Origin: an uncultured Candidatus Melainabacteria bacterium
Lineage (GTDB): Bacteria; Cyanobacteriota; Vampirovibrionia; Gastranaerophilales; Gastranaerophilaceae
Direction: 5' to 3'
Length of the DNA: 64,000 nt
NCBI GenBank assembly: GCA_949841365.1
Contig: CATKZI010000002.1
Span: 124,001-188,000, forward strand
Shown in pieces: positions 1 to 64,000 of the stretch. The translations under genes were made by a program, and so were the position numbers. The notes under the pieces are model-generated. The model was not told where the DNA came from and made no database searches. It was given only the letters and a program-made list of their open reading frames with translations. The number at the start of each line of letters is the position of its first letter. Positions within the stretch are counted from its first letter, which is position 1.

Positions 1-412
1 AAGAATATTCAAAAATCTTTTTACCGTAATCTGCCCAATATTCTTTTTCCTCTTGATTAATGTTGTTATTGGAAATTCGCATAATACTTGAGAATGCGTA
101 AACTTTTTTACCGTCGAGCAAATTTTTAAATCTTTCAACACGTTTTTTAATTTGCTCAAATGTATCATTTGAACGGCGTGAAGGGATAAGTCCGCCATAA
201 GCAATCGTATCAAGACACATTACAACAGCATCTATATCACGCAAGTTCTTAAACCAATCAAAAATCCCGTCAACATCAGCAATTTTTGTTAGTCCGCCAA
301 GCATTCCGCGCTCGGGCATAAAAAGGTTTATATTGTTATTCATTGCGCAAATCTGCTCAGGCAAGGTATAGCAGACAGGACGATTATCTATAGGAATAAA
401 AGCTATGTTCAT
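1..412 (-). CDS. DUF4127 family protein (N-terminal part, gene runs off the left edge)
   Basis: Partial gene: 137 codons from an ATG at 412 to the window edge with no stop. The protein opens with MNIAFIPIDNRPVC and continues with a stretch ending CLDTIAYGGLIPSR. Both match the N-terminal signature I know from the uncharacterised DUF4127 family ('PLDxRPxN' then 'DTxxYGGLIPSR'). Function is not established for the family. It is divergent from menG with 48 bp between the starts. No clear Shine-Dalgarno precedes the ATG. The rest of the protein (the family is usually around 500 residues) lies outside the window. Confidence 0.75.
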   Translation of the reverse strand, partial: MNIAFIPIDNRPVCYTLPEQICAMNNNINLFMPERGMLGGLTKIADVDGIFDWFKNLRDIDAVVMCLDTIAYGGLIPSRRSNDTFEQIKKRVERFKNLLDGKKVYAFSSIMRISNNNINQEEKEYWADYGKKIFEYS

Positions 413-460
413 AATTTCATTATATGTTAATATTAAAATTAAGCAAAAAGGTAACAAATT

Positions 461-1123
461 ATGAAAACACCCGAAGCTATTCATACAATGTTCAATATGA
501 TTGCCAAAAGATACGATATGATAAATAACATTATGTCGTTTGGGACACATTTGGGCGTAAAATCAGCGTGCATAAAAAGTCTTGATATAAAACCGCATGA
601 CAATGTACTTGATTTGTGCTGCGGTACGGGTGATTTGGCAGGATTAATAAAAAAAATACAACCTCAAGCCTGCGTTACGGGAATTGATTTTTCCGAGAAT
701 ATGCTTGATATTGCAAAAGACAAGTATACGAACGTACAGTTTTTTCAAGGTGATGCTACAAGTCTGCCATACGAGGACAATACGTTCGATATCGTAACAA
801 TGGGGTTTGGACTGAGAAATATTCAAAACGCAGAAAAAGCCGTAGAGGAAGTTTACAGAATTCTAAAACCGAACGGAAAATTTCTCCACCTTGATTTTGG
901 CGAAAAAAATCTTATCAGCAAAATTTATGACAAACTGACACCCTTGATTGTTTCAAGATTTACCGACAACGCTCCGGCTTATTCTTACCTGATAAAGTCA
1001 AGGCAAATTTTCCCAATACCTGCCGAATTAATCAAAGATTTTGAAAGCAAAGGTTTTAAGCTGTATAAAAGAAAAGATTACCTTTTCGGGGTAATCTCCT
1101 CACAGATTATGGTTAAATCATAA
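461..1123 (+). CDS. menG: Demethylmenaquinone / ubiquinone C-methyltransferase MenG/UbiE
   Basis: SAM-dependent methyltransferase of 220 residues, within the normal UbiE/MenG size range. Motif I VLDLCCGTGD is at residues 49-58, followed by GIDFSENML, and the family hallmark FGLRNIQN lies around residue 117. The family performs the last C-methylation in menaquinone or ubiquinone synthesis. No other quinone gene is nearby, so which quinone is made cannot be told. It starts at an ATG 48 bp from the divergent DUF4127 gene. Its 3' end overlaps the convergent dehydrogenase by 6 nt with no terminator between them. Confidence 0.9.
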   Translation: MKTPEAIHTMFNMIAKRYDMINNIMSFGTHLGVKSACIKSLDIKPHDNVLDLCCGTGDLAGLIKKIQPQACVTGIDFSENMLDIAKDKYTNVQFFQGDATSLPYEDNTFDIVTMGFGLRNIQNAEKAVEEVYRILKPNGKFLHLDFGEKNLISKIYDKLTPLIVSRFTDNAPAYSYLIKSRQIFPIPAELIKDFESKGFKLYKRKDYLFGVISSQIMVKS

Positions 1124-2137
1124 ATTTTTAAACTCGCTGCCGCCTTGAATACAGTCTTGAATACCTTTGAAAGTCATTTCCAAAAGGTAATCTACGGCAT
1201 CTTGAGTTTCATAGGCAATATGAGGCGTTACAATAACATTTGGCATTTGAGCGAGTTTTTCAACTGTTTCAGCCTCTCTCATACATGTCATATCTTCACC
1301 TAAACGTTTTGCAAATTGGTTGCATTTAAAACTGTAGGTTTCACAAGAAACTACATCTAACCCCGCACCTGCAATTTCACCTGATGTAATTGCATCATAC
1401 AAAGCAATAGTATCAAGGATTTCTCCGCGTGAAGTGTTTATAATATAAGCATCTTTTTTCATCATTTTAAATTGCTCTGCCGATATCATATTTTGATTTT
1501 CACCGGTGTATGGAACATGCAGAGTAACAACATCAGATTCTCTGATTAGTTTATCAAAATCAACATATTCGACTACTTCCAGAAGTTCCTGTCTGTGAAC
1601 CAAATCGTAAGCCAAAACCTTCATATCAAGCGCATGAGCAAGCTTACATACAGCAGCACCGATAGACCCCGTTCCGATAACACCGATTGTAAGTTTTGAA
1701 ATATCACGGCCTAAAAATGAGTCGCACGCACTGTCTTTATTCAATACATAACGTGATGCAGGTATAATTTTTCTTATTAAAGCAATCATCAAACCCATTG
1801 TATATTGCGCAACAGACCTTGCCCCATAAGTTCCTACATTAATGACATCAATATTTTTATCAACACACGCCTTGTGGTTAATATGATCAATTCCCGTTGA
1901 ACGTGTTGAAACAGTTCTTAAATTCTTAAATTTGTCGATGACAGCCTGAGTAACTTCCGAATCTATAAAAACACTTATGACAGCAGTCTGTTCCAGTTGC
2001 TCGGGAGTTAAATTATTCACCGTATCCTCATTTAAACTCTCTTTAAAAAAAGTTATATCAAAATTTTCAAATTTATTTTCCTCAAAAAACTTTTTTTCGC
2101 TGTCGCGGAAATCAAAAATTAACATTTTTATTGCCAT
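1118..2137 (-). CDS. D-isomer-specific 2-hydroxyacid dehydrogenase (D-lactate dehydrogenase type)
   Basis: NAD-dependent 2-hydroxyacid dehydrogenase, 339 residues. The dinucleotide site VIGTGSIGAAV is at about 153-163. The catalytic triad is visible as Arg237 (in NTSRGE), Glu266 (in VVSCE) and His306 (in TPHIAY). Length and layout fit D-lactate dehydrogenases (pyruvate to D-lactate with NADH), a typical fermentative step, but related 2-oxoacid substrates are possible. A strong AGGAGG lies 10 nt before the ATG. The upstream leader carries the left copy of a 68-bp inverted repeat. The 3' end overlaps menG by 6 nt. Confidence 0.88.
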   Translation of the reverse strand: MAIKMLIFDFRDSEKKFFEENKFENFDITFFKESLNEDTVNNLTPEQLEQTAVISVFIDSEVTQAVIDKFKNLRTVSTRSTGIDHINHKACVDKNIDVINVGTYGARSVAQYTMGLMIALIRKIIPASRYVLNKDSACDSFLGRDISKLTIGVIGTGSIGAAVCKLAHALDMKVLAYDLVHRQELLEVVEYVDFDKLIRESDVVTLHVPYTGENQNMISAEQFKMMKKDAYIINTSRGEILDTIALYDAITSGEIAGAGLDVVSCETYSFKCNQFAKRLGEDMTCMREAETVEKLAQMPNVIVTPHIAYETQDAVDYLLEMTFKGIQDCIQGGSEFKNL

Positions 2138-2168
2138 AAAATATTTCCTCCTTTTTTCTTTTTACCCT

Positions 2169-2236
2169 TGGGCGGCTTATTCAGGGACTTATTAAAGTTT
2201 GTCGTCACTTTCTAAATCGCCTACTGTGTGATTTTA
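2169..2236 (-). repeat. 68-bp inverted repeat, left copy
   Basis: Read on the minus strand this equals 2949-3016 on the plus strand over 68 bp, apart from two substitutions in the middle (GACGACAAAC against GACAATAAAC). The two copies point outwards and enclose hsp20, giving an 848-bp unit. No transposase is present. This copy lies in the leader of the dehydrogenase gene. Confidence 0.9.
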
Positions 2237-2375
2237 CCAAACATAACCATTTATTCTATTACACAAAAGTGCATAGTATGAGCACAATTAATTAACACAA
2301 AGTCTAATGAAAATAACTGAAAAAAAGTTTATTGTGAAGATGTGAAAGGAAAAAACGGGAACGAGCATTTATTAG

Positions 2376-2396
2376 ATCCTGAAACAAGTTCAGGAT
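2376..2396. repeat. Small palindromic repeat (copy 1 of 2)
   Basis: Stem ATCCTGAA, loop ACAAG, stem TTCAGGAT, inside TTATTAGAT...GACA. The copy at 36831-36851 differs by one compensated base pair (C-G here, G-C there), so the stem is preserved. It sits 68 nt before the hsp20 start. Confidence 0.8.
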
Positions 2397-2464
2397 GACA
2401 GAAAAGCGAAGTGACTGACCAAAACCTTTGAACAAATACCAATATCTACGGAAAGGGTAAATAA

Positions 2465-2941
2465 ATGAAACATGACTTAATAATCAGAGAACCTGATTTT
2501 TACTTTGACAGTATTCATAATGAATTAAATAACTTTTTGCGCGACACGCTTCTGGTTCACGCAAATCCCCTGAACGTCAAAAAAACTTCCATCTGGCGTC
2601 CCGCAGTAGAAGTTAAACAAAACGACAAAAACTACAAAGTAAAAGTCCAACTTCCGGGAGTGAACAAAGACGATATTGAAGTCGAACTTGATAACGAGTT
2701 TATGACAATAACGGCAGAAATTCACGAAGAAGCCGAAGAAAAAGAAGAAAAAGCCAAAAACGAACGCTGCCATACATCCGAGTTTCGTTACGGCAGATAT
2801 CAAAGAACAATCTCTTTTGATCATCCCGTCAAAACCGAAGAAAGTACAGCGGTTTATGACAAAGGTATTTTGACAATAACAATTCCAAAGGTTGAAATAA
2901 AACACAAACAGCCTAAAAGGTTGGAAATAAAGGAAAAATAA
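2465..2941 (+). CDS. Small heat shock protein, Hsp20 / alpha-crystallin family
   Basis: ATP-independent holdase chaperone that binds unfolding proteins, 158 residues. The alpha-crystallin domain spans about 50-150, with KVQLPGVNKDDIEVEL, YGRYQRTISF and the C-terminal GILTITIPK. A Lys/Glu-rich tail ends in a long basic stretch. A purine-rich GGAAAGGG sits 9 nt before the ATG. The gene is alone between two 68-bp inverted repeats, so it may be cargo of a small mobile or rearranged unit; I see no transposase. Heat regulation is likely from the family but no known operator is visible. Confidence 0.93.
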   Translation: MKHDLIIREPDFYFDSIHNELNNFLRDTLLVHANPLNVKKTSIWRPAVEVKQNDKNYKVKVQLPGVNKDDIEVELDNEFMTITAEIHEEAEEKEEKAKNERCHTSEFRYGRYQRTISFDHPVKTEESTAVYDKGILTITIPKVEIKHKQPKRLEIKEK

Positions 2942-2948
2942 TAAACGA

Positions 2949-3016
2949 TAAAATCACACAGTAGGCGATTTAGAAAGTGACAATAAACTTTAATAAGTCC
3001 CTGAATAAGCCGCCCA
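2949..3016 (+). repeat. 68-bp inverted repeat, right copy
   Basis: Partner of 2169-2236 with 66 of 68 positions identical in inverted orientation. It begins 7 nt after the hsp20 stop codon and ends where the structured RNA candidate starts. It contains possible promoter-like text (TTTAGA, then TAATAA), which could drive the RNA; this is weak. Confidence 0.9.
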
Positions 3017-3279
3017 GTGGTGAAAAAATCAGTATCCCAAACCTAATCCTCCGAGAGATTTTCGGTCATCCGTGTGAATGAAATGCCGAACCTGTGGTTC
3101 AATCAGGGCAAGGGAGTACACCCCGTGGCACATGTCACACACAATATAAGGCGGGATACGGACGGTTACCTGATGGGTGAAACTTTCCGGATAATGGGAA
3201 AGCTGAGCGCTATCGCCGCATATCTCAGATGACGGTAATCGATAAAAGACGCGGAACGACTGAAAGTTCCGCGTTTTTT
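3017..3279 (+). ncRNA. Structured RNA candidate with own terminator (possible orphan HEARO/omega-like RNA)
   Basis: There is no ORF here, but many helices are visible: GTATCCC 3032-3038 with GGGATAC 3153-3159; CCGA 3051-3054 with TCGG 3062-3065; GTGTGA 3072-3077 with TCACAC 3135-3140; TGCC 3084-3087 with GGCA 3127-3130; GAACC 3088-3092 with GGTTC 3096-3100; CTTTCC 3183-3188 with GGAAAG 3197-3202; CTGAG 3203-3207 with CTCAG 3224-3228. The fold is nested and multibranched and is followed at once by ATGA (3229), then by a strong terminator. It shows none of the hallmarks of tmRNA, RNase P RNA, SRP RNA or common riboswitches. A core of about 200 nt followed by ATGA resembles HEARO RNAs, the omega RNAs of IscB nucleases, but no iscB is adjacent. 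The RNA itself is fairly likely; the class is a guess. Confidence 0.55.
3249..3279 (+). terminator. Intrinsic terminator, bidirectional
   Basis: A 9-bp stem ACGCGGAAC (3249-3257) with GTTCCGCGT (3266-3274), loop GACTGAAA, then a T-run. On the minus strand it is followed by TTTT, so it can also end the convergent ligase gene that stops at 3283. Confidence 0.9.
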
Positions 3280-3282
3280 ATA

Positions 3283-4593
3283 TTATACACTTACATATTT
3301 AATCAATTTTTTAATATCTTTATTCCAAATGCCATTCCAGTTTCGGATAATCACATCCGCAGGACAAATTCCTGCAAGCGCATACTCTTTTATCGCATCA
3401 AGAAATTTTTCTTCACCCGTATCAGTTTCTATAAGAGCTTTTTCGGCAATATATAATATTTCCTTTGCAATATCTTTTGCGTAATATTTACCGATTTTAG
3501 CATTCAATGCACTTTTTGGAACATTATAGCGAAGTTCGGAAAAATCTCTGTAATCAAACGGTGCAAAAAGTTCTTCAATCTCTTGTATTGCGCAATGGCT
3601 GTATAAAATTCCTTTATAAATTGCCAAAATTGAGTATTGCAAACCTTTGCCGACGCAATCGTGGTTTCTGATTTCCAAGAAATTACGCATCCTAACCTCT
3701 GGAAAATAAAGGTTTGCATGAAGTTCAAAATCTTGAATATCAGCCTCAAACCCCTCATAACCATTTTGCATAAATTCCGCAAAATTTATTTTACCGTTAA
3801 TCGGCACAACGTCATTTTCACGATTAATAAAAATCATCGGGGTTTCAAGAACATAATCAACATACTCATCAAACGAAAACTTATCATCAATCTGCCCGAC
3901 AAAACCGCATCTGTCATTATCGGTATTGAGCCAGCTAAGTGCGCGAAAACTCTTATAACCCGTTTCAACTCCGCCTCTTATCGGAGAATTTGCAAACATA
4001 GCAGTCATAAACGGGGTAAGTTTATTTGCAATTTTGAACTTCTGCACGGCATCTTCTTCGTTTTCAAAATCAATACAGCACTGAATTCCCGCAGTTTCTC
4101 GCATCATAACATCCGACAAAATTCCCCAAAGATATTTTGCCATAAGTTTATAGCGTTTTTTAGGTATAAGCCCGATATTTTTGTTTGTAGAAAGAGGAGA
4201 TACACCGTAATTCAGCAAACTTATATTAAATTTGTCCAAAACAGGTTTCATCTGCTTATCTAAAACCTCAATTTTATTTTTAAGCTCATGAATTGAATTT
4301 TCGGGCTTAATACTCAATTCCACCTGACACCCGGGTTCAAGCGTAATTGTGTCATGCTCCTGTTTTAAGCCGATAATATTATAATCATCAGTAATATAAT
4401 CCCAATTTTCCTCTCTTGCAAAATTTCTCAAAAAATTACAAATTCCAAACTCTGAACCATAATCAACAGCCTTAGATGTAACGGGAAAAATCGGCAGTCT
4501 TTCATACTCCATTCCGATTTTGCAAGAACTTTTACAACCTTCCCTAAATAACTTTAGAATATCTTCTTTCCCTAATTTATGTGCCGTTTGCAT
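3283..4593 (-). CDS. gshA: Glutamate-cysteine ligase, GCS2 / plant-like type
   Basis: ATP-dependent ligase joining glutamate and cysteine to gamma-glutamylcysteine, the first step of glutathione synthesis; 436 residues. Recognisable stretches are IGMEYERLP (metal/ATP site, about 27-35), LEPGCQVELS, a run from MRETAGIQ to ANSPIRGG, and RALSWLNTD. These match the plant and cyanobacterial GCS2 branch rather than E. coli GshA. AAGGAG lies 6 nt before the ATG and a TATAAT sits about 20 nt further upstream, giving a short leader. No gshB is in the window, so gamma-glutamylcysteine itself could be the thiol used. A glyoxalase at 22291 may use the product. Confidence 0.85.
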   Translation of the reverse strand: MQTAHKLGKEDILKLFREGCKSSCKIGMEYERLPIFPVTSKAVDYGSEFGICNFLRNFAREENWDYITDDYNIIGLKQEHDTITLEPGCQVELSIKPENSIHELKNKIEVLDKQMKPVLDKFNISLLNYGVSPLSTNKNIGLIPKKRYKLMAKYLWGILSDVMMRETAGIQCCIDFENEEDAVQKFKIANKLTPFMTAMFANSPIRGGVETGYKSFRALSWLNTDNDRCGFVGQIDDKFSFDEYVDYVLETPMIFINRENDVVPINGKINFAEFMQNGYEGFEADIQDFELHANLYFPEVRMRNFLEIRNHDCVGKGLQYSILAIYKGILYSHCAIQEIEELFAPFDYRDFSELRYNVPKSALNAKIGKYYAKDIAKEILYIAEKALIETDTGEEKFLDAIKEYALAGICPADVIIRNWNGIWNKDIKKLIKYVSV

Positions 4594-4672
4594 GACTAAC
4601 TCCTTAACTCAATTATAACATCCACAAAAATATCAAAAGAAAATATTTAAAACATTTACCTGTCTGTGGTAT

Positions 4673-4678
4673 TATTAT
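4673..4678 (+). promoter_or_regulatory. -10 element for rsmA, leaderless arrangement
   Basis: TATTAT ends 7 nt before the rsmA ATG at 4686. There is no Shine-Dalgarno in between and no clear -35. Confidence 0.5.
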
Positions 4679-4685
4679 AGGTAAG

Positions 4686-5516
4686 ATGAACTACTTCGAA
4701 CGGGCAAAATACTTTAGAACTAAAAAACGACTTGGTCAAAACTTTTTGATCGACGGGCAGACAATCAGTGATATCATTGATTTTGCAGACATAAAACCTG
4801 ATGACACCGTTATAGAAATCGGACCCGGCGTCGGCTTTGTGACAGAACAACTTGTAAAACATGCAAAACAGGTTATTGCAATCGAACTTGATGAGGAAGC
4901 AATCCGAGAACTTCAAAAACTTGATGCGCCAAATCTTACAATAATTCATAATGATATTTTAAAACAGGATTTGTCAGAGCTTTGCGAGGGCAAAGTTAAA
5001 GTTGTTGCAAATATTCCATACTATATTACAAGCCCGATTATTGCCCATTTGCTCGGAGAAATCGATGATTTGAACAACAAAAACCGCAACAAAATAACTG
5101 ATATTTTATTGATGGTTCAAGAAGAAGTTGCACGCAGAATGGTTGCAACAGAAAATTCATCAGGCAAACAATACGGACTTTTGACGATTTTGTCGCAATT
5201 CTGGGCTGATGTAAAAATTATGAAACTTGTCGGCAGACGTTCATTTTATCCTGCTCCAAAAGTAAATTCGGCATTAGTAAAACTTGTTGTAAAAGAAAAA
5301 CCTCTGCTTGAATTGAGCGACTATACGCATTTTAGAAAAGTTATAAAAGCAGGATTTTCACAGCGCAGAAAAAATATTAAAAATTGTCTGTTGTCAGGCG
5401 GTTTCACAAAAGAAAAGGTTTTGGCAGCACTTTCACAGCTAGAACTCGACGAAAACATCCGCGGAGAAAAACTTTCAATTGAAATGTTTGGGAAACTTTC
5501 AGAGGCATTAAAATGA
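4686..5516 (+). CDS. rsmA: 16S rRNA dimethyladenosine transferase RsmA (KsgA)
   Basis: Dimethylates two adjacent adenosines near the 3' end of 16S rRNA during 30S maturation. It has 276 residues, the usual length. RLGQNFLID is at about 14-22, the SAM motif VIEIGPGVGF at about 44-53, and the catalytic NIPYYITSPI at about 107-116. The C-terminal region is typical (GFSQRRKNIKN). The start is set by a TATTAT box just upstream with no Shine-Dalgarno. Its stop overlaps the ispE start by 4 nt (ATGA), so the two are translationally coupled. Confidence 0.95.
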   Translation: MNYFERAKYFRTKKRLGQNFLIDGQTISDIIDFADIKPDDTVIEIGPGVGFVTEQLVKHAKQVIAIELDEEAIRELQKLDAPNLTIIHNDILKQDLSELCEGKVKVVANIPYYITSPIIAHLLGEIDDLNNKNRNKITDILLMVQEEVARRMVATENSSGKQYGLLTILSQFWADVKIMKLVGRRSFYPAPKVNSALVKLVVKEKPLLELSDYTHFRKVIKAGFSQRRKNIKNCLLSGGFTKEKVLAALSQLELDENIRGEKLSIEMFGKLSEALK

Positions 5517-6292
5517 AATCAATAAAAATCCAATGCCCCGCAAAAATTAATCTGACCTTAAAGGTTACAGGCAAACGCCCTGACGGATTTCACAATATCG
5601 AAAGCATAATGCAGACCATAAGCCTTTATGATTATTTGACCATAAAAGCAGAACCTGCCGAAAAAACTGAAATTATTTTGTCAGGAAACAGCACAGAAAT
5701 TCCTTATAACGAGAAAAATCTTGTTTATAAGGCTGTAGAATTATTTCCTATGACACCTCACAGGGTTGAAATTTATATAGAAAAAAACATTCCCGTTTCA
5801 GCAGGACTTGCTGGCGGAAGCACGGATTGCGCGGGAACTCTTTTCGGGCTTAACGAACTTCTTGGACAGCCCTTGACGCGTGATGAACTTCACAACCTTT
5901 GCGCAAAACTGGGTTCTGACCTTAATTTTTGCTTGGAAGGCGGACGACAGATGACATCAGGCAGGGGAGAAATCCTTGAACCACTTGAATTTGAAGAATT
6001 TAATGTATCATTAATTAAGCCTAAAAATCTTGGCATAAGTGCAAAAGAAGCTTATACAAAATTTTCGGCAAAACAGGGGAAAAGCGATTTTGCAAACGAT
6101 TTGGAATGGGCTGTAATTGATGATTATCCCGAATTACAAACAATAAAAAACCTGTACCCGCACTCAATGATGTCAGGTTCAGGCTCAACTTATTTTATAA
6201 TTAATGATGAATTCAAACCGCTTGAGGGTTATGAGATTTTTAATAACTTAAAAGCGATATCAAATGGTATAACAATTAAAAGACCCTCTTAA
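5513..6292 (+). CDS. ispE: 4-diphosphocytidyl-2-C-methyl-D-erythritol kinase IspE
   Basis: GHMP kinase of the MEP isoprenoid pathway, phosphorylating CDP-methylerythritol. PAKINLTLKVTGKRPDGFH is at the N-terminus, the ATP motif PVSAGLAGGSTDCAG at about 92-106, and the C-terminal GHMP motif MMSGSGSTYF near 223. It is short for the family at 259 residues (usually about 280-290). It overlaps rsmA by ATGA. The rsmA-ispE pairing is common in bacteria, including cyanobacteria-like and Gram-positive genomes. It ends at a strong bidirectional terminator. Confidence 0.94.
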   Translation: MKSIKIQCPAKINLTLKVTGKRPDGFHNIESIMQTISLYDYLTIKAEPAEKTEIILSGNSTEIPYNEKNLVYKAVELFPMTPHRVEIYIEKNIPVSAGLAGGSTDCAGTLFGLNELLGQPLTRDELHNLCAKLGSDLNFCLEGGRQMTSGRGEILEPLEFEEFNVSLIKPKNLGISAKEAYTKFSAKQGKSDFANDLEWAVIDDYPELQTIKNLYPHSMMSGSGSTYFIINDEFKPLEGYEIFNNLKAISNGITIKRPS

Positions 6293-6304
6293 GAGGGTCT
6301 TTTT
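6281..6304. terminator. Bidirectional terminator
   Basis: Perfect 10-bp stem AGACCCTCTT/AAGAGGGTCT (6281-6300) flanked by A-run and T-run. It separates ispE (+) from the convergent unknown gene at 6310. Confidence 0.92.
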
Positions 6305-6309
6305 TATTA

Positions 6310-8259
6310 TTATTTTCCTGCTGCTGCATTAATTTCAGCTTGTCTTCTTTGCATTTCCGCATCACGTGCAGGTCTTGTTGCAAATATGTTGCTTCTGTTG
6401 TTACTGCAATCTGTATACCAGTAAGCATCAATATTATGTTCTCTGACTGCACCGTTATATTGTCCGTTCCACTGCTGATATTGACCTCTCACAGGACCTC
6501 TTGACATTCTACCGTCTGTTTGAGCATCACAGTCAACTATAAATTTAATACCTGCAAGTTCAGGGTGATACAATCCGTCGAATTCACTATATAATCTCAA
6601 TTCTTCACCGACTTTCGGGAATATACATTTATTGAAATCACGTTTTGCAATACCGTGAGCCATTTTTAATTCGTGAGCAATTTTCAATGCTTCTGCAGGT
6701 GTTACAGGTCTTGTAATAGGATTACCTTCAGCATCTGTACCTGTTTGAACTCTGTATTTAGTTTGTGCTACTTTTGACCAGTTATCACCGCGCTGTACCG
6801 GATAAGCACAATAGTTTACTTCTTGCTGAACAACTTCATGAGATTCATCCGGTGTAAGTTGACAAACTTCTATAGGATCATCTTCTTCAATAACAGGTTC
6901 CGGTTCAGGTTTCGGTTTACCCGGAGCATAAGCTGCTTTTTCAGGTCCGCCGTTATCTCTGAACAGATTTCTGAACCAGCTGCCTCCAACTGCTACAGGA
7001 ACACCTGCCAGGGCACCGAGTCCACTGATAGTAACTCCGGCGCCAGCGCCTGCACCTGCACCTGCTGCTGCTCCGCCAGCGGCACCGCCTGCTGCTGCAC
7101 CTGCACTTGCTGCTGCTCCTGCACCTGCGCTTACTGCAGGTATTGCCAATGCACCTGCTGTTGCTACAACTGCTGTAGCTGTGCCGATTATAGCTATTTG
7201 TTTAACTTCAGTATAATCTTTTTCCCAGTTTCTGCCGTTACCGTTATAGTCTTTATCATCACTTGCTCTGTGAACCATATCACATACTGCATCATCATCA
7301 AGGTGTAAAGTTTCTGCTGCTTCGCGGCGTTCTTTCAAAGAAAAATAATAGTTTCTTGTTTCACCTGGTTGTGTATGAGTATTCATTAAGCCTTCACAGA
7401 ACTGTTTATATTTTGCCTGTGAAAATGTTCCGTCTGCATCATAGAATTGATCACGATGTTCTTCAATATATCTCAAAGCATCTTTATTTTTCAGACGTTC
7501 ATTATGAACCAAATTTGCCTGTGCCCATTCGTTAGCACGTCTTCTGGCTTCGCGTCTGCCGACACCTTGTGCTCTTAAGTCGTTATAGTAATCTTTTCTG
7601 GCTTGTTTATTTGCACTTTCAGCGGCTTTGTATTCATCTTTTGTAAGATAAGTTCTTGTAGAATAGAAGCCTTCTCTGTAAGCTTGGTTTCTTACATAAT
7701 CTTCTGCAAGACCTTGAGCTTCATCTTCTGATACAGCAGTTCCGTCTTCTCTGCCATGAGCAATAAAATCTGCTTTAGCTTGAGCTATAGCTGCATCGCG
7801 ACCTTCTTTTGTATTCAATGTTCTCGGAGTTGTTAATTGCGGTTCATTACCTTCAAACATAATCTGTTCTTGAACTTGATCAACAGTTTGAGGTTCAATT
7901 TTAACAGGTTGTTGTGGAGTTTCAGGTGTTTCAGCGACTTTATCAGTCTTAACTTCACCTTGTACAGGTTGTCCTTCAGCAACTTCATCTGTTTTTACAG
8001 CTGCCCCTGCTCCATCAACAGGTGCATCAGTTTTAACTTCTTCAGCACCCTGTTGACCTTTGTTACTAAAAGTTGCACCCAAATCACTTGCTACTTCATC
8101 AGCAGGTGCTAAATCTACATGTTCAGTTTGTTGACTTTCTTTGCCAATAGGTACTGTAACAGGTGCATCTGTTTGTCTGTTAGTATAACCATCTTCAAGT
8201 TCAGGTGCAAATCTCGGTATATCAGCACCTCTAAGATTTGGCAATCTATCCAATCCCAT
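6310..8259 (-). CDS. Large lineage-specific protein with central Ala/Gly membrane-like segment and LysM-like C-terminal region
   Basis: Not recognised as a known family; 649 residues from the ATG at 8259. A TTG codon 15 nt earlier is in frame, but the Shine-Dalgarno (AAAGGGG) lies between the two, so 8259 is preferred. Residues about 1-150 are Thr/Glu/Pro/Gln-rich and probably disordered; about 160-340 is charged and helical; about 360-430 is an extremely Ala/Gly-rich hydrophobic run. The C-terminal part has YPVQRGDNWSKVAQTKY, then KVGEELRLY, resembling a LysM peptidoglycan-binding unit split by an insert. No signal peptide is seen. It could tether to the cell wall, but its function is unknown. 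A dyad TGTAACATTTGTTTACA lies about 90 nt upstream. Confidence 0.8.
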   Translation of the reverse strand: MGLDRLPNLRGADIPRFAPELEDGYTNRQTDAPVTVPIGKESQQTEHVDLAPADEVASDLGATFSNKGQQGAEEVKTDAPVDGAGAAVKTDEVAEGQPVQGEVKTDKVAETPETPQQPVKIEPQTVDQVQEQIMFEGNEPQLTTPRTLNTKEGRDAAIAQAKADFIAHGREDGTAVSEDEAQGLAEDYVRNQAYREGFYSTRTYLTKDEYKAAESANKQARKDYYNDLRAQGVGRREARRRANEWAQANLVHNERLKNKDALRYIEEHRDQFYDADGTFSQAKYKQFCEGLMNTHTQPGETRNYYFSLKERREAAETLHLDDDAVCDMVHRASDDKDYNGNGRNWEKDYTEVKQIAIIGTATAVVATAGALAIPAVSAGAGAAASAGAAAGGAAGGAAAGAGAGAGAGVTISGLGALAGVPVAVGGSWFRNLFRDNGGPEKAAYAPGKPKPEPEPVIEEDDPIEVCQLTPDESHEVVQQEVNYCAYPVQRGDNWSKVAQTKYRVQTGTDAEGNPITRPVTPAEALKIAHELKMAHGIAKRDFNKCIFPKVGEELRLYSEFDGLYHPELAGIKFIVDCDAQTDGRMSRGPVRGQYQQWNGQYNGAVREHNIDAYWYTDCSNNRSNIFATRPARDAEMQRRQAEINAAAGK

Positions 8260-8346
8260 AATTTCCCCTTTCAATCTTCGTGTTTTCCCCTTATACCCAT
8301 GTAAAAAATTTTTGTGCGGAAAAATTGCATGATTTGAAACATGCTT

Positions 8347-8363
8347 TGTAACATTTGTTTACA
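8347..8363. promoter_or_regulatory. Dyad TGTAA-N7-TTACA (candidate regulator site)
   Basis: TGTAACATTTGTTTACA. The same 17-mer with one change occurs at 43740-43756, and a related form at 43126-43143. It lies between the unknown gene starting at 8259 and the promoter of the ABC ATPase gene. Confidence 0.45.
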
Positions 8364-8383
8364 AAAAGCATCCGATAAGACTA

Positions 8384-8412
8384 TTCACATATCGTGAAAT
8401 ATAGTGTATTAT
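8384..8412 (+). promoter_or_regulatory. Sigma70-type promoter of the ABC ATPase gene (leaderless)
   Basis: -35 TTCACA (8384-8389), a 17-nt spacer, -10 TATTAT (8407-8412), then only 6 nt to the ATG at 8419. Transcription would begin at or next to the start codon. Confidence 0.7.
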
Positions 8413-8418
8413 AGACTT

Positions 8419-9363
8419 ATGGCTATTTTAGAGGTAAAAAATTTAAATCTCGGATTTAACTGTGAATGCGGTTTTCGTCAAGCACTTTTTGATGTTTCTT
8501 TTGCTTTGGAAAAGGGTAAAATGCATGCACTCGTAGGTGAATCAGGGTGCGGAAAAACAATAAGCGCAATGAGTATTTTGCAGTTACTGCCCAAAACAGC
8601 AAAAATTACAGACGGACAAATACTTTTTAAAGGCGAAAACCTTTTAAATAAAAAGAATTTACGTGACATCCGCGGCAGTAAAATTGCGCTTATTCCGCAA
8701 GATCCTATGACATCTTTAAATCCTCTTTATACAGTCGGAAACCAGCTTTTAGAAGTTATAAAAATTCACCATAATCTTAGAGGTGACGAAGCCTACAAAA
8801 CAGCTATAGAAGCTTTAGATGCGGTTCAAATTCCCTGCGCGCGCGAGCGTATGAAAGCCTATCCGCACGAATTTTCAGGCGGAATGAAACAACGCGCAAT
8901 CATTGCAATGGCACTTGCCTGCAATGCTGAAGTTCTTATAGCAGACGAACCGACAACGGCACTGGATGTGACAATTCAGGCACAAATTATGAATTTGCTT
9001 GATGAAATTAAGAGAAATAAACAGACATCAATTTTGTTAATTACGCATGATTTGGCGCTCGTGGGCGAAAACTCCGATTACACATCTGTTATGTATGCGG
9101 GCAGAATTGTCGAAACCGCACCGTCAAAAGAGTTTTTTGCAAATCCTAACCACCCGTATTCCAATGCACTTTTACGCTCACTGCCTTCCAACAGAGGGGC
9201 AAAATTGGAAACAATTCAGGGGCAGCCGCCGACGATTATGCAAAACATTTCAGGATGCCGCTTCCATCCAAGATGCACAGAATGTATGGAAATATGTACC
9301 CAAAAAGTTCCAACTCTTGATAATGTCGGAATTAACCATTATTCTGCGTGTTTTTGTAATTAA
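8419..9363 (+). CDS. Oligopeptide/dipeptide ABC transporter ATP-binding protein (DppD/OppD type)
   Basis: Cytoplasmic ATPase that powers peptide (or nickel) import, 314 residues. Walker A GESGCGKT is at about 38-45, the ABC signature FSGGMKQRAIIAMAL follows, and Walker B is VLIADEPTTALD. The C-terminal oligopeptide domain ends in the Cys cluster CRFHPRCTECMEIC typical of DppD/OppD. An in-frame GTG 15 nt upstream is less likely because it falls inside the -10 box. The permease, binding protein and partner ATPase are not adjacent, so the subunit stands alone here. A short palindrome repeat follows. Confidence 0.92.
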   Translation: MAILEVKNLNLGFNCECGFRQALFDVSFALEKGKMHALVGESGCGKTISAMSILQLLPKTAKITDGQILFKGENLLNKKNLRDIRGSKIALIPQDPMTSLNPLYTVGNQLLEVIKIHHNLRGDEAYKTAIEALDAVQIPCARERMKAYPHEFSGGMKQRAIIAMALACNAEVLIADEPTTALDVTIQAQIMNLLDEIKRNKQTSILLITHDLALVGENSDYTSVMYAGRIVETAPSKEFFANPNHPYSNALLRSLPSNRGAKLETIQGQPPTIMQNISGCRFHPRCTECMEICTQKVPTLDNVGINHYSACFCN

Positions 9364-9410
9364 AGGCATAACAGTTTATCTTGAAAATAATACCAATATT
9401 TTTCGGCAAA

Positions 9411-9424
9411 GCTACGTGCGTAGC
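9411..9424. repeat. Dispersed short hairpin GCTACGTGCGTAGC
   Basis: Stem GCTAC/GTAGC with loop GTGC. The same 14-mer is at 16598-16611 and nearly the same at 63076-63089. Each copy lies in an intergenic region next to a gene end. The sequence before it (TTCGGCAAA) is also shared with the second copy. Confidence 0.75.
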
Positions 9425-9425
9425 A

Positions 9426-10067
9426 TTACATAAAGAACCACAAAATAATCTTTGCATACCTTGCCAAAAACAACAATGCAAAACTAAAGACCATATCATA
9501 AATTATTTTTACACCGCTTTGAGCACAAATCCATCCGCTCATAAATGCCCAGCCTTCATGCTTGATACATGCGATAAAAAGCATATAAAGAACTCCGATT
9601 AAATGAACGGTTAAAACCCCGACACAAACAGCTTTCAAAATATTTTTGTTAGAAAAACCGCTTTTTAAAATTGAACCTGCGAAAAACACAGCGGGAATAT
9701 AAGCAAGAATATATCCGAAACCATATTCAAATATGTATTTCGGTCCGCCTCCGAGTGCAAACACAGGGATTGCAATAAGTCCGAGCAAAATATATAAAAG
9801 AATACTTATTATTCCGTATTTTCTGCCTAAAAAAGCTCCGACAAACATTACAACGGGAATCTGCGGAATAAACTTATACGTATGAATAAAATCCTTAAAT
9901 CCCAAATCTGCCCCATCAAACAAGCCTTTCGGAATAATAAAATGACTGATATTAAGTTGAACAAATGTCGCAAGGATGATTAGAACAGTACAGCATAACA
10001 TCAGCAACACAGTACCGACTGACAATCTTATCCCTTCTATTTGTTTTTTAATTAATTTAACTGTCAT
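9426..10067 (-). CDS. bioY: BioY-family biotin transporter substrate-binding subunit (ECF S component)
   Basis: Integral membrane protein of 213 residues with about six hydrophobic segments. The family core is clear: IPQIPVVMFVGAFLG, then ISILLYILLGLIAIPVFALGGGP, then FGYILAYIPAVFFAG. BioY binds biotin and works with an ECF ATPase and T component, usually encoded elsewhere; none is here. The start overlaps the rimI stop by 4 nt (ATGA). The N-terminus is slightly longer than usual. A related S component for another vitamin cannot be fully excluded. Confidence 0.82.
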   Translation of the reverse strand: MTVKLIKKQIEGIRLSVGTVLLMLCCTVLIILATFVQLNISHFIIPKGLFDGADLGFKDFIHTYKFIPQIPVVMFVGAFLGRKYGIISILLYILLGLIAIPVFALGGGPKYIFEYGFGYILAYIPAVFFAGSILKSGFSNKNILKAVCVGVLTVHLIGVLYMLFIACIKHEGWAFMSGWICAQSGVKIIYDMVFSFALLFLARYAKIILWFFM

Positions 10068-10585
10068 AAAATATTTATTTCCCCGTCCAAGTTTTTAATA
10101 TTTGCTTCAAATAACGTTTTAAATTTATCGTAAAAAATATTTTCTGTCCACATAATTAACGCATCTTCATTATTATCCTGATAATAACCTTTGCGTGTAC
10201 CAAGGGACTTGAACCCGTATTTTTCATATAAACCTTTTGCAGGAAGATTGCTGACTCTCACTTCAAGGGTGATAAATTTCACCATATCTTTATAACATTC
10301 ATTGATAACTGTTTTCAAAAGTGCTTCTGCAATATGTTTACGCCTGTACTCGGGCAAAACCGCAATTGTTGTAATATGAGCTTCTTCCAAAATTTTCCAG
10401 CATCCGCAATATGCAACCAACTTATCGTTCTCATCAAACGCACTGAAATAACTCGCCAAATCATTAGACAATTCGCCCATAAATGATTCTTTTGACCAGT
10501 GATGTTGTCCGTAAGCCTGCTCCTCAAGTGCAATAACGGCATCAATATCTGATTTATCCATCGGTTTAATTTTTATGCTGAACAT
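10064..10585 (-). CDS. rimI: GNAT N-acetyltransferase, RimI type
   Basis: Predicted acetyltransferase, 173 residues. The GNAT acetyl-CoA motif is ITTIAVLPEYRRKHIAEALL (about 72-91), followed by FITLEVRVSNLPAKGLYEKYGF, the RimI hallmark. RimI acetylates the N-terminal alanine of ribosomal protein S18; paralogues can have other targets. It is upstream of bioY with a 4-nt overlap. A TAATAT box ends 6 nt before the ATG, and AAGGT overlaps that spacer, so the start may be leaderless or use a very short leader. Confidence 0.82.
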   Translation of the reverse strand: MFSIKIKPMDKSDIDAVIALEEQAYGQHHWSKESFMGELSNDLASYFSAFDENDKLVAYCGCWKILEEAHITTIAVLPEYRRKHIAEALLKTVINECYKDMVKFITLEVRVSNLPAKGLYEKYGFKSLGTRKGYYQDNNEDALIMWTENIFYDKFKTLFEANIKNLDGEINIL

Positions 10586-10702
10586 ACCTTAATATTAACA
10601 TAGAAAAAGCAACCCCGTCGATTTATTAAATTTTGTTTACCTCTTGATTAAATCGGCTCAATATGGTATTATTGGTGGTAAAGAATAGAAGAAAGGCTTT
10701 AT

Positions 10703-11578
10703 ATGAAAAACATTGTTGTTTATACAGATAAAAACGAATCAAAATTAGCTGATGTATTGGCTCAAATTGAAGATGCAAACGTCAGAATTGAGAATGCAGA
10801 AAACTTAAGAGATTACGAAACTCTTAATCCGGGTCTGGTTGTAGTTGAAAGCGTTCCGAATATCAAAGATGTTCTTATGACAACAAAATTCAAAGCTCCG
10901 ACATTATTCATCGGCGATGTTTTCAAAGGCTGTACGGTAAGAGCCGTGTTATTTGACTTTATCAAAACTCCGGTTGATAATATGGAACTTGTTATCAGAG
11001 CTAATGCGCTTTTGAAATATAAAGAGCTTCGCGACAAATTGAAACTTGTATCAACAACAGATGAATTAACAGGACTTCATAACAGAAAATATATGCAGGA
11101 ACGTCTTGAACAGGAAATTTCACGTGCAAGACGTTACGGAAACAAACTTTCCTGCCTGTTGTTCGATTTAGACTTTTTCAAAGTTGTAAACGATATTTAC
11201 GGCTACGAATGGGGCGATGTATTGTTACGCTCAATCGCTGACAAACTTAAACAGGTAATAAGAAAAGAAGATATCTTAACCCGTTACGGCGATGAGGAAT
11301 TCTTGCTCATACTTCCGAATACTTCAGAAGAAAATGCATTCTTGTTTGCTGAAAGATTCAGACGTGATATTGAAAAAATGGAATTTATTCCTGCAGGCGA
11401 AGAAGAAAGACACCCGATTACAATCTCAGGCGGTATTTCAACATATCCGTGTATTCAAGATACGGAAGAAGATGCAAATACAATTATCCGCTATGCAGAA
11501 CACGCATTGTACAATGCTAAAAAACGCGGAAAAAACAAAATTGTTCAATTCTCTAAATTAAACCTTGGTGAAGGCTAA
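10703..11578 (+). CDS. Diguanylate cyclase with degenerate receiver-like N-terminus and variant GGDEF motif
   Basis: 291 residues. Residues 1-105 resemble a response-regulator receiver fold without a clear phospho-acceptor Asp. Residues about 120-285 form a GGDEF domain (DELTGLHNRKYM, FDLDFFKVVNDIYGYEWGD). The signature reads RYGDEEF, so the second glycine of GG[D/E]EF is Asp. An RxxD inhibitory site (RKED) sits five residues before it. It probably makes or senses c-di-GMP; the altered motif leaves activity open. GAAAGG lies upstream of the ATG. The 3' end overlaps the convergent DUF2400 gene by 4 nt. Confidence 0.9.
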   Translation: MKNIVVYTDKNESKLADVLAQIEDANVRIENAENLRDYETLNPGLVVVESVPNIKDVLMTTKFKAPTLFIGDVFKGCTVRAVLFDFIKTPVDNMELVIRANALLKYKELRDKLKLVSTTDELTGLHNRKYMQERLEQEISRARRYGNKLSCLLFDLDFFKVVNDIYGYEWGDVLLRSIADKLKQVIRKEDILTRYGDEEFLLILPNTSEENAFLFAERFRRDIEKMEFIPAGEEERHPITISGGISTYPCIQDTEEDANTIIRYAEHALYNAKKRGKNKIVQFSKLNLGEG

Positions 11579-12306
11579 TTATTAATCCCATATCCGAATA
11601 GTGCAAAATCGTATTTTATCGGGTCAACGGGATCAAATCTGCGCAAATTTTCTGTTATTTCAAGAACAGATTTAAAGTCGTTTGCGTTGCGTGTCAAAAG
11701 CCCCATTTCGCGCGAAAGCCTTGCGACATGCGTATCCAACGGGATAAACAAATCAGATGCAGGCATAAAATCCCAAATCCCGAAATCCACATGCCCTTTT
11801 CTTACCATCCAGCGTAAAAACATACACATACGCTTCATAGCTCCACCCTTTTTGGGGTCAGGAACCATAAACTTTACACCTTGTGTCGGTTCAAACCTCG
11901 AATAAAAATAGTCACAGACAGGGATAAACATATTGTCAGAGTTTTTATAACCGTATTTGAATAATTCTTCCAATCCGCCATCTTTTTCATACAATCTGCG
12001 CATTATAGAAAAAATTTGTGCAAAATCTTCGGGTTTACCAAAACGATAATTAAAATCCCCCAATATTTTCGGTTCAAAGTTCAAAATAAAATTATGCGGT
12101 TCGTTTTGTGCAATCTCGAACAATGTATCAAGTTTTTTGATAAAAACTTTTCGCTGACCATACGCTACAAGTGATGCAATAAACCCTGCAATTTCAATAT
12201 CTTCTTTTTTTGTAAACCTGTGCGGAAACTGTATTGGATCATCTTTTATAAAATCAACTGTTTCATACTTTTCGGCAAGTTTGTCAATTTCGGATTGCGT
12301 AATCAT
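11575..12306 (-). CDS. TIGR02757 / DUF2400 family protein
   Basis: 243 residues. Matches my recollection of the TIGR02757 (DUF2400) family: IAGFIASLVAYGQRKVFIKKLDTLF near 40-64, MVRKGHVDFGIWDFM, LFIPLDTHVARLSREMGL, and the C-terminal DPVKYDFALFGYGI-like end (here DPIKYDFALFGYGI). The fold is related to HhH-GPD DNA glycosylases, but the role is not established. It overlaps the upstream tadA stop by 4 nt, making an operon sensor kinase-tadA-DUF2400. Confidence 0.82.
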   Translation of the reverse strand: MITQSEIDKLAEKYETVDFIKDDPIQFPHRFTKKEDIEIAGFIASLVAYGQRKVFIKKLDTLFEIAQNEPHNFILNFEPKILGDFNYRFGKPEDFAQIFSIMRRLYEKDGGLEELFKYGYKNSDNMFIPVCDYFYSRFEPTQGVKFMVPDPKKGGAMKRMCMFLRWMVRKGHVDFGIWDFMPASDLFIPLDTHVARLSREMGLLTRNANDFKSVLEITENLRRFDPVDPIKYDFALFGYGINN

Positions 12307-12719
12307 CTTAACTCCTTGAAGTATTCATTTAATATTTTATCACATTCTTCTTCCATAATTCCGCCGTAAACTTTCGTTTTGGAATTGGCAAGTTTTCTGA
12401 CATCGATGCTTGAGCCTAACGCACCGTAATTCACATCATAAGATCCAAAATAAACGGTTTTGATACGGGAATTCACAATAGCCCAAGCACACATCGGACA
12501 AGGTTCAAGCGTAACATACATTTCGCAATCATCCAAGCGCCAACGATTGAGTTTTTGAGAAGCTTCACGGATTGCAAGAATTTCAGCATGCGCAGTAACA
12601 TCATTCAATTCCTCTTTGCGGTTATATGCTGATGCAATCACTTCACCGTCTTTGACGATTATTGCACCAACGGGGATTTCCGAGCCTGCCAGTTTTGCAA
12701 TTTCTATCGCACGCTTCAT
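12303..12719 (-). CDS. tadA: tRNA-specific adenosine deaminase TadA (cytidine/deoxycytidylate deaminase fold)
   Basis: Zinc deaminase of 138 residues from the ATG at 12719; this ATG overlaps the kinase stop (ATGA), which decides the start. The zinc and catalytic residues are in TAHAEILAI (His, Glu) and EPCPMCAWA (two Cys). It converts A34 to inosine in tRNA-Arg(ACG). A guanine deaminase of the same fold is the main alternative, but length and the N-terminus (MKRAIEIAKLAG) favour TadA. It lies between the sensor kinase and the DUF2400 gene with 4-nt overlaps on both sides. Confidence 0.88.
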   Translation of the reverse strand: MKRAIEIAKLAGSEIPVGAIIVKDGEVIASAYNRKEELNDVTAHAEILAIREASQKLNRWRLDDCEMYVTLEPCPMCAWAIVNSRIKTVYFGSYDVNYGALGSSIDVRKLANSKTKVYGGIMEEECDKILNEYFKELR

Positions 12720-14365
12720 GCCAGCCTCAATGTAACTTCTGCACAGAATCCGCAAGTTTTGTCACTGCGAAGTTTAATCTCACCGTTCATTGCTTCAATC
12801 AAACCTTTTACGATAAACAATCCCAAACCCGTACCGCGTGTGGTTCTTGTTGTATTATCATCAAGACGGATAAATTTTTCAAAAAGTTTTTTGAGTTTAG
12901 CAGGCGGAATAACGTCGCAATCATTTTTGAAAAATATCTTAGCTTTTTTACCGACAATTGCCGTATCAACAACAATATTTGAAGATGAATATTTCGCACC
13001 GTTTTCAAGCAAGTTTACAAATACCTGAAGCAGTCTGTCCCTGTCTGCCTGAACCAACGGAAAATCTTCGCTCACATTAAATATAATTTCTTTCTGCTCT
13101 TTATTTTTAATCAGAACTCGTGCTTCTTCAAGAATTTCGGGAATCCAAACTTCTTCAATATTTGTACGTAAACGCATCCCCTCAATATCGGGAATTGTCA
13201 GCAAATCCTCTATTAAACGTTTCAAACGTTCCGATTGTTCTTTAATAACCCTTAAAGATTTCTGTTTTGTTTCCTCATCAATCACAATATCCTGACGCAT
13301 CAGACGCGATGTGTAACCCTGAATACTTGTCAGAGGAGTTCGCAACTCGTGGCTTACGGTATCAATAAGGTTTGAACGGAATTCATTCAACTGTTTCAAT
13401 TCAACGTTATTTTTCTTTAATTGAATATAAGATTTATGGATTTCCGTAGCCATTCGGTTAAATTCAAACGCAAGGAATATAATCTCATGCGGTGTAAAAG
13501 CTGTTGTTAAAAGTCTTATCTGGCGTTCGTAATTACCTTTTGAAATCGCAATAATTCCTTTAAACAACTGTCTTATATTAATATAAAGATAATATGTATA
13601 AAGTCCGATTACGGCAATAATCGTAAATGTCGCGAACAAACAGCATAAAAGAATTTTCCAACTGTTATTTGTAATAACTTTTTTTGTAACTTTTTCAGTC
13701 GTATTTACAACAATTGTAATTTTAGGTTCGTCACGAGAAACATAAACAAGAGGCTGGTTTTTAATATCGCCGAATACTACAGGTTCATTTTTCTTGAGCT
13801 TTTTCGGAAGCAGTGAAATTGTTTTTTTAAAAGCTTTATCTGTATAATTATGTTCGGCAACCAAATTACCTTCATTTGTGAGTACATAAATCTGCCTTTT
13901 ATCATCTTTCAAGGATTTAAAAAGTTCATTTCTCACAGCATCAAGCGTATATGTTGCTATAAGATATTGGGTATCGGAAATTTTTAAAGGAACAGTAGCC
14001 TTTTTATTTGCTCTGTTTTTATTCTCAAGTTCTTTAAGTTTTGAAGCTTCAACCACTTCTAAATTTTCACAATCGGGAAGTTTATTAACAACAGATTTTA
14101 AATAAACATTTTTAGCCTGAAGAGTTTTAAAATTTTCTAGTGAAAAAGCAATCTGCTCAAGATTACTCTTAACAATTTTATTAAAAAAATCAATCTCGTC
14201 AGATACCATATTAGCGACAAGAACAGCAGATTCTCTAAGCTGTTTGCGCATTGCCTGCTGATTAACGTTGTTAATAACAAATGCACTGATAGACATCGGG
14301 ATTACAACAGCGAAAACAAAAACTATTGCAATTTGTTCAACGATTTTTAGATGCTTTCCAAACAT
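12716..14365 (-). CDS. Membrane sensor histidine kinase
   Basis: 549 residues. An N-terminal membrane helix is at about 12-31, an extracytoplasmic sensor region covers about 32-230, a second helix is at about 234-258 and a HAMP-like linker follows. Then come HisKA with the phospho-accepting His in VSHELRTPLTSIQGY and a HATPase with LLENGAKYSS (N box) and GTGLGLFIVKGLIEAM (G boxes). It forms a two-component pair with the OmpR-type regulator just upstream (2 nt apart) and is coupled to tadA downstream. The signal is unknown; the sensor region has no family I recognise. Confidence 0.92.
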   Translation of the reverse strand: MFGKHLKIVEQIAIVFVFAVVIPMSISAFVINNVNQQAMRKQLRESAVLVANMVSDEIDFFNKIVKSNLEQIAFSLENFKTLQAKNVYLKSVVNKLPDCENLEVVEASKLKELENKNRANKKATVPLKISDTQYLIATYTLDAVRNELFKSLKDDKRQIYVLTNEGNLVAEHNYTDKAFKKTISLLPKKLKKNEPVVFGDIKNQPLVYVSRDEPKITIVVNTTEKVTKKVITNNSWKILLCCLFATFTIIAVIGLYTYYLYINIRQLFKGIIAISKGNYERQIRLLTTAFTPHEIIFLAFEFNRMATEIHKSYIQLKKNNVELKQLNEFRSNLIDTVSHELRTPLTSIQGYTSRLMRQDIVIDEETKQKSLRVIKEQSERLKRLIEDLLTIPDIEGMRLRTNIEEVWIPEILEEARVLIKNKEQKEIIFNVSEDFPLVQADRDRLLQVFVNLLENGAKYSSSNIVVDTAIVGKKAKIFFKNDCDVIPPAKLKKLFEKFIRLDDNTTRTTRGTGLGLFIVKGLIEAMNGEIKLRSDKTCGFCAEVTLRLA

Positions 14366-14367
14366 AA

Positions 14368-15075
14368 TTAACCTTCCTTGAACGGAGTTAATTTATAACC
14401 GACATTTGTAACCGTATGTAAGTATACGGGGTGTTTCGTATCAGGTTCAATCTTGTTTCTCAATCCGCCGACATGAACTCTCAGCATTCTGACATCTTCG
14501 TTACTGTCATAGCCCCAGACCTCATCCAAAAGAGTTGCAAGTTTCACCGCATTATTAAAATGCTGTAATAAACAATACAAAATTTCAAATTCGGTAGGTG
14601 TGAGTTTAACTTTTTTATTTACAACAACAGCTTCCAGAGTTTCAGGGAAAATTGTTATATCACCCGCCTGCAAAACCTCATCGGATAAAACAGTTTTATC
14701 CTCAATTTGATTGCGTCTTAAAAGCACCCTTATACGTAATAAAACTTCCTGAATATCAAAAGGTTTCACCAGATAATCATCCGCCCCGCAGTCAAAGCCT
14801 TCAGTTTTATCGTCAATTGTACCTTTTGCGGTAAGCATAAGAATAGGAATAGCCAGTTTTGCCTGACGAATATTTTTGCAAACATCAAATCCGTTCATTT
14901 TGGGCATCATAACATCAAGCAAAATAAGGTCATAAGTGTTATTCAAAGCCTTATTAAGCCCCTCAAGCCCGTTAGATGCGGTATCAACGAAATATCCGCT
15001 TGCTCTAACGTCAAACTCCAATAACTCTCTAATTTCGTCATCATCATCAACTATTAAAATTCTTTTTTCACTCAT
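14368..15075 (-). CDS. OmpR/PhoB-family response regulator
   Basis: 235 residues from the ATG at 15075; another in-frame ATG is two codons upstream. The receiver has the acidic pocket VDDDDE, the phospho-acceptor Asp in LILLDVMMPKMNG and the conserved Lys in YLVKPFD. The C-terminal winged helix has TPTEFEILYCLLQHFN and VHVGGLRNKIEPDTKHPVYLHTVTNVGYKL. A TATAAT ends 8 nt before the ATG, so the mRNA leader is minimal. The partner is the kinase directly downstream. Confidence 0.93.
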   Translation of the reverse strand: MSEKRILIVDDDDEIRELLEFDVRASGYFVDTASNGLEGLNKALNNTYDLILLDVMMPKMNGFDVCKNIRQAKLAIPILMLTAKGTIDDKTEGFDCGADDYLVKPFDIQEVLLRIRVLLRRNQIEDKTVLSDEVLQAGDITIFPETLEAVVVNKKVKLTPTEFEILYCLLQHFNNAVKLATLLDEVWGYDSNEDVRMLRVHVGGLRNKIEPDTKHPVYLHTVTNVGYKLTPFKEG

Positions 15076-15150
15076 AAACATATATTATAAGAATTTAGAG
15101 ATTTTGGCAAGATTTTATGATAAAATATTTAACAAAAAGAGGGTATAAAA

Positions 15151-16524
15151 ATGTCAACAATAATAATGATTTTACTTATAAGCATTCTGATACTTGTACA
15201 CGAGGCAGGGCACTTTTTCTCGGCAAGAATGTTCGGGATAAAAGTAGACAAATTCGGAATAGGTCTGCCAATCGGACCGACATTGTGGGAGAAAAAAGTC
15301 GGTGATATAACACTTGTTATTCACGCGTTTTTATTCGGCGGATACGTTTCTTTCCCCGATGATGATAAAGAATCTGATGTTCCCGCAGATTCAAAAGACC
15401 GTCTTATGAACCGACCCGCATGGCAAAGAGCAATTGTTTTCTCGGCAGGGGTCGGAGCAAACGTAATCTGTGCTTTTGTTTTGGTACTTTTAACAGCATT
15501 TTTGTGGCACAATATGCCGTCAAACAAATTCGACATTTATGTTACAAAAATTACTGCCCCGAAAGAAGCTTCCGTTTGGCAATCGGGAATGCAGGCAGGT
15601 GATAAAATCATAGAAATTAACGGCTCTCCCGCCGACACGAAATATGCACTGAACCTTTATGCAATGTACAGCGCATCTTTTGACGGCAAAACTGATAAAG
15701 AACTTGTTGAAAAAAATTATACAAACCTTAAAAAAATTAATCAGGCATTTCCGCGTGAAGAAATTATTGAAAAAGGTTTGATTGTAAAACTTCCGCAAAG
15801 CATTCAAGAAGAAAAAGTTGTCTTAAACAAAAATATTTTGAACGCTGTAGCACTCTATAAAAATGATGAAGAAAAACTTTCTGAAACCCAAATTAAACTG
15901 CGTGATGAGATTAAAGACAAAAAATTCTTGGAAGCTGACGGCACATATTCATTGAATGACTTGGCTTATGCAATGTCGGATAACCAAAAACCAATTGACA
16001 TCAAAGTTTTGAGAGGTGACAAAGTCGTAACGCTTAACACTCTTTACTCTGATAAAGACGGCTTGATAGGCATCGAAATCGACCGCAAAGAAAAATTAAT
16101 TCCAGTAACAGGCATTAAATCAGCTTTTTCAACAAGTTGGAACTACCTTTACAACGAAACAAAATCAATGCTTATAGTATTAAAACAACTGTTTACGGGC
16201 AAAATTCCGTTGAAAAACATGCATGGCGTTGTATTGATTACCAAAGTCGGCGGAGATATTATAAGCAATGACGGAATTTTCTACGGAATACTTTTAACAG
16301 CAGTAATTTCAATGAACCTTGCAATATTGAATATTCTGCCAATCCCCGCACTTGACGGCGGTCATCTGTTATTCTTGCTTATTGAAAAAATTACGGGCAG
16401 ACCGGTAAACGAGCAGGTTGCAGAAAAGATAATGACGGTATTTTTCGCACTGTTGATAGCGTTATTGGTATTTGTACTGTTTAACGATATATATGTGCTG
16501 ATTCAGCCGTTATTTACAAAGTAA
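15151..16524 (+). CDS. rseP: RIP metalloprotease RseP / site-2 protease
   Basis: Intramembrane zinc protease of 457 residues. The metal motif HEAGHFFSARMFGI is in the first helix (about 17-30). Further helices follow, then a PDZ region (WQSGMQAGDKIIEINGSPAD, about 143-162), a long Lys-rich insert, and the second catalytic motif NILPIPALDGGHLLFLLIE near 400. It cuts membrane-bound regulators such as anti-sigma factors and clears signal-peptide remnants. AGAGGG lies before the ATG. It is divergent from the two-component regulator and ends at a clear terminator. Confidence 0.93.
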   Translation: MSTIIMILLISILILVHEAGHFFSARMFGIKVDKFGIGLPIGPTLWEKKVGDITLVIHAFLFGGYVSFPDDDKESDVPADSKDRLMNRPAWQRAIVFSAGVGANVICAFVLVLLTAFLWHNMPSNKFDIYVTKITAPKEASVWQSGMQAGDKIIEINGSPADTKYALNLYAMYSASFDGKTDKELVEKNYTNLKKINQAFPREEIIEKGLIVKLPQSIQEEKVVLNKNILNAVALYKNDEEKLSETQIKLRDEIKDKKFLEADGTYSLNDLAYAMSDNQKPIDIKVLRGDKVVTLNTLYSDKDGLIGIEIDRKEKLIPVTGIKSAFSTSWNYLYNETKSMLIVLKQLFTGKIPLKNMHGVVLITKVGGDIISNDGIFYGILLTAVISMNLAILNILPIPALDGGHLLFLLIEKITGRPVNEQVAEKIMTVFFALLIALLVFVLFNDIYVLIQPLFTK

Positions 16525-16530
16525 AAAAAA

Positions 16531-16552
16531 AGAGCCCCGCAGGGCTCTTTTA
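16531..16552 (+). terminator. Intrinsic terminator of rseP
   Basis: Stem AGAGCCC/GGGCTCT with loop CGCA, followed by T's and preceded by an A-run, 6 nt after the rseP stop. Confidence 0.9.
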
Positions 16553-16597
16553 ACTTCCGCCGATGTATATCAAACACTGTGTTGACTGTTCGGCAGG

Positions 16598-16611
16598 GCT
16601 ACGTGCGTAGC
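16598..16611. repeat. Dispersed short hairpin GCTACGTGCGTAGC (copy 2)
   Basis: Identical to 9411-9424, again preceded by TTCGGCA. It is located 2 nt from the end of the minus-strand SPFH gene. Confidence 0.75.
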
Positions 16612-16613
16612 AC

Positions 16614-17402
16614 TTATTTTTTGCTGATATTTATGAATGGCATCGAACCACCTAACATATATTCAGGAAGTTTTCCGTCCCATTTTTGTACAGCTTCGTA
16701 TTCAACAAGAGCTTTATTTTGTGTAAGAGCGTGCGCTCTGATTGACATTGATTTTGCTTCTGCTTCCGCTGAAATAAGTTTTTGTTTTGCTTCTTCTTGG
16801 ATTTGAACAGTTTTATTTTTAGCACGCAACGCTTCTTGTTCTGCTGTTACTTTGCTTTCAATAGCTTTTTCAAAAACACCTGAGTATGCGATTGCTGTCA
16901 TTTGAAAATCAGTTACGTTAATATATTTAGGTGCAAGGTGGTTTTGAAGTTTTATCAAAATTTCTTGAGTAGCTTTTTCTCTGTTTGCAACCAAATCCTG
17001 CGCATTCCATTTACCGATAACGTCTTTAAGCGTACCTTCGACTACAGGACTAACGACAGTGTCAAAATAATTCACACCAACTTCTCTATACATCTTATGA
17101 GCATTTTCAGGCTGTAAGTTGTAGTTGAGAACGTATGTAATTTTTGCCTGCTGAATGTCTTTTGTGTAAACAGAAGTTTCAATATAATTTTTTTGAGTTT
17201 TTACGTTCATATTTTTGATTGCCGAAATAAAGGGGGTAACAAAATGAACACCTTCCGTGTAGCTTGTCGGTGAAACTTTACCGAGTGTAACCTTAACCCC
17301 GCGTTCGCCGACACCAACGATTGCAATCGGGTTAAAAAATGCGATAAAAATTATCAACAATGTGACAATAATTAACGGTGTAATTAATTTGTTCGTTTCC
17401 AT
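16614..17402 (-). CDS. SPFH / band 7 (prohibitin-like) membrane protein
   Basis: 262 residues. One N-terminal membrane anchor lies at about 8-30, then the SPFH domain (VGERGVKVTLGKVSPTSYTEGVHFVTPF), then a helical Ala/Glu/Lys-rich coiled-coil region (EALRAKNKTVQIQEEAKQKL, about 190-230). Prohibitin/HflC-like proteins form large membrane rings and often modulate FtsH. The gene stands alone, so its partner is unknown. AAGGAG lies 7 nt before the ATG. Two small hairpins separate it from the small membrane protein gene upstream. Confidence 0.87.
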   Translation of the reverse strand: METNKLITPLIIVTLLIIFIAFFNPIAIVGVGERGVKVTLGKVSPTSYTEGVHFVTPFISAIKNMNVKTQKNYIETSVYTKDIQQAKITYVLNYNLQPENAHKMYREVGVNYFDTVVSPVVEGTLKDVIGKWNAQDLVANREKATQEILIKLQNHLAPKYINVTDFQMTAIAYSGVFEKAIESKVTAEQEALRAKNKTVQIQEEAKQKLISAEAEAKSMSIRAHALTQNKALVEYEAVQKWDGKLPEYMLGGSMPFINISKK

Positions 17403-17419
17403 TCAAATCTCCTTTTTCT

Positions 17420-17476
17420 GCCACCTCTATAGATTTTGGTGGCAATTTAACAACTACCTACAGAGGCTAAAGCCTC
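17420..17476. repeat. Two tandem intergenic hairpins
   Basis: GCCACC (17420-17425) pairs with GGTGGC (17438-17443), and GAGGC (17463-17467) pairs with GCCTC (17472-17476). They lie between the stop of the 63-aa gene and the SPFH start. They may form an attenuator, a weak terminator or a palindromic repeat. Confidence 0.5.
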
Positions 17477-17478
17477 CG

Positions 17479-17670
17479 TTACTCAATTCCCGCAAGCGAA
17501 AGCGCCGCGTAAAGTATCACTAAAATTAATGCAAAAACTACGTAACAATTTGCGATTAATTTTCCATGCGTTTGATAAAGGTTCTTTTTCATAACCAGAC
17601 TCAAAAGCATAATAACGAGGTTTGTAAAAATTACAAACGCTAAAAGTAAAAATAAAATTCTTAAAGGCAT
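17479..17670 (-). CDS. Small two-helix membrane protein, unknown
   Basis: 63 residues with two hydrophobic helices (about 4-26 and 42-60) joined by a basic loop containing YQTHGK. AGGAG 6 nt before the ATG supports translation. No family is recognised. It is followed by two small hairpins and then the SPFH gene on the same strand, so the two could be co-transcribed. Many bacterial small membrane proteins of this size modulate larger membrane partners, but nothing here shows which one. Confidence 0.7.
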   Translation of the reverse strand: MPLRILFLLLAFVIFTNLVIMLLSLVMKKNLYQTHGKLIANCYVVFALILVILYAALSLAGIE

Positions 17671-17757
17671 GCTATTCTCCTATTTTAAAAAAATTGTAAA
17701 TTATAAATCAATACAACAAATCGTACAGATGTTTGAGTTTTTAAATTTCCGCTCTTT

Positions 17758-17763
17758 TATAAT
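17758..17763 (+). promoter_or_regulatory. -10 element of the alcohol dehydrogenase gene
   Basis: TATAAT with a predicted start around 17770. This leaves a leader of about 17 nt that contains AAAGGAG before the ATG at 17787. Confidence 0.55.
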
Positions 17764-17786
17764 TAATAATGAAAGGAGAAATTTAT

Positions 17787-18989
17787 ATGTGGGAAAAAGA
17801 TATTAACATTAACGAAGTTAAAGAAATCCGCACAAGAACAACGGTTTATTTTGGTGTAGGCGCTATCAAAAAATTTGACGATATCGCGCGTGTTTTAAAA
17901 GAAAAAGGAATTGACAAAGTTATCGTAATGTCAGGCAGAAACGCTTATAAAGCAACAGGTGCATGGGATTACGTTGAAAAAGCACTGAAAGATAACGGCA
18001 TAGGCTACGTAAACTATGCAGAAGTAACCCCAAATCCGACAACAGACCATGTAAATGATGCTGCAAAACTTGCAAAAGAATTCGGTGCAAAAGGGGTTAT
18101 TGCAATCGGCGGAGGCTCTCCGACAGATGCAGGAAAATCAGTTGCAATTCTTTTGGAATATCCTGAAAAAACCGCAGAAGACATTTATGATTTCACATTT
18201 GCGCCCGACAAAGCTGCTCCGATTGTATCAATCAACCTAACTCACGGAACAGGTACGGAAACAAACAGATTTGCGGTTGTAACCAATTTGAAAAAGAATT
18301 TCAAGCCTGCAATAGCTTACGACTGCATCTATCCGATGTTTGCAATCGACGACCCGCAGTTGATGACAAAATTGTCACCAAAACAAACAAGATATGTTTC
18401 AATTGATGCGGTTAACCACGTTGTAGAGGCTGCAACATCTGCTGTTGCATCACCTTATTCAATTTCGCTTGCAAAAGAAGTAATTGAACTTGTTGCAAAA
18501 TATCTTCCGAAAGCATTGGAAAATCCTGAAGATTTAGAAGCAAGATATTTCCTTGCTTATGCGGCAATGATGGGCGGTGTAAGCTTTGATAACGGCTTAT
18601 TACACTATACGCATGCGCTTGAACATCCGCTAAGCGCTGTTAAACCTGAATTGTCACATGGTTTGGGCTTGGCAATTTTATTGCCTGCGGTAATCAAAAC
18701 AATTTACAAAGATAAACCGCATGTTCTGGCTGATATCTTAGCTCCGATTGCTCACGATTTGAAAGGCGAACCTTCAGAAGCCGAAAAAGCAGGAAAACTT
18801 GTTCAAGACTGGTTATTCTCAGTCGGCGTAACCGAAAAACTTGAAGATGAAGGACTTACGGATATTGAAAAACTTACAGATTTGGTATTTACAACACCTT
18901 CACTTGAAGGATTGGTTCAAATCGGGCCGTCAGGATGCGGACGCGAGGTTGTAAAAGAGATTTATCAAAACTCTGTAAAACCGATGTAA
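17787..18989 (+). CDS. Iron-containing alcohol dehydrogenase
   Basis: Group III alcohol dehydrogenase, 400 residues from the ATG at 17787. An in-frame ATG at 17769 encloses the Shine-Dalgarno AAAGGAG and is rejected. The NAD-binding part has GVIAIGGGSPTDAGKSVAI. Metal ligands are in DAVNHVVEAATSAVAS (Asp, His) and in HALEHPLSAVKPELSHGLG (His and His). It likely interconverts an aldehyde and alcohol (ethanol or butanol type) in fermentation. It forms a single-gene unit with its own promoter and terminator. Confidence 0.92.
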   Translation: MWEKDININEVKEIRTRTTVYFGVGAIKKFDDIARVLKEKGIDKVIVMSGRNAYKATGAWDYVEKALKDNGIGYVNYAEVTPNPTTDHVNDAAKLAKEFGAKGVIAIGGGSPTDAGKSVAILLEYPEKTAEDIYDFTFAPDKAAPIVSINLTHGTGTETNRFAVVTNLKKNFKPAIAYDCIYPMFAIDDPQLMTKLSPKQTRYVSIDAVNHVVEAATSAVASPYSISLAKEVIELVAKYLPKALENPEDLEARYFLAYAAMMGGVSFDNGLLHYTHALEHPLSAVKPELSHGLGLAILLPAVIKTIYKDKPHVLADILAPIAHDLKGEPSEAEKAGKLVQDWLFSVGVTEKLEDEGLTDIEKLTDLVFTTPSLEGLVQIGPSGCGREVVKEIYQNSVKPM

Positions 18990-18990
18990 A

Positions 18991-19016
18991 AAAGGGCGCT
19001 CAGGCGCCCTTTTTTT
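18991..19016 (+). terminator. Intrinsic terminator of the alcohol dehydrogenase gene
   Basis: Stem AAAGGGCGC/GCGCCCTTT with a 4-nt loop and T-run, directly after the stop codon. The -10 box of the next gene starts only 8 nt after the stem. Confidence 0.93.
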
Positions 19017-19020
19017 ATAT

Positions 19021-19026
19021 TATAAT
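19021..19026 (+). promoter_or_regulatory. -10 element of the U32 peptidase gene (leaderless arrangement)
   Basis: TATAAT, then 6 nt (AATTTT), then the ATG at 19033. There is no Shine-Dalgarno. The -35 position would fall in the preceding terminator stem and does not match the consensus. Confidence 0.55.
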
Positions 19027-19032
19027 AATTTT

Positions 19033-20769
19033 ATGATTGAACTTTTAGCACCTGCAAAAGATAAAGAAACAGCAATTATCGCAATCGAAAGCGGAGCTGA
19101 CGCAATTTATATCGGCTCACCAAAATTCGGCGCGCGTCAAGCTGTCGGAAACTCTCTTGAAAATATTAAAGAAGTCGTTAATTATGCTCACAAGTTTTAT
19201 GTAAAAGTTCATGTAACCATTAATACAATTTTGACGGATGATGAATTAAAGCAGGCGCAAGAGCTTATTTTTAAGCTTTACGAAATCGGTGTTGATGCAA
19301 TTATTGTTCAGGATATGGGAATTTTCAAACTTGCGGTTGACGGCAAATTACCGCCAATACCAATTCATGCAAGCACTCAATGCGACAACAGGACTTTAGA
19401 AAAAGCAAAATTCTTTGATAATATGGGGATTTCTCGCGTAATCCTTGCCCGCGAACTCTCTATTCAACAAATTAAAGAAATTTGTCAGAATATAAATGCC
19501 GAGGTTGAAACTTTTATTCACGGCGCTTTGTGCGTATCTTACAGCGGACAGTGCTATTTAAGCCATTATATCGGCGGACGCTCGGCAAACAGAGGCGAGT
19601 GCGCACAGGCTTGCCGCAAAAAATACACCCTCATTGATGAGGACGGCAAAATTATTGCAAAAGATAAGTATCTTTTGAGTTTGAGAGATTTTAACGCATC
19701 AAAACATATAAAAGAATTGATTGATGCGGGTGTAAAATCATTCAAAATCGAAGGCAGATTAAAAGATAAGAACTACGTCAAAAACGTTGTAGCCTTCTAC
19801 AGACAGGAAATTGACAAGTTCGCAAAAAAAGATTCGTCAGGCAAAGTCTTTTTGGATTTTGAACCCGACGTAAACAAAAGTTTTAACCGCGGATTTACGG
19901 ATTATTTTCTTGACGGACGAAAAAAATGTTTCAACTTTGAATCCCCAAAAGCTGTCGGCGAATATCTGGGAAAAATTAAAAAAGTCTGCAAAGATTACTT
20001 TGAAATTGACGCCCAACTTTCAAAACAAGACGGACTATATTTTAACGGGCAAGGATGTCTTGTAAATAATATTGACGGTAAGAAGGTTTTTCCGAACCGA
20101 ATGGACGGAATTGCAGTTGGGATTGATGTTTACAGAAATTTTGATTCAAAATTCGACAAACAGCTTGAAAATTCCAAAACAAAACGCCGAATTGGAGTTG
20201 AATTTACTTGCAAAAACGGGATTTTAAAAGCCGTAGATGAAGATGGTAATTTTGTCCAAATCCCGCTTTCTGCAAATGAAGCTCCAAAAAATCCCGATAA
20301 AATGCGCGAAACTTTTATCAAACAAATGCAAAAAACAGGCGACAGTGATTTTTACGTAAATGATGTAAATGTTGATGATTTACCGTTTATGCCTGTATCG
20401 GAAATTAACGAACTCCGTCGTACAATTCTTACACAATTGATGGAAAAACGTGTTAAAAATTACACAAGAGAAACACAAAATTCACTAAAATATACAGAAT
20501 TTCCACAAAAACAACTTGACTATAGAGCAAATATCCACAACAGTACAGCAAAAAGTTTTTACGAGGCTTGCGGATGTGAAGTTTGTGAGATGTCGGCAGA
20601 GAGCGGTTCAAAACCCACAGAACTTATGTGCACAAAACATTGTTTAAAATTCGCGTTCAACATGTGCAAATCCCCCAAAAAATTATTTTTAATCGATGAA
20701 AAAGGCAAACGCTACCCGCTTAAATTTGACTGCAAAGCATGTAATATGATTTTGACTTCCGCAAAATAA
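19033..20769 (+). CDS. Peptidase U32 family protein
   Basis: 578 residues. The U32 signature is clear at about 160-200: ETFIHGALCVSYSGQC, then GGRSANRGECAQACR. The N-terminal half is the TIM-like U32 domain (MIELLAPAKDKETAIIAIESGADAIYIG). Family members include collagenase-like peptidases and the tRNA/rRNA hydroxylation factors TrhP and RlhA. The Cys set here suits an Fe-S-linked hydroxylation role, which is inference. The C-terminal region adds a Cys-rich tail (CGCEVCE, CTKHCLKF, CKACN) that may bind metal. Confidence 0.9.
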   Translation: MIELLAPAKDKETAIIAIESGADAIYIGSPKFGARQAVGNSLENIKEVVNYAHKFYVKVHVTINTILTDDELKQAQELIFKLYEIGVDAIIVQDMGIFKLAVDGKLPPIPIHASTQCDNRTLEKAKFFDNMGISRVILARELSIQQIKEICQNINAEVETFIHGALCVSYSGQCYLSHYIGGRSANRGECAQACRKKYTLIDEDGKIIAKDKYLLSLRDFNASKHIKELIDAGVKSFKIEGRLKDKNYVKNVVAFYRQEIDKFAKKDSSGKVFLDFEPDVNKSFNRGFTDYFLDGRKKCFNFESPKAVGEYLGKIKKVCKDYFEIDAQLSKQDGLYFNGQGCLVNNIDGKKVFPNRMDGIAVGIDVYRNFDSKFDKQLENSKTKRRIGVEFTCKNGILKAVDEDGNFVQIPLSANEAPKNPDKMRETFIKQMQKTGDSDFYVNDVNVDDLPFMPVSEINELRRTILTQLMEKRVKNYTRETQNSLKYTEFPQKQLDYRANIHNSTAKSFYEACGCEVCEMSAESGSKPTELMCTKHCLKFAFNMCKSPKKLFLIDEKGKRYPLKFDCKACNMILTSAK

Positions 20770-20785
20770 TCCTTAAACATATATC

Positions 20786-20819
20786 ATACGAAAGTATGAC
20801 GTCTAAAATCGTGTTTTAG
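20786..20819. other. Two tandem hairpins before the TPR gene
   Basis: TCATAC-GAAA-GTATGA, then CTAAAA-TCGTG-TTTTAG. The first has a GAAA tetraloop. They lie between the U32 stop (20769) and the TPR start (20846) and lack a T-run, so they may be a weak terminator or leader structure. A TATAGT box follows at 20822. Confidence 0.5.
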
Positions 20820-20845
20820 GATATAGTAGTCTTGAGGGTACAATT

Positions 20846-22294
20846 GTGTTAAACGGTATTTTTCAACGTCCATATTTGAATAACAACAATCTTGTTAAGA
20901 AAAAACAAGACGAAGAAAAAAACGCGTCTCAAACTCAGCGTGAACAACAAGCTGACCAAAATTCCAGAAGCAAAGGACTTCAGTACATTGAACCCCGCAC
21001 AGCACAGCCGGAACAACAGGTTGACTGGCGTCAAATGCGTTCTCAAATTCAGGCACAGGCAAGACAACAAACTCAGAGCACAGAAGAACCTATGCCGACA
21101 AAAACCCTGTCAGGCAGAAGCACTGTAATCAATATTGCCCAAATCCTTAAAGATTTCAGAAACACAGCAGCCGCAATCGGAACACCTGACAATTTAAAAG
21201 AAGAAGTTGAAGGATATCTTTCACTTGTCGAAAAACAGGTTAAAAAAGACGATGCAAATACAAAACTTGTAAAATCAAACCTTAAAAATGCATCATCAAT
21301 CCTTGACGGTTATATTTCAAAAACCCTTAATAAAGATTCCAAAGTCGTTGAAAACTGGGTTGATGCACTATTCTTACAGCAAATTGATTTCAAATATAAC
21401 GAAGAAGAAATTAACCCTCAATTTTTGGTAAAATTCCCGCAAAATACTGAACCAAAAACTATAGAAACACCTACTGAGCCCATTGAACAGGAAATTCAAA
21501 CTGATGCAAAAGTGGTTTCCCTAATCCCGCAGGATAAAGAATTGAAATCACTCTTTATTCAGTCTAAAAAACTTGTCTACGCTAATCAGCCCGAAAAAGC
21601 TATAGAAACATTTGAAAAAGCATTACACAGAGCAGATGAAGTAGGCGACAACGAAACAAAATCAAAAATTTACTACGAAGTTGGCAGAATTTATGATGAC
21701 CACTCATACTTTGCAGAAGCATTGAAAAGTTATCACAAATCAATTCAAAACACAGAAGATAACAACGTAAAAACAAAAGCTCACTATTCAATGGCACAGA
21801 TTTATGATGATGTGAACCAGATTAAACCCGCACTTGATCACTATTTCAGTTCAGTTTCATGTGCAGGAGAAGTTGACAATCTTTCTGCTCAATCAACATC
21901 ATTGACCAAAATGGGCAATATTTTTACCGACATGTTTGATATTCAAGGCATTGAATACTATGACACTGCTGATGCTCTTGCTCAACAAACAGATAACGCA
22001 AAAGTAAAAGGGTTTGTATCATCAAGCCTCGGCAATGCTTACGAAACATTCGGCGAACCTCAAAAAGCATTGAAAGCCTACTCTAATGCCGTAAAACATT
22101 ATACAGATGCTGATTCACCGCAAAAAACAGCACAAAATTATCTGAAAGCAGGCGACATTATGGTAGAAATGAGCAACGTATCAAAAGCAAAAGGACTTTT
22201 GACAAAAGCTCAAAACTACGCACGCCGTACAGATGACATCAATTTGATGAACGAAATTAACGACAAATTGAACAGTCTTGAACTGTTAAGTTAG
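20846..22294 (+). CDS. TPR-repeat protein, Gln-rich N-terminus
   Basis: 482 residues from a GTG preceded by GAGGG. Residues 1-90 are basic and Gln-rich, probably disordered; about 95-195 is an unrecognised helical region. From about 230 to the end there are at least five TPR-like helix pairs (for example AIETFEKALHRADEVGD, ALKSYHKSIQNTEDNN, ALKAYSNAVKHYTDAD). No signal peptide is seen, so it should be a cytoplasmic scaffold. Partners are unknown. It overlaps the convergent glyoxalase gene by 4 nt. Confidence 0.85.
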   Translation: MLNGIFQRPYLNNNNLVKKKQDEEKNASQTQREQQADQNSRSKGLQYIEPRTAQPEQQVDWRQMRSQIQAQARQQTQSTEEPMPTKTLSGRSTVINIAQILKDFRNTAAAIGTPDNLKEEVEGYLSLVEKQVKKDDANTKLVKSNLKNASSILDGYISKTLNKDSKVVENWVDALFLQQIDFKYNEEEINPQFLVKFPQNTEPKTIETPTEPIEQEIQTDAKVVSLIPQDKELKSLFIQSKKLVYANQPEKAIETFEKALHRADEVGDNETKSKIYYEVGRIYDDHSYFAEALKSYHKSIQNTEDNNVKTKAHYSMAQIYDDVNQIKPALDHYFSSVSCAGEVDNLSAQSTSLTKMGNIFTDMFDIQGIEYYDTADALAQQTDNAKVKGFVSSSLGNAYETFGEPQKALKAYSNAVKHYTDADSPQKTAQNYLKAGDIMVEMSNVSKAKGLLTKAQNYARRTDDINLMNEINDKLNSLELLS

Positions 22295-22665
22295 TCCTCT
22301 ATTAATTCAATCTCGTTTCCGTCAGGGTCTTTGATAAACGCAATTGTTGAACCTGCTTCTTCCATATAATACGGCTCATACAAATATTCATAACCCATTA
22401 AGCGAAGTTTTTTGTCAAATCCGGTCATTGAATCCACCCCGAACGCGAAATGTCCGAAAGCGTTTCCGTTTTCATAACCGTTTTCGGGATTTTCAAAATT
22501 TGCAGTAAGTTCAATTTGAGTTTGCCCGTCCTCATCACTTAGAAAATATAAAATACAATCTTCAAGTTTTATTGTGCGAACTAAGTTTAATCCTAACAGT
22601 TTTGTATAAAAATCAAGTGATCTATCAATATCTTTAACTCTAATCATTGCATGTAAAAATTTCAT
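22291..22665 (-). CDS. gloA: Lactoylglutathione lyase (glyoxalase I) type protein
   Basis: Vicinal-oxygen-chelate protein of 124 residues. MIRVKDIDRSLDFYTKLLGLNLVR is the usual N-terminal motif. The four metal ligands fit His5, a Glu in IELT, His in GHFAFGV, and Glu in GNEIELIED. GloA isomerises the hemithioacetal of methylglyoxal and glutathione. With a glutamate-cysteine ligase at 3283 the cell may have a suitable thiol. GAGAGGAT precedes the ATG. It lies 4 nt after the stop of the upstream unknown gene, so they form one operon. Confidence 0.88.
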   Translation of the reverse strand: MKFLHAMIRVKDIDRSLDFYTKLLGLNLVRTIKLEDCILYFLSDEDGQTQIELTANFENPENGYENGNAFGHFAFGVDSMTGFDKKLRLMGYEYLYEPYYMEEAGSTIAFIKDPDGNEIELIED

Positions 22666-22669
22666 TTTT

Positions 22670-23743
22670 TTATCCTCTCTGCTTATCTATTTCAATAACA
22701 TGTCGAATAATAGTATGCGCCATAAGCAGCAAATACGGATTAACCTCATTGGTATTCGACATATTAATCTTTGCTTCGGGTTTTTCGCGTTTTTCTCTAT
22801 CAGCCGTTTTGGTTTCAAACGATACAACCGAATTCATGGAATAATGCTTTTCATCAGCTTCAATTCTCAATAACAATTCGTCTTTCGGAAACTCTTTGTC
22901 ACATTCAATATTAACATGAACCGAATTAGATGTTTCCAAAATCAATGTCGCAACAACATTGCCGTAATTTAGTGTCGTAATCGTAATTATTAAAATACTG
23001 TCACTTTCATCACTTCCCGCACCCGTTTCAATCTCAAGGTCAAATCCAACCCCTTCCTGAAGCGGAAGCCACGGAAGATATAAAAGCATCAATAATTTCA
23101 TAGTCTGCGCGCCATCATTTTGCGAAGCTGCGGCTACACTTGCGTTAATAAGTTTTGCGGTTTCTTTCAATTGTGAAAGGTCTTGAACTCCGAGTTTTGC
23201 ATTACTTGCCATTGTTGTAATAAGTTTTGCAATCGCATCTTTACCGTTTGCCTGAATCATTGCCGAAATATCAAGAAGATTTATCATACCTGATGAAGAA
23301 ATCGGCAAATTCCGCAAAGTAGACTGCAATTGATTTAACACAGTTTTATTACCGTTCAAAATCATATTTTGAGCTTCTGTGATGGACAATCCTTGCAATT
23401 GTGCGAGAATTTGTGCCTGTGTCTGGGACATTGCTCGCATATTGCTTTGGGCAAACCTCTGATTTAATTGATTTAAAGTAATATTTCTCTGCATCATAAA
23501 CACAAGCTCATTAAGATTTTTTGGAAGTTTCATCATATCTTTTACATAAACAGATTGATCACTTCCTGCCATTTGCGCCTGCTGAGGAGCAGGCATTGGT
23601 GTAGGAGTTGTACTTTGCGCAGGTGTTTGCGGAGCAGGTGGTGCAGATTGAGCAGACTGACTTTGAGGCGCTTGTTTTTGCAAGTTCAACGTCTGATAAT
23701 TTACAAATCTTGAAATCATTTTCCCAAGGTTTAAATCTGCCAT
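22670..23743 (-). CDS. Unknown protein with Pro/Gln-rich N-terminus (faintly FliK-like C-terminus)
   Basis: 357 residues, family not recognised. About 20-60 is Pro/Ala/Gln/Ser-rich. About 70-210 is helical and rich in Gln, Asn and Met. About 225-330 is beta-rich (LPWLPLQEGVGFDLEI, VATLILETSNSVHVNIECD, LLLRIEADE), which recalls the C-terminal domain of hook-length proteins such as FliK. No flagellar gene is nearby, so this is weak. The end carries a conserved-looking helix (LLLMAHTIIRHVIEID). A TATAAT ends 7 nt before the ATG, a leaderless arrangement. Confidence 0.75.
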   Translation of the reverse strand: MADLNLGKMISRFVNYQTLNLQKQAPQSQSAQSAPPAPQTPAQSTTPTPMPAPQQAQMAGSDQSVYVKDMMKLPKNLNELVFMMQRNITLNQLNQRFAQSNMRAMSQTQAQILAQLQGLSITEAQNMILNGNKTVLNQLQSTLRNLPISSSGMINLLDISAMIQANGKDAIAKLITTMASNAKLGVQDLSQLKETAKLINASVAAASQNDGAQTMKLLMLLYLPWLPLQEGVGFDLEIETGAGSDESDSILIITITTLNYGNVVATLILETSNSVHVNIECDKEFPKDELLLRIEADEKHYSMNSVVSFETKTADREKREKPEAKINMSNTNEVNPYLLLMAHTIIRHVIEIDKQRG

Positions 23744-23750
23744 AAGTTCA

Positions 23751-23756
23751 ATTATA
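23751..23756 (-). promoter_or_regulatory. -10 element of the 22670-23743 gene (leaderless arrangement)
   Basis: TATAAT on the minus strand, 7 nt before the ATG, with TAGACA 16 nt further upstream as a plausible -35. There is no Shine-Dalgarno in between. Confidence 0.6.
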
Positions 23757-23775
23757 CTGATTTTTGCGAATTTGT

Positions 23776-24660
23776 CTACGGTTTTTTAAACCTGAAATAA
23801 ATATTCAAAACTAACTTATTATCAGCATCTTTTCCAATGGTAAAACCGTCGCAATAAAATTCATTATGAATTTCATGCCAGTCGCGAATAAGAATAATTT
23901 TCTTTTTCAACTCATCATTATCCGGAAAAGTTTTAAGTAACCCGCCATAAACATCTGTCGGATAATCCACATATAACTTATGTTTTTCAGAGAATTCGGC
24001 ATTATAATCAATCCCTGTCATACATAAATGTCTTCCGCAATTTTTAATTGCTTCTTTTGTAAGCGGAATTAATTCTTTAAATTGTTCTATACCCAAACTT
24101 TCCAAAAAATTCAAATGGTATTCATCGCTAAAAATTTCATGAGGTTCACGGTTTTTATTCAGCCAATAGCATTTAAGAACTTTAATTCCTGTTTCATCTT
24201 TCACAATACCGATAAAAAAGAATGAAGAATATTTATGGTTTTCGTCCAAATAACGTTTTATTTCGGAAAGTTTTAAAATTTCATCTTTATATTTGTCGAA
24301 AAAACTTACATTTTTATCAAGCCAGTCAAACAAACTCATTACATTTTCATTAGTTAAATTTTTAAGTCCGACGTTAAATCTTGTACATTCACTATTGTCT
24401 TTATCACGTACAATCTCTAAAAAGAAAACCATATCTTTTTCATACAGAAAATCAATAAGAGGATCTTTATATTTTTGTTCATACTCTTCTCTGCTATGTC
24501 CGTCATCATAATATATTTTAAATTCTATATCACTATCGGGTTTTTCAAATATATTCATACCCAGATAATCAATTACTCCCGGTTTTACATTTTCCAAAAC
24601 CTCTTTTGTATATAAATTTGAAAGTTTTTTGTCGATTTCATTATCAAGATATAGTTCCAT
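23776..24660 (-). CDS. Unknown protein with five beta-hairpin repeats (possible ABBA-type fold)
   Basis: 294 residues from the ATG at 24660, placed after AAAGGAG; an in-frame ATG at 24675 encloses that site. No family is recognised by sequence. Five segments look like beta-hairpins separated by helical stretches: IEFKIYYDD, FFLEIVRD...FNVGLK, FFIGIVKD...KCYWLN, LCMTGIDY...KLYVDYP and FYCDGFTIG...LNIYFRF. Five alpha-beta-beta-alpha units in about 300 residues is the plan of ABBA prenyltransferases. That is only a structural guess. No signal peptide or membrane segment is present. It is transcribed away from tRNA-Met. Confidence 0.8.
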   Translation of the reverse strand: MELYLDNEIDKKLSNLYTKEVLENVKPGVIDYLGMNIFEKPDSDIEFKIYYDDGHSREEYEQKYKDPLIDFLYEKDMVFFLEIVRDKDNSECTRFNVGLKNLTNENVMSLFDWLDKNVSFFDKYKDEILKLSEIKRYLDENHKYSSFFFIGIVKDETGIKVLKCYWLNKNREPHEIFSDEYHLNFLESLGIEQFKELIPLTKEAIKNCGRHLCMTGIDYNAEFSEKHKLYVDYPTDVYGGLLKTFPDNDELKKKIILIRDWHEIHNEFYCDGFTIGKDADNKLVLNIYFRFKKP

Positions 24661-24680
24661 ATAAACTCCTTTCATAAATA

Positions 24681-24706
24681 AAAAGGATAGGGGGTAATCC
24701 CTATCC
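24681..24706 (-). terminator. Terminator downstream of tRNA-Met
   Basis: Stem GGATAGGG/CCCTATCC (24685-24706) with a 6-nt loop. On the minus strand it is followed by TTTT, 10 nt after the tRNA 3' end. Confidence 0.88.
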
Positions 24707-24715
24707 TCTTTAATT

Positions 24716-24789
24716 TAGCAAGGGAGAGACTCGAACTCTCGACCTCTCGGGTATGAGCCGAACGCTCTAGCCAGCTGAGCTACCTTGCC
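24716..24789 (-). tRNA. tRNA-Met (anticodon CAT)
   Basis: 74-nt cloverleaf on the minus strand: acceptor GGCAAGG with CCTTGCT (one G-U at 1-72), D arm GCTC...GAGC, anticodon loop CTCATAC, T arm with GTTCGAG, discriminator A. CCA is not encoded. The first pair is not the mismatch typical of initiator tRNA, so it is elongator Met or a CAU tRNA converted to read AUA (Ile); sequence alone does not settle this. A terminator follows. Confidence 0.95.
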
Positions 24790-24907
24790 TTACAAATTCC
24801 ATTATTCCATAAAAATTTTTAATTTCAAGCATTTTTTAGAAATAGATTATATAGCTAGTTGAAAACCAAAAAACTTTATGACAAAATTAGGTGAAACTAA
24901 TTAGTGA

Positions 24908-26194
<1,287 letters not shown>

Positions 26195-26215
26195 AACGCA
26201 CTCGCATTAAACGGC

Positions 26216-26277
26216 GCAACGTAGCCGTTGCATCCGCCACCTGTGTTTTGGATAAATTTTAGAAACATTGGCAAAAA
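26216..26277. repeat. Dispersed 3'-UTR repeat, copy A (hairpin GCAACG-TAGC-CGTTGC)
   Basis: Hairpin at 26216-26231 followed by ATCCGCCACCTG, GGATAAATTTTAG and TTGGCAAAAAAA. The same order occurs after tdk (42539) and after the TolC-like gene (62993), with compensated changes in the stem. It is 21 nt after the enolase stop. Confidence 0.8.
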
Positions 26278-26278
26278 A

Positions 26279-26302
26279 ATGACCTCTTTTAAGAGGTCAT
26301 TT
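26279..26302. terminator. Bidirectional terminator (enolase / EF-hand gene)
   Basis: Stem ATGACCTCTT/AAGAGGTCAT with a 2-nt centre, an A-run before it and T's after it. It serves the convergent pair. Confidence 0.85.
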
Positions 26303-26324
26303 CCTTTCCAAAACGTTACTAAGT

Positions 26325-26873
26325 TTAGTTTTTATTTTTGTATTTGTAGCTTAAAAGACTGTATGTGTCTGTAGATGCGTTTTCATTGCCGTAGAAAACT
26401 GACATATCAGTTGCTCTGCGATTATTAAACTCATCTTCAACCTGCATACGGGAACAATTTATATCATAAGCTGAAATTTCAGCACTCGTAATCCTTCCGT
26501 CGTGGTTTGTATCCATTTCGTCAAAATGTTCAAGAATTTTTGACATAGTACTTTCCGAAAGTCCGCTTGAACCTGATGCATAGAGCTGGGTTAATTCAGC
26601 TTTTGTCAGCCCTTGAGTTGATATAAGATTTGACAAATTATCCATTTCTGATGCAGTGATGATACCGTCGCCGTCTTTATCAATATTGGCAAAATTTGTC
26701 TGTAAATATGATGCAAATGATTGATTAACTACATTAAGGTTAGAAGTTTTTCCTCTTGCTTCTGTCAAATTTTCCAATGTTAAACCGTTCGGATATTGAG
26801 AAGCAAGGTAAGAATATGTGCTTGTCAATCCTGAAGCTATACCTGAAAGAATTCCGTTATTATTGTTTGCCAT
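26325..26873 (-). CDS. EF-hand calcium-binding protein
   Basis: 182 residues with two canonical EF-hand loops: DKDGDGIITASE (65-76) and DTNHDGRITSAE (121-132). All Ca2+-ligand positions are filled. The first 60 residues are Asn/Ser/Tyr-rich without a signal peptide or membrane helix, so it is cytoplasmic or leaves by an unknown route. Calcium buffering or Ca2+ sensing is plausible from the loops; the true role is unknown. A purine-rich GAGGAGATAACT precedes the ATG. It stands alone between a terminator and the divergent aroK gene. Confidence 0.9.
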   Translation of the reverse strand: MANNNNGILSGIASGLTSTYSYLASQYPNGLTLENLTEARGKTSNLNVVNQSFASYLQTNFANIDKDGDGIITASEMDNLSNLISTQGLTKAELTQLYASGSSGLSESTMSKILEHFDEMDTNHDGRITSAEISAYDINCSRMQVEDEFNNRRATDMSVFYGNENASTDTYSLLSYKYKNKN

Positions 26874-26945
26874 AGTTATCTCCTCAAGTTTATTTTAATA
26901 ATTTTTTTAAAGATGTCAAACCTCTAAATATATGAGTTTTTATAG

Positions 26946-26951
26946 TACAAT
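26946..26951 (+). promoter_or_regulatory. -10 element of aroK-aroB (leaderless arrangement)
   Basis: TACAAT, then 6 nt (AATTTT), then the ATG at 26958, with no Shine-Dalgarno. Confidence 0.55.
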
Positions 26952-26957
26952 AATTTT

Positions 26958-27473
26958 ATGAATATTGTACTTATCGGCATGATGGGCTGCGGCAAAACGA
27001 CGATTGCAAAAGAGCTTGCCAAACAGCTTTCAGACTTTAAATATATTGATATAGATGAGGAAATCGAAAAAAGCACACAAAAAAAGATTTCGGAAATTTT
27101 TCTGCGCCATGGCGAACCTTTTTTCAGAATGCTTGAAACCGATAAAATCAGATATTTTTGTAAAAATAATAACCAAATAATTTCCGTTGGGGGTGGAGCG
27201 TTTGAAAGCGAGGAAAATCGCGGAATTTTATCAAAAAACAATCTTGTAATATACTTAAAAGCCTCACCTGATGAGATTTACAACAGAATAAAATCAGAAA
27301 CACACAGACCATTATTAAAAAAGAATTTTTCTGTGGAAAAAATTGCATCAATACTTGAAAAACGCGAAATAAATTATACAAAAGCACATAAAACAATTGA
27401 CACAAATTCAAAAACACCTTACAATATCGCACAGGAGATTTTGGGAGTTTTAAATGATAGAAATAAAAATTAA
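26958..27473 (+). CDS. aroK: Shikimate kinase
   Basis: Phosphorylates shikimate in the aromatic amino acid pathway; 171 residues, normal length. The P-loop is LIGMMGCGKTTIAKELA at about 4-20, followed by DIDEEIEKS (substrate/Mg site), FRMLETDKI, VGGGAF and the lid region SETHRPLL. The start follows a TACAAT box by 6 nt. Its 3' end overlaps aroB by 20 nt, which implies tight coupling of two steps of the same pathway. Confidence 0.95.
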   Translation: MNIVLIGMMGCGKTTIAKELAKQLSDFKYIDIDEEIEKSTQKKISEIFLRHGEPFFRMLETDKIRYFCKNNNQIISVGGGAFESEENRGILSKNNLVIYLKASPDEIYNRIKSETHRPLLKKNFSVEKIASILEKREINYTKAHKTIDTNSKTPYNIAQEILGVLNDRNKN

Positions 27474-28482
27474 ATCACAGGAAAAAAATTATCCTATAGT
27501 TATTGAAAATGAAGCAATAACAGATTTACGCGAAAAAGTGTTTGCAAATTTGGAAAGCTATCTTGTTGTTATTTCGGCAAAGGTTGAAAAACTTTACGGC
27601 AAGCAGTTAAACATACCAAAAAACAGAAAATTTGTTTTAAAAGACGGCGAAAAAGAAAAGAATTTCACAAATTATAGAAAGATTTTGGAACAAGCGCTAA
27701 AACTCAAACTAACCCGCAAAAGTACGATTGTTGCAATCGGCGGGGGAGTAGTCGGTGATTTGGCGGGATTTTGCGCATCAACTTATATGAGAGGAATTGA
27801 TTTTATTCAAGTTCCGACAACTTTGCTTGCATGCGTTGACAGTTCAGTCGGCGGAAAAACCGCAATAGACACAAGTTTCGGCAAAAATTTAATAGGAACT
27901 TTCTATCAGCCCAAAGCAGTTTATATCAACCCGAGATTTTTAAAAACTCTTGATGAAAGACAGTTTAAAACAGGACTCGGCGAAGTTATAAAATATTCTT
28001 TTATTGAAAAAAGCTGTATGTGCGATGAAGAATTAAATCTTACAAATTTTTTGAGCACCGAAGATATTCATGATGAAAAAGTTCTTGCAAAACTTATTGA
28101 AATCTGTATCAAGCTTAAAAAATCCGTTGTTGAAAAAGATGAGAAAGAAAGCGGTCTGCGCAGAATTTTAAATTTTGGTCATACATACGGACATGCGATT
28201 GAAAAGATTACGAATTACAAGAAATTCACTCATGGCGAAGCAGTTGTTGAGGGTATGAGATTTGCGTTTGAACTTGCATTAAAAAAGAATTTAATAGATA
28301 AAAATTATAAATTTTTAGCAGATGATATAATGAAAAAATTTGATTTCCGTCAAATTCCAAAATACAAAATAGAAAAAATGATTGAACTGATGCTTATGGA
28401 CAAAAAATCCGATGGCAAAACCATAACTTTTATACTGCCGACAGATTATTCAACCGTTGAAGCGTTTGATTTAGTGCTTTAA
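27454..28482 (+). CDS. aroB: 3-dehydroquinate synthase
   Basis: Cyclises DAHP to 3-dehydroquinate; 342 residues. The NAD-binding IVAIGGGVVGDLAGFCAS is at about 92-109, followed by FIQVPTTLLACVDSSVGGKTAID, GLGEVIKYSFI and the zinc ligands around FGHTYGHAIE and THGEAVVEGM. It overlaps aroK by 20 nt and overlaps the convergent EmrB-type gene by 12 nt at its 3' end, with no terminator visible between them. Confidence 0.96.
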   Translation: MIEIKIKSQEKNYPIVIENEAITDLREKVFANLESYLVVISAKVEKLYGKQLNIPKNRKFVLKDGEKEKNFTNYRKILEQALKLKLTRKSTIVAIGGGVVGDLAGFCASTYMRGIDFIQVPTTLLACVDSSVGGKTAIDTSFGKNLIGTFYQPKAVYINPRFLKTLDERQFKTGLGEVIKYSFIEKSCMCDEELNLTNFLSTEDIHDEKVLAKLIEICIKLKKSVVEKDEKESGLRRILNFGHTYGHAIEKITNYKKFTHGEAVVEGMRFAFELALKKNLIDKNYKFLADDIMKKFDFRQIPKYKIEKMIELMLMDKKSDGKTITFILPTDYSTVEAFDLVL

Positions 28483-30003
28483 CTTTTTAATAAACAGCAT
28501 CAAAGGGATTACGGCAAAACAAAGAAGTCCGAAAATTCTGAATGAATCAATAAACGCCCATAGTGTAGATTGCTTTATCAATTGTCCATACTGTGAATAC
28601 TGCGCCATATATTGTGCAACAGAGCCTTCCGTATACTGCATTAAAGCTCCCGCAGTCGATTGAACACGTTCAATAAATGCAGGGTTAAGTTCACTCATTT
28701 TTCCGACTAACATATACTGGTGAATTTGCGCAAAACGTGTCAGCATTGTGGCAACAAGAGAAGTTCCGATTGCACTTCCGATATTTTTTAACAAGTTTTG
28801 AAGCCCCGTTGCATTTGTCATCTGGTCGTTTCTCAAAGTTGCAACGGAAAGGTTCATAATCGGAACCATTGAAAGTCCCATACCAAGTCCCATAAAGTAA
28901 TTTGGAACCGCAATATTCATATTTGAAATCTGTAAATTTAACGACCCGAATACCAAACTTGAACCGCCGATAAGTGCAAGACCGACTACAACCATAAGTC
29001 TGTTATCTATTTTATTTGATAAAAGAGCTGTCATAACCATTGCGGTCATACTCCCGAAACCTCTCGGCATCATGGTTGCACCGCTTAAAAATGCGGTATA
29101 TCCCATCATACTCTGCAAAAATTGAGGCAGAATAGCCAGAGATGCATATAATACAGCTTGAATTACAACCTGAATTATTGTACCTGCCGAATAATTTCTA
29201 TCTTTAAACACCGATAAATCAACAAGTGAATTTTTATTTGTAAGCTGTGAATGGAAAAACAAAACACACGCAACCATAGATATTCCAAAAGTCCAACAAA
29301 CCCAAGTTGCATTGAACCAATCGGCATTGTTACCTTTATCCAAAACGGTTTGAAGAGTTACAAGCCAAATGGTGAGAAAGAAAAAACCTTTACCGTCTAT
29401 TTTTACATTCTTTTGTTTCTTTGCATAAGGAGGATCTTCTACCAATTTTTTTGAAAGTACTGCAGCAATACAGCCAAACGGAACATTAATATAAAAAATC
29501 CACGGCCAGCTCCAGTTATCCGTAATCCAACCGCCTAAAACAGGTCCGATAATCGGTGCTAAAATTACTCCCATACCAAAAACAGACATTGCAAGTCCGC
29601 GTTTTTCTTTCGGAAAAGCTTCCAGCATAATCGCCTGCGAAATAGGCAGAATTCCGCCCCCGCCAAAACCTTGCAAAATTCTTGCAAAAATCATAAACTC
29701 AATATTTTTTGCCATTCCGCAAAGCATTGATGCAAGTGTAAACATCAAAATACTTATAATAAAGAAATTTTTACGACCGAAAACCTTACTGAAAAAATCC
29801 ACGGCAGGAATTACGATACCCGCGGCGATTAAGTATGATGTCAAAATCCACATACTTTCGTCACGCGTCGCAGAAAAGCTTCCTGCCATATGAGGCAAAG
29901 CAACGTTACCGATTGTCCCGTCAAGCACGTAAATAAATACCGCAAGCATTACGGGTATAATCATTATCCAAGGGTTTACGGACGGTTTCCAATTTTGTTC
30001 CAT
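28471..30003 (-). CDS. emrB: DHA2 (EmrB/QacA) drug efflux MFS transporter, second copy
   Basis: 510 residues with about 14 membrane helices. Motifs: DGTIGNVALPHMAGSF, KVFGRKNFF (motif A like), RILQGFGGGGILPISQA and GPVLGGWITDN. The ATG at 30003 directly follows the upstream stop (TGATATG) and aligns with the paralogue's MSEQEWKP start, so it is preferred over a GTG at 30021. Inner-membrane pump that should work with EmrA and a TolC-like channel. It is a clear tandem paralogue of 30005-31549. Confidence 0.92.
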   Translation of the reverse strand: MEQNWKPSVNPWIMIIPVMLAVFIYVLDGTIGNVALPHMAGSFSATRDESMWILTSYLIAAGIVIPAVDFFSKVFGRKNFFIISILMFTLASMLCGMAKNIEFMIFARILQGFGGGGILPISQAIMLEAFPKEKRGLAMSVFGMGVILAPIIGPVLGGWITDNWSWPWIFYINVPFGCIAAVLSKKLVEDPPYAKKQKNVKIDGKGFFFLTIWLVTLQTVLDKGNNADWFNATWVCWTFGISMVACVLFFHSQLTNKNSLVDLSVFKDRNYSAGTIIQVVIQAVLYASLAILPQFLQSMMGYTAFLSGATMMPRGFGSMTAMVMTALLSNKIDNRLMVVVGLALIGGSSLVFGSLNLQISNMNIAVPNYFMGLGMGLSMVPIMNLSVATLRNDQMTNATGLQNLLKNIGSAIGTSLVATMLTRFAQIHQYMLVGKMSELNPAFIERVQSTAGALMQYTEGSVAQYMAQYSQYGQLIKQSTLWAFIDSFRIFGLLCFAVIPLMLFIKKLKH

Positions 30004-30004
30004 A

Positions 30005-31549
30005 TCAATTTTTTTGCTCACCTTTTAATAAAAACATAAACGGCACTAAAATAAAACATGCAATAGCAAAAACTTTAAATGTCGTCATATAAGCGCACAA
30101 TGTAGATTGCTGAATGAGTTGATTATAAAGCATTTTGCCTGCCATATTCAAAGAATTTGCCATATCTCCCGCCTGATTAATAAACGAACCCGCATACATC
30201 TGCAATCTGTCAGCGAATGCAGGGTTTAAGTCAGTCATATTTTTAACAAGCCCATTTTGATGAACCTGTGAAAATCTTGAAATCATTGTAGCAACAAGAG
30301 AAGTTCCGACAGCTCCGCCAATTGTTTTCAAGAGGTTTTGAAGTCCCGAAGCGTTTGTCATCTGGTCGTTTCTCAAAGTTATACAAGACAATGTCGTAAT
30401 CGGCATAAACGAGAATACCAATCCAAGACCGAAAATAAAGTTTGGAATTGCAATATTCATCGGATTAATTTGAAGGTTTAGCAAACCGAGCATCCATCCG
30501 CCTGTTGCAAGACAGCAAAGACCTATTAAACCATAAGTTCTGTAGCTTATACGTCCACCCAAACTACCGAATATTATTGTTGCAGTCAAACATCCCAAAC
30601 CACGCGGAGCAATAGCCAATCCGCTTAAGAATGAGTCGTAACCCATCATATATTGAAGCATTTGAGGTAAAATCGCAAGAGAAGCCAAAAGTACCGCGTT
30701 AACAAGGATTAACATGCCTGTTCCGAAAAGATAGTTTGTATCTTTTAAAACGTCGAGTTTTACAAGAGGATTTTTCCCTTTAACCTGTGAATAGAAAAAT
30801 AATACAGCACCCGTTAAAGCAATTGCACTCAACCAACAAATCCATGGTGCATTGAACCAATCCGCGTCATTACCTTTGTCAAAAACAATTTGCAAAGGCA
30901 CTAACCAAACGCAAAGCCATAAGAAACCGAATTTATCAAGATGTGTACCCGCCTGTTTTCTTGCATACGGAGGATCTTGTAAGAATTTTTTCGCCAAAGC
31001 TATACATAAAAATCCGACAGGAACATTAATAAAGAAAATATACGGCCACGACCAGTTTTCGGTAATCCAACCGCCGACAATCGGGCCTAAAATCGGAGCA
31101 ACAACGACAACCATACCAAAAACAGCCATTGCTTTGTTTCTGGCTTCACCCGTAAAACTTTCCATCGTAACGGCTTGAGCCATAGGCATTAAACATCCGC
31201 CCCCGAAGCCCTGCATTGCACGTGCAAGAACAATCATTCCGATAGAATTTGATATTCCGCATAAAAATGAAGCAAGAGTAAAAATAAACACAGCAAGCAT
31301 AAATAAATTTTTACGTCCGAAAAATTTACACAAAAAGTCTATCATAGGAATAACAATACTGCTTGCCATCAAATAGCTTGTCAAAACCCATATAGATTCC
31401 TGCGAACTTACGGAGTATGAGCCTGCAATATGCGGTAATGCTACGTTTGCAACTGTTTCATCCAATGCATACATAAAAGTTGCAAGCATTACGGGTAATA
31501 TCATTAACCATGGATTAACCGTGGGTTTCCATTCTTGTTCAGACATCAT
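30005..31549 (-). CDS. emrB: DHA2 (EmrB/QacA) drug efflux MFS transporter, first copy
   Basis: 514 residues with about 14 helices. DETVANVALPHIAGSY is in helix 1, FFGRKNLFML in motif A, then ARAMQGFGGGCLMPMAQAV and GPIVGGWITEN. The ATG overlaps the stop of emrA (ATGA), so the order emrA-emrB1-emrB2 is one transcript. The two EmrB copies share nearly every motif and loop but differ throughout, so the duplication is not recent. They could act as a heterodimer or have distinct substrates. Confidence 0.93.
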   Translation of the reverse strand: MMSEQEWKPTVNPWLMILPVMLATFMYALDETVANVALPHIAGSYSVSSQESIWVLTSYLMASSIVIPMIDFLCKFFGRKNLFMLAVFIFTLASFLCGISNSIGMIVLARAMQGFGGGCLMPMAQAVTMESFTGEARNKAMAVFGMVVVVAPILGPIVGGWITENWSWPYIFFINVPVGFLCIALAKKFLQDPPYARKQAGTHLDKFGFLWLCVWLVPLQIVFDKGNDADWFNAPWICWLSAIALTGAVLFFYSQVKGKNPLVKLDVLKDTNYLFGTGMLILVNAVLLASLAILPQMLQYMMGYDSFLSGLAIAPRGLGCLTATIIFGSLGGRISYRTYGLIGLCCLATGGWMLGLLNLQINPMNIAIPNFIFGLGLVFSFMPITTLSCITLRNDQMTNASGLQNLLKTIGGAVGTSLVATMISRFSQVHQNGLVKNMTDLNPAFADRLQMYAGSFINQAGDMANSLNMAGKMLYNQLIQQSTLCAYMTTFKVFAIACFILVPFMFLLKGEQKN

Positions 31550-32529
31550 TTAACTCTTACTTTTGGCACTACTGACATTCCCGGAACTATGTTAAACTCG
31601 TTCGGATCGATTTCTTCTGTAAACACGATTTTTACAGGAATTCTCTGTACGATTTTAACGAATGAACCTACAGCGTTTTCAGGCGGGAATAAACTTGATT
31701 TTGCACCCGATGCGCGCTGAATGCTGTCAACTTTTCCTTTGAAAGTTTTATTCGGATAAGTGTCGATTTTAATATCAACAACTTGTCCCGGTTTCATATG
31801 TCTAAGCTGGTTTTCTTTGTAGTTTGCAACAATCCAGACATTTTCCGGAACAATTACAAATAAAGGTGTTCCCACATTAACGTACATACCTTTTTCAACA
31901 CGTCTTGAAGAAACAGTGCCTGTTTGTGGTGCATAAATATTTGTGTAGCCAAGGTTTAATTTAGCTTTATCTCTCAATGCTTTAATTTCTTTCAAATCAG
32001 CATCTGCAACTTTGTTTCCGCCTTGAGAAAGCAATGCTTCTTCTGCGTTTGTCAAATTAGCCTGTGCACTGTCATATTTTGCCTGTGCCTGATCTAATGT
32101 TTGTTTTGAAACTGCGCCTTGTTCAAAAAGGTTTTTGTATCTGTCCAAATCTTTTTTTGCAGTATCAATATTTGACTGCATAGCTTTAAAATTAGCTTTT
32201 GCATTTTTCTGGTTTAACAGAGTTCTTTCGTATTTAGCTTCCGCTTGAGCAAGAGCAATTTCATAATCCGCAGGATCGATTTTTGCAACCAAATCACCTT
32301 CTTTAACCTTTTGGTTATCGGTAATTAAAACTTCCGTAATTTGTCCTGATACACGCGGTGCAACCTGAACGGTTGTTGTTTCCACATAAGCATCATCTGT
32401 TGATTGATACATTAATGCATCATGTATAAAATACGCACCTGCAAATGCAGCAACTATACCTGCACCGATTGCGATAAATCTTTTAAACGGTTTATGTTCT
32501 TTTTCTTCTGTTTGTTCAATATTTTCCAT
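31546..32529 (-). CDS. emrA: EmrA / HlyD-type membrane fusion protein
   Basis: Periplasmic adaptor linking EmrB to an outer-membrane channel; 327 residues. One membrane anchor is at about 17-36, then QSTDDAYVETTTVQVAPRVS, the lipoyl half VLITDNQKVKEGDLVAKIDP, a coiled-coil hairpin at about 80-180, the second lipoyl half (NIYAPQTGTVSSRRVEKGMYV) and a beta-barrel domain. AGAGGT lies before the ATG. It is first in the efflux operon after the MarR gene, 8 nt downstream of it. Confidence 0.94.
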   Translation of the reverse strand: MENIEQTEEKEHKPFKRFIAIGAGIVAAFAGAYFIHDALMYQSTDDAYVETTTVQVAPRVSGQITEVLITDNQKVKEGDLVAKIDPADYEIALAQAEAKYERTLLNQKNAKANFKAMQSNIDTAKKDLDRYKNLFEQGAVSKQTLDQAQAKYDSAQANLTNAEEALLSQGGNKVADADLKEIKALRDKAKLNLGYTNIYAPQTGTVSSRRVEKGMYVNVGTPLFVIVPENVWIVANYKENQLRHMKPGQVVDIKIDTYPNKTFKGKVDSIQRASGAKSSLFPPENAVGSFVKIVQRIPVKIVFTEEIDPNEFNIVPGMSVVPKVRVK

Positions 32530-32537
32530 TTTTACCT

Positions 32538-32999
32538 CTATATATTAGTTTCTACCATTTGTTCCAAATTTTTTCTAAATTTTTTCAAAACCTCTTGCAC
32601 CTTTTGCACTTCTTTTGCAGTTATTTTACCTCTTGTATTTTCAATATGACTTCTAACTTTTGTATTAATTAACTCAAGTTCATTATAACCTTTTTCAGTA
32701 ATCCCCATTTTTTTGACAAGCCTGTTATTTTTGGTGTCGATAAATCTTGTAATAAATCCTTTTTGTTCCAGAGATTCTAAAATCCTGCCCGTATTTGCTC
32801 TGTCTTTCAAAAGCAGTTTAGCTAAATCTCTCTGACAAATTCCCGCATTAACAGAAACCGTATCCAGTGCAAAATATTCATCGGGGGTAATATTTAATTT
32901 TAATTTATCAAACAATTGCAAAGTCAAAATTTTCATCAGTCTTGCCGTTTGTTCAAGTTCATAATATATGCTGTCTGTGTAATGTAATTCTTTTTTCAT
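32538..32999 (-). CDS. MarR-family transcriptional regulator
   Basis: 153 residues with a winged helix: CQRDLAKLLLKDRANTGRILESLEQKGFITRFIDTKNNRLVKKMGITEKG is the recognition helix and wing in order. It probably represses the emrA-emrB1-emrB2 operon it heads and the divergent TolC-like gene. The intergenic region holds an inverted repeat (AATATTGTGTTGTA with TACAACAATATT) over the divergent promoter. AAGGAAAT precedes the ATG. The ligand is likely a phenolic or drug-like compound, by family habit only. Confidence 0.9.
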   Translation of the reverse strand: MKKELHYTDSIYYELEQTARLMKILTLQLFDKLKLNITPDEYFALDTVSVNAGICQRDLAKLLLKDRANTGRILESLEQKGFITRFIDTKNNRLVKKMGITEKGYNELELINTKVRSHIENTRGKITAKEVQKVQEVLKKFRKNLEQMVETNI

Positions 33000-33016
33000 A
33001 TTTCCTTTATAATCTC

Positions 33017-33060
33017 AATATTGTGTTGTAAAAAAAATATGTTGCATTTACAACAATATT
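33017..33060. promoter_or_regulatory. Candidate MarR operator
   Basis: Imperfect inverted repeat AATATTGTGTTGTA (33017-33030) with TACAACAATATT (33049-33060), with a smaller dyad GTTG-CATTTA-CAAC inside. It overlaps the -35 of the TolC-like gene and lies just before the marR start. Confidence 0.6.
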
Positions 33061-33075
33061 ATGCTAACATAGTAT
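33047..33075 (+). promoter_or_regulatory. Promoter of the TolC-like efflux gene
   Basis: -35 TTTACA (33047-33052), a 17-nt spacer, -10 TAGTAT (33070-33075). The leader of about 22 nt contains AGGAAA before the ATG at 33104. Confidence 0.65.
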
Positions 33076-33103
33076 TGTAAAAATTGCAATAGGAAAATTT
33101 TAA

Positions 33104-34498
33104 ATGAAAAAGATAATAACAATCGCACTTTTAACAAGTATTATAAGCCTTAATATCATGCCTGTTCTGGCAGATTCACCTCAGCCAAAACAGTTCAAAA
33201 GCATGGTTACAAAAAATAAAAAGACTTCAAATGACTATAAATTTGCATATATTAATATGAACTGGTGGGATAATTTTAATGACGATTTGTTAAACAGCTA
33301 TATTGAAAAAGCTGTCTTGAACAACTACGATTTAAAAATGGCTACTATTAATGTTGAAGAATATTATCAACAGGTAAAAAGCCAATTTGCAAGTGAACTT
33401 CCGTCAGCAACAGCAGGTTTTGGACCGTCATTAATGAAAATGCCGGGTATGACAAAAACTCAATCAGGTTTTGGTATTCCGATGATTGTTCAATATGAAG
33501 CCGATATTTTCCTAAAAAACCATGACAAAACAAAATCTGTTAAAAAACTTTATGAAGGTTCAAAAACAGACGAACGCTCAGCATATATCGCAATCGCATC
33601 GGCTGTCGGTACAAATTATTTTAATATAGTTAAATTGGATAAAATGATTTCGCTTCAGGAAGATATTGTAAAAGCAAGACAAAATATCTACGACCTGATG
33701 CTTTTAAGAAACAAAGAAGGATTAACATCAACTGCCGATACGATTAAGGCAAATAAAGCACTTGTTCAGGGTCAAACTGATTTGTTGGAACTGAAAAAAC
33801 AAAGAGAACAAATGCTTCATCAGTTCTGTGTTTTAATAGGTGAAAGCCCTGAAAATGCAAGCAATATCGCAAGAAATTCTCTTGACAATTTGAATTATCA
33901 GCTATCAATTCCACAACAAATCCCGTCAGAAATAATTACTCACAGACCTGACTATATAAAAGCCGAATTAATGGTTGAAAAAGCAGGTATTGACGTTAGA
34001 GTTGCAAGAAAAGAATTTTTGCCTTCTATTAACATTATCGGCGGGGGATTATTTAACGCAGGCGATATTGGAAGCTTGTTCACTACAAAAAATATGCTTT
34101 TAGGTGTTGCAGGCGGTCTAATGGCACCGTTATTTCAAGGCGGTTCTTTGAAGGCTAATTTGAGATTAAAAAAAGCAACTTATGAAAGAGTATTGCAAAA
34201 TTATTACAAAACCAACCTGACGGCAATTCAAGAGGTCAATGATGCTCTTGTTGCATCCCGCTTGGATAAAGACAAAATGGAACAAACCGAAAAACAATAC
34301 AATTTGGAAAAATCTGATTACGGATATAACGAACAAAAATTTAATCAGGGAACAATTTCCAAACTTGATTTAATTCAATATCAGGAAAATCTTCTGACAA
34401 TTGAAAAACTTGTTGCACAACAAAAAGTTGAATGTATGACAGATGCAATCAGCTTATACAAAGCAACAGGAAGCCGTCCGTATGACTATGTAAACTAA
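33104..34498 (+). CDS. Outer-membrane efflux protein (TolC / NodT family)
   Basis: Trimeric outer-membrane channel subunit, 464 residues. A signal peptide (MKKIITIALLTSIISLNIMP) is cut around Ala23, without the lipobox Cys of many NodT proteins. The family pattern is NWWDNFNDDLLNSYIEKAV with long coiled-coil helices, repeated once in the second half (HRPDYIKAELMVEKAGIDVR; FNQGTISKLDLIQYQENLL). It is divergent from marR-emrA-emrB1-emrB2 and very likely their exit duct. It has its own promoter overlapped by the MarR operator candidate and its own terminator. Confidence 0.92.
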   Translation: MKKIITIALLTSIISLNIMPVLADSPQPKQFKSMVTKNKKTSNDYKFAYINMNWWDNFNDDLLNSYIEKAVLNNYDLKMATINVEEYYQQVKSQFASELPSATAGFGPSLMKMPGMTKTQSGFGIPMIVQYEADIFLKNHDKTKSVKKLYEGSKTDERSAYIAIASAVGTNYFNIVKLDKMISLQEDIVKARQNIYDLMLLRNKEGLTSTADTIKANKALVQGQTDLLELKKQREQMLHQFCVLIGESPENASNIARNSLDNLNYQLSIPQQIPSEIITHRPDYIKAELMVEKAGIDVRVARKEFLPSINIIGGGLFNAGDIGSLFTTKNMLLGVAGGLMAPLFQGGSLKANLRLKKATYERVLQNYYKTNLTAIQEVNDALVASRLDKDKMEQTEKQYNLEKSDYGYNEQKFNQGTISKLDLIQYQENLLTIEKLVAQQKVECMTDAISLYKATGSRPYDYVN

Positions 34499-34519
34499 AA
34501 TAATCTAACACTAAAATAC

Positions 34520-34546
34520 GCCGGCACAAAATGCCGGCTTTATTTT
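34520..34546 (+). terminator. Intrinsic terminator of the TolC-like gene
   Basis: Stem GCCGGCA/TGCCGGC with loop CAAAA, then a T-rich run. Confidence 0.92.
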
Positions 34547-34552
34547 TTATGG

Positions 34553-34558
34553 TATAAT
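34553..34558 (+). promoter_or_regulatory. -10 element of the 34565 operon (leaderless arrangement)
   Basis: TATAAT, then 6 nt, then the ATG at 34565, with no Shine-Dalgarno. Confidence 0.55.
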
Positions 34559-34564
34559 TTTATT

Positions 34565-34930
34565 ATGAAAGCAATAGAATATTTTAAAAACGGAAACTCA
34601 TGCTCTGAAAGCATTATAAGATACGCAATCGAAAAAGGCTTGTGTCCTGAAAGCTTTTTCCCTGTGGCAACAGCTTTTTCCGGTGGAATGTCATCGGGAT
34701 GTCTTTGCGGAACAGTTGCGGCAGTACAAATGATTGCAGGATTTAACGACCCGCAAAATGCACGAGCAAACGCAAAATATATTGTAGATGAATTTAAAAA
34801 ACGCAATAAAGTCACATGCTGTCGTGTTTTATCCAATGGTTACGAGGGCATGGCTAAAAAAGAACACTGTTCAAAATTTATAACAGATGCTTTGGAAATT
34901 CTGGAACAAGTTTTAAAGGTTAAGGTATGA
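34565..34930 (+). CDS. C-GCAxxG-C-C family protein
   Basis: 121 residues. The family Cys pattern is present: Cys in NSCSES (about 13), SGCLCGT (about 44-50, corresponding to GCAxxG), CC in TCCRVL and Cys in HCSKF. These redox/metal-like proteins, related to the 'split-Soret' proteins, occur in anaerobes, and their function is unclear. The 3' end overlaps the fluoride channel gene by 4 nt, and three genes (this one, crcB and the TIM-barrel gene) form an operon. Confidence 0.85.
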   Translation: MKAIEYFKNGNSCSESIIRYAIEKGLCPESFFPVATAFSGGMSSGCLCGTVAAVQMIAGFNDPQNARANAKYIVDEFKKRNKVTCCRVLSNGYEGMAKKEHCSKFITDALEILEQVLKVKV

Positions 34931-35280
34931 CTTTTCTTTCAGTATTTCTTGGCGGTGGAATAGGTGCTTTATTAAGATTTGCAATAAGTTCTTTAATTTC
35001 AGCACCTCTGGCAACATTTTTGGTTAATATTGCCGGAAGTTTTATAATAGGATTTTTATATGTTTATTTCATTGATAAACCTTCAATTAGCCCTGTATTA
35101 AAATTTGCTCTGACTGCCGGATTTTGCGGTGGATTAACAACATTCAGTACATTTTCTCTGGAAGTTTTTAAGATGCTGGCAAATCAACAGTTTTTTCATG
35201 CATTTATATACACAATTTTAAGTATTATAGTCTGCTTAATAGCAGTAACAATAGGAGTTTATTGTGCAAAAATCATTTAA
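34927..35280 (+). CDS. crcB: Fluoride channel CrcB/FluC
   Basis: Dual-topology membrane protein exporting fluoride; 117 residues with four helices. Hallmarks: GGGIGALLRF (4-14), NIAGSFIIGF with the pore Asn, and GGLTTFSTFSLE with the Na+/phenylalanine-box region. A single gene means a homodimer. It overlaps its neighbours on both sides (4 nt and 17 nt). No fluoride riboswitch is recognisable upstream, so expression follows the operon promoter. Confidence 0.95.
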   Translation: MTFLSVFLGGGIGALLRFAISSLISAPLATFLVNIAGSFIIGFLYVYFIDKPSISPVLKFALTAGFCGGLTTFSTFSLEVFKMLANQQFFHAFIYTILSIIVCLIAVTIGVYCAKII

Positions 35281-36103
35281 CAAACTAAACTTTATCACAG
35301 CAGGTATGCCGTTAAGCACAGGTAAGGGAAGTTATCCAAGTGCATTTGAGACTTTAAAAAAACTCGAACTTGACGGGATGGAGTTAGAATTTGTCCATGG
35401 CGTCAGAATGAGTGATGAACACAGAAGCTTTGTTAAGGATATGTCAAAAGATTTTGTTATTACTGCTCATGGGCCTTTTTATATAAATTTAAACTCAAAA
35501 GAACCTGATAAAATTGATGCAAGTGTACAGAGAATTATTGATACCGCAGCGGTTGCCGAGCAAGCCGGCGGATTTAGTATAACTTATCACGCTGCGTTTT
35601 ATATGGGTGCTGATAAAGAAACTGTTTATAATCAGGTTAAAACCCAAACAAAACGAATTATTGATGTTTTAGATAAAGAAAAAATCAATATTTGGGTTCG
35701 TCCTGAAACAACAGGGAAAGCTACACAATGGGGTGATTTGGATGAAATTATCAGACTTTCAAATGAATTTGAAAGAGTTCTGCCATGTATAGATTTCTCA
35801 CACCTTCATGCGCGTTTTAACGGTATTTATAATACTTATGACGAATTTTCGCGTATTTTGGAAAAATTAGGCAAAGAAGTCGGACAATACGCAATAGAGA
35901 ATTTTCATGGACACCTTGCGGGAATTGAATATACTGCAAAAGGCGAAAAAAATCACCTTAACCTTGAAGAATCCGATATGAATTACAAAGATTTAATGAA
36001 AGCTATGAAAGAATTTGGCGTAAAAGGTGCGCTTGTGTGCGAAAGCCCTAATATTGAGGGCGATTGCAAGTTGTTGAAGGATTATTACTACTCATTGTCA
36101 TAA
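35264..36103 (+). CDS. TIM-barrel protein of the AP endonuclease 2 / endonuclease IV family
   Basis: 279 residues from a GTG preceded by AGGAG. The barrel contains GMELEFVHGV, ITAHGPFYINL, SITYHAAFYMG, VRPETTG, CIDFSHLHARF, ENFHGHL and CESPN. These His/Glu/Asp positions fit the three-zinc site of endonuclease IV (Nfo). It is nearer to the archaeal and short Nfo-like forms than to E. coli Nfo, so DNA repair at abasic sites is likely, while a sugar isomerase-type role is possible. The 3' end overlaps the convergent xre gene by 16 nt. Confidence 0.8.
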   Translation: MQKSFNKLNFITAGMPLSTGKGSYPSAFETLKKLELDGMELEFVHGVRMSDEHRSFVKDMSKDFVITAHGPFYINLNSKEPDKIDASVQRIIDTAAVAEQAGGFSITYHAAFYMGADKETVYNQVKTQTKRIIDVLDKEKINIWVRPETTGKATQWGDLDEIIRLSNEFERVLPCIDFSHLHARFNGIYNTYDEFSRILEKLGKEVGQYAIENFHGHLAGIEYTAKGEKNHLNLEESDMNYKDLMKAMKEFGVKGALVCESPNIEGDCKLLKDYYYSLS

Positions 36104-36306
36104 AAAAATTTTTCATAAGGAATTTCTAAGGCATTTGCTATCATTATAAATCTTTTTAAACTTGGTATCTTTTTACCTCTTTCAATTTCAGAAAGATAAT
36201 CGCAGGAAATTCCGGATACTTCAGACAATTTGTCTTGAGTATAATTTTTTTGCAATCTGTATTTTCGAATATTATGTTGAATAATTTCAATCGTGCTATT
36301 TGCCAT
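36088..36306 (-). CDS. Xre-family HTH regulator (single domain)
   Basis: 72 residues from the ATG at 36306. An ATG-less extension upstream is open, but a CATAAT box ends 6 nt before this ATG, which decides the start. HTH: YTQDKLSEVSGISCDYLSEIERGKKIPSLKRFIMIANAL, covering almost the whole protein. Its first codons (GGCAAATAGCACGA) are repeated in inverse orientation just before the divergent HAD gene, so it may bind there and control both. The 3' end overlaps the TIM-barrel gene. Confidence 0.88.
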   Translation of the reverse strand: MANSTIEIIQHNIRKYRLQKNYTQDKLSEVSGISCDYLSEIERGKKIPSLKRFIMIANALEIPYEKFFYDNE

Positions 36307-36357
36307 ACAGAAATTATGTGTTATATTTATTTTATATTTAACAGGCAAATAGCACGA
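36291..36357. promoter_or_regulatory. 14-bp inverted repeat spanning the xre/HAD divergent region
   Basis: TCGTGCTATTTGCC (36291-36304) and GGCAAATAGCACGA (36344-36357) are perfect inverse copies 39 bp apart. One lies in the first codons of xre and the other directly before the HAD start. It is a candidate autoregulatory operator pair. Confidence 0.5.
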
Positions 36358-36360
36358 CTA

Positions 36361-36702
36361 ATGGATAAGAATTTTAAGCGAACAATTTTAATAGATTTAG
36401 ATGGTGTTTTAAATACGTATACGGGTAACTTTGATAAAAACTATATCCCACCGATTAAATTTGGGGCAAAAAAGTTTTTAATAGAATTATCTAGAGAATT
36501 TAAAATAAAATTATTTACTACAAGAAACAAAGAACTTGCAGTTCAATGGATATTTGATGAGGGACTGGAAAATATTATTTCTGATGTTACAAACACTAAA
36601 GATTTAAATTATTTATTGATTGATGACAGATGCATTTGTTTTGATGGAAATTATGCAAATTTAAAAACGCAAATTAAAAATTTTAAACCTTGGTATAAAT
36701 AG
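36361..36702 (+). CDS. Small HAD-superfamily hydrolase
   Basis: 113 residues from the ATG at 36361. HAD motif I is TILIDLDGVLNTY (nucleophile and acid/base Asp), motif II is KLFTTRN, and the late acidic motif is YLLIDDRC. There is no large cap domain, so it acts on an exposed phosphate or a macromolecule. An upstream in-frame ATG would read through the xre promoter region and is rejected. It is divergent from xre with 54 bp between starts and a shared inverted repeat. The low GC of this pair and the palindromic repeats behind it hint at a transferred module. Confidence 0.85.
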   Translation: MDKNFKRTILIDLDGVLNTYTGNFDKNYIPPIKFGAKKFLIELSREFKIKLFTTRNKELAVQWIFDEGLENIISDVTNTKDLNYLLIDDRCICFDGNYANLKTQIKNFKPWYK

Positions 36703-36776
36703 TAGGTTGGGCTTTTAGCCCAACAGAATGTTGGCAATGCCAACTAATTTGTGGGAACGCTATCGCTTTACCCTAC
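36702..36776. repeat. Cruciform-like intergenic repeat
   Basis: An outer stem GTAGG/CCTAC (36702-36706 with 36772-36776) encloses two hairpins: GTTGGGC/GCCCAAC (36706-36724, sharing one base) and GTTGGC/GCCAAC (36730-36744). It begins at the stop of the HAD gene. No coding potential is seen. Confidence 0.6.
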
Positions 36777-36830
36777 GTAATCCATTTAGATGATTTAATT
36801 AAAGAATTTTTTACACAATGTCGTTATTAG

Positions 36831-36851
36831 ATGCTGAAACAAGTTCAGCAT
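36831..36851. repeat. Small palindromic repeat (copy 2 of 2)
   Basis: Stem ATGCTGAA, loop ACAAG, stem TTCAGCAT, flanked by TTATTAG and GACA as at 2376. The one changed base pair is compensated. Confidence 0.8.
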
Positions 36852-36868
36852 GACACTGAGGCATCAAT

Positions 36869-37237
36869 ATGTTCAATAACGTTAACAATCCTTTTGGAAA
36901 CAGAGCAATTTCATCTTCCACATCATCTGACAGTCATGGCAGACGACAAAAAGAAGACCCGAAAGAAGAACTCAAAAAATACATTGATGAGGATGAACCC
37001 GATGAGGTTAAAATCGGCGGACTTCCAATCCTTACCGAGGATGAAATTTTAGCAATGACAAACAGCTATATTTCAAACCTTAAAAATGAACACGAAGGCA
37101 ATGAAAAAGTTATCAAAAAACTCGACAAATACCTCGAAAAGTTTGATGTTAAAAAGTTTATGAAAAAGAACCCCAATATGACAAGCCCTGATTTTTATAT
37201 GGTTATGTACAACGAAACCGAAGGACTTGTAAACTAA
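36869..37237 (+). CDS. Unknown small acidic protein
   Basis: 122 residues, not recognised. The N-terminal 30 residues are Asn/Ser-rich and disordered; about 35-60 is acidic (YIDEDEPDEV). A helical C-terminal half follows (EDEILAMTNSYISNLKNEH, then KKLDKYLEKFDVKKFMKK). GAGG lies 9 nt before the ATG. A palindromic repeat ends 17 nt upstream of the start. The next gene is 84 nt downstream with its own promoter. No signal peptide or metal motif is present. Confidence 0.7.
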   Translation: MFNNVNNPFGNRAISSSTSSDSHGRRQKEDPKEELKKYIDEDEPDEVKIGGLPILTEDEILAMTNSYISNLKNEHEGNEKVIKKLDKYLEKFDVKKFMKKNPNMTSPDFYMVMYNETEGLVN

Positions 37238-37309
37238 TGTAACATTATATACTTTTTATATAATGAAAAGTCAATTTTTCACCCGCTTACTTTTTTATTA
37301 ATATAGAGG

Positions 37310-37315
37310 TATAAT
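37310..37315 (+). promoter_or_regulatory. -10 element before the 49-aa gene (leaderless arrangement)
   Basis: TATAAT, then 6 nt (GATTTT), then the ATG at 37322. Confidence 0.5.
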
Positions 37316-37321
37316 GATTTT

Positions 37322-37471
37322 ATGAGAGATTTTGAAGTAATCGAAAACGAAAAACTTAAAGAGCAGGCAAAACCCAAAGTGCTTGCGACTAATCCGATTG
37401 CGAAAAAATTTGTCAAATTCCATGAAGATAAAAAGTTTAGTGTGAAAGACCTCTTTAACAAAAATGTATGA
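37322..37471 (+). CDS. 49-residue basic protein, unknown
   Basis: Short ORF starting MRDFEVIENEKLKEQ and ending KDLFNKNV. It is Lys-rich with an A-K-K-F-V-K-F-H-E core, with no family recognised. Support comes from a TATAAT box exactly 6 nt before its ATG and an 8-nt overlap with the next gene (its stop lies inside the next gene's first codons), as in other coupled pairs here. It may be a leader peptide for the next gene or a small protein in its own right. Confidence 0.55.
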   Translation: MRDFEVIENEKLKEQAKPKVLATNPIAKKFVKFHEDKKFSVKDLFNKNV

Positions 37472-37967
37472 AGTGAAAAATCGAATTTATCTTGATATGA
37501 CCAAGACACAGAAATCTGCTCTGTGTAATTTTTTGCGTGCATTGGTGAAAAAATCGCCCGAAATGTCGGTTGATGATATTTTTGACAAATTTATCGAAGA
37601 TGAACAGTATTATTTTGAGATTAATAACCCGCATTTTGAATTTCTTCAAGAATATTTGGGAGATGAAACTTTTGCAAAAGACACAATACTTTACTTGAAA
37701 GAATGCCGAAAATATTACGACTACAAGAAAAAGCAGGAGCCGATAATTCAGGCACAAAAAGAATTTGAAAAGAAAAAACGCGCGTTTTTGAGAGAAGTTA
37801 AAATGTCTAAAGATGAGCCGACAAAAAAACAGCTTTATTATTACGAGCGTTTGTGTAAAAAATATAATATAGAGAAAAAAGAGCTTTCCTCAAAATTGGA
37901 AGCGAGAGACGAGATAGACAGGATTTTAAATGAGTATTCAAAAGATTTTGAAAATATTGACCGATAG
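37464..37967 (+). CDS. Unknown helical protein with T-x-K-Q...Y...L C-terminal motif
   Basis: 167 residues, charged and mostly helical. About 50-110 has FEINNPHFEFLQEYLGDE and a coiled-coil-like Lys/Glu stretch. The C-terminal 45 residues (PTKKQLYYYERLCKKYNIE, then EARDEIDRIL) match a small module seen at the ends of several DNA-associated and phage proteins ('T-x-K-Q-xx-Y-xxx-L ... A-xx-I-xx-L'). A nucleic-acid-related role is a guess. It overlaps prmC by 38 nt, so both are read together. Confidence 0.75.
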   Translation: MYEVKNRIYLDMTKTQKSALCNFLRALVKKSPEMSVDDIFDKFIEDEQYYFEINNPHFEFLQEYLGDETFAKDTILYLKECRKYYDYKKKQEPIIQAQKEFEKKKRAFLREVKMSKDEPTKKQLYYYERLCKKYNIEKKELSSKLEARDEIDRILNEYSKDFENIDR

Positions 37968-38751
37968 CGGAATTGAGCCGAATGAGGCGAATGTGGAAGT
38001 TAAGATGCTTTTGGAACATTTTGCAAATTACGGTGCAAAAGATATTATTATGGGCAACAAATTAACTGCCGAAAAACTTGAAATTGTAAAAGAAAAAGCC
38101 GAACTTCGCGCACGAACAAGACAGCCGATACAACATATTATCGGTTTCGCGGATTTTATGGGTGAAAAATTTATTGTGAACCCGTCTGTTTTAATCCCGC
38201 GTGATGAAACAGAAATTCTTGTCAGAAAAGCTGTTGAAATTATTAATAAAAACAATTTTAAGATGGCTCTTGATGTCGGAACGGGTTCAGGGTGTATCGC
38301 GTGTATGGTTGCGAAACACACGGATTGTCAGATTATCGGACTTGATGTATCGACTGATGCTTTAAATACCGCGCTTGATAATGCATCAAGATTAAACCTT
38401 TTTAACAAGGCGATTTTCAGAAAATCTGATGTTTTCTCAAATGTTAAACCGGCTGAAAGTTTTGATATTATTATTTCCAACCCGCCATATATTCCCGCAG
38501 GAACAAAGGTTCAAAAAGAGGTTGAGTTTGACCCGAAAACAGCTTTGTTTACGAAAGACGATGATGGATTGGAGTTTTACGAAAAGATTACGGAAGGTGC
38601 GCCTTCAATTCTCAATAAAGGTGGATATTTGCTGTTCGAACTTGGTATAGGTCAATCAGAAGCTGTCAAAGAGATTATGAAAGATTTCACGGATATTGAA
38701 ATCATAAAAGATTTGGCAGGGATTGACAGAGTGATTGCAGGAAGATTATGA
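37930..38751 (+). CDS. prmC: Peptide chain release factor N5-glutamine methyltransferase PrmC (HemK)
   Basis: Methylates the GGQ glutamine of release factors RF1 and RF2; 273 residues. VLIPRDETEILV is at about 82-93, SAM motif LDVGTGSGCIA at about 112-122 and the catalytic ISNPPYIPAG near 178. The N-terminal helical domain (ILKILTDSGIEPNEANVEVKMLL) is typical. It overlaps the upstream gene by 38 nt. Its last 30 codons contain the promoter of recJ. Confidence 0.94.
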   Translation: MSIQKILKILTDSGIEPNEANVEVKMLLEHFANYGAKDIIMGNKLTAEKLEIVKEKAELRARTRQPIQHIIGFADFMGEKFIVNPSVLIPRDETEILVRKAVEIINKNNFKMALDVGTGSGCIACMVAKHTDCQIIGLDVSTDALNTALDNASRLNLFNKAIFRKSDVFSNVKPAESFDIIISNPPYIPAGTKVQKEVEFDPKTALFTKDDDGLEFYEKITEGAPSILNKGGYLLFELGIGQSEAVKEIMKDFTDIEIIKDLAGIDRVIAGRL

Positions 38752-38752
38752 T
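38723..38752 (+). promoter_or_regulatory. recJ promoter inside the end of prmC (leaderless arrangement)
   Basis: -35 TTGACA (38723-38728), an 18-nt spacer, -10 TATGAT (38747-38752), then 6 nt to the recJ ATG at 38759. Confidence 0.7.
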
Positions 38753-38758
38753 ATAGTT

Positions 38759-41080
38759 ATGAAAGAGTGGATATTTAACAAATACGACGGACAGGAAAAA
38801 TCTTTAATTAAAAGGTTATTGAGTTCAAGAGGGGTTAAGACAGATGAGGAAATCAGGGAGTTTTTAAACCCGCTTGAGATGAAGTTAACACATCCGAAAG
38901 TTTTTACGGATATGGAAAAGTGCGTTGAAAGACTTTCAACAGCAATTGATAACGGCGAAAAAATCGTTATCCACGGCGACTTTGATGCTGACGGCGTTAC
39001 ATCCACTTCACTTCTCTATAAGACTTTTAAATACTTAGGCGCTGACGTAAATTATTTTATTCCGAACCGTGAAAAAGAAGGCCACGGGTTTGATACAAAA
39101 GCATTGGTAAAACTTATGACACAAGTTAAACCAAAGCTTATAATCTCTTGTGACTGCGGGATTTCAGATGTTGATGCGGTAAACTTTTTAAACAGTTTTA
39201 AAATTGATGTGATTATCACAGACCACCACGAAGCTCCTGAGGTTTTGCCAAATGCTTACGGGATTATTAACCCCAAAGCTCCGAATGCACTTGATGAAAG
39301 CCTTACAACAAAACAGATTACGAGTTTAACATCTCTTGCAGGTGTCGGGGTTGCTTTTAAGGTTGCGCAAGCTATGCTGGAAAAATATTCAAAGTTGGAA
39401 TTTATTTCTCAAATTTTGCCATACGTTGCTGTCGGAACGGTTGCCGATTTAGTTCCGCTTGTCGGTGAAAACAGGTATTTGGTAACAAAAGGGTTGGATT
39501 TAATCACAAATGGCAAGCACTACGGACTTTCAAGGTTGTTGGAAAGCGCAGGCTACAAAGGGCAGATAACCTCGGAACACATTGCATTCGGTGTCGCTCC
39601 GCGCATCAATGCATCAGGAAGGCTCGATACCGTTGATGAAGCATTGAAAGTTTTAATTTCAGAAAATAAACAAGAAATTGAAATGGCAATTCAAAACTTG
39701 AATGAGTTTAACAAAATTCGTCAGGAACTCTGCCAGAATATTTTTGCCGAAGCTGATGAAATGGCAAAAAATGACAGGAATTCAGCAATTATCTTATTCC
39801 ATAAAGACTGGCATATTGGAATTATCGGGATTGTTGCCTCAATGCTTGTCGAAAAGTATTACAAACCGACGTTTTTGATGACATATTCCGAGGAAACAAA
39901 GCAGTACAGATGCTCGGCAAGAAGTATTGACGGGATAAACCTTTATGATGCAATTTCTGCAAATGCCGAATTGTTTGACGGGTTTGGCGGACATGCAATG
40001 GCAGGCGGGCTGTCATTCTCTAATCATACGTTTGATGAGGTTAAATCAGCGCTTTGCAAAACTATTAAAGAAATGTCGCAGGGAAAAGATTTAAAACCGT
40101 TTATTAACATTGATTTGGAACTTAGCCCCGACGATATTCATGTCGATTTGGTTGAGCAGTTATCACAGCTTGAACCTTTTGGAATGTGCAATCCGAGCCC
40201 TGTTTTTGCAATAAAAAACCTTAAAATTAAAGAAAAACGTTTGATGGGCGAAAACAAAAACCATCTTCGACTGACTTGCAATGCGGGAACTTCTGAATTT
40301 AACTGTATCCGCTGGAAACAGGGTGATGTTTCACTTGTAAACGGCGACACTTTAGACATTGCATTCCACCCTCAAATCAACGAATACAACGGTAATACGA
40401 GCGTTCAGCTTATTATTGACGATATTCATTCTGAATACTTAAAAGAGGAAGAAAATTCAGTATCGGTAAAACTTTATGACCACCGCAAAAAAACAGATAT
40501 TTTACCGCAGGTTAATGATTACGTGAAAAATTCCAAACAAAATATTCTTATTTTTGCGGAAAGCAAACAGATTTGCGATAAATTAAGACCTTATTCTGCT
40601 CTGGCAGAGAAAATAATTACACGTGACAACTTAACCCCGTGTGATGCGTTGATGTTATTTGATTATCCTGCTGATCGCGAAACTTTTGACAGAATTTTAG
40701 AAATGACAACTCCCTCTGCAATACATTTTATGAATTACGACCCAAAAATCCTTGATGAAGAAGAGTTTTTGAAAACGGTATACGGTATGTTGAAATTTGC
40801 CTGCCACAATAACGGGGGAAAAGTTGAGCTTCGTCGTTGCGCAAGTTTTTTGGGCAAATCATATAAAGTATTTGACCTGTTATTTTCAATTTTTGAAGAA
40901 GTTGGACTTATTAAAATCAAAGAACAGACAAAAGATTATTACATAATCGATTTAACAGACGGCGATGTTTCAAAAGCTTTACATTCACAAAAATATGCGC
41001 TTTTACTTGATTTAATTGAGGAATGCGAGGAATTTCAAAAATCATTGCTTGAAGATGAGGTATACTCATTCTATGGATGA
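38759..41080 (+). CDS. recJ: Single-stranded-DNA exonuclease RecJ
   Basis: 5'-3' ssDNA exonuclease for recombination and mismatch repair. 773 residues from the ATG at 38759, which follows a full promoter by 6 nt; an in-frame ATG 24 nt earlier lies before the -10 box. The DHH domain has IHGDFDADGVTSTSLLY, SCDCGISD and IITDHHEAP; the DHHA1 domain has GVAPRINASGRL and GGHAMAGGLSF. An OB-like domain follows, then a C-terminal extension of about 200 residues beyond E. coli RecJ, ending in a winged-helix-like part. Extended RecJ proteins also occur in other phyla. It overlaps the TrmB-type gene by 8 nt. Confidence 0.94.
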   Translation: MKEWIFNKYDGQEKSLIKRLLSSRGVKTDEEIREFLNPLEMKLTHPKVFTDMEKCVERLSTAIDNGEKIVIHGDFDADGVTSTSLLYKTFKYLGADVNYFIPNREKEGHGFDTKALVKLMTQVKPKLIISCDCGISDVDAVNFLNSFKIDVIITDHHEAPEVLPNAYGIINPKAPNALDESLTTKQITSLTSLAGVGVAFKVAQAMLEKYSKLEFISQILPYVAVGTVADLVPLVGENRYLVTKGLDLITNGKHYGLSRLLESAGYKGQITSEHIAFGVAPRINASGRLDTVDEALKVLISENKQEIEMAIQNLNEFNKIRQELCQNIFAEADEMAKNDRNSAIILFHKDWHIGIIGIVASMLVEKYYKPTFLMTYSEETKQYRCSARSIDGINLYDAISANAELFDGFGGHAMAGGLSFSNHTFDEVKSALCKTIKEMSQGKDLKPFINIDLELSPDDIHVDLVEQLSQLEPFGMCNPSPVFAIKNLKIKEKRLMGENKNHLRLTCNAGTSEFNCIRWKQGDVSLVNGDTLDIAFHPQINEYNGNTSVQLIIDDIHSEYLKEEENSVSVKLYDHRKKTDILPQVNDYVKNSKQNILIFAESKQICDKLRPYSALAEKIITRDNLTPCDALMLFDYPADRETFDRILEMTTPSAIHFMNYDPKILDEEEFLKTVYGMLKFACHNNGGKVELRRCASFLGKSYKVFDLLFSIFEEVGLIKIKEQTKDYYIIDLTDGDVSKALHSQKYALLLDLIEECEEFQKSLLEDEVYSFYG
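41061..41066 (+). promoter_or_regulatory. -10 element of the TrmB-type gene (leaderless arrangement)
   Basis: TATACT, then 6 nt (CATTCT), then the ATG at 41073. It lies inside the last codons of recJ. No -35 is visible. Confidence 0.5.
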
Positions 41081-41870
41081 AATAGTTGAAAAACTGAAAG
41101 AACTCGGGCTGAACGAATACCAATCAAAGGTCTATATCGCATTATTGAAAAAATATCCCGCAACGGGTTATGAAATTAGCAAACTTGCAAACATCCCGCA
41201 ATCAAGAACTTATGATACTTTGAAAGCTCTCGAAAGCCTTCACATCGTAATCCCGTCGGGCACAAAACCTTTGACTTACACACCGATTAAGCCTAAAGAA
41301 TTAACCAAACGATTTAAACGAAAAATCGAAAGCACAATTGATTTTCTTGACAAAAAACTTCCCGATGTCAAAGAAGAAACATACACAGAACCCATTTTGA
41401 CAATCTCAGGCAGAACAAAAATTGTCGACAAATCAATAGAACTTATCAAGGGTGCGAAAAAAAATATCTATATTTCACTGTTTGCGCAGGATTTTAAATA
41501 TCTCGAACAACACCTTCTTGATGCATATAACCGCGGACTTGATGTAAAAATCGTCAAATACGACAGGTTTGTCTGCAATTTTGGTGCAGTATTCGAACAC
41601 TCGGGAATTTCCATGCATGAACATTACAAATACGGAAAATTCATGTTCCTTACAATCGATGACAATGAGGGAATTTTCGGCATAAGCGACCCGATAAAAA
41701 ACAATTACCCCGAAGTTATCTGGACAAAAAACTCCGAAATCGTCTTTCTTATCAAAGCTTTCAGCGTTAATGACATGTATATGATTGATATTGAAGACAA
41801 CTTCCCCGAACAGCTGAGATACTTCTACGGCGCAGGTCTAAAAAAACTTCGTGACAAAATTTTACATTAG
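41073..41870 (+). CDS. TrmB-family transcriptional regulator
   Basis: 265 residues. N-terminal winged helix: LGLNEYQSKVYIALLKKYPATGYEISKLANIPQSRTYDTLKALESLHIV (about 9-57). A linker helix follows, then a PLD-like effector domain (GAKKNIYISLFAQDFKYLEQHL; YGKFMFLTIDDNEGIFGI). TrmB proteins sense sugars or other metabolites; they are frequent in archaea and present in some bacteria. The ATG at 41073 is preferred because an upstream in-frame ATG lies deep in recJ and a TATACT box precedes 41073. The target is unknown; recJ and tdk are the neighbours. Confidence 0.88.
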   Translation: MDEIVEKLKELGLNEYQSKVYIALLKKYPATGYEISKLANIPQSRTYDTLKALESLHIVIPSGTKPLTYTPIKPKELTKRFKRKIESTIDFLDKKLPDVKEETYTEPILTISGRTKIVDKSIELIKGAKKNIYISLFAQDFKYLEQHLLDAYNRGLDVKIVKYDRFVCNFGAVFEHSGISMHEHYKYGKFMFLTIDDNEGIFGISDPIKNNYPEVIWTKNSEIVFLIKAFSVNDMYMIDIEDNFPEQLRYFYGAGLKKLRDKILH

Positions 41871-41918
41871 CTTTTCAAAAAAAAATCACGGAAGTATAAT
41901 ATTCTCAGAGGGGATAAA

Positions 41919-42539
41919 ATGAATTACGGGTATAGTTTTGAATTAATTACAGGGCCGATGAGCTGCGGTAAAACCGAAGAACTTTTGAGAAGAATTAGAC
42001 GTTCAATTATTGCAAAAAGAAAAGTTAAGGTAATCTCTCCTGATATTGACACACGCGCAAAAGGAGATTACATAGAATCAAGAAACGGATTGTGGCTTGA
42101 TGCAATTAAGGTTAAACACGCTATTCAGATTATGAGCGTTGTAAAACCTGATGATGAAGTTATTGCAATCGACGAACTTCAATTTTTTGATAGTAATATT
42201 GTCAAAGTTATCTCAAAACTTATGGACGAAGGCAAAAAAGTTATCGGAACAGGTTTGGAACTTGATTTTAAAGCCGAACCTTTCGGAAGCATGCCTGAAT
42301 TGATGTGTATTGCAACAAAAGTCGATAAACTTCATGCAGTATGTATGAAATGCGGCGGAGAAAACGCAACACGTACACAAAGACTTATTGACGGCAAACC
42401 TGCTGATAAAAATTCACCGCTTATTATGATTGGCGGAGATGAAACTTATGAAGCACGCTGTATAAAGTGCTATGAGCTTCCTGACGTAGAAGCCGAAAAG
42501 AAAAAACGCGGGTTTAAATTATTAAATTTCGAACACTAG
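41919..42539 (+). CDS. tdk: Thymidine kinase (type II)
   Basis: Phosphorylates thymidine in salvage; 206 residues. P-loop ELITGPMSCGKTEELLRRI is at the N-terminus, the Walker B-like AIDELQFFD in the middle, and zinc Cys pairs in CMKCGG and CIKC. GAGGGG lies 5 nt before the ATG, with TATAAT at 41895. The stop codon overlaps by one base the first base of a structured repeat hairpin, so the repeat is in its 3' UTR. A bidirectional terminator follows. Confidence 0.95.
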   Translation: MNYGYSFELITGPMSCGKTEELLRRIRRSIIAKRKVKVISPDIDTRAKGDYIESRNGLWLDAIKVKHAIQIMSVVKPDDEVIAIDELQFFDSNIVKVISKLMDEGKKVIGTGLELDFKAEPFGSMPELMCIATKVDKLHAVCMKCGGENATRTQRLIDGKPADKNSPLIMIGGDETYEARCIKCYELPDVEAEKKKRGFKLLNFEH

Positions 42540-42590
42540 GAGCGTAGCCGCTCCACCCGCCACCTGGGTTTTGGAAAAATTTTACAGATT
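42539..42590. repeat. Dispersed 3'-UTR repeat, copy B (hairpin GGAGCG-TAGC-CGCTCC)
   Basis: Hairpin 42539-42554, then ACCCGCCACCTGGGTTTTGG and AAATTTTA, the same order as copy A. Two stem pairs differ from copy A or C and both changes are compensated. Confidence 0.8.
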
Positions 42591-42600
42591 AATAATACAA

Positions 42601-42627
42601 AAGACCGGTTTTAACCGGTCTTTTTTT
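42601..42627. terminator. Bidirectional terminator (tdk / 42651 gene)
   Basis: Perfect stem AAGACCGGTT/AACCGGTCTT (42601-42622) and a T-run. Confidence 0.92.
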
Positions 42628-42650
42628 ATATAATATGCAGAAAAAATTTT

Positions 42651-43052
42651 TTAAAATAAGTTTGCAACACCTTGAATTGTTTCTTGATGCAACGGTTTTT
42701 CAAGATAATGTGCAAGTTTGTCGTGGTTAACACCGACAACATTTGCCATAGCGAATGCTACAAAATCTTCACCGCCTTGCAATTCGTCCAAAGCTGCCAT
42801 AAATGCTGAACCTGCAAATGCTTGTTCCAATCTTTTTGCAGTAGCTTCTTCTGAAGTGTCAACTCTATTCAATTGAGCTTTGTTTTGAGCTGCCAATACA
42901 TCAAGAACATTAGCATCAACTTTTTTCGCTTCAAATTCTTTTGCCTCTTTAACAGGCTCTTTCTTTTCTTCTTCAACTGCTTTTTTATTCGTATTATATG
43001 CGCCGTAAAGAGCTTTTAAGTTTTCTAAATTGTTGTTGTGAATTCTGTTCAT
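42651..43052 (-). CDS. Unknown small Lys/Glu/Ala-rich protein
   Basis: 133 residues, not recognised. It begins MNRIHNNNLENLKALYGAY. About 24-50 is very Lys/Glu-rich (KKEPVKEAKEFEAKK). The rest is helical, with TAKRLEQAFAGSAFMAALDELQGG and a C-terminal HQETIQGVANLF. No signal peptide or membrane segment is seen. CGGAGAAACGGAA precedes the ATG. TGTAACATTTTTGTAACA lies about 75 nt upstream on its strand, close to the dyads seen at 8347 and 43740. Confidence 0.72.
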   Translation of the reverse strand: MNRIHNNNLENLKALYGAYNTNKKAVEEEKKEPVKEAKEFEAKKVDANVLDVLAAQNKAQLNRVDTSEEATAKRLEQAFAGSAFMAALDELQGGEDFVAFAMANVVGVNHDKLAHYLEKPLHQETIQGVANLF

Positions 43053-43125
43053 TTCCGTTTCTCCGTTTTTTCTATACTAACAATATCGGCTGTTGTTTGG
43101 AGAAACTTTAATAAATAGAGTTAAT

Positions 43126-43143
43126 TGTTACAAAAATGTTACA
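43126..43143 (-). promoter_or_regulatory. TGTAACA-type motif
   Basis: On the minus strand: TGTAACATTTTTGTAACA, a direct repeat of TGTAACA. Its first 10 bases equal those of the dyads at 8347 and 43740. It lies upstream of the gene starting at 43052. Confidence 0.4.
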
Positions 43144-43148
43144 AAACA

Positions 43149-43173
43149 AAAGACCGATTATTAAATCGGTCTT
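43149..43173 (-). terminator. Terminator of the 43200 gene
   Basis: Stem AAGACCGATT/AATCGGTCTT. On the minus strand it is followed by TTTGTTTTG. Confidence 0.75.
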
Positions 43174-43199
43174 AAATGTGAGTAAAATCTTTATTTAAA

Positions 43200-43613
43200 T
43201 TAGGCTACAACAACATCAGCCAAAATATCATCCATCATAAATTCAGGGAATTCACCGCCATCAAGAGCAGCAAGAGCTCCCATCGTGTTTTCGTTAACAG
43301 GCCCGTACATATAAGCCTGTGTTAAAGGATCAGATATAGCATTAAATGCTTCTTTTTTTGCAACTCTGTCAACATTGGAAACATTAATATCTGTATGTGC
43401 AGCTAAATCTTCTAAACTTCCTGCTTCAGGTCTTCTTGTAATATTCAAACCCATAGAAGCATAAGGGTCATTTAAAAAATCACGTCCTAATTCTTTTGTT
43501 TCAGGTTGACCTACAGGCACATCATTATTTACTTGAGGTTTTTGTTGGTTTGATTGAGTGTTTTTAATTCCGCCAAAACCAAAAAGTGGATCATTTCCAT
43601 TAATTCCTATCAT
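43200..43613 (-). CDS. Unknown small protein
   Basis: 137 residues from the ATG at 43613, set by AGGAG 8 nt upstream; an in-frame GTG 24 nt earlier encloses that site. It starts MIGINGNDPLFGFGGIKN. About 20-60 is Gln/Pro/Asn-rich. The C-terminal half is helical (SLEDLAAHTDINVSNVDRVAKKEAF; FPEFMMDDILADVVV). Style and size resemble the neighbour at 42651 and the start of the large protein at 6310, suggesting one lineage-specific group. A TGTAA-N7-TTACA dyad lies about 127 nt upstream, between it and the luxR-type gene. Confidence 0.7.
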   Translation of the reverse strand: MIGINGNDPLFGFGGIKNTQSNQQKPQVNNDVPVGQPETKELGRDFLNDPYASMGLNITRRPEAGSLEDLAAHTDINVSNVDRVAKKEAFNAISDPLTQAYMYGPVNENTMGALAALDGGEFPEFMMDDILADVVVA

Positions 43614-43739
43614 TGTTCGTTCTCCTATTTTACTCACATTCTCTTTTTGTTCAATTTCCTATTAAATTGATCTCTATGTTTATATAAAGTATTTTTGTAT
43701 TTAAAAATTGCGTAAATCATATATATTTTTTATATATTA

Positions 43740-43756
43740 TGTAACATTTCTTTACA
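43740..43756. promoter_or_regulatory. Dyad TGTAA-N7-TTACA (second copy)
   Basis: TGTAACATTTCTTTACA, 16 of 17 bases identical to 8347-8363. It lies between the divergent genes starting at 43613 and 43845. Confidence 0.45.
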
Positions 43757-43844
43757 TATTCCTCAAAATTATAGCCTTTCGTCTAATTGTAAAAACTTTT
43801 CATTCTGCTAGTATTGATTTAAGTTAATTTAAACAGGAACAATA

Positions 43845-44078
43845 ATGGAACAGATTGCAGAAGACAAACCAAATTATGATTTTACACCTAGGGAAAAGGA
43901 TATCATAAGTTTATTGGTTGAGGGGTTAAAAAATGAAGCTATAGCTAATATCTTGTATATTAGCATTTCTACTGTTAAGGTGAATCTTACAAGTATTTTT
44001 GAAAAATTGGGAGTTGATAACAGAACTCAAGCGGTTGCAAAAATTTTTGCCGAAGGTATTATTCCTCGTCAAGGCTGA
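43845..44078 (+). CDS. Single-domain LuxR/GerE-type HTH regulator
   Basis: 77 residues, almost only the GerE DNA-binding domain: [59 protein letters not shown]. No receiver or sensor domain is present, so it acts constitutively or by its amount. Its recognition helix is [23 protein letters not shown] lies before the ATG. It is divergent from the small gene at 43613, with a near-palindromic TGTAA dyad between them. The 3' end overlaps lepA by 20 nt on the opposite strand. Confidence 0.9.
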
Positions 44079-45867
44079 GAACTGCCATAAACGCTTCTTG
44101 AGGAACTTCTACACGTCCAACCGATTTCATACGTTTTTTACCTTTTTTCTGCTTTTCAAGGAGCTTGCGTTTACGGGAAATGTCACCACCGTAACATTTA
44201 TCAAGAACGTTTTTGCGCATTGCTTTAATATTTGTTCTTGCGATTACACGTCCGCCGACTGCTGCTTGGATTGGAACTTCAAACAACTGGCGCGGAATAA
44301 TATCTTTAAGTTTTGCGGTTAATTTCTGTCCGATATAAAACGCACTGTCCTCATGACAGATTACAGATAACGCGTCAACAATTTCACCTGCAAGCATAAT
44401 ATCAAGTTTTACAAGTTTAGAGCGTTTGTAATCTTTAAACTCATAATCCATACTTGCATAACCCTGTGTACGCGATTTCAACTGGTCATAAAAGTCTGTA
44501 ATTACTTCGCTTAACGGAATTTCATATTCAAGGCTTGCGCGAACTTTATCAATATATGACATATTAATAAATATACCGCGTTTTGTCTGTGACAAATCCA
44601 TTAGTGTTCCGACATAATCTTTCGGAGCAATTATTTGAACTTTTACATAAGGTTCTTCGATATAATCCCTTAACTGTGCAGGCGGAAGGTTTGCGGGGTT
44701 ATCGATTTCCACCATTTCGCCGTTAGTTTTGTAAACGTGATAAACTACAGACGGTGCGGTTGTAACCAAAGAAAGCCCGTATTCACGTTCCAAACGTTCT
44801 TGAGCGATTTCCATGTGAAGCATTCCCAAAAATCCGCATCGGAAACCAAACCCGAGAGCTGATGACGTTTCGGGTTCAAACGTAATACTGCTGTCGTTGA
44901 GTTTAAGTTTTTCAAGCGCTTCTTTAAGGTCTGCATAATCGTCGTTATCAACCGGATACATACCCGAAAACACCATTGGCAAAGCTTCTTTGTAACCGGG
45001 AAGCGGTTCTGAAGCCGGATTTTCGATTGTTGTAACCGTATCACCAACAAACCTTGTCAATTCTTTAATAGAACCCGCAAAATAACCTACATCACCGCAC
45101 ACAAGCTCATTCACCTGAACTCTTGCAGGAGTCTGATATCCGAGTTCTACAACATCATATTCTTTTCCTGATGCCATAAATTTAACTTTGTCGCCCAATT
45201 TCATTTTACCGTCAATAATTTTGAAGAAACAAAGTGTTCCCAAATATTGGTCGTATGCACTGTCAAAAACCATTGCTCTCAAAGGTTTTTCGGAATTATC
45301 CTCAGGTGGCGGGATTAATTCTACAACAGCTTCCAAAACTTCCTCAATACCAATCCCTGCTTTTGCGCTTACAGGAATTGCAAGAGATGCATCAATACCT
45401 AAAACTTCTTCGATTTCCTCTTTTACGCGCTCTACATCAGCGGAAGGAAGGTCAATTTTATTGATTACAGGGATAATTTCTAAGTTTTGTTCAATTGCAA
45501 GATAAACATTTGCAAGGGTTTGCGCCTCAACACCCTGTGTAGCATCGACAATCAGCAAAGCACCTTCGCAAGCAGCGAGTGAACGTGAAACTTCGTAAGA
45601 AAAATCAACGTGCCCCGGGGTGTCAATAAGGTTCAAGATATAATCTTTTCCGTCTTTGGCTTTATAATTCATTCTGGCTGAATTAAGCTTGATGGTAATC
45701 CCGCGTTCGCGTTCAATGTCCATGGAATCCATAATCTGGTTTTGCATATCACGTTGTGCTACAGTTTCTGTTTTTTCCAGCAAACGGTCTGCAAGAGTAG
45801 ATTTTCCGTGGTCAATGTGTGCAATTATGCAAAAGTTTCTGACATTATTCCTATATCTATGTTCCAT
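44059..45867 (-). CDS. lepA: Elongation factor 4 (LepA)
   Basis: Ribosome-bound translational GTPase, 602 residues, the standard length. The G domain has [38 protein letters not shown] and [10 protein letters not shown]. The LepA C-terminal domain has [30 protein letters not shown] near the end. TATAAT ends 6 nt before the ATG and no Shine-Dalgarno is present. It is divergent from dnaG with 64 bp between starts, and their promoter elements nearly touch. Confidence 0.97.
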
Positions 45868-45873
45868 AATTAT

Positions 45874-45879
45874 ATTATA
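45874..45879 (-). promoter_or_regulatory. -10 element of lepA (leaderless arrangement)
   Basis: TATAAT on the minus strand, followed by ATAATT and the ATG at 45867. Confidence 0.6.
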
Positions 45880-45896
45880 TAAGAAAAAAACTTTTT

Positions 45897-45925
45897 TTGA
45901 TAATTATTTTTGTTAATGCTAAAAT
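45897..45925 (+). promoter_or_regulatory. dnaG-rpoD promoter (leaderless arrangement)
   Basis: -35 TTGATA (45897-45902), a 17-nt spacer, -10 TAAAAT (45920-45925), then 6 nt and the ATG at 45932. No Shine-Dalgarno. Confidence 0.72.
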
Positions 45926-45931
45926 ACTGCT

Positions 45932-47815
45932 ATGGCGAACTCTATCGAAGAACTGGTATCACAGATTAAAGACCGTCTGGATATAGTGGAAGTTGTTTCT
46001 CAACAGGTTATTTTAAAGAAAAACGGCGGTCATTACTGGGGATTATGCCCGTTTCACAAAGAAAAAACTCCATCTTTTTCCGTAAACCCCGCACTCGGAA
46101 TTTACAAATGTTTTGGCTGCGGTGAGGGCGGTGATGCAATTTCTTTTATTATGAAAACTCAAAATAAAGAGTTTATGGAAGTTATTACTGAACTTGCCGA
46201 ACGCTTCGGACTTGAGATGCCGAAAAATATTCAGAAAAGCGAAAGTTCTAAGGGACTTAAAGAAGAAATGATTAGAGCTTGCACAAAAGCAGTTGAGTTT
46301 TATAACCTGCGTTTACTTAAAGACAAAAGCCCCGAAACTACTGCAGTTCTTGAATATTTGACGAACAGAGGAATTACAAAAGAAATTATTGAAAAATACT
46401 CTCTCGGACTTGCTCCGAAAGCTTACGCAATGTTTTACAAGAAATTCAGAAGCGATTTCACCGATGAAGTTCTTGAAAAAGCAGGTCTTGTCATAAAAAC
46501 CCGCGATGATGAATATATTGACCGTTTCAGAAACCGTATTATTATTCCTATTCAAAATGAGTTCGGCGAGTTTGTAGCTTTTGGCGCGCGCGCAATAGAA
46601 CCCGACCAACAGCCAAAATATTTGAATTCATCAGATTCTTTGATTTATAATAAAAGTAAGCTCCTTTACGGGCTTTACACTGCAAAAGATGCGATAAAAG
46701 AAGATGACAGTGTAGTTTTAATGGAAGGCTATTTTGATGTAATCTCCGCTCAGGCGCATGGAATTAAAAACGCGGTAGCATCTTGCGGAACATCTCTTAC
46801 AGCAGACCATATCAAGCTTTTGTCGCGTTACACGCCTTCAAGAAGGATTTATCTGTCATTTGATACGGACAATGCAGGGCAAAAGGCTACAAAAAGAAAC
46901 GCAGAACTTATCAAAGAAGCGTTCACGGGTCTGGGCAATATAAAACAATTTGATGAAAGCTATCTGGCAGCTTCCGATGATAAATATTCATGCGAAATAA
47001 GGGTTATCGCTCCGCCTGAGGGCAAAGACCCCGATGAATTTATCCGTTCCGTCGGCGCGGAAAGTTACAAAGAATATATGGCTCATGCTCCGTTATTGTT
47101 GGATTTTCAGATAAATGCAATTCTTAAAGAAAAACCGAAAACTCCAACCGATAAAACAAAAACGGTTAAAGAAATTATTCCGCTTTTGCAGGAAATTCAA
47201 AACGAAATCGTCCGCTCGGAATACATAAAAATGATTGCCGATAATTTGAGTATAGACGAAACCGCACTTACAAAAGAAATCAAAAAGGCAAAAAGCTTTG
47301 AAAACACTGCAAACAAAAGCGTTGAGAAAATTGTTAAGAAAAATGTATCAATTTTAGAAAAAGCGCAAAAAAATTTATTGAGCGTTTTTCTTGTAACCGA
47401 CAACCATTTTACAACTGAACAAATCAGCAAAATGATTGGCGACACCCCGTTTACGGACGAAACGTTAATAAATGTAAAATCTACAATTGACAAATTAACA
47501 TATACCGTAAATAATGTGAAAGAATTAATAGAAAAGTTATACACTATTTTCGTTAATAATCAGGAAATACAAAGAGTAATCACGGATTTAATCAGTATTT
47601 CCGAAACCTTCCACAATCTTGATGACGATGATTTTGTCATGGTAATTCAGGAAAATATCAACAAAATTAATCAATGTCATAAAGAAAAAGAACAGGAACA
47701 AATACGTAATTTATATAAAAGCGCAAATGATAATGAAATTGAAGCCCTAAAAATTCAGATGCAGCTTAGAGATAAAATAAATAACCGACTAAAACTGGAG
47801 AAAATGAATGAGTAA
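45932..47815 (+). CDS. dnaG: DNA primase DnaG
   Basis: Makes RNA primers for replication; 627 residues. Zinc-binding domain: [19 protein letters not shown], then [15 protein letters not shown] (about 39-74). The catalytic RNAP core has FGARAIEP; the TOPRIM motifs are [13 protein letters not shown] and [13 protein letters not shown]. The C-terminal helicase-binding region is divergent and Lys-rich, as is usual. It overlaps rpoD by 8 nt. This is the classical primase-sigma pair, here without rpsU in front. Confidence 0.97.
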
Positions 47816-48893
47816 GAAAAGACAAAACTCCTCTATTGTAAGTATCATGGATGAAGATACCATAGATTTACACGAGATTGATGATGAAATTTCAGGCGCA
47901 GACGACGGCGTTAACTATATGAACATGGACATCAGTACCGATAATATTGAAGATATCGTTACTGAAAAAATGGAACATAAAATGGAAGATATTTACATGA
48001 TTAACAGTCATGATGAAGATTCCGAAACAAGCCTTGAAGTTCCAAAAGGCGTTGCTGTCGATGACCCTGTAAGATTATATTTGAGAGAAATCGGAAGAAT
48101 TAAATTATTATCTGCAAACGAAGAAATCGAACTTGCAAGAAAAATTCTTGAAGGCGGAACACCCGGTGCTATCGCTAAAAGAAAACTTGTTCAAGCTAAC
48201 CTTCGTCTTGTAGTTTCAATCGCTAAAAAATATGTAGGACGCGGAATGCTTTTCTTAGACTTAATCCAAGAAGGCAACTTGGGCTTAATCCGTGCGGCAG
48301 AAAAATTTGACCACGAAAGAGGTTTCAAATTCTCAACTTATGCAACATGGTGGATCAGACAGGCAATTACAAGAGCAATCGCTGATCAAGCCCGCACAAT
48401 TCGTATTCCTGTTCACATGGTTGAAACAATTAATAAATTGAAAAAAGTTACAAGACGTTTGGCTCAAGAACTTTCAAGAAAACCGACCGAAGATGAATTG
48501 GCAATTGAAATGAATGTTTCTATTCCAAAACTTCGTGAAATCATTAAAATTGCTCAAGAACCTTTGTCTTTAGAAACTCCAATCGGTAAAGAAGAAGATT
48601 CACGTTTAGGTGACTTTATTGAAGATAAAGAAGCAGATGCTCCTATTAAGACAGTTGCATCAGAACTTTTGAGAGAAGACTTGGCAGAAGTTCTTTGTAC
48701 ATTGTCTCCACGTGAACGTGATGTATTAAGATTGCGTTTCGGTATGGACGACGGACGTCAAAGAACATTGGAAGAAGTAGGTCAGTTGTTCGGCGTTACT
48801 CGTGAACGTATCAGACAGATTGAAGCAAAAGCTTTAAGAAAGCTTCGTCATCCGAACAGAAGCAAACGTTTAAGAGAATATGTAGAATCATAA
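47808..48893 (+). CDS. rpoD: Primary RNA polymerase sigma factor RpoD (SigA)
   Basis: Housekeeping sigma70, 361 residues. An acidic N-terminus of about 85 residues replaces the long region 1.1. Region 1.2 is [17 protein letters not shown], region 2 runs through [30 protein letters not shown] begins region 3, and region 4 has [31 protein letters not shown]. It recognises the TTGaca/TATAAT elements seen throughout this window. GGAG lies in the dnaG tail before its ATG. A terminator follows. Confidence 0.97.
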
Positions 48894-48895
48894 AA

Positions 48896-48921
48896 AAAGC
48901 TCCCGTTTGGGAGCTTTTTTA
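48896..48921. terminator. Terminator (rpoD / ctpA)
   Basis: Stem AAAGCTCCC/GGGAGCTTT with loop GTTT, flanked by A and T runs. It serves both convergent genes. Confidence 0.92.
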
Positions 48922-50142
48922 TTATTGAACTGCTATCGATTGTCCGTTGGTCATTTTACTCAAAACTTCTATTGCTTTTTTCAGTTGGACATCATTTTTG
49001 TTTTTAACATCTTCTTCTGTCAGTTTTACTTCAATATCAGGTGTAATACCTTTTTTGTTAATGTCAGTTCCGTTCGGGGTTAAATATTTTTGGATAGTGA
49101 TATTTACGCCTGCATCATACGGAAGTTTATTAATCTCTTGAACCAAACCCTTGCCAAATGATTGTTCACCGATAATTACTGCTCTGTGGTTATCTTTCAT
49201 AGCACCCGAGAAAATTTCCGATGCTGATGCAGAACCTTTGTTGATAAGTACTACAACAGGTTTCTGAGTATAAGTGTTGTAAGAAGCTCTTTGAGTTTCT
49301 TTGTAACCGTCTCTGTCAACAGTGCTTACGATTGTACCGCCGTTCAAGAACATATCCGAAATATAAATTGCGTTTGTCAAAAGTCCGCCGGGATTTGAAC
49401 GAAGGTCAATGATAAACCCTTTTTTGTTTCTGTTGTTGTTTAAGATTGCACCGAATTCACTTGCGGCATTTCTGCTTATAAAAGAACTTAGTCTGATATA
49501 GCAAAGGTCGTTCGGCATATTAACTTCTGTCGGAATTTTTTGTGAAATTGATTTAATCTCAATTTCCGCACGTGTAATTGTATAAGTTTTAGGTGCATTA
49601 TCTTTGCGTTTTACCAGAAGTGTAACCTGAGTACCCTCTTTACCTCTAATTTTATCGGCAGCTTTGTCAACCGTAATACCTTTTGTGCTCACACCGTCGA
49701 TTTCCAAAATTTCATCATCTGCAAGCAAGCCTGCTTTTTCTGCAGGAGTATCCTCAATCGGCGCGATAACCATTAATTTGCCGTCTTTAACACCTATTTG
49801 AATACCGATACCTTTCAAAGAACCTTTAATAGAACTTGTTTCATCTGCAAATTCTTTTGGATCTAAGAATTTTGTATAAGGGTCGTTTAAGCTTGCAACC
49901 ATTGTGTTAATTGCAACATAAGCATCTTCATTTGTTTTAATTTGATTATCATATTTGTGTCGCCATTTTGCCCAATTTTGGTCGTTATTGGTTTGGTCAA
50001 CAAACTTGCTGTTAATCAATCTCCAGACCTGATCATACAAATCAGTCGGACCGTACGCAAATACGTTATCTCTGATTACCCAGCCTGACAGGAACAAAAA
50101 TGCTCCAAAAAATATAATACTTTTTTTCATAATTTTTCTCAC
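48922..50142 (-). CDS. ctpA: C-terminal processing protease (S41 family)
   Basis: Periplasmic serine protease of 406 residues from a GTG at 50142 that sits 5 nt after GGAGG; an ATG at 50130 is the alternative. A signal anchor is at about 5-25. The PDZ domain is at about 100-185 (GSLKGIGIQIGVKDGKLMVI). Catalytic dyad: Ser in INKGSASASEIFSGAM and Lys in GEQSFGKGLVQE. It trims the C-termini of exported proteins; in cyanobacteria and chloroplasts this family processes D1. It is a single-gene unit. Confidence 0.93.
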   Translation of the reverse strand: MRKIMKKSIIFFGAFLFLSGWVIRDNVFAYGPTDLYDQVWRLINSKFVDQTNNDQNWAKWRHKYDNQIKTNEDAYVAINTMVASLNDPYTKFLDPKEFADETSSIKGSLKGIGIQIGVKDGKLMVIAPIEDTPAEKAGLLADDEILEIDGVSTKGITVDKAADKIRGKEGTQVTLLVKRKDNAPKTYTITRAEIEIKSISQKIPTEVNMPNDLCYIRLSSFISRNAASEFGAILNNNRNKKGFIIDLRSNPGGLLTNAIYISDMFLNGGTIVSTVDRDGYKETQRASYNTYTQKPVVVLINKGSASASEIFSGAMKDNHRAVIIGEQSFGKGLVQEINKLPYDAGVNITIQKYLTPNGTDINKKGITPDIEVKLTEEDVKNKNDVQLKKAIEVLSKMTNGQSIAVQ

Positions 50143-50287
50143 TATTTCCTCCAAAACTCTTAATTTTTTTCTACCTTAACTATTAAGATGTAATTCTTAT
50201 AAAAAAGTTTCCAAAAATTTAAAAGTAATTTTTTTCATATAATAACATAATTTTATGAAAAAAGGAAATTTTCATTGTGCAAAAAAA

Positions 50288-50443
50288 CTATTTTATTTCA
50301 TCATGCATAAGTAAAAAGGATAACAAATCAAGACGTGAAAGGATTTCGGTATAATTTTCCATTGAAATCTGCATCTGATTTCTGGTACTTTCTCTTGTAA
50401 TATCAATTGATTTAAGCATTTGTTTTTTTAATTCATTTTCCAT
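50288..50443 (-). CDS. 51-residue helical protein, unknown
   Basis: Short ORF: starts MENELKKQMLKSIDI and ends SFLLMHDEIK. It is predicted as two amphipathic helices with no cysteine and no signal. AGG lies 9 nt before the ATG (weak). It sits in an otherwise empty 460-bp gap between ctpA and the xre gene. Codon use looks like the neighbours, but its reality needs homologues or transcription data. Confidence 0.45.
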   Translation of the reverse strand: MENELKKQMLKSIDITRESTRNQMQISMENYTEILSRLDLLSFLLMHDEIK

Positions 50444-50602
50444 AGAAGCAACCTGTTTTTTAATAATACTTCTTTAATATATCATAAGTTATTTTAAAAA
50501 TCAAGAAAAATCGGAAATAAAATTAAATAATTATTTATTGGTTGGTGTAAATTGTCAATAGCATTGATTTTAAGATGTGTCAATCTGATTGATAATAAGA
50601 AA
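50444..50602. other. Intergenic region before the xre gene
   Basis: Very AT-rich with no ORF or strong hairpin. It ends in GATAAT (50591-50596), 6 nt before the xre ATG, the leaderless arrangement seen elsewhere. Starts further upstream for the xre gene would need a non-ATG codon and are less likely. Confidence 0.5.
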
Positions 50603-50818
50603 ATGGATAAAGAATATCTGAAGAAATTTGCAAATCATTTAAGAGAATTAAGAAGGAAAAAACGTATAAAACAAGATGATTTTTTGGATGTAAACGGAAT
50701 TTCCCGCTCAACTATTGCCATGCTTGAAACTGGTAAAACAGATATTACTTTAACAAAATTAAAAATTATCGCAGATGTTCTCGGTGTAAACCTTACAGAG
50801 CTTTTAGATTTTGAATAA
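50603..50818 (+). CDS. Xre-family HTH regulator (single domain)
   Basis: 71 residues from the ATG at 50603. HTH_3 domain: YLKKFANHLRELRRKKRIKQDDFLDVNGISRSTIAMLETGKTDITLTKLKIIADVLGVNLTELLDF, covering the full length. GATAAT ends 6 nt before this ATG, while an in-frame TTG start 51 nt upstream has no such support. It stands alone between ctpA and the convergent SLH gene and its target is unknown. An imperfect terminator hairpin follows at 50824. Confidence 0.87.
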   Translation: MDKEYLKKFANHLRELRRKKRIKQDDFLDVNGISRSTIAMLETGKTDITLTKLKIIADVLGVNLTELLDFE

Positions 50819-50823
50819 AGAAA

Positions 50824-50849
50824 ACCGACATCCGTTAAGGACATCGGTT
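50824..50849. terminator. Imperfect terminator hairpin (xre / SLH gene)
   Basis: ACCGACATCC and GGACATCGGT can pair with two mismatches around GTTAA. A T-rich CTCT follows rather than a clear T-run. Confidence 0.5.
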
Positions 50850-50874
50850 CTCTCAGGCTTCGAATAATTATCTA

Positions 50875-52911
50875 TTATTCACTGCAACCAAAGGCAATAG
50901 TAATGTGTTCTCTTGGGTTAACTGCAGATATTTTGTATCCGCGAGGGTCTACAAGGTAAGCAAATTCGTCGCCTGTTGTTTGGAATAAGCCCATTGTACC
51001 GGATAAGGCTGTTCTTGTTACGTCGATTGGAGCTTTAACTGTTTCCCATAAGCCGTCGCCAAGGTTACGTGCTGCTGCACCGAATTGTCCCTGGAATACG
51101 TGACCTAACATATAACCTGCATCGTTAGATACGTTTTCAACAGCGTTACCTAAGTTTGTTACAACACCGCCGACAGTTCTGCCTGCTACACCAACTAATG
51201 AGCCTGCTAATGTGAACGGAGCTTCTACCAATCTTGCTACAGGGTTAACTTGTTTTGATTTGTTAACTTGTGCCTGCAAGATTTGTTTAGGCAAGTTAGT
51301 TTTGCAGTCGCCGTTTTTGATTGTTGTGAATGATAATTTCATTGCACCTTTATCACAGCCTGAAGGTCTTACAACTTCTACAACCTGACCTGTTACTGTT
51401 GAACCGCAAGGATAAGTTACACCGTTAATTGTTACGTCTTCAAGAGTGTTTGCTCTGAAGTATTGACCTACGTGAGATGATTTTGCAGTCAACTGGTCAA
51501 TCATTTTAACTTTCAATGTAGGAATTTTAACGATTTCTTCTTGTTCAACAAAAGCATTTTTGTTTACAGGACATGCAGGGCAGATGTTGTTTGCAGTTTT
51601 CGGGTTTGTGTCATAACCCAAAGCTACACGAACTGTCTGCATCATAGCTGCAACTTCCGCACGAGATGCTTCTTTGTTAGGCATAATCATGTTTGGATTT
51701 GGCATATCTTTCAAAGCACCGTTTTCCAATGATTTTGCAACAGGGATTCTTGCCCAATTTGGAACTGAAGCACCGTCAGCGTATTTGCTTAAGATTTCAT
51801 CAGCTTTACATTGGTCGATGTCGCAAGTCATACCTTTAGCAATTGTTGATAAAGCTTCAACCCTTGTTACGTGGTTGTTTGGTTTGAAGTTGCCGTCAGG
51901 ATAACCTTTTAACAAATCTTCGTCAACAGCTTTTGCAATTGCCTGGTTTGCCCAGTTATGCATAGGAACGTCTTTGAACATACCTGCGCGGGGCATATCG
52001 CATTGGTCAAGGTTGAAACCTTTAACTAAGATTGTTGCAAATTCTGCACGTGTAATGTTTCTGTTAGGTTTGAAATAACCGTCAGGGTAGCCTACAACAA
52101 CATCGTTAATAGCTAATTTGTCGATGTCGCATGCTGCCCAGAAACCGTTTGGCACGTCGGGAAATTGGCATCCGCCAAGGTTAGCGGCAGCACCTGTTGT
52201 CTGCATAATTTGGTTTGGAATTTCGTAAGGAACGAAAGATTTTCTTACCGCATCAATTGAGTTTGTTGATTGAAAATCGATAGGGCAGTTGTTACCGTCC
52301 ATTAATCTTTCGTTTCTGTCAATCATAATACCGTTGTAACGGTTTGGAAGCTCGTTTAAGCAAGGCATTTGAGCAGCCGCACCTGTTACTTGTCCGTCTC
52401 TTGAAACGGTTGTTCCGTTAATATGTGAAGACATTCTGCTCGCAGCACAGCCGTTTAGAGCTGTTTCTGTAGAAAGAATTGAGTTTGCAGGTTCACCTAC
52501 ATAGTTGTTAGTACCGTAGATTGCGTTCGGATAACCGTAAACCTGTTTCATGTCATTTCTTGACGGTTTACCTGTTTGAGGGCAAACTGCGCATGCAGGT
52601 TCTGCAGGTTTGTCACAGCTGATTTCGTCATTACAGCCGCAATCTGATTTTTTAGGTTTTTCACATGGGTCGCATGGATCAACTTTCTTTTCACAATCGC
52701 AGTCAGGCAATGCTTTTTTGCATTTGTGACAAGTGTTTGGTTTCACTGTTTCGCACGGGCATGCAGGGCCTGTTACAACCGGTAACGGCTCAGCACATGG
52801 TGCCGGAGTTTCCGGAATTGAGCATGGACAAGCCGCCATTGCCTGATTCAAGGAACACGTTGCTATTCCAACGGCAATTGCAGCTGCCACAGTAAGTTTT
52901 TTAATAGTCAT
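50875..52911 (-). CDS. S-layer-homology (SLH) surface protein with Cys-rich N-terminal region
   Basis: 678 residues from the ATG at 52911, set by AAGGAGGT. The signal peptide ends at about QAMA (26). About 27-125 is unusually Cys-rich (some 16 Cys as CPC, CHKC, CDC and CGC pairs). Three SLH domains follow: FPDVPNGFWAACDIDKL...GYFKPNRNITRAEFA, FKDVPMHNWANQAI...GNFKPNNHVTRVEAL, and a divergent third with NWARIPVAKSLENGAL. The C-terminal half has a beta-rich region and Gly/Val-rich repeats (LVGVAGRTVGGVV). SLH domains bind cell-wall polymers, so this is probably an abundant envelope-anchoring protein. It has no OprB-type porin barrel. Confidence 0.92.
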   Translation of the reverse strand: MTIKKLTVAAAIAVGIATCSLNQAMAACPCSIPETPAPCAEPLPVVTGPACPCETVKPNTCHKCKKALPDCDCEKKVDPCDPCEKPKKSDCGCNDEISCDKPAEPACAVCPQTGKPSRNDMKQVYGYPNAIYGTNNYVGEPANSILSTETALNGCAASRMSSHINGTTVSRDGQVTGAAAQMPCLNELPNRYNGIMIDRNERLMDGNNCPIDFQSTNSIDAVRKSFVPYEIPNQIMQTTGAAANLGGCQFPDVPNGFWAACDIDKLAINDVVVGYPDGYFKPNRNITRAEFATILVKGFNLDQCDMPRAGMFKDVPMHNWANQAIAKAVDEDLLKGYPDGNFKPNNHVTRVEALSTIAKGMTCDIDQCKADEILSKYADGASVPNWARIPVAKSLENGALKDMPNPNMIMPNKEASRAEVAAMMQTVRVALGYDTNPKTANNICPACPVNKNAFVEQEEIVKIPTLKVKMIDQLTAKSSHVGQYFRANTLEDVTINGVTYPCGSTVTGQVVEVVRPSGCDKGAMKLSFTTIKNGDCKTNLPKQILQAQVNKSKQVNPVARLVEAPFTLAGSLVGVAGRTVGGVVTNLGNAVENVSNDAGYMLGHVFQGQFGAAARNLGDGLWETVKAPIDVTRTALSGTMGLFQTTGDEFAYLVDPRGYKISAVNPREHITIAFGCSE

Positions 52912-53056
52912 TTTTACCTCCTTGTGTTGCGGATTTTTTCTAAAAAAATCCAAAAAGATTATTTTTTAAAAAACTGATACTAGATTATGTACTTTATTCA
53001 ATGGCAGAAACATTACCGTAAGCGGTTATTCACTCGGGCTATTTGGAAATGCATAA
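52912..53056. other. Upstream region of the SLH gene
   Basis: No ORF. It contains the AAGGAGGT site and, on the minus strand, a possible promoter near TAGTAT/TACATAATC (52976-52992). No repeat or operator is recognised. Confidence 0.4.
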
Positions 53057-53058
53057 AA

Positions 53059-53082
53059 AAACACCCTTTAAAGGGTGTTTTT
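53059..53082 (-). terminator. Terminator of the rnhC-UDP-glucuronate decarboxylase operon
   Basis: Stem AAACACCCTT/AAGGGTGTTT with flanking A and T runs. It overlaps the last codons of the decarboxylase gene. Confidence 0.85.
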
Positions 53083-53997
53083 AAAATATTCAATAGTTTT
53101 AATTAATCCGTCTTTTATATCTACTGTCGGTTTATAGCCTAATTTCTCTTTTGCAAGCGTCAAGTCGGGACGACGTTTGCAGGGGTCGTCTGACGGAAGC
53201 GGTTTAAATATTATTTTTGATGATGAACAGCATAATTCAATAATCATCTGTGCAAGTTCCAGAATACTGTATTCACCGTCATTTCCCACATTAACAGGGC
53301 CGATAAAGTTTTCGGTATTCATTAATGCAATCATTCCGCGAATTAAATCATCAACGTAACAGAAAGAACGTGTTTGCGAACCGTCACCGTAGATTGTTAT
53401 ATCCTCATTTTTTAAGGCTTGAATTATAAAATTCGACACAACTCTGCCGTCATTTTCAGCCATTCGAGGACCGTAAGTATTAAATATTCTGATAATTTTA
53501 ATATCAACGTTATGCTGGCGATGGTAATCCATCATCAAAGCTTCTGCAACACGTTTTCCCTCATCATAACAACTTCTCAATCCTATCGGGTTAACATTTC
53601 CCCAATAATTCTCTTTTTGCGGATGAACTGCAGGATCTCCGTAAACTTCACTTGTGGAAGCCTGTAAAATTCTTGCTTTGGTTTCGTCAGCCAAATCAAG
53701 CATATTAGTTACGCCTATTACGTTGGTTTTAATTGTTTTGATTGCATTAAGCTGGTAATGAATAGGACTTGCCGGACAGGCAAGGTTATAGATTTGATCA
53801 ACTTCCAGAATTATCGGCTCTATTATGTCGTGTCTTATAAGTTCAAATTCTTTATTATCAAGCAGGTGGTCAATATTTTTCCGCGAGCCCGTAAAAAAAT
53901 TATCCAAACAAATTACGTGATTTCCCTGTTTGATTAATTCTTCACACAAATGTGAACCTATAAAACCTGCTCCGCCTGTTACCAGAATATTTTTCAT
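53068..53997 (-). CDS. UDP-glucuronate decarboxylase (UDP-xylose synthase) / extended SDR
   Basis: 309 residues. Rossmann motif [19 protein letters not shown] is at the N-terminus, then the Uxs hallmark [22 protein letters not shown] and the catalytic YxxxK as SCYDEGKR. The GPRM and [14 protein letters not shown] motifs also fit. It converts UDP-glucuronate to UDP-xylose for surface polysaccharide. AGGT in the end of rnhC precedes the ATG and the spacing is 3 nt, so it is in an operon with rnhC. Confidence 0.92.
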
Positions 53998-54000
53998 CTT

Positions 54001-54636
54001 TTATACCTCGTTGTAAGTTTTGAAATGTGCCTTACAAACTTCTTTCAACCTTTCTTTACCATACTTTTCAATAAACAGTTTTGCGCCGTCTTTAACAAGT
54101 CCCGAACATCCTTTTTGGAATTTAAGTCCGTAGGTGTTTTCCATTTCTTGTAATTTCTGTACAAAAGTTGCGCGGGCAAGCACTGATGCAGCGGCAACCG
54201 CTATGTCGCTTTCGGCTTTGCACATCTGTTCTAATCTTATACTTCTGCCGTTTCTCATCAATGCTGATTTAATAAGGCTTTCGTCGCCGAATTTGTCAGA
54301 CAAAGCATATTCGCAATGCTGTTTTTCCAAAACATTCTCAATCGCTCTTGCATGACCCCATGCCAGAAGCTTATTTAAATTTTTCATATTATTATATAAT
54401 TCGTTGTATTTGGAATTTGAAATTGCAATAATCGAATGCGGCGCAACTTTTTTGATTTCTGTTGCAAGGATCAGCATCTTTTTATCCGATAATTTTTTAC
54501 TGTCTTTTATGCCCAAATCAAGAAAATATTGTGCGGTTTTTTCATCGGCAAGAACACCTGCGATAACAAGCGGTCCGAAAAAATCGCCTTTTCCTGATTC
54601 ATCTGTTCCTATATGTGAGATAAATTGTTCTGTCAT
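54001..54636 (-). CDS. rnhC: Ribonuclease HIII (short form)
   Basis: Removes RNA from RNA-DNA hybrids; 211 residues. Active-site motif IGTDESGKGDFFGPLVIAG is at about 8-26, then IKDSKKLSDKK, GHARAIE and SDIAVAAASVLARATF. The DESGKGD form is typical of RNase HIII rather than HII. RNase HIII usually has an N-terminal TBP-like substrate-binding domain of about 90 residues; here the protein begins directly with the catalytic domain. It is in an operon with the decarboxylase gene, with the PBP1A gene 32 nt upstream. Confidence 0.88.
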   Translation of the reverse strand: MTEQFISHIGTDESGKGDFFGPLVIAGVLADEKTAQYFLDLGIKDSKKLSDKKMLILATEIKKVAPHSIIAISNSKYNELYNNMKNLNKLLAWGHARAIENVLEKQHCEYALSDKFGDESLIKSALMRNGRSIRLEQMCKAESDIAVAAASVLARATFVQKLQEMENTYGLKFQKGCSGLVKDGAKLFIEKYGKERLKEVCKAHFKTYNEV

Positions 54637-54667
54637 ATTTCCAAATTCTCTAAAATCTGTCCAAAAT

Positions 54668-56863
54668 CTAATGTTGCGGGTTAAGCGGCACGCTTAGGCT
54701 CTCCGGAACTGCCATCGGTATTGGTATTGGTGCTGCTGCCGGTTTTTGTACAGGTTTTGGTGCAGGCTGAGCCTTTTGTGTCGGTTGTGCCTGTTGAACA
54801 GGATGTTGTTGTGTTTCTGTTTGTTTCAAAATCTTATTAACCTGTTTTGCAATATCTTCCGAGTTCATATTATCAGTTTGAGTTTCTTGCTGTTCTTGTT
54901 TTTTTTCATCAGTTTCCTGTTCCTCTTCTTCACCGATAACTTTTACATTTGAACCTGCCGCAAACGGGATTAATTTAACTTCAGGATAATTAAATTCCGT
55001 ATTTCCATAAGGTTCTGTAGCAACTTTCATAACATCTTTCCAAATCAGTGCAGGAACAGTACCACCTTGAATGGATTTATTCATTGCGATGTTATCATCA
55101 TTTCCGACCCAGACACCCGTTACAACGTTCGGGGTGTAGCCCATAAAGTAAGCATCTTTGTTATCATCGGTTGTACCTGTTTTGCCTGCGGCGGGTTTTC
55201 CAATACTTGCTGCACGCCCTGTACCATTTGAAATAACTGTTTTTAACATTGCAGTCATTTGAGCAGAAGTACTAAGACTTAGTTGGTGTGTAAACCGTGT
55301 TTTTGGCGCTTTGTAAACAACTTTACCGCGTGAAGTTTCAACTCTGTCAATTGCGTAAGGCTGAACCACAAAACCGCCGTTTGCAAACGCGCCGTATGCT
55401 CTTGTAAATTCATATAATTTAACGCCGTTTGAACCGAGTGCGATTGTGTAGTCATATTCTAAAGGAGTTTCAATACCTAAAACTCTTGCAATTTGAATAA
55501 CAGAACGAATGCCGACTTCTTTAATCATTCTTGCCGCGCAAACGTTTGATGAAACCATCAAAGCCGTGTAAACAGGGATTGGGCCTCTATATTTATTTCC
55601 GTAGTTTCTGGGTGACCATTGACCGATTGTTAATGGTCTATCTTCAACCATATCATTCGGGCTTATGCCTTTTTCCAGCGCTGCCGCGTAGACAATAGGT
55701 TTGAAAGATGATCCCGGTGGTCTTACTGCCTGAGTAACTCTGTCATATTGGCTTTTTGCATAATCTTTTCCGCCCGAGTATGCTATTATATGTCCGTCAA
55801 CAGGGCTGAATGCAAATACTGCCGCCTGATTGTTATCACCGCGAAGCCCCCAGTTTTTAAGGTTTTTGTCAATAGCTTCGTCTGTAGCTTTTTGGGTTTT
55901 GTAATCAAGTGTTGTTACAATTTTATATCCGCCTTGAGTAATTTCTGTTTCATCAAAGCCGAGTTTTTCAAGCTCTTTCATTACATAATCACAAAAATAA
56001 GGAGCTTTGTTGGTTGTGTAATATTGAGGAACTTTTGCAAGTTTAACGTCTGCCGATTTTGCGCTTTCGTATTCGGCTTTTGTAATGTATCTCATTTTAT
56101 ACATTCTTAATAGAACCTGATTACGTCTTTTTATAGCCAAATCTTTGTTATTAAAAGGATTGTATACAGACGGAGCTTGAGGAAGTCCTGCAATCAGCGC
56201 AAGTTCTGACAACGAACAATCTTTCAGGTGTTTGTCGAAATAAATCTGTGAAGCACCTTCAACACCGTAAGCACCTGCACCGAGATATACGTTATTCATG
56301 TACATTTCCAAGATTTGGTCTTTGGAAATTGTTTTTTCAATTCTTGCCGCGATAAACAATTCTTTTAATTTTCTGTCGAATGTTCTTTCGTTATTGAGGA
56401 ATAAAACCCTTGCAAGCTGTTGAGTTAAAGTACTTGCGCCCTGAACAACATGTCCTGCAAGAACGTTTTGAACGGTAGAACGCACCAAACCTGTCAAATC
56501 ATAACCGTGATGGCGGTAGAAGTTTTTGTCCTCTGTTGCAATCAGAGCTTTTTTCAAGTTGTCGGGAATATCTTTTAATTCAATTTTTTCATAAGTGTAA
56601 GCCGTGAATGTTTTGATAATTTCTTCATCAGCCGAATAAATTTTTGTTACAATATTTGGTTTAAACTGTTCAAGATTATTAATCGGCGGTAATGATGAAA
56701 GATAAAGTTCAAATGATGCAACCCCTGCAAGTGCGCAGGCACAGCCCATTAAAAATAAAAACTTTAACGTTGAAAAAAATCCGCCTTGTTTCTTTTTGGA
56801 ATTTTTTGATATATTTTCCCTAGCCATTTTTTTAGCTGTAGAGTTAACTTTGTATTTTGTCAT
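54668..56863 (-). CDS. mrcA: Penicillin-binding protein 1A (bifunctional)
   Basis: Peptidoglycan glycosyltransferase/transpeptidase, 731 residues. A cytoplasmic basic N-terminus and one membrane helix (about 32-54) precede the GT51 motifs ATEDKNFYRHHGYD, GASTLTQQLAR and the stretch from LKELFIAARIEK to LEMYMNN. Transpeptidase motifs: SSFKPIVYAAALEKG (SxxK), SSNVCAA (SxN) and GKTGTTDDNKDAYF (KTG). The C-terminal tail is Gln/Pro-rich. GAGGGAGT lies before the ATG. It heads the strand containing rnhC and the decarboxylase and is divergent from the YkgJ-type gene. Confidence 0.96.
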   Translation of the reverse strand: MTKYKVNSTAKKMARENISKNSKKKQGGFFSTLKFLFLMGCACALAGVASFELYLSSLPPINNLEQFKPNIVTKIYSADEEIIKTFTAYTYEKIELKDIPDNLKKALIATEDKNFYRHHGYDLTGLVRSTVQNVLAGHVVQGASTLTQQLARVLFLNNERTFDRKLKELFIAARIEKTISKDQILEMYMNNVYLGAGAYGVEGASQIYFDKHLKDCSLSELALIAGLPQAPSVYNPFNNKDLAIKRRNQVLLRMYKMRYITKAEYESAKSADVKLAKVPQYYTTNKAPYFCDYVMKELEKLGFDETEITQGGYKIVTTLDYKTQKATDEAIDKNLKNWGLRGDNNQAAVFAFSPVDGHIIAYSGGKDYAKSQYDRVTQAVRPPGSSFKPIVYAAALEKGISPNDMVEDRPLTIGQWSPRNYGNKYRGPIPVYTALMVSSNVCAARMIKEVGIRSVIQIARVLGIETPLEYDYTIALGSNGVKLYEFTRAYGAFANGGFVVQPYAIDRVETSRGKVVYKAPKTRFTHQLSLSTSAQMTAMLKTVISNGTGRAASIGKPAAGKTGTTDDNKDAYFMGYTPNVVTGVWVGNDDNIAMNKSIQGGTVPALIWKDVMKVATEPYGNTEFNYPEVKLIPFAAGSNVKVIGEEEEQETDEKKQEQQETQTDNMNSEDIAKQVNKILKQTETQQHPVQQAQPTQKAQPAPKPVQKPAAAPIPIPMAVPESLSVPLNPQH

Positions 56864-56909
56864 AGATACTCCCTCGTCAATTATTTAATTTTATTATAAA
56901 ATGATTATT

Positions 56910-57317
56910 ATGGCAAATATATTCGATTTTTTCTTTGTAATATTTAACGAAATCCGTTCATATTTCGTTCCCGAAAAAGTAAGTTACGAGATTACGGGCG
57001 AATGCAAAAAGTGCGGAAAGTGCTGTAATTATATGTACAGCAAAGATACTTATACAGAAAAAGAGTTTAAGATTATGCAGTTTCTGTTTCCCGCATACAA
57101 ACGTTTTTATATAAAAGGAAAAGACGATGAGGGTAATTTAATTTTTGCCTGCAAACTTGTTACACCTGAGGGTTTATGTTCTGATTACAAACATCGCCTG
57201 CGCATGTGCAAAAACTATCCTGCCAAACGAATTTTTTACCCCGGAAAACTCCATGAGGGGTGTGGGTATAAAGTAAATGTCAAAACTTTTGAGGATTATT
57301 TAAGCCCTCGGATGTGA
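56910..57317 (+). CDS. YkgJ-family cysteine cluster protein
   Basis: 135 residues from the ATG at 56910; an ATG nine bases earlier overlaps the TAAAAT box, so 56910 is preferred. The Cys cluster is CKKCGKCC, CKLVTPEGLCSDY, CKNYP and GCGY, the pattern of the YkgJ/UPF0153 family, thought to bind zinc or an Fe-S cluster. An N-terminal hydrophobic stretch (IFDFFFVIFNEI) may touch the membrane. Function is not established. The 3' end overlaps the convergent recombinase gene by 18 nt. Confidence 0.85.
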   Translation: MANIFDFFFVIFNEIRSYFVPEKVSYEITGECKKCGKCCNYMYSKDTYTEKEFKIMQFLFPAYKRFYIKGKDDEGNLIFACKLVTPEGLCSDYKHRLRMCKNYPAKRIFYPGKLHEGCGYKVNVKTFEDYLSPRM

Positions 57318-58214
57318 TTGATTGTAAACATCTTTTAAATGCTGAGTTGAGACGTGTGTATAAATTTGTGTATTAGAAATACTTGCATGCCCCAAAAGCT
57401 CCTGCACAACCCTTAAATCTGCACCATTTTCAATCAAATGTGTTGCAAAACTGTGACGGAAAACGTGCGGAGTAACATGTTTGGGCAGACTTATTTTTTC
57501 CACAACCTCATTAATCGCATTTCTCACAGATTTGGTCTGCAAACGAAAACCCGTGTTATTAATAAATACAGGTGAATTTTCGTTCGGCTCGCCGATATCA
57601 TAACCTTTTGGAACAAGAGAACGTGCACTTTCCAAATAACGTTCCAAAAAGCTTTTTGCCCTGTCGGTTATCAAAACAATTCTTTCTTTTGAACCTTTAC
57701 CAAAAACTCTTATTTCGTTTTCTGCCAAATTCAAATCGCCAAAATTTAACCCTGCAAGTTCTGAAACCCTCATTCCCGTTGCCCACAAAAGTTCCAAAAT
57801 CGTACGGTTTCTATACCCTGCGGGAGTGTCTATTTTTATATTGTTTAAAATCTGTTCAACTTCATCAGGTGTCAAAAACTTTGGCAAAGATTTCGGGCGT
57901 TTGGGGTTTGTCAAACTCATTGCGGGATTAATCTCAACTTTGCGCTCTCTATATAAATATTTATAAAATGTTCTGAGAGATGAAATCTTTCGCGCAATCG
58001 TAGTTTTTTTATAATTGAATTTTTGGATAAAATGCAGATAATCTCGAATTTTTGAAAAGTTCACTTCTTCGCATGACTGCTCATCCATCCAGACTAAGTA
58101 GCTCAAAATGTCTGAACAATAGGCTTTTGCAGTATGTTCGGAAAAATTCTTTTCTGCAATTATGTAAGATTTGAAATCTTCCAAATCCTGTTTTGAGTTA
58201 GCATTTACAGTCAT
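57300..58214 (-). CDS. Tyrosine recombinase XerC/XerD
   Basis: Resolves chromosome dimers at dif; 304 residues from the ATG at 58214, matching the usual 295-305. Upstream in-frame ATGs lie within or right after a TATAAT box and are unlikely to be in the mRNA. The SAM-like N-terminal domain covers about 10-95; the catalytic residues are Arg in ATGMRVSELAG, Lys in GKGSKER, His-x-x-Arg in HVFRHSFATHL, His in GHASIS and the nucleophile Tyr in TQIYTHV. No phage or integron context is present, so housekeeping XerC/D is the best reading. Confidence 0.9.
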   Translation of the reverse strand: MTVNANSKQDLEDFKSYIIAEKNFSEHTAKAYCSDILSYLVWMDEQSCEEVNFSKIRDYLHFIQKFNYKKTTIARKISSLRTFYKYLYRERKVEINPAMSLTNPKRPKSLPKFLTPDEVEQILNNIKIDTPAGYRNRTILELLWATGMRVSELAGLNFGDLNLAENEIRVFGKGSKERIVLITDRAKSFLERYLESARSLVPKGYDIGEPNENSPVFINNTGFRLQTKSVRNAINEVVEKISLPKHVTPHVFRHSFATHLIENGADLRVVQELLGHASISNTQIYTHVSTQHLKDVYNQSHPRA

Positions 58215-58310
58215 TTTTCTAATACATTTACATGATTGATTTTTTATATTCATTATTATACAATATTTTTGGAATAAATAAAAATTTATTAACAAACTCC
58301 GGGAGAAACC

Positions 58311-60170
58311 ATGAATAAAAAATTGTTAATATCATCTATTGTCGTTATGACTGCCCTGTCTACACAGGCTTTTGCAAAAGAATTGCAGGCTCAGGTAGAG
58401 AGAAATACAGTTACTGTTCCTAATATTTATTCGGAGCAAAAAGTTGCACCGATTAAATCATTTTCACAGCCGTACCCCGAAATAGCAAAATTAATCGAAT
58501 ATAATCACTGCGACGAAGCAGATAAAAAATTACAAGAATTGTTAAATTCGAAACCGAATGATCCGAATCTTTTGGCTTTGAAAGCTGTTTCACAAGCTAA
58601 ACAACATAAACTTGACCCTGCTCAATTTGAACTTGATAAGTTAATAAAAAGAGCTCCAAACAACCCGATTGTTCACTATGCTCAAGGTTATGTTTATATG
58701 CAAAGACAAACAGCATCTGACGTTGATTACATCAAAACAACAAGAGGTTTGATTAATTCTGCAATTAAAGAATTTGTTACAGCAGTAACTTTGGATAAGA
58801 ATTATTACCAAGCTTACAATGCTATGGGCGTTGCAACTTTAAAGCTCGGAAACAAAAATGATGCTATGGAACTTTTCCAAACCGCATTGAAAGTAAACCC
58901 CGGATTTGCAAATGCTTACGATAACGTTGGTGTTGTAGAAATGATGAACGGCAACCTTGATGCTGCCGAACAAAATTTCATGAAAGCAATGAAATTCAAT
59001 ACCCACAACCCTACTGCTTGGTATCACATGTCACAGGTTGAAACCCGCAGAGGAAACTATTCAAAAGCGTTAACTTGGGTTAACCACTCATTGCACGTAA
59101 ATCCGAATTCATCTCCTGCGTTGACTTTGCAAGGTGAACTTTATTTGAAACAAGGTAACCAGGCTGCTGCGATTAACTCTTTCAAAAAAGCTCAAATTGT
59201 TAAACCTGAAAATATCAGACCTTATCTGAACCTTGCAACAATTTACGAAAACCGTGCTGATGAAGAATTTGCAATGGAACAATTAAAAACATCGTTAGCG
59301 ATTAATCCTAACAATGCGGAAAGCAAATTGAGAATTGCTAATATGGCATTGCATATCAGAAAATATGACCAGGCTCTTGATTATTATACAAAACTTGTCG
59401 GCGATACAAACTTCAACGACGATGCAATAATCGGACTTGCAAACACATATTACGAAATGGCTAAAGAACGCGGTGAAAACAACGGTATTACAACAAACCG
59501 CGAAGTATATTTAGCTTATGACTACATAAACAAAGCTATTGAAAAATGTCCTGAAGATTTGGAACTTCACCTTGCAAAATTGAAACTTGCAAGACTGGTT
59601 CACCAAGACCCATTGTCACGCGACAGCTTGAACTACATTGTTCAATCAGCAGGCAACAATTTGATGGATAACGTAATCAAAGGTGAAGCTTATCTTGCTT
59701 TAGGCAGAGAAAAAGATGCTGTTTATACATTTGAAAACGCAGTAAATTTCTCAAATTCTGTTGAAGACGATTTGTATTTAGGTGAAATTCTTGTTCACAA
59801 TAAACAATTCAGAACAGCAAGAACAGCTTTGCAAAAAGCTTTGATGAAAGATCCTGATAACGTTATCGCTAAAAACGGTATCGATTATATCAATCTTTGC
59901 GAAATCAAATCAAACGAATTCTTTGACATTGCTCAAAGACAATATCAACAAAACAATTACGCATCAGCAATTGAATATTGCAACCGCGCAATTGACTTCT
60001 ATCACAACAGCCCTCAAATTGCTAAACTGAAAGCAATGTCTTATGAAAAAGAACTCAACTACAGAGGTGCAGTTAAATATTATCAACAATATCTGGCTAT
60101 GAATCCCGATGCTTCGGACAGACAGCAGATTGAAGCTAAGATAAACCAATTTATGCCGAAATCAAACTAA
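58311..60170 (+). CDS. Exported TPR-repeat protein
   Basis: 619 residues. Signal peptide MNKKLLISSIVVMTALSTQAFA. Then about a dozen TPR units (for example QAYNAMGVATLKLGNKNDAM, NAYDNVGVVEMMNGNLDAAE, AWYHMSQVETRRGNYSKALT, VKYYQQYLAMNPD at the end). It is predicted periplasmic, acting as a protein-interaction scaffold, perhaps for envelope or peptidoglycan work; no specific partner is shown. GGGAG lies before the ATG. Its last base is the first base of the next gene. Confidence 0.9.
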   Translation: MNKKLLISSIVVMTALSTQAFAKELQAQVERNTVTVPNIYSEQKVAPIKSFSQPYPEIAKLIEYNHCDEADKKLQELLNSKPNDPNLLALKAVSQAKQHKLDPAQFELDKLIKRAPNNPIVHYAQGYVYMQRQTASDVDYIKTTRGLINSAIKEFVTAVTLDKNYYQAYNAMGVATLKLGNKNDAMELFQTALKVNPGFANAYDNVGVVEMMNGNLDAAEQNFMKAMKFNTHNPTAWYHMSQVETRRGNYSKALTWVNHSLHVNPNSSPALTLQGELYLKQGNQAAAINSFKKAQIVKPENIRPYLNLATIYENRADEEFAMEQLKTSLAINPNNAESKLRIANMALHIRKYDQALDYYTKLVGDTNFNDDAIIGLANTYYEMAKERGENNGITTNREVYLAYDYINKAIEKCPEDLELHLAKLKLARLVHQDPLSRDSLNYIVQSAGNNLMDNVIKGEAYLALGREKDAVYTFENAVNFSNSVEDDLYLGEILVHNKQFRTARTALQKALMKDPDNVIAKNGIDYINLCEIKSNEFFDIAQRQYQQNNYASAIEYCNRAIDFYHNSPQIAKLKAMSYEKELNYRGAVKYYQQYLAMNPDASDRQQIEAKINQFMPKSN

Positions 60171-60424
60171 TGAAAAAATTTGATATAAGAAAAACATTTG
60201 AAATATTTTTGAGAGAGCCCATCAGTGTATTAACTGAAGGGCTGTTTCAACTTGTGAATATTGAAAATAATATTTTCAGCCAAAAACCTTATATCGGAGT
60301 AGATTTTGTTAATAAAAAAACACAGATTACAGTTGTTAATAACGAAAAAATGTATAATATTTTCCAGACAGTTCTATTCAAACAACGATTAAAAGAACAA
60401 AAAGAAAAAGCTTTAAATAAATAG
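60170..60424 (+). CDS. Unknown 84-residue protein
   Basis: Starts MKKFDIRKTFEIFLRE with no signal peptide. A mixed alpha/beta look with a basic C-terminal helix (FKQRLKEQKEKALNK) and a short beta-like region (YIGVDFVNKKTQITVVNNE). The ATG shares one base with the TPR stop (TAATG), so it is made by coupled translation and belongs to the same operon. No family is recognised. Confidence 0.65.
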   Translation: MKKFDIRKTFEIFLREPISVLTEGLFQLVNIENNIFSQKPYIGVDFVNKKTQITVVNNEKMYNIFQTVLFKQRLKEQKEKALNK

Positions 60425-60472
60425 CAAAATTTTTCATGTTTGTTTTTTATATTGAAAAAAGGGATATGTAAA

Positions 60473-60895
60473 ATGATTAAAATCCAAAACTTACCGCAGA
60501 TGCCAATATTTAACTTCACATCAAATAACAACCGTCCAAAAATTAATAATTCTTTGGAACGTACACCGCAATTTGATACGGTTAATTTTACAGGTAAACA
60601 ACAACATAAACCTATTGAACCTATATATGAACTGAGTGAAGATGATTTAGTTGAAGATGATGTAATTGAATTATCAGATGATGATTTAGTTATTGAACCT
60701 GAATTTATTGAAGTTGATCCTTATGAAAAAGAAGACGAAAGACGCAGAAGACAACAAGAGCAAGATGATATCCAATTAATGAACGATATTGCAGTATATA
60801 GTGTACTGGCTGATGACATATACGGTACAGACTACGACAGCATGAATGACGACTATTCACAATTTGACAACGGATTTGATGATTTCGGATTTTAA
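60473..60895 (+). CDS. Unknown highly acidic protein
   Basis: 140 residues from the ATG at 60473, placed after AAAGGGAT; an upstream in-frame ATG at 60440 lacks support. The N-terminal 35 residues are Asn/Pro-rich (NNNRPKINN), followed by a short repeated acidic motif ELSEDDLVEDDVIELSDDDL and a Glu/Arg-rich stretch, with an Asp/Tyr-rich end (GTDYDSMNDDYSQFDNGF). It is probably disordered and might bind cations. The engB promoter overlaps its last codons. Confidence 0.7.
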   Translation: MIKIQNLPQMPIFNFTSNNNRPKINNSLERTPQFDTVNFTGKQQHKPIEPIYELSEDDLVEDDVIELSDDDLVIEPEFIEVDPYEKEDERRRRQQEQDDIQLMNDIAVYSVLADDIYGTDYDSMNDDYSQFDNGFDDFGF

Positions 60896-60904
60896 TGCTA
60901 TTAT
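60876..60904 (+). promoter_or_regulatory. engB promoter (leaderless arrangement)
   Basis: -35 TTGATG (60876-60881), a 17-nt spacer, -10 TATTAT (60899-60904), then 6 nt and the ATG at 60911. It starts within the end of the upstream gene. Confidence 0.7.
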
Positions 60905-60910
60905 AGTCTT

Positions 60911-61489
60911 ATGGCTACAAAATTTATGCAGGCAAAGTTTTTAATAAGTGCGGAAAAACTCTCTCAGTGTCCTGATTACACACTGCCCGAGTTTCCGCTT
61001 CTGGGTCGTTCTAATGTTGGTAAATCATCATTTATCAACGGCATTGCCAATCATAAAAAGCTTGCAAAAACGTCTAATACTCCGGGAAAAACAAGATTAA
61101 TCAACTTTTTTCAGTTTTCCGATAAGTTTATGATAGCGGATTTACCCGGATACGGTTATGCAAAAGTTTCTAAAGAAGCCCAAAACAGATGGCAAAAATA
61201 TTTGGAAGAATACCTTTTGGAACGTAAGCAGATAAAATCACTTGTGCAGCTTGTTGACGGGCGCCATGAAATTCAAAAAAACGATTACCAAATGCGTGAA
61301 TGGATAGAAGCATATAATCTGCCGATTTTTACAATCGTGACTAAAATGGATTATGTTCCGAAATCAAAAACTTTAAACGTAATTAAATACGTTGAAAAAG
61401 AATTTGGCGGTGTAGTTCTGCCCTTCAGTGCAGTGGACAGCAGGTATAATGAAAAGATTTTTGAACATTTACTTCATATAGAGGATTAA
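60911..61489 (+). CDS. engB: Ribosome biogenesis GTPase EngB (YsxC/YihA)
   Basis: Essential GTPase in 50S assembly; 192 residues. G1 LLGRSNVGKSSFINGI is at about 29-44, switch I TSNTPGKTRLINFF, G3 ADLPGYGYAKVS, G4 TKMDYVPKS and G5 around PFSAVDS. There is a full promoter but no Shine-Dalgarno before the ATG. The next small gene starts 42 nt downstream with its own Shine-Dalgarno. Confidence 0.96.
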   Translation: MATKFMQAKFLISAEKLSQCPDYTLPEFPLLGRSNVGKSSFINGIANHKKLAKTSNTPGKTRLINFFQFSDKFMIADLPGYGYAKVSKEAQNRWQKYLEEYLLERKQIKSLVQLVDGRHEIQKNDYQMREWIEAYNLPIFTIVTKMDYVPKSKTLNVIKYVEKEFGGVVLPFSAVDSRYNEKIFEHLLHIED

Positions 61490-61531
61490 ATCAACTCTCA
61501 ATTGCGCTAAAATACTATTGAGGGGTTTTAT

Positions 61532-61717
61532 ATGGAAAATTTAGCGGGATCTATAACGGAAAATTGGACACAGCAGGCACTTGAATGCTACTCAATTAAA
61601 TGCGACTGTTCAAAATGTTCACTCAGAAACGGCGGCTATTCATTTAAATGCCAGATGCCGAGAGTTATCGACATATTAATTAATGTTGCAGGAACTCCTA
61701 ACGTTTTTGTTGTATAA
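61532..61717 (+). CDS. 61-residue Cys-containing protein, unknown
   Basis: Starts MENLAGSITENWTQQALECY and contains IKCDCSKCSLRNGG and FKCQMP, so five cysteines in about 25 residues, suggesting a small metal site. The C-terminal part is hydrophobic (VIDILINVAGTPNVFVV). GAGGGG lies 8 nt before the ATG, which supports translation. It sits between engB and a TolC-like gene whose TATAAT box overlaps its last codons. The family is not known to me. Confidence 0.72.
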   Translation: MENLAGSITENWTQQALECYSIKCDCSKCSLRNGGYSFKCQMPRVIDILINVAGTPNVFVV

Positions 61718-61718
61718 T
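61713..61718 (+). promoter_or_regulatory. -10 element of the TolC-like gene
   Basis: TATAAT, then 8 nt, then the ATG at 61727. The leader would be absent or one to two bases long. Confidence 0.45.
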
Positions 61719-61726
61719 TTTGGTGC

Positions 61727-62992
61727 ATGAAAAAGATAATTATCCTTTTAATAATAACAGTATTAACAATCTTACCTGCAAGCTCGGAAGTCGTAAGAAT
61801 TTCGGCAGACGATGCCGTAAAACTTGCAATTGAACATAACCTTGCATTACAGTCTAAACGTAAAAATGCAGATATTTTGAAGCAGGAAGTCAAAATGGCA
61901 AATGCGCTTAAAAACCCTCAAGCCCAGACAAACATCTTGATGGGTTCTATTGCAAAAACCAATTCAAGTCAGGCAGGTATTGCAATCCCTGTTGAAATAA
62001 GCAAAAGAGGAATTAGAAAAAAGACAGCAATTGCAAGATTAAAACTTCTTGAAGATCAAATCAGACAAGAAGAATTAAATCTTAAAATCGACGTAATGAG
62101 TGCATATTTTGACGTTGTTTATATGAAAACAGTCGTTGCAATTCTTAAACAAAGAGAAGAACTATATAGCGCAATGAGTATTATTGCAAGTTCTAAACCA
62201 AAAAATTCTTTAAACTACGAAATTGAAAAACTTCAATCCGATATGCGTCACAAAAAACAGGTAATCCTTTTAAACAAAGCAAAAGCAGATTTACTTTGTG
62301 CACAATTTCACCTTAATGAAGTTCTTAACCTCAAAGACAGCAATGTTATGTACGATGCGAGAGAAACCTCTCTTTTTCAGGACCATATAAGCATTTTGGA
62401 CATTCAAATTCCCGAATACAAAACAATTGAAGAAATCGCAATGAAATATAGTTATTCAATAAGAATTTCGGATGACAATATTGCAATGTCAAAAGCAGAA
62501 TTGACGGAAGCTAAACATAAAGTTATTCCCGATGCCACAGTTGCAGGCGGTTACGCTTTCACAGGTGACGGTAAAACACATGGCGCTTATGTTGGCGGAA
62601 GTTTGGATTTACCGATTTTTTACTCATACCGTCCTGAAGTAAACCGCGCAAAAATTGTTCTGGAACGCACAAAAATCGACAGAGTTTCTTTTGAAAACAA
62701 ATTGAAATTTGCTTTAAAACAGGATTTTAACAGATTTAAATATGCAAAAGAAAATATGAATTATTACAAAGATATCCTTAAAGATTCCGAAATAATTATG
62801 AAAATGTCAGGCGAACGTTACGAAAAAGGGCAAACCGCATTGTTAAACGTATTTATTAACGAAAACGCGCACAGAGAAATTTTAAACGAATACATCAATG
62901 CAATGCAGATTTATTATCGTGCATATTTGGATTTGATGCATAACGTCGGACACGATTTGTTGTTGGATGAGAGTGTATTTGAGGATATATAG
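61727..62992 (+). CDS. Outer-membrane efflux protein (TolC family, CzcC-like)
   Basis: 421 residues. A signal peptide (MKKIIILLIITVLTILPASS) is followed by the TolC fold: ISADDAVKLAIEHNLALQSKRKNADIL at the start of the first repeat and AMSKAELTEAKHKVIPDATVAGGY in the second, both with long helices. It is the second such channel in the window. No pump or adaptor is next to it, so its partner may be the Emr system or lie elsewhere. It is followed at once by a structured repeat. Confidence 0.9.
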   Translation: MKKIIILLIITVLTILPASSEVVRISADDAVKLAIEHNLALQSKRKNADILKQEVKMANALKNPQAQTNILMGSIAKTNSSQAGIAIPVEISKRGIRKKTAIARLKLLEDQIRQEELNLKIDVMSAYFDVVYMKTVVAILKQREELYSAMSIIASSKPKNSLNYEIEKLQSDMRHKKQVILLNKAKADLLCAQFHLNEVLNLKDSNVMYDARETSLFQDHISILDIQIPEYKTIEEIAMKYSYSIRISDDNIAMSKAELTEAKHKVIPDATVAGGYAFTGDGKTHGAYVGGSLDLPIFYSYRPEVNRAKIVLERTKIDRVSFENKLKFALKQDFNRFKYAKENMNYYKDILKDSEIIMKMSGERYEKGQTALLNVFINENAHREILNEYINAMQIYYRAYLDLMHNVGHDLLLDESVFEDI

Positions 62993-63098
62993 GGAACGTA
63001 GCCGTTCCATCCGCCATATTAGATTTTGAAATTAAAGTCCAACTTTGGCAAAAAAAGCGTATATATTTCAGTATGTCTACGTGCGTAGCACAACAAAA
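62993..63098. repeat. Dispersed 3'-UTR repeat, copy C, apparently full length
   Basis: Begins with hairpin GGAACG-TAGC-CGTTCC (62993-63008), then ATCCGCCA, TTGGCAAAAAAA and near its end the hairpin CTAC-GTGC-GTAG (63077-63088). Copies A and B carry only the first part; the repeats at 9411 and 16598 carry only the last part. Confidence 0.75.
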
Positions 63099-63099
63099 A

Positions 63100-63116
63100 G
63101 CCGGAACTTGTCCGGC
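63100..63116 (-). terminator. Terminator of the 63153 gene
   Basis: Stem GCCGGA/TCCGGC with loop ACTTG. On the minus strand it is followed by TTTTTG. Confidence 0.85.
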
Positions 63117-63152
63117 GATAAAATTTTTGCTACTCCCAAATCTCGTAGCTCG

Positions 63153-63374
63153 TTAGTGTGTAGTAGTGAAATTTGCTTTATGAAATTTCATCAATTTGGC
63201 TAAGTGCCATTCTTTTGCTGAAATGTCATTAATTCTGTTTTTGATGTCTTCCAATTCTGCAAGCAGAGTTGTCAAATCTTTTCTCTGAACAGGCTCGGGA
63301 GCTTCAAACTCCTCCTCATCTTCCAGCCAGCAGAGAGGAAAACAATTGTTTTCAAAAAGCTCTTTACTGTTCAT
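63153..63374 (-). CDS. Unknown 73-residue protein
   Basis: Starts MNSKELFENNCFPLCWLEDEEEF. It has an acidic N-terminal third, a coiled-coil-like centre (TTLLAELEDIKNRINDISAKEWHLAKLM) and a His/Thr tail. GGAGG 4 nt before the ATG and a TAATG overlap with the previous gene show that it is translated in an operon with 63374-63601. No family is recognised. It ends before a clear terminator. Confidence 0.75.
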   Translation of the reverse strand: MNSKELFENNCFPLCWLEDEEEFEAPEPVQRKDLTTLLAELEDIKNRINDISAKEWHLAKLMKFHKANFTTTH

Positions 63375-63601
63375 TAAACCTCCTCAGCAGTTTTTTGATT
63401 TTGAACAAAGAATGAATGAATCATATCTACCAAATCAAAATTACCGTATTTAAACGCATAGGGTTTGTTAGAATATTCGCTGTCAGTAACTCTTTGAAGT
63501 TCTCTGACTTCTTTATAATCCATTGAATTAAAGTCGAAACTTGTCATTTCACCGTAATCCAACATCATATCTTCCATATCAATAATTTTTTTCTCGTCCA
63601 T
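63374..63601 (-). CDS. Unknown 75-residue protein
   Basis: From the ATG at 63601, set by AAGGAG 9 nt upstream; a GTG nine bases earlier is too close to that site. It begins MDEKKIIDMEDMMLDYGEM, is acidic and Tyr/Phe/Met-rich, with FKYGNFDLVDMIHSFFVQNQ at the end. It is the first gene of a two-gene operon with the gene ending at 63153. A TGTTACA...TTTTACA element lies about 80 nt upstream, loosely like the dyads at 8347 and 43740. Confidence 0.72.
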   Translation of the reverse strand: MDEKKIIDMEDMMLDYGEMTSFDFNSMDYKEVRELQRVTDSEYSNKPYAFKYGNFDLVDMIHSFFVQNQKTAEEV

Positions 63602-63713
63602 TATCCACACTCCTTATTTTTTAACTAACAAATTTTATATCGGACTGGTTTCAGAAAAACTTTAGAGATTTGAAGGTGTTTGTTACATAATTTTACAAAT
63701 AGAATTTTTAACG

Positions 63714-63719
63714 TATAAT
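63714..63719 (+). promoter_or_regulatory. -10 element of the binding-protein gene (leaderless arrangement)
   Basis: TATAAT, then 6 nt and the ATG at 63726. TTTACA-like text lies 16-17 nt upstream at 63692. Confidence 0.6.
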
Positions 63720-63725
63720 ATATTT

Positions 63726-64000
63726 ATGAAAAAGATTATTTTGAGTTTTTTGTTTTTGTGTCTGATATGCTCGGGTTGCGGGAAAAAACAACCTAAAATT
63801 GATACGCTCGGAACTATTATCCAACGCGATAAATTAATCATCGGGGTTCGTGACGATACAGCACCTTTCGGATTTCGGGACAAAAACGGAAACTTTATCG
63901 GTTACGATATTGACCTTGCACACATTATTGCAAAAGGTGTTTTAAAAGACGAAAAAAAAGTCGAATTTGTACCCGTAACAGCTTCAAACCGTATTATGAA
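63726..64000 (+). CDS. Amino-acid ABC transporter substrate-binding lipoprotein (5' part)
   Basis: Partial: 91 codons up to the window edge, with no stop. A type II signal peptide, MKKIILSFLFLCLICSGC, puts the lipidated Cys at 18. The SBP family 3 start follows: DKLIIGVRDDTAPFGFRDKNGNFIGYDIDLAHIIA. Such proteins capture amino acids in the periplasm for an ABC importer. The permease and ATPase are expected beyond the edge. The start follows a TATAAT box by 6 nt without a Shine-Dalgarno. Confidence 0.9.
   Translation, partial: MKKIILSFLFLCLICSGCGKKQPKIDTLGTIIQRDKLIIGVRDDTAPFGFRDKNGNFIGYDIDLAHIIAKGVLKDEKKVEFVPVTASNRIM

Follow-up and report, generated by a model that had tools for sequence, protein, structure and literature searches.

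A structured RNA family of Gastranaerophilaceae that is kept at its locus after repeated loss of hsp20

The DNA analysed here (the window) is a stretch of 64,000 nucleotides, positions 124,001 to 188,000 of contig CATKZI010000002.1, from the 1.69 Mb genome (19 contigs) of an uncultured Candidatus Melainabacteria bacterium. The locus is ordered as a dehydrogenase gene transcribed divergently, a promoter region, hsp20 and a structured non-coding RNA, and in relatives the place of hsp20 may be empty. The gcl gene is convergent to the RNA, and no downstream gene lies on the strand of the RNA within the window. The features are as follows.

1118-2137, minus strand: D-lactate dehydrogenase-like gene, the divergent neighbour at every RNA locus with enough sequence
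2159-2236, minus strand: second, inverted copy of a dispersed repeat, upstream of the dehydrogenase
2255-2350, plus strand: conserved promoter region, TCTATTACACAAAAGT ... AATGAAA-N-AAAAAAGTTTATT
2465-2941, plus strand: hsp20, encoding a small heat-shock protein of 158 aa, the gene upstream of the RNA, present or absent in relatives
2949-3026, plus strand: copy of the dispersed repeat of about 78 bp, between hsp20 and the RNA, outside the RNA
3029-3279, plus strand: structured non-coding RNA together with its intrinsic terminator, defined by homologues and covariance models R1 and R2
3032-3038, plus strand: P1 5' strand GTATCCC, pairing with 3153-3159, covarying across genera
3042-3044, plus strand: P1b 5' strand CCT, pairing with AGG at 3149-3151 (GCCG/CGGC in other species)
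3051-3065, plus strand: P2 hairpin CCGA...TCGG
3066-3148, plus strand: variable domain 1 arms, divergent in the clade formed by the window genome, G011 and G028
3153-3159, plus strand: P1 3' strand GGGATAC, partner of 3032-3038
3163-3170, plus strand: P6 5' strand CGGTTACC, closing domain 2 and pairing with 3234-3241
3174-3177, plus strand: P7 5' strand TGGG, pairing with CTCA at 3224-3227, compensatory changes at 2/4 pairs
3183-3202, plus strand: P8 hairpin CTTTCC...GGAAAG, 4/4 modelled pairs changed on both sides
3234-3241, plus strand: P6 3' strand GGTAATCG, partner of 3163-3170
3249-3279, plus strand: intrinsic terminator, ACGCGGAAC / GTTCCGCGT and T run

The putative 5' end of the RNA was set at 3029, the start given for the conserved P1 stem. 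The promoter region was assigned from its conservation, and a sigma-70 search of its strand gave no match near 2330. The initial annotation had described a structured RNA with its own terminator and a closing pair GTATCCC/GGGATAC, and all of these elements were found in place, with covariation of the helices among homologues. The folding energy of the RNA, terminator included, was -87.8 kcal/mol compared with -71.7 +/- 4.9 kcal/mol for shuffled sequences (z -3.3). A terminator hairpin also stands 3' of the RNA in the homologues that were read.

When positions 2900-3320 were compared with Rfam 15, no family reached its gathering threshold, and cmscan with E up to 10 matched none; 18 distant homologues were likewise without any family match. 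A coding role was rejected, since the longest open reading frames are 13-61 aa and vary between species in frame and sequence, and no conserved ORF was found in the homologues. Identity with tmRNA or RNase P RNA was rejected because the genome has its own copies of both on contig C1 (139 and 200 bits, respectively), and identity with 6S RNA because a 6S-like RNA lies elsewhere. The latter (G000:C3:88103-88287) scored 39.6 bits, below the Rfam cut-off of 46.4, and is probably a diverged 6S RNA of the order. The segment GGUUACCGAUGG resembles part of a c-di-GMP riboswitch, and this likeness was dropped as the segment is not conserved in other genera and gave no model match. The RNA represents a new structured-RNA family that belongs to no Rfam family, as the initial annotation had allowed as its alternative. 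Its general kind, the stand-alone structured bacterial RNA, is already familiar. raiA and 6S RNA are large stand-alone structured RNAs of bacteria, with one copy per genome and a conserved fold throughout a taxon; the window RNA shares all these traits but has no sequence or model match to either. No description of it was found in the open papers searched; a prior listing in the supplements of the large human-microbiome RNA screen (PMC8040213) is possible.

To describe its distribution, BLAST with the RNA matched 22 of 58 relatives, nearly all congeneric. Sixteen of the BLAST homologues were aligned (alignment A1) to derive the structure and covariance model R1, and a core model, R2, was built from the P1-closed domain of 20 sequences from several genera. 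With R1 the RNA was detected in 45 of the 383 genomes searched within the order, including 28 of the 33 in the window's genus. R2 matched 67 of the 383, one of them falsely: the match in G216 (L138) falls in coding sequence and was discarded. Every matching genome contained one match with either model. The RNA also occurs in about 12 further genera of Gastranaerophilaceae, at the same locus. In a phylum sample of 386 genomes the matches were confined to the same family and none lay outside, which does not prove absence elsewhere because the stricter filters of both large searches lose weak matches. When model-negative genomes were read from the dehydrogenase as anchor, the RNA was recognised by eye, from P1, P2 and the pseudoknot, in a further five genus groups (g20, g22, g23, g26 and g29). 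Records matching its most conserved 21 bases are mostly named Candidatus Gastranaerophilales (Melainabacteria). The same 21-mer is carried by L068 (FR900472.1), titled Fusobacterium sp. CAG:439, which is therefore most likely a mislabelled Gastranaerophilales assembly.

The helices covary strongly among these homologues. First, 92.7% of the cells of A1 within the genus were paired, whereas sliding the partner lowered the value to 29-55%; 18 of 52 pairs had changed on both sides compared with 8.2 in shuffles, and the double-changed cells numbered 50 against 16.4. P6 was paired in 100% of the cells of the genus alignment, and its pairing is compensated in L042. Second, the cross-genus alignment was paired in 89.0% of cells, with 23 double-changed cells against 5.8 in shuffles. 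Third, genus g21 gave 96.4% paired cells and 21 double-changed cells against 7.5 in shuffles. Most homologues start near UUCGUAUC and end with the terminator. Two helices, P1 (about 10 bp) and P1b (GCCG/CGGC), enclose domain 1, and within it lie the conserved junction AAAGCCGAAUC, the hairpin P2 and variable arms between P2 and the P1b 3' strand; domain 2 is a hairpin domain. Across the family, P1 occurs in covarying versions including GUAUCC/GGAUAC, GUGUCC/GGGCAC, GAAUUCC/GGAAUUC, GUACAAAA/UUUUGUAC and UUUGC/GCAAA. Outside the core the RNA evolves fast.

In most genera the RNA has a compact pseudoknotted fold. Outside the window's genus the two domains are joined by a pseudoknot of the loop-helix type. 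In eight genera (g28, g45, g23, g27, g26, g22, g20 and g29) P2 is followed immediately on its 3' side by one of four 5-mers, CGUAC, CAUGC, CGUGG or CGUGC, and the exact 5-nt complement follows further 3' in 28/28 sequences, which gives four compensated versions. Wherever its position was inspected, the complement sits in the domain 2 hairpin loop. Complements of mismatched types were found in 77/564 cases and those of shuffled 5-mers in 11%, and in this comparison the 5' strand had been located with the four 5-mers themselves, so that its choice was not blind. Genus g21 differs in that the domain 2 loop pairs with a hairpin loop of domain 1 (98.3% paired, 3/6 pairs double-changed). Domain 2 of the window's genus differs from that of the other genera, and the inter-domain pseudoknot of the latter was looked for there and not found. 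Two candidates seen by eye in this genus were a P5 loop GUGAU with AUCGC, which breaks in several species, and GCGGCG with CGCCGC, which competes with P1b.

The smallest forms, in g28, have about 116 nt before the terminator, with a compact pseudoknotted core of about 115 nt. This core, the conserved AAAGCCGAAUC junction and the comparable size would suit a riboswitch-like RNA that binds a ligand, or a self-cleaving ribozyme, placed as the last element of the hsp20 operon. We consider such a role very unlikely, since the terminator follows directly 3' of the RNA, the convergent gcl leaves no same-strand gene downstream in the window, and no Rfam family matched.

The RNA had been proposed in the initial annotation to be an orphan HEARO/omega RNA (RF02033) behind an inverted repeat, with its 5' flank as a guide. 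Its length, its several helices within one closed domain and the ATGA in the stretch are indeed in keeping with such an RNA. However, the Rfam comparison included HEARO, and orphan omega RNAs are expected at scattered insertion sites, whereas this RNA is single-copy, occupies one orthologous position throughout the family and has its own terminator after a second domain. The ATGA is present at 3229-3232 but lies inside the RNA and does not mark its 3' boundary, as the P6 3' strand, the closing stem of domain 2, follows it. In place of a changing guide, the 5' flank is the orthologous end of hsp20, the promoter region or, in the window, a dispersed repeat. A HEARO model search of the genome gave no match, and neither did a search of it for the IscB RRXRR domain; the controls of both searches were silent as well. 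Based on these observations, we regard a solo omega RNA as practically negligible.

The inverted repeat itself is real, its copies at 2949-3026 and 2159-2236 being 94% identical, but it is a dispersed element unrelated to the RNA. Since the repeat ends ahead of P1, 2949-3026 lies outside the RNA, and the supposed guide match between 3001-3016 and 2169-2184 arises because both segments lie in repeat copies. There are five copies in the window genome (G000; the others at C7:25993, C5:146328 and C2:227252), and five in G011, while the remaining 31 congeners have few or none. The repeat is thus present in strength in only two species, it stands between hsp20 and the RNA in only 2 of the 33 species of the genus, and G028, whose RNA is 92% identical, does not have it at the corresponding site. 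The repeat (GGTAAAATAACACAGTAGGCG ... ATAAGCCGCCCRGTGGTGAAA) is often found immediately 5' of start codons, among them those of etfB-like, nadB-like, formyltransferase-like and glycosyltransferase-like genes, and is arranged in tandem in G009. Possible identities are a MITE and a mobile 5'-UTR element.

The relation of the RNA to hsp20 was followed on a dehydrogenase tree of 77 loci, 46 with hsp20 and 31 without. Along this tree hsp20 switches between present and absent about 16 times, and at least 15 of the switches are forced by well-supported branches. Between the dehydrogenase and the RNA lie the promoter-region blocks, TCTATTACACAAAAGT and then AATGAAA with AAAAAAGTTTATTCT, which directly abut the RNA at loci that lack hsp20. 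A clean deletion of hsp20 was seen in L038 when compared with its close relative L037: L037 has GAAAGGAG and hsp20, while L038 keeps GAAAAGAG between the promoter region and the RNA, beside the latter, likely a remnant of the ribosome-binding site. Of the 77 loci, 26 retain the RNA without hsp20; they are spread over many independent branches, and structure and covariation are intact there. Most tree loci had been chosen for having the RNA, so that the anchored sample alone gives an unbiased test of retention; in that sample the RNA was present at 8/8 loci with hsp20. The RNA is thus independent of hsp20. Repeated loss of hsp20 with the RNA kept is a natural experiment that points to selection on the RNA and not on the chaperone alone, and therefore the RNA itself probably does a job.

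At most loci that bear hsp20 the RNA lies close behind the stop codon and may share the hsp20 transcript, as would be expected of a cis-acting 3'-UTR element that stabilises or localises the hsp20 mRNA and has no role of its own. We give this explanation little credence, because the structure is maintained at the 26 loci without hsp20 and the promoter region abuts the RNA there. The position would also fit production from an mRNA 3' end. Like 3'-UTR-derived small RNAs, the window RNA stands behind the stop codon of a stress gene and ends in the intrinsic terminator of the operon. It differs from them in that it is a large pseudoknotted fold and not a short seed RNA, in that it has repeatedly come to lie next to the promoter region as the host gene was lost, and in that it does not depend on that gene.

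A stress-gene neighbourhood and an intrinsic terminator are also typical of antisense-type small RNAs that silence or activate mRNAs by base pairing. A precedent is DnrH of Deinococcus radiodurans, a heat-inducible RNA that pairs with and acts on hsp20 mRNA (PMC6798082). Both RNAs are non-coding and linked with hsp20, and a heat-stress link is presumed for the window RNA; DnrH, however, pairs with hsp20 mRNA, whereas the complementarity of the window RNA to its own hsp20 was unremarkable (-49.8 compared with -51.8 +/- 5.5 kcal/mol) and the RNA outlasts hsp20 at the locus. No excess complementarity to gcl was found either, and antisense action on hsp20 or gcl was rejected. Complementarity to ldh was slightly stronger than in the controls (-70.1 compared with -61.2 +/- 3.9 kcal/mol), in one of three tests. 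Moreover, conservation follows the helices and junctions, and inspection by eye showed no conserved single-stranded seed. We therefore hold an antisense function of the DnrH type to be unlikely, and for the same reasons binding of a protein is preferred over pairing with mRNAs.

We favour, with reasonable but limited confidence, the explanation that the RNA is a vertically inherited, stand-alone, single-copy RNA of Gastranaerophilaceae that is coexpressed with the stress gene and works in trans, probably through a bound protein. We infer that it is transcribed, induced under stress, processed and bound by a protein. Transcription would start from the stress-type promoter region facing away from the dehydrogenase gene and end at the intrinsic terminator of the RNA. 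Where hsp20 is present, the RNA would form the tail of the hsp20 message and then probably be cut out; where hsp20 has been lost, it would be a short primary transcript. P1 and P1b close domain 1 around the AAAGCCGAAUC junction and P2, and the domain 2 hairpin loop forms a pseudoknot with the strand 3' of P2 in most genera, or with the domain 1 loop in one genus. Under stress, the RNA would most likely work in trans by presenting this compact fold to a putative protein partner. Fast evolution outside the core, which would not usually be expected where a protein partner is essential, counts against this explanation, as do the negative sigma-70 search and the failure to find the inter-domain pseudoknot in the window's genus. 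That the family further constitutes a new class, namely a stand-alone, pseudoknotted, stress-coexpressed, trans-acting RNP RNA that evolutionarily outlasts the hsp20 whose promoter region it shares, is in our judgement an even call.

The work defines a family-wide RNA in the gut Melainabacteria, a large group that has received little study, and its covariance alignments are a possible starting point for an Rfam family. With structure, pseudoknot, promoter region and natural deletions mapped, the function of this new RNA class can be tested directly. The congeners that lack the RNA are five genomes in a single clade with 100/100 support, L164, L165, L168, L170 and L171 (G023, G027, G012, G021 and G029), in which hsp20 is also gone from the locus; they are useful natural knock-outs. 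In G023 and G027 the dehydrogenase now directly faces gcl.

We also observed that the distance from the dehydrogenase to hsp20 is 328 nt in the window and about 150 nt in most relatives, a repeat copy making up part of it. The hsp20 leader (2350-2464) holds an extra insert of roughly 100 nt relative to most relatives and contains the palindrome AGATCCTGAAACAAGTTCAGGATGACAG, which looks like another dispersed element.

Follow-up and report, generated by a model that had tools for sequence, protein, structure and literature searches.

We show that the 64,000-nucleotide stretch of DNA analysed here (hereafter the window) carries on its minus strand, at positions 23776-24660, an open reading frame of 294 amino acids plus stop (ORF list and translation), which we predict to encode a soluble ABBA-type (PT-barrel) prenyltransferase of a lineage-restricted family. 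We assign a probability of roughly 0.78 to this reading, in which the protein would bind a prenyl diphosphate in its barrel together with an electron-rich small acceptor; the prediction draws on the ORF, AlphaFold2 modelling, Foldseek and VIA-align comparisons, homologues and dN/dS, and catalysis, donor and acceptor are inferred. Most likely, the reaction would transfer a C5 or C10 prenyl group, the acceptor being a small aromatic compound or a peptide. By its predicted fold the protein belongs to the ABBA superfamily, although its sequence places it outside the PF11468, PF11991 and TIGR04445 families alike. Because an ABBA-like predicted fold is combined here with a sequence resembling no ABBA enzyme, the window protein probably marks a new branch of the ABBA prenyltransferase family.

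The AlphaFold2 model of the window protein (pLDDT 86.7, pTM 0.85), computed from an alignment of five sequences with mean pLDDT across five models ranging from 69.3 to 86.7, predicts ten strands in five alpha-beta-beta-alpha units. DSSP on this model places five strand pairs, separated by helices, at residues 30-38/46-52, 78-85/94-99, 147-155/158-167, 211-219/224-232 and 268-277/283-291, in agreement with the initial annotation, which had read five hairpin/helix repeats from the 294 residues. All on the minus strand, the corresponding hairpins occupy positions 24505-24573 (unit 1, residues 30-52), 24364-24429 (unit 2, residues 78-99), 24160-24222 (unit 3, residues 147-167), 23965-24030 (unit 4, residues 211-232) and 23788-23859 (unit 5, residues 268-291). 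The model of a homologue that is 34% identical (L010; pLDDT 76.7, pTM 0.78) has five strand pairs as in the window protein, and is a partial rather than an independent replicate since it was built on the identical five-sequence alignment. The ten antiparallel strands, five alpha-beta-beta-alpha repeats and barrel that characterise the ABBA superfamily are thereby predicted in two homologous proteins.

Fold comparison points to the same superfamily. For the window model, the best 50 Foldseek rows against the PDB were all ABBA prenyltransferases (best E 8.8e-8, probability 1.00), 78 matches reached E <= 0.001, and the matches listed include FamD1, AmbP1, AmbP3, EpzP, CdpNPT, NphB, DMATS types and CloQ. 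The best 50 VIA-align entries were likewise all ABBA enzymes, headed by auraA (Z 17.1, rmsd 3.8 Å, 274 aligned residues) and followed, among the matches listed, by CymD (16.6), 5-DMATS (16.5) and FunA (16.3), where rows differing by less than 1 Z count as tied. The L010 model again retrieved only ABBA enzymes among its best 50 Foldseek rows, and its best VIA-align match reached Z 17.6 (rmsd 4.2 Å, 276 aligned). Across both models, Foldseek TM-scores were modest (0.44-0.63 on the query, rmsd 5-9 Å) and VIA-align rmsd was 3.6-4.8 Å. NphB (Streptomyces CL190 Orf2) occurs in all four match lists and CloQ in the Foldseek list of the window model, whereas LynF/PatF-type structures are absent among the best 50 rows of each Foldseek and VIA-align list, an absence that is not evidence of difference. 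The earlier guess of an ABBA fold, made from strand spacing, has therefore held up under structure prediction and fold comparison: the PDB matches listed are all ABBA prenyltransferases, NphB and CloQ included, the ten-stranded layout is present, and there is no confident match to another family.

At the sequence level, the 11 homologues have no convincing relative in Pfam, NCBIfam, PHROGs or PDB sequences, and none that is a prenyltransferase; the same holds for the window protein alone in Pfam and NCBIfam. What appeared were weak and scattered matches, each to one homologue (best 0.0087 in NCBIfam, 0.015 in PHROGs and 0.093 in Pfam), and three weak partial matches in a profile search of PDB sequences (best E 0.15). 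The models of three known ABBA types, namely PF11991 (DMATS/CymD), PF11468 (CloQ/NphB) and TIGR04445 (LynF/TruF/PatF), did not match any of the 11 homologues at E <= 1, nor anything in the window genome (G000) at E <= 10, E <= 0.01 and E <= 0.001, respectively. An hhalign comparison with a profile of nine LynF/TruF-type proteins gave a probability of 0.3%; the TIGR04445 survey had found 17 places, six of which are fragments, and two of the other 11 (L047, partial, 45-282, and L043) were left out of the alignment. Searching 50,697 phage and 72,556 plasmid records with the window protein (tblastn) gave no match, and two viral-contig scans yielded no homologue. A genome-contig scan recovered four loci, all on contigs already known from the whole-genome searches, and did not return the six homologues of other genera, whose genomes may be outside that collection. 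In the literature, most subscription journals being outside the search, we found no published link between Gastranaerophilales and a prenyltransferase and no description of this family.

Whole-genome searches yielded homologues of full length at three taxonomic levels: in the genus, 5 of 33 genomes carry one, in the class 10 of 382, and in the order 11 of 383. The 11 carriers all fall within one family and are spread over five of its genera, and the homologues are 34 to 93% identical to the window protein. Partial matches spanning 34-138 positions, with best E from 1e-5 to 0.008, were dropped (L006 in the genus search; G295, G261, G264, G332, G040 and G111 in the class search; G295 and G337 in the order search); the frames of L006, L037 (G295) and L038 (G337) were read and resemble unrelated longer proteins, and the other five were dropped by score and length alone. 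In four close pairs, dN/dS was 0.094, 0.083, 0.068 and 0.153, and values of 0.07-0.15 indicate that the gene is real and its protein kept by purifying selection. One genome, G375, holds a tandem second copy beside the intact one (L062:5238-7091), broken into two frames of 154 and 161 aa, which is the only duplication seen. In another homologue (L009:8001-8876, 57% identical), an ATG is missing from the conserved start position, probably through a sequence error or the use of some other start codon; beginning at the first ATG, GTG or TTG of its listed ORF would cost about 32 residues. Bacteria of the Gastranaerophilales type, which are non-photosynthetic relatives of cyanobacteria, probably inhabit animal guts, and one homologous contig comes from yak abomasum. 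IspH completes the MEP route to DMAPP, and ispH was found in 10 of the 11 carriers, the exception being an 89% complete genome.

The initial annotation saw no sequence signature in the protein; here we arrive at a different result. A K/N-x-Y motif stands on the second strand of four of the five hairpins (K48/Y50, K163/Y165, K228/Y230 and N286/Y288). The remaining second strand has R94-x-N96 instead, and D86 lies eight residues N-terminal of R94. K48, Y50, K163, Y230, N286 and Y288 are invariant in the 11 homologues. Specifically, the invariant K48-x-Y50 (strand 2; 24511-24519, minus strand, as are all five) is proposed, by strand order, as the counterpart of FgaPT2 Arg100. R94-x-N96 (strand 4; 24373-24381) has R in 10 of 11 homologues and I in one, with N, D or E at position 96, and may, together with D86 (D in 10 homologues, E in one), correspond to FgaPT2 Lys187/Asp178, again as assigned by strand order. 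K163-x-Y165 (strand 6; 24166-24174) has K in all 11 and Y in eight, the other three having H, and might be the counterpart of EpzP N172/Y174, whose strand placement we assume. K228-x-Y230 (strand 8; 23971-23979) has K in 10 homologues and T in one, with Y in all, and both residues of N286-x-Y288 (strand 10; 23797-23805) are invariant. R94 is missing in homologue L016 and K228 in L019. Overall, every second strand has a conserved K, R or N, and four of the five also have Y (or H), with a putative inward orientation read from strand alternation. By analogy, these positions are reminiscent of the cage that holds the diphosphate in known ABBA enzymes. In PMC3485228, R49, K117, R232, K283, N172, Y174 and Y220 are given as diphosphate ligands of EpzP, and in PMC3668578, K187, D178 and R100 share in diphosphate binding in the Aspergillus DMATS FgaPT2 (PDB 3i4x).

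The window protein contains four copies of the strict motif [KRN][ILVMFC]Y[YFWV], compared with a mean of 0.25 in shuffled sequences, and none of 20,000 shuffles reached four, a figure weakened by the motif having been defined after the sequence was seen. None of the other 52 ORFs of at least 150 aa in the window has more than one strict motif, and in ten homologous neighbourhoods, which hold 141 ORFs of at least 150 aa, no ORF outside the family reaches three. The strict motif is present in only two copies in 4 of the 11 homologues, and the looser K/R/N-x-Y occurs six times in the window protein, partly off the second strands. These observations suggest that an ABBA fold may be recognisable outside any sequence family through a repeated K/R/N-x-Y strand signature.

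In the mechanism we envisage, a prenyl diphosphate, probably DMAPP and possibly GPP, would be held inside the ten-stranded barrel, its diphosphate gripped by basic and tyrosine side chains arranged in a ring (K48/Y50, D86-R94/N96, K163/Y165, K228/Y230, N286/Y288). Ionisation would give an allylic cation, which an electron-rich acceptor in the same barrel could then attack; the Friedel-Crafts alkylation described for ABBA enzymes in PMC3485228 would be the model. It is on this basic and tyrosine ring that the donor half of the mechanism rests. Our best guess is that the acceptor is small, either an amino acid in free form (aromatic, or histidine), a short peptide, or an aromatic compound of the habitat, a guess that follows from the lack of a recognised cluster and from structural nearness to DMATS-type enzymes.

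Two in-frame ATG codons could start the gene. We prefer that at 24660 over that upstream at 24675, because a ribosome-binding site, AAAGGAG (24672-24666, minus strand), lies 5 nt 5' of the former. Directly upstream on the same strand is a tRNA-Met (24716-24789), which is context and not part of the enzyme; among the homologues compared, this layout is repeated in that of G011 only. The 55 nt between tRNA-Met and start codon (24661-24715) consist mostly of a strong terminator-like hairpin with a U tract (24679-24712, minus strand; -20.3 kcal/mol, z -4.14), so that a promoter of the gene's own is not obvious, and expression of the prenyltransferase-like gene may depend on read-through. Beyond the tRNA lies enolase in divergent orientation. 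Downstream, the strand of the gene also encodes a 357-aa protein that has no Pfam match, and a glyoxalase-like protein; names of neighbours without a Pfam match, enolase included, were read from the translation. The window genome measures 1.69 Mb and is 99% complete.

Judged by ORF content and an all-against-all blastp comparison, the surroundings of the 11 homologues contain no biosynthetic cluster or cyanobactin-like neighbourhood that we could recognise, nor anything nearby that points to a peptide substrate or suggests an acceptor. Extended common gene order is confined to close relatives (window/G028, window/G011 and G194/G301), and other common neighbours are scattered, comprising prepilin-like, helix-turn-helix and peptidase-like proteins and a few unnamed ones. 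L008 (G011) and L063 (G312), which belong to different genera, have a pair of genes in common less than 4 kb from the gene; one member of this pair is matched in 33 of 33 genus genomes, on another contig in G000, and is therefore a common gene rather than a partner. Among 871 small ORFs within 3 kb of the 11 homologues, no convincing precursor peptide was common to unrelated neighbourhoods: the three best matches overlap tRNA genes, and the remaining ones have E of 0.02 or worse.

For four of the 11 genes, a tRNA is no further away than about 110 nt, with tRNA-Met upstream in the window and L003, tRNA-Pro upstream in L004 and tRNA-Met downstream in L016. G012 and G023 have a tRNA-Met/enolase junction that lacks the gene; G028 does carry the gene on the contig of this junction, at a distance of about 25 kb. 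In several relatives of the genus, enolase is not adjacent to a tRNA-Met-like match but is separated from it by about 1.6 to 5 kb of the contig that they share. The comparison suggests that the tRNA-Met/enolase region is a variable locus across the genus, and that the gene has undergone gain, loss or rearrangement within the lineage. With no recognised cluster, scattered neighbours and gene-free tRNA-Met/enolase junctions, the gene looks like one that stands alone and has been acquired, lost or relocated in the history of the lineage.

Other readings of the same evidence should be considered. The barrel could have been forced by AlphaFold2 from a shallow alignment, the true fold being another alpha/beta arrangement, and the five-sequence alignment and the spread in pLDDT among the five models lend this some weight. 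We nevertheless give it very little credence, as the 34% identical homologue has the same strand layout, the pTM of the window model is 0.85, and a motif seldom seen in other ORFs turns up repeatedly on the second hairpin strands. That the fold is right and catalysis absent, the protein having a binding or regulatory role as PatF may have, we regard as distinctly improbable. The gene is indeed an orphan with no recognised pathway, and PatF offers a precedent, keeping the ABBA fold while the counterparts of K187 and D178 in its cage are replaced, and showing no activity (PMC3668578). In the present family, the basic and tyrosine positions are conserved in nearly all 11 homologues, which is the opposite of PatF.

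A catalytic alternative, unlikely in our view, is that the protein prenylates peptides or proteins in the style of the cyanobactin enzymes LynF/TruF, with its precursor encoded elsewhere in the genome. Its length is similar to that of the 282-position TIGR04445 model, with whose cyanobacterial members it shares a phylum, and the N-x-Y-F near its C-terminus is like the (R/N/K)-x-Y-Y of the LynF type. However, TIGR04445 remains unmatched in the 11 homologues and in G000, the LynF/TruF profile comparison fails, and separate neighbourhoods have no convincing small ORF in common, the three best candidates being those that coincide with tRNA genes.

A protein of ABBA-like predicted structure possibly occurs in phages as well. 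When the window model was compared with viral predicted structures (Foldseek), uncharacterised cyanophage proteins ranked second to fifth, that of S-RIM44 with E 1.9e-6 and probability 1.00; rank one was an unnamed 526-aa entry (E 1.2e-6). The likely gene in Cyanophage S-RIM44 (KX349291, ES420910_044, L097:48330-49202), matched by its 290-aa length only, belongs to phrog_4851, whose function is not known and which occurs in 22 phage records; relatives of it lie in L101-L105 at about 2501-3380. In the six phage records read, the phrog_4851 gene stands in a block with 2OG-Fe(II) oxygenases and a gene that two of them annotate as tail assembly chaperone. The strict [KRN]xY motif is absent from all six aligned phage sequences.

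Known ABBA enzymes derive for the most part from the secondary-metabolite clusters found in actinobacteria, fungi and free-living cyanobacteria, and those among the structure and profile matches listed are consistent with such an origin. If a diverged, cluster-free family does exist in what are probably gut bacteria, this would point to the making there of prenylated small molecules or peptides that escape cluster-based mining. We tentatively raise the possibility, though we would not wager on it, that the protein represents a fourth ABBA sequence family, so far seen only in Gastranaerophilales-type bacteria, a stand-alone and cluster-free enzyme that prenylates a common amino acid, a peptide, or a dietary or host aromatic compound in the animal gut. 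Since the protein is small and predicted to be soluble, the prenyltransferase reading itself is directly testable.

Among known systems, LynF, TruF and PatF (TIGR04445) share the superfamily by fold, as judged from the PatF structure (PMC3668578), and, in a wider sense, the phylum, and are of similar length. Eight of nine aligned proteins of the LynF type carry (R/N/K)-x-YY near the C-terminus, comparable to N286-x-Y288, whereas the window protein has no match to their profile and no cyanobactin-like neighbourhood was seen around it or its homologues. Nearest in length, at about 300 aa, are the CloQ/NphB-type enzymes (NphB, CloQ, EpzP, AmbP1, AmbP3 and FamD1), which we take, in part, to fall under PF11468. 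Among the matches listed they have the lowest Foldseek E-values, and AmbP1 reaches a VIA-align Z of 14.8; N172/Y174 of EpzP resembles K163-x-Y165, although identity to this type is only 7-14% and PF11468 is unmatched. The best structural matches among those listed are of the DMATS/CymD type (CymD, 5-/6-DMATS, FunA, auraA, AtaPT and CdpNPT), presumably all PF11991 members, with Z 14.7-17.1 over 254-279 residues. Despite 5-12% identity, no PF11991 match and a window protein about 50-135 residues shorter, the likeness to these enzymes extends to the basic and tyrosine positions on the second strands, and several of them have been solved with free amino acids, as CymD with Trp, or are named for one, as FunA for free histidine.
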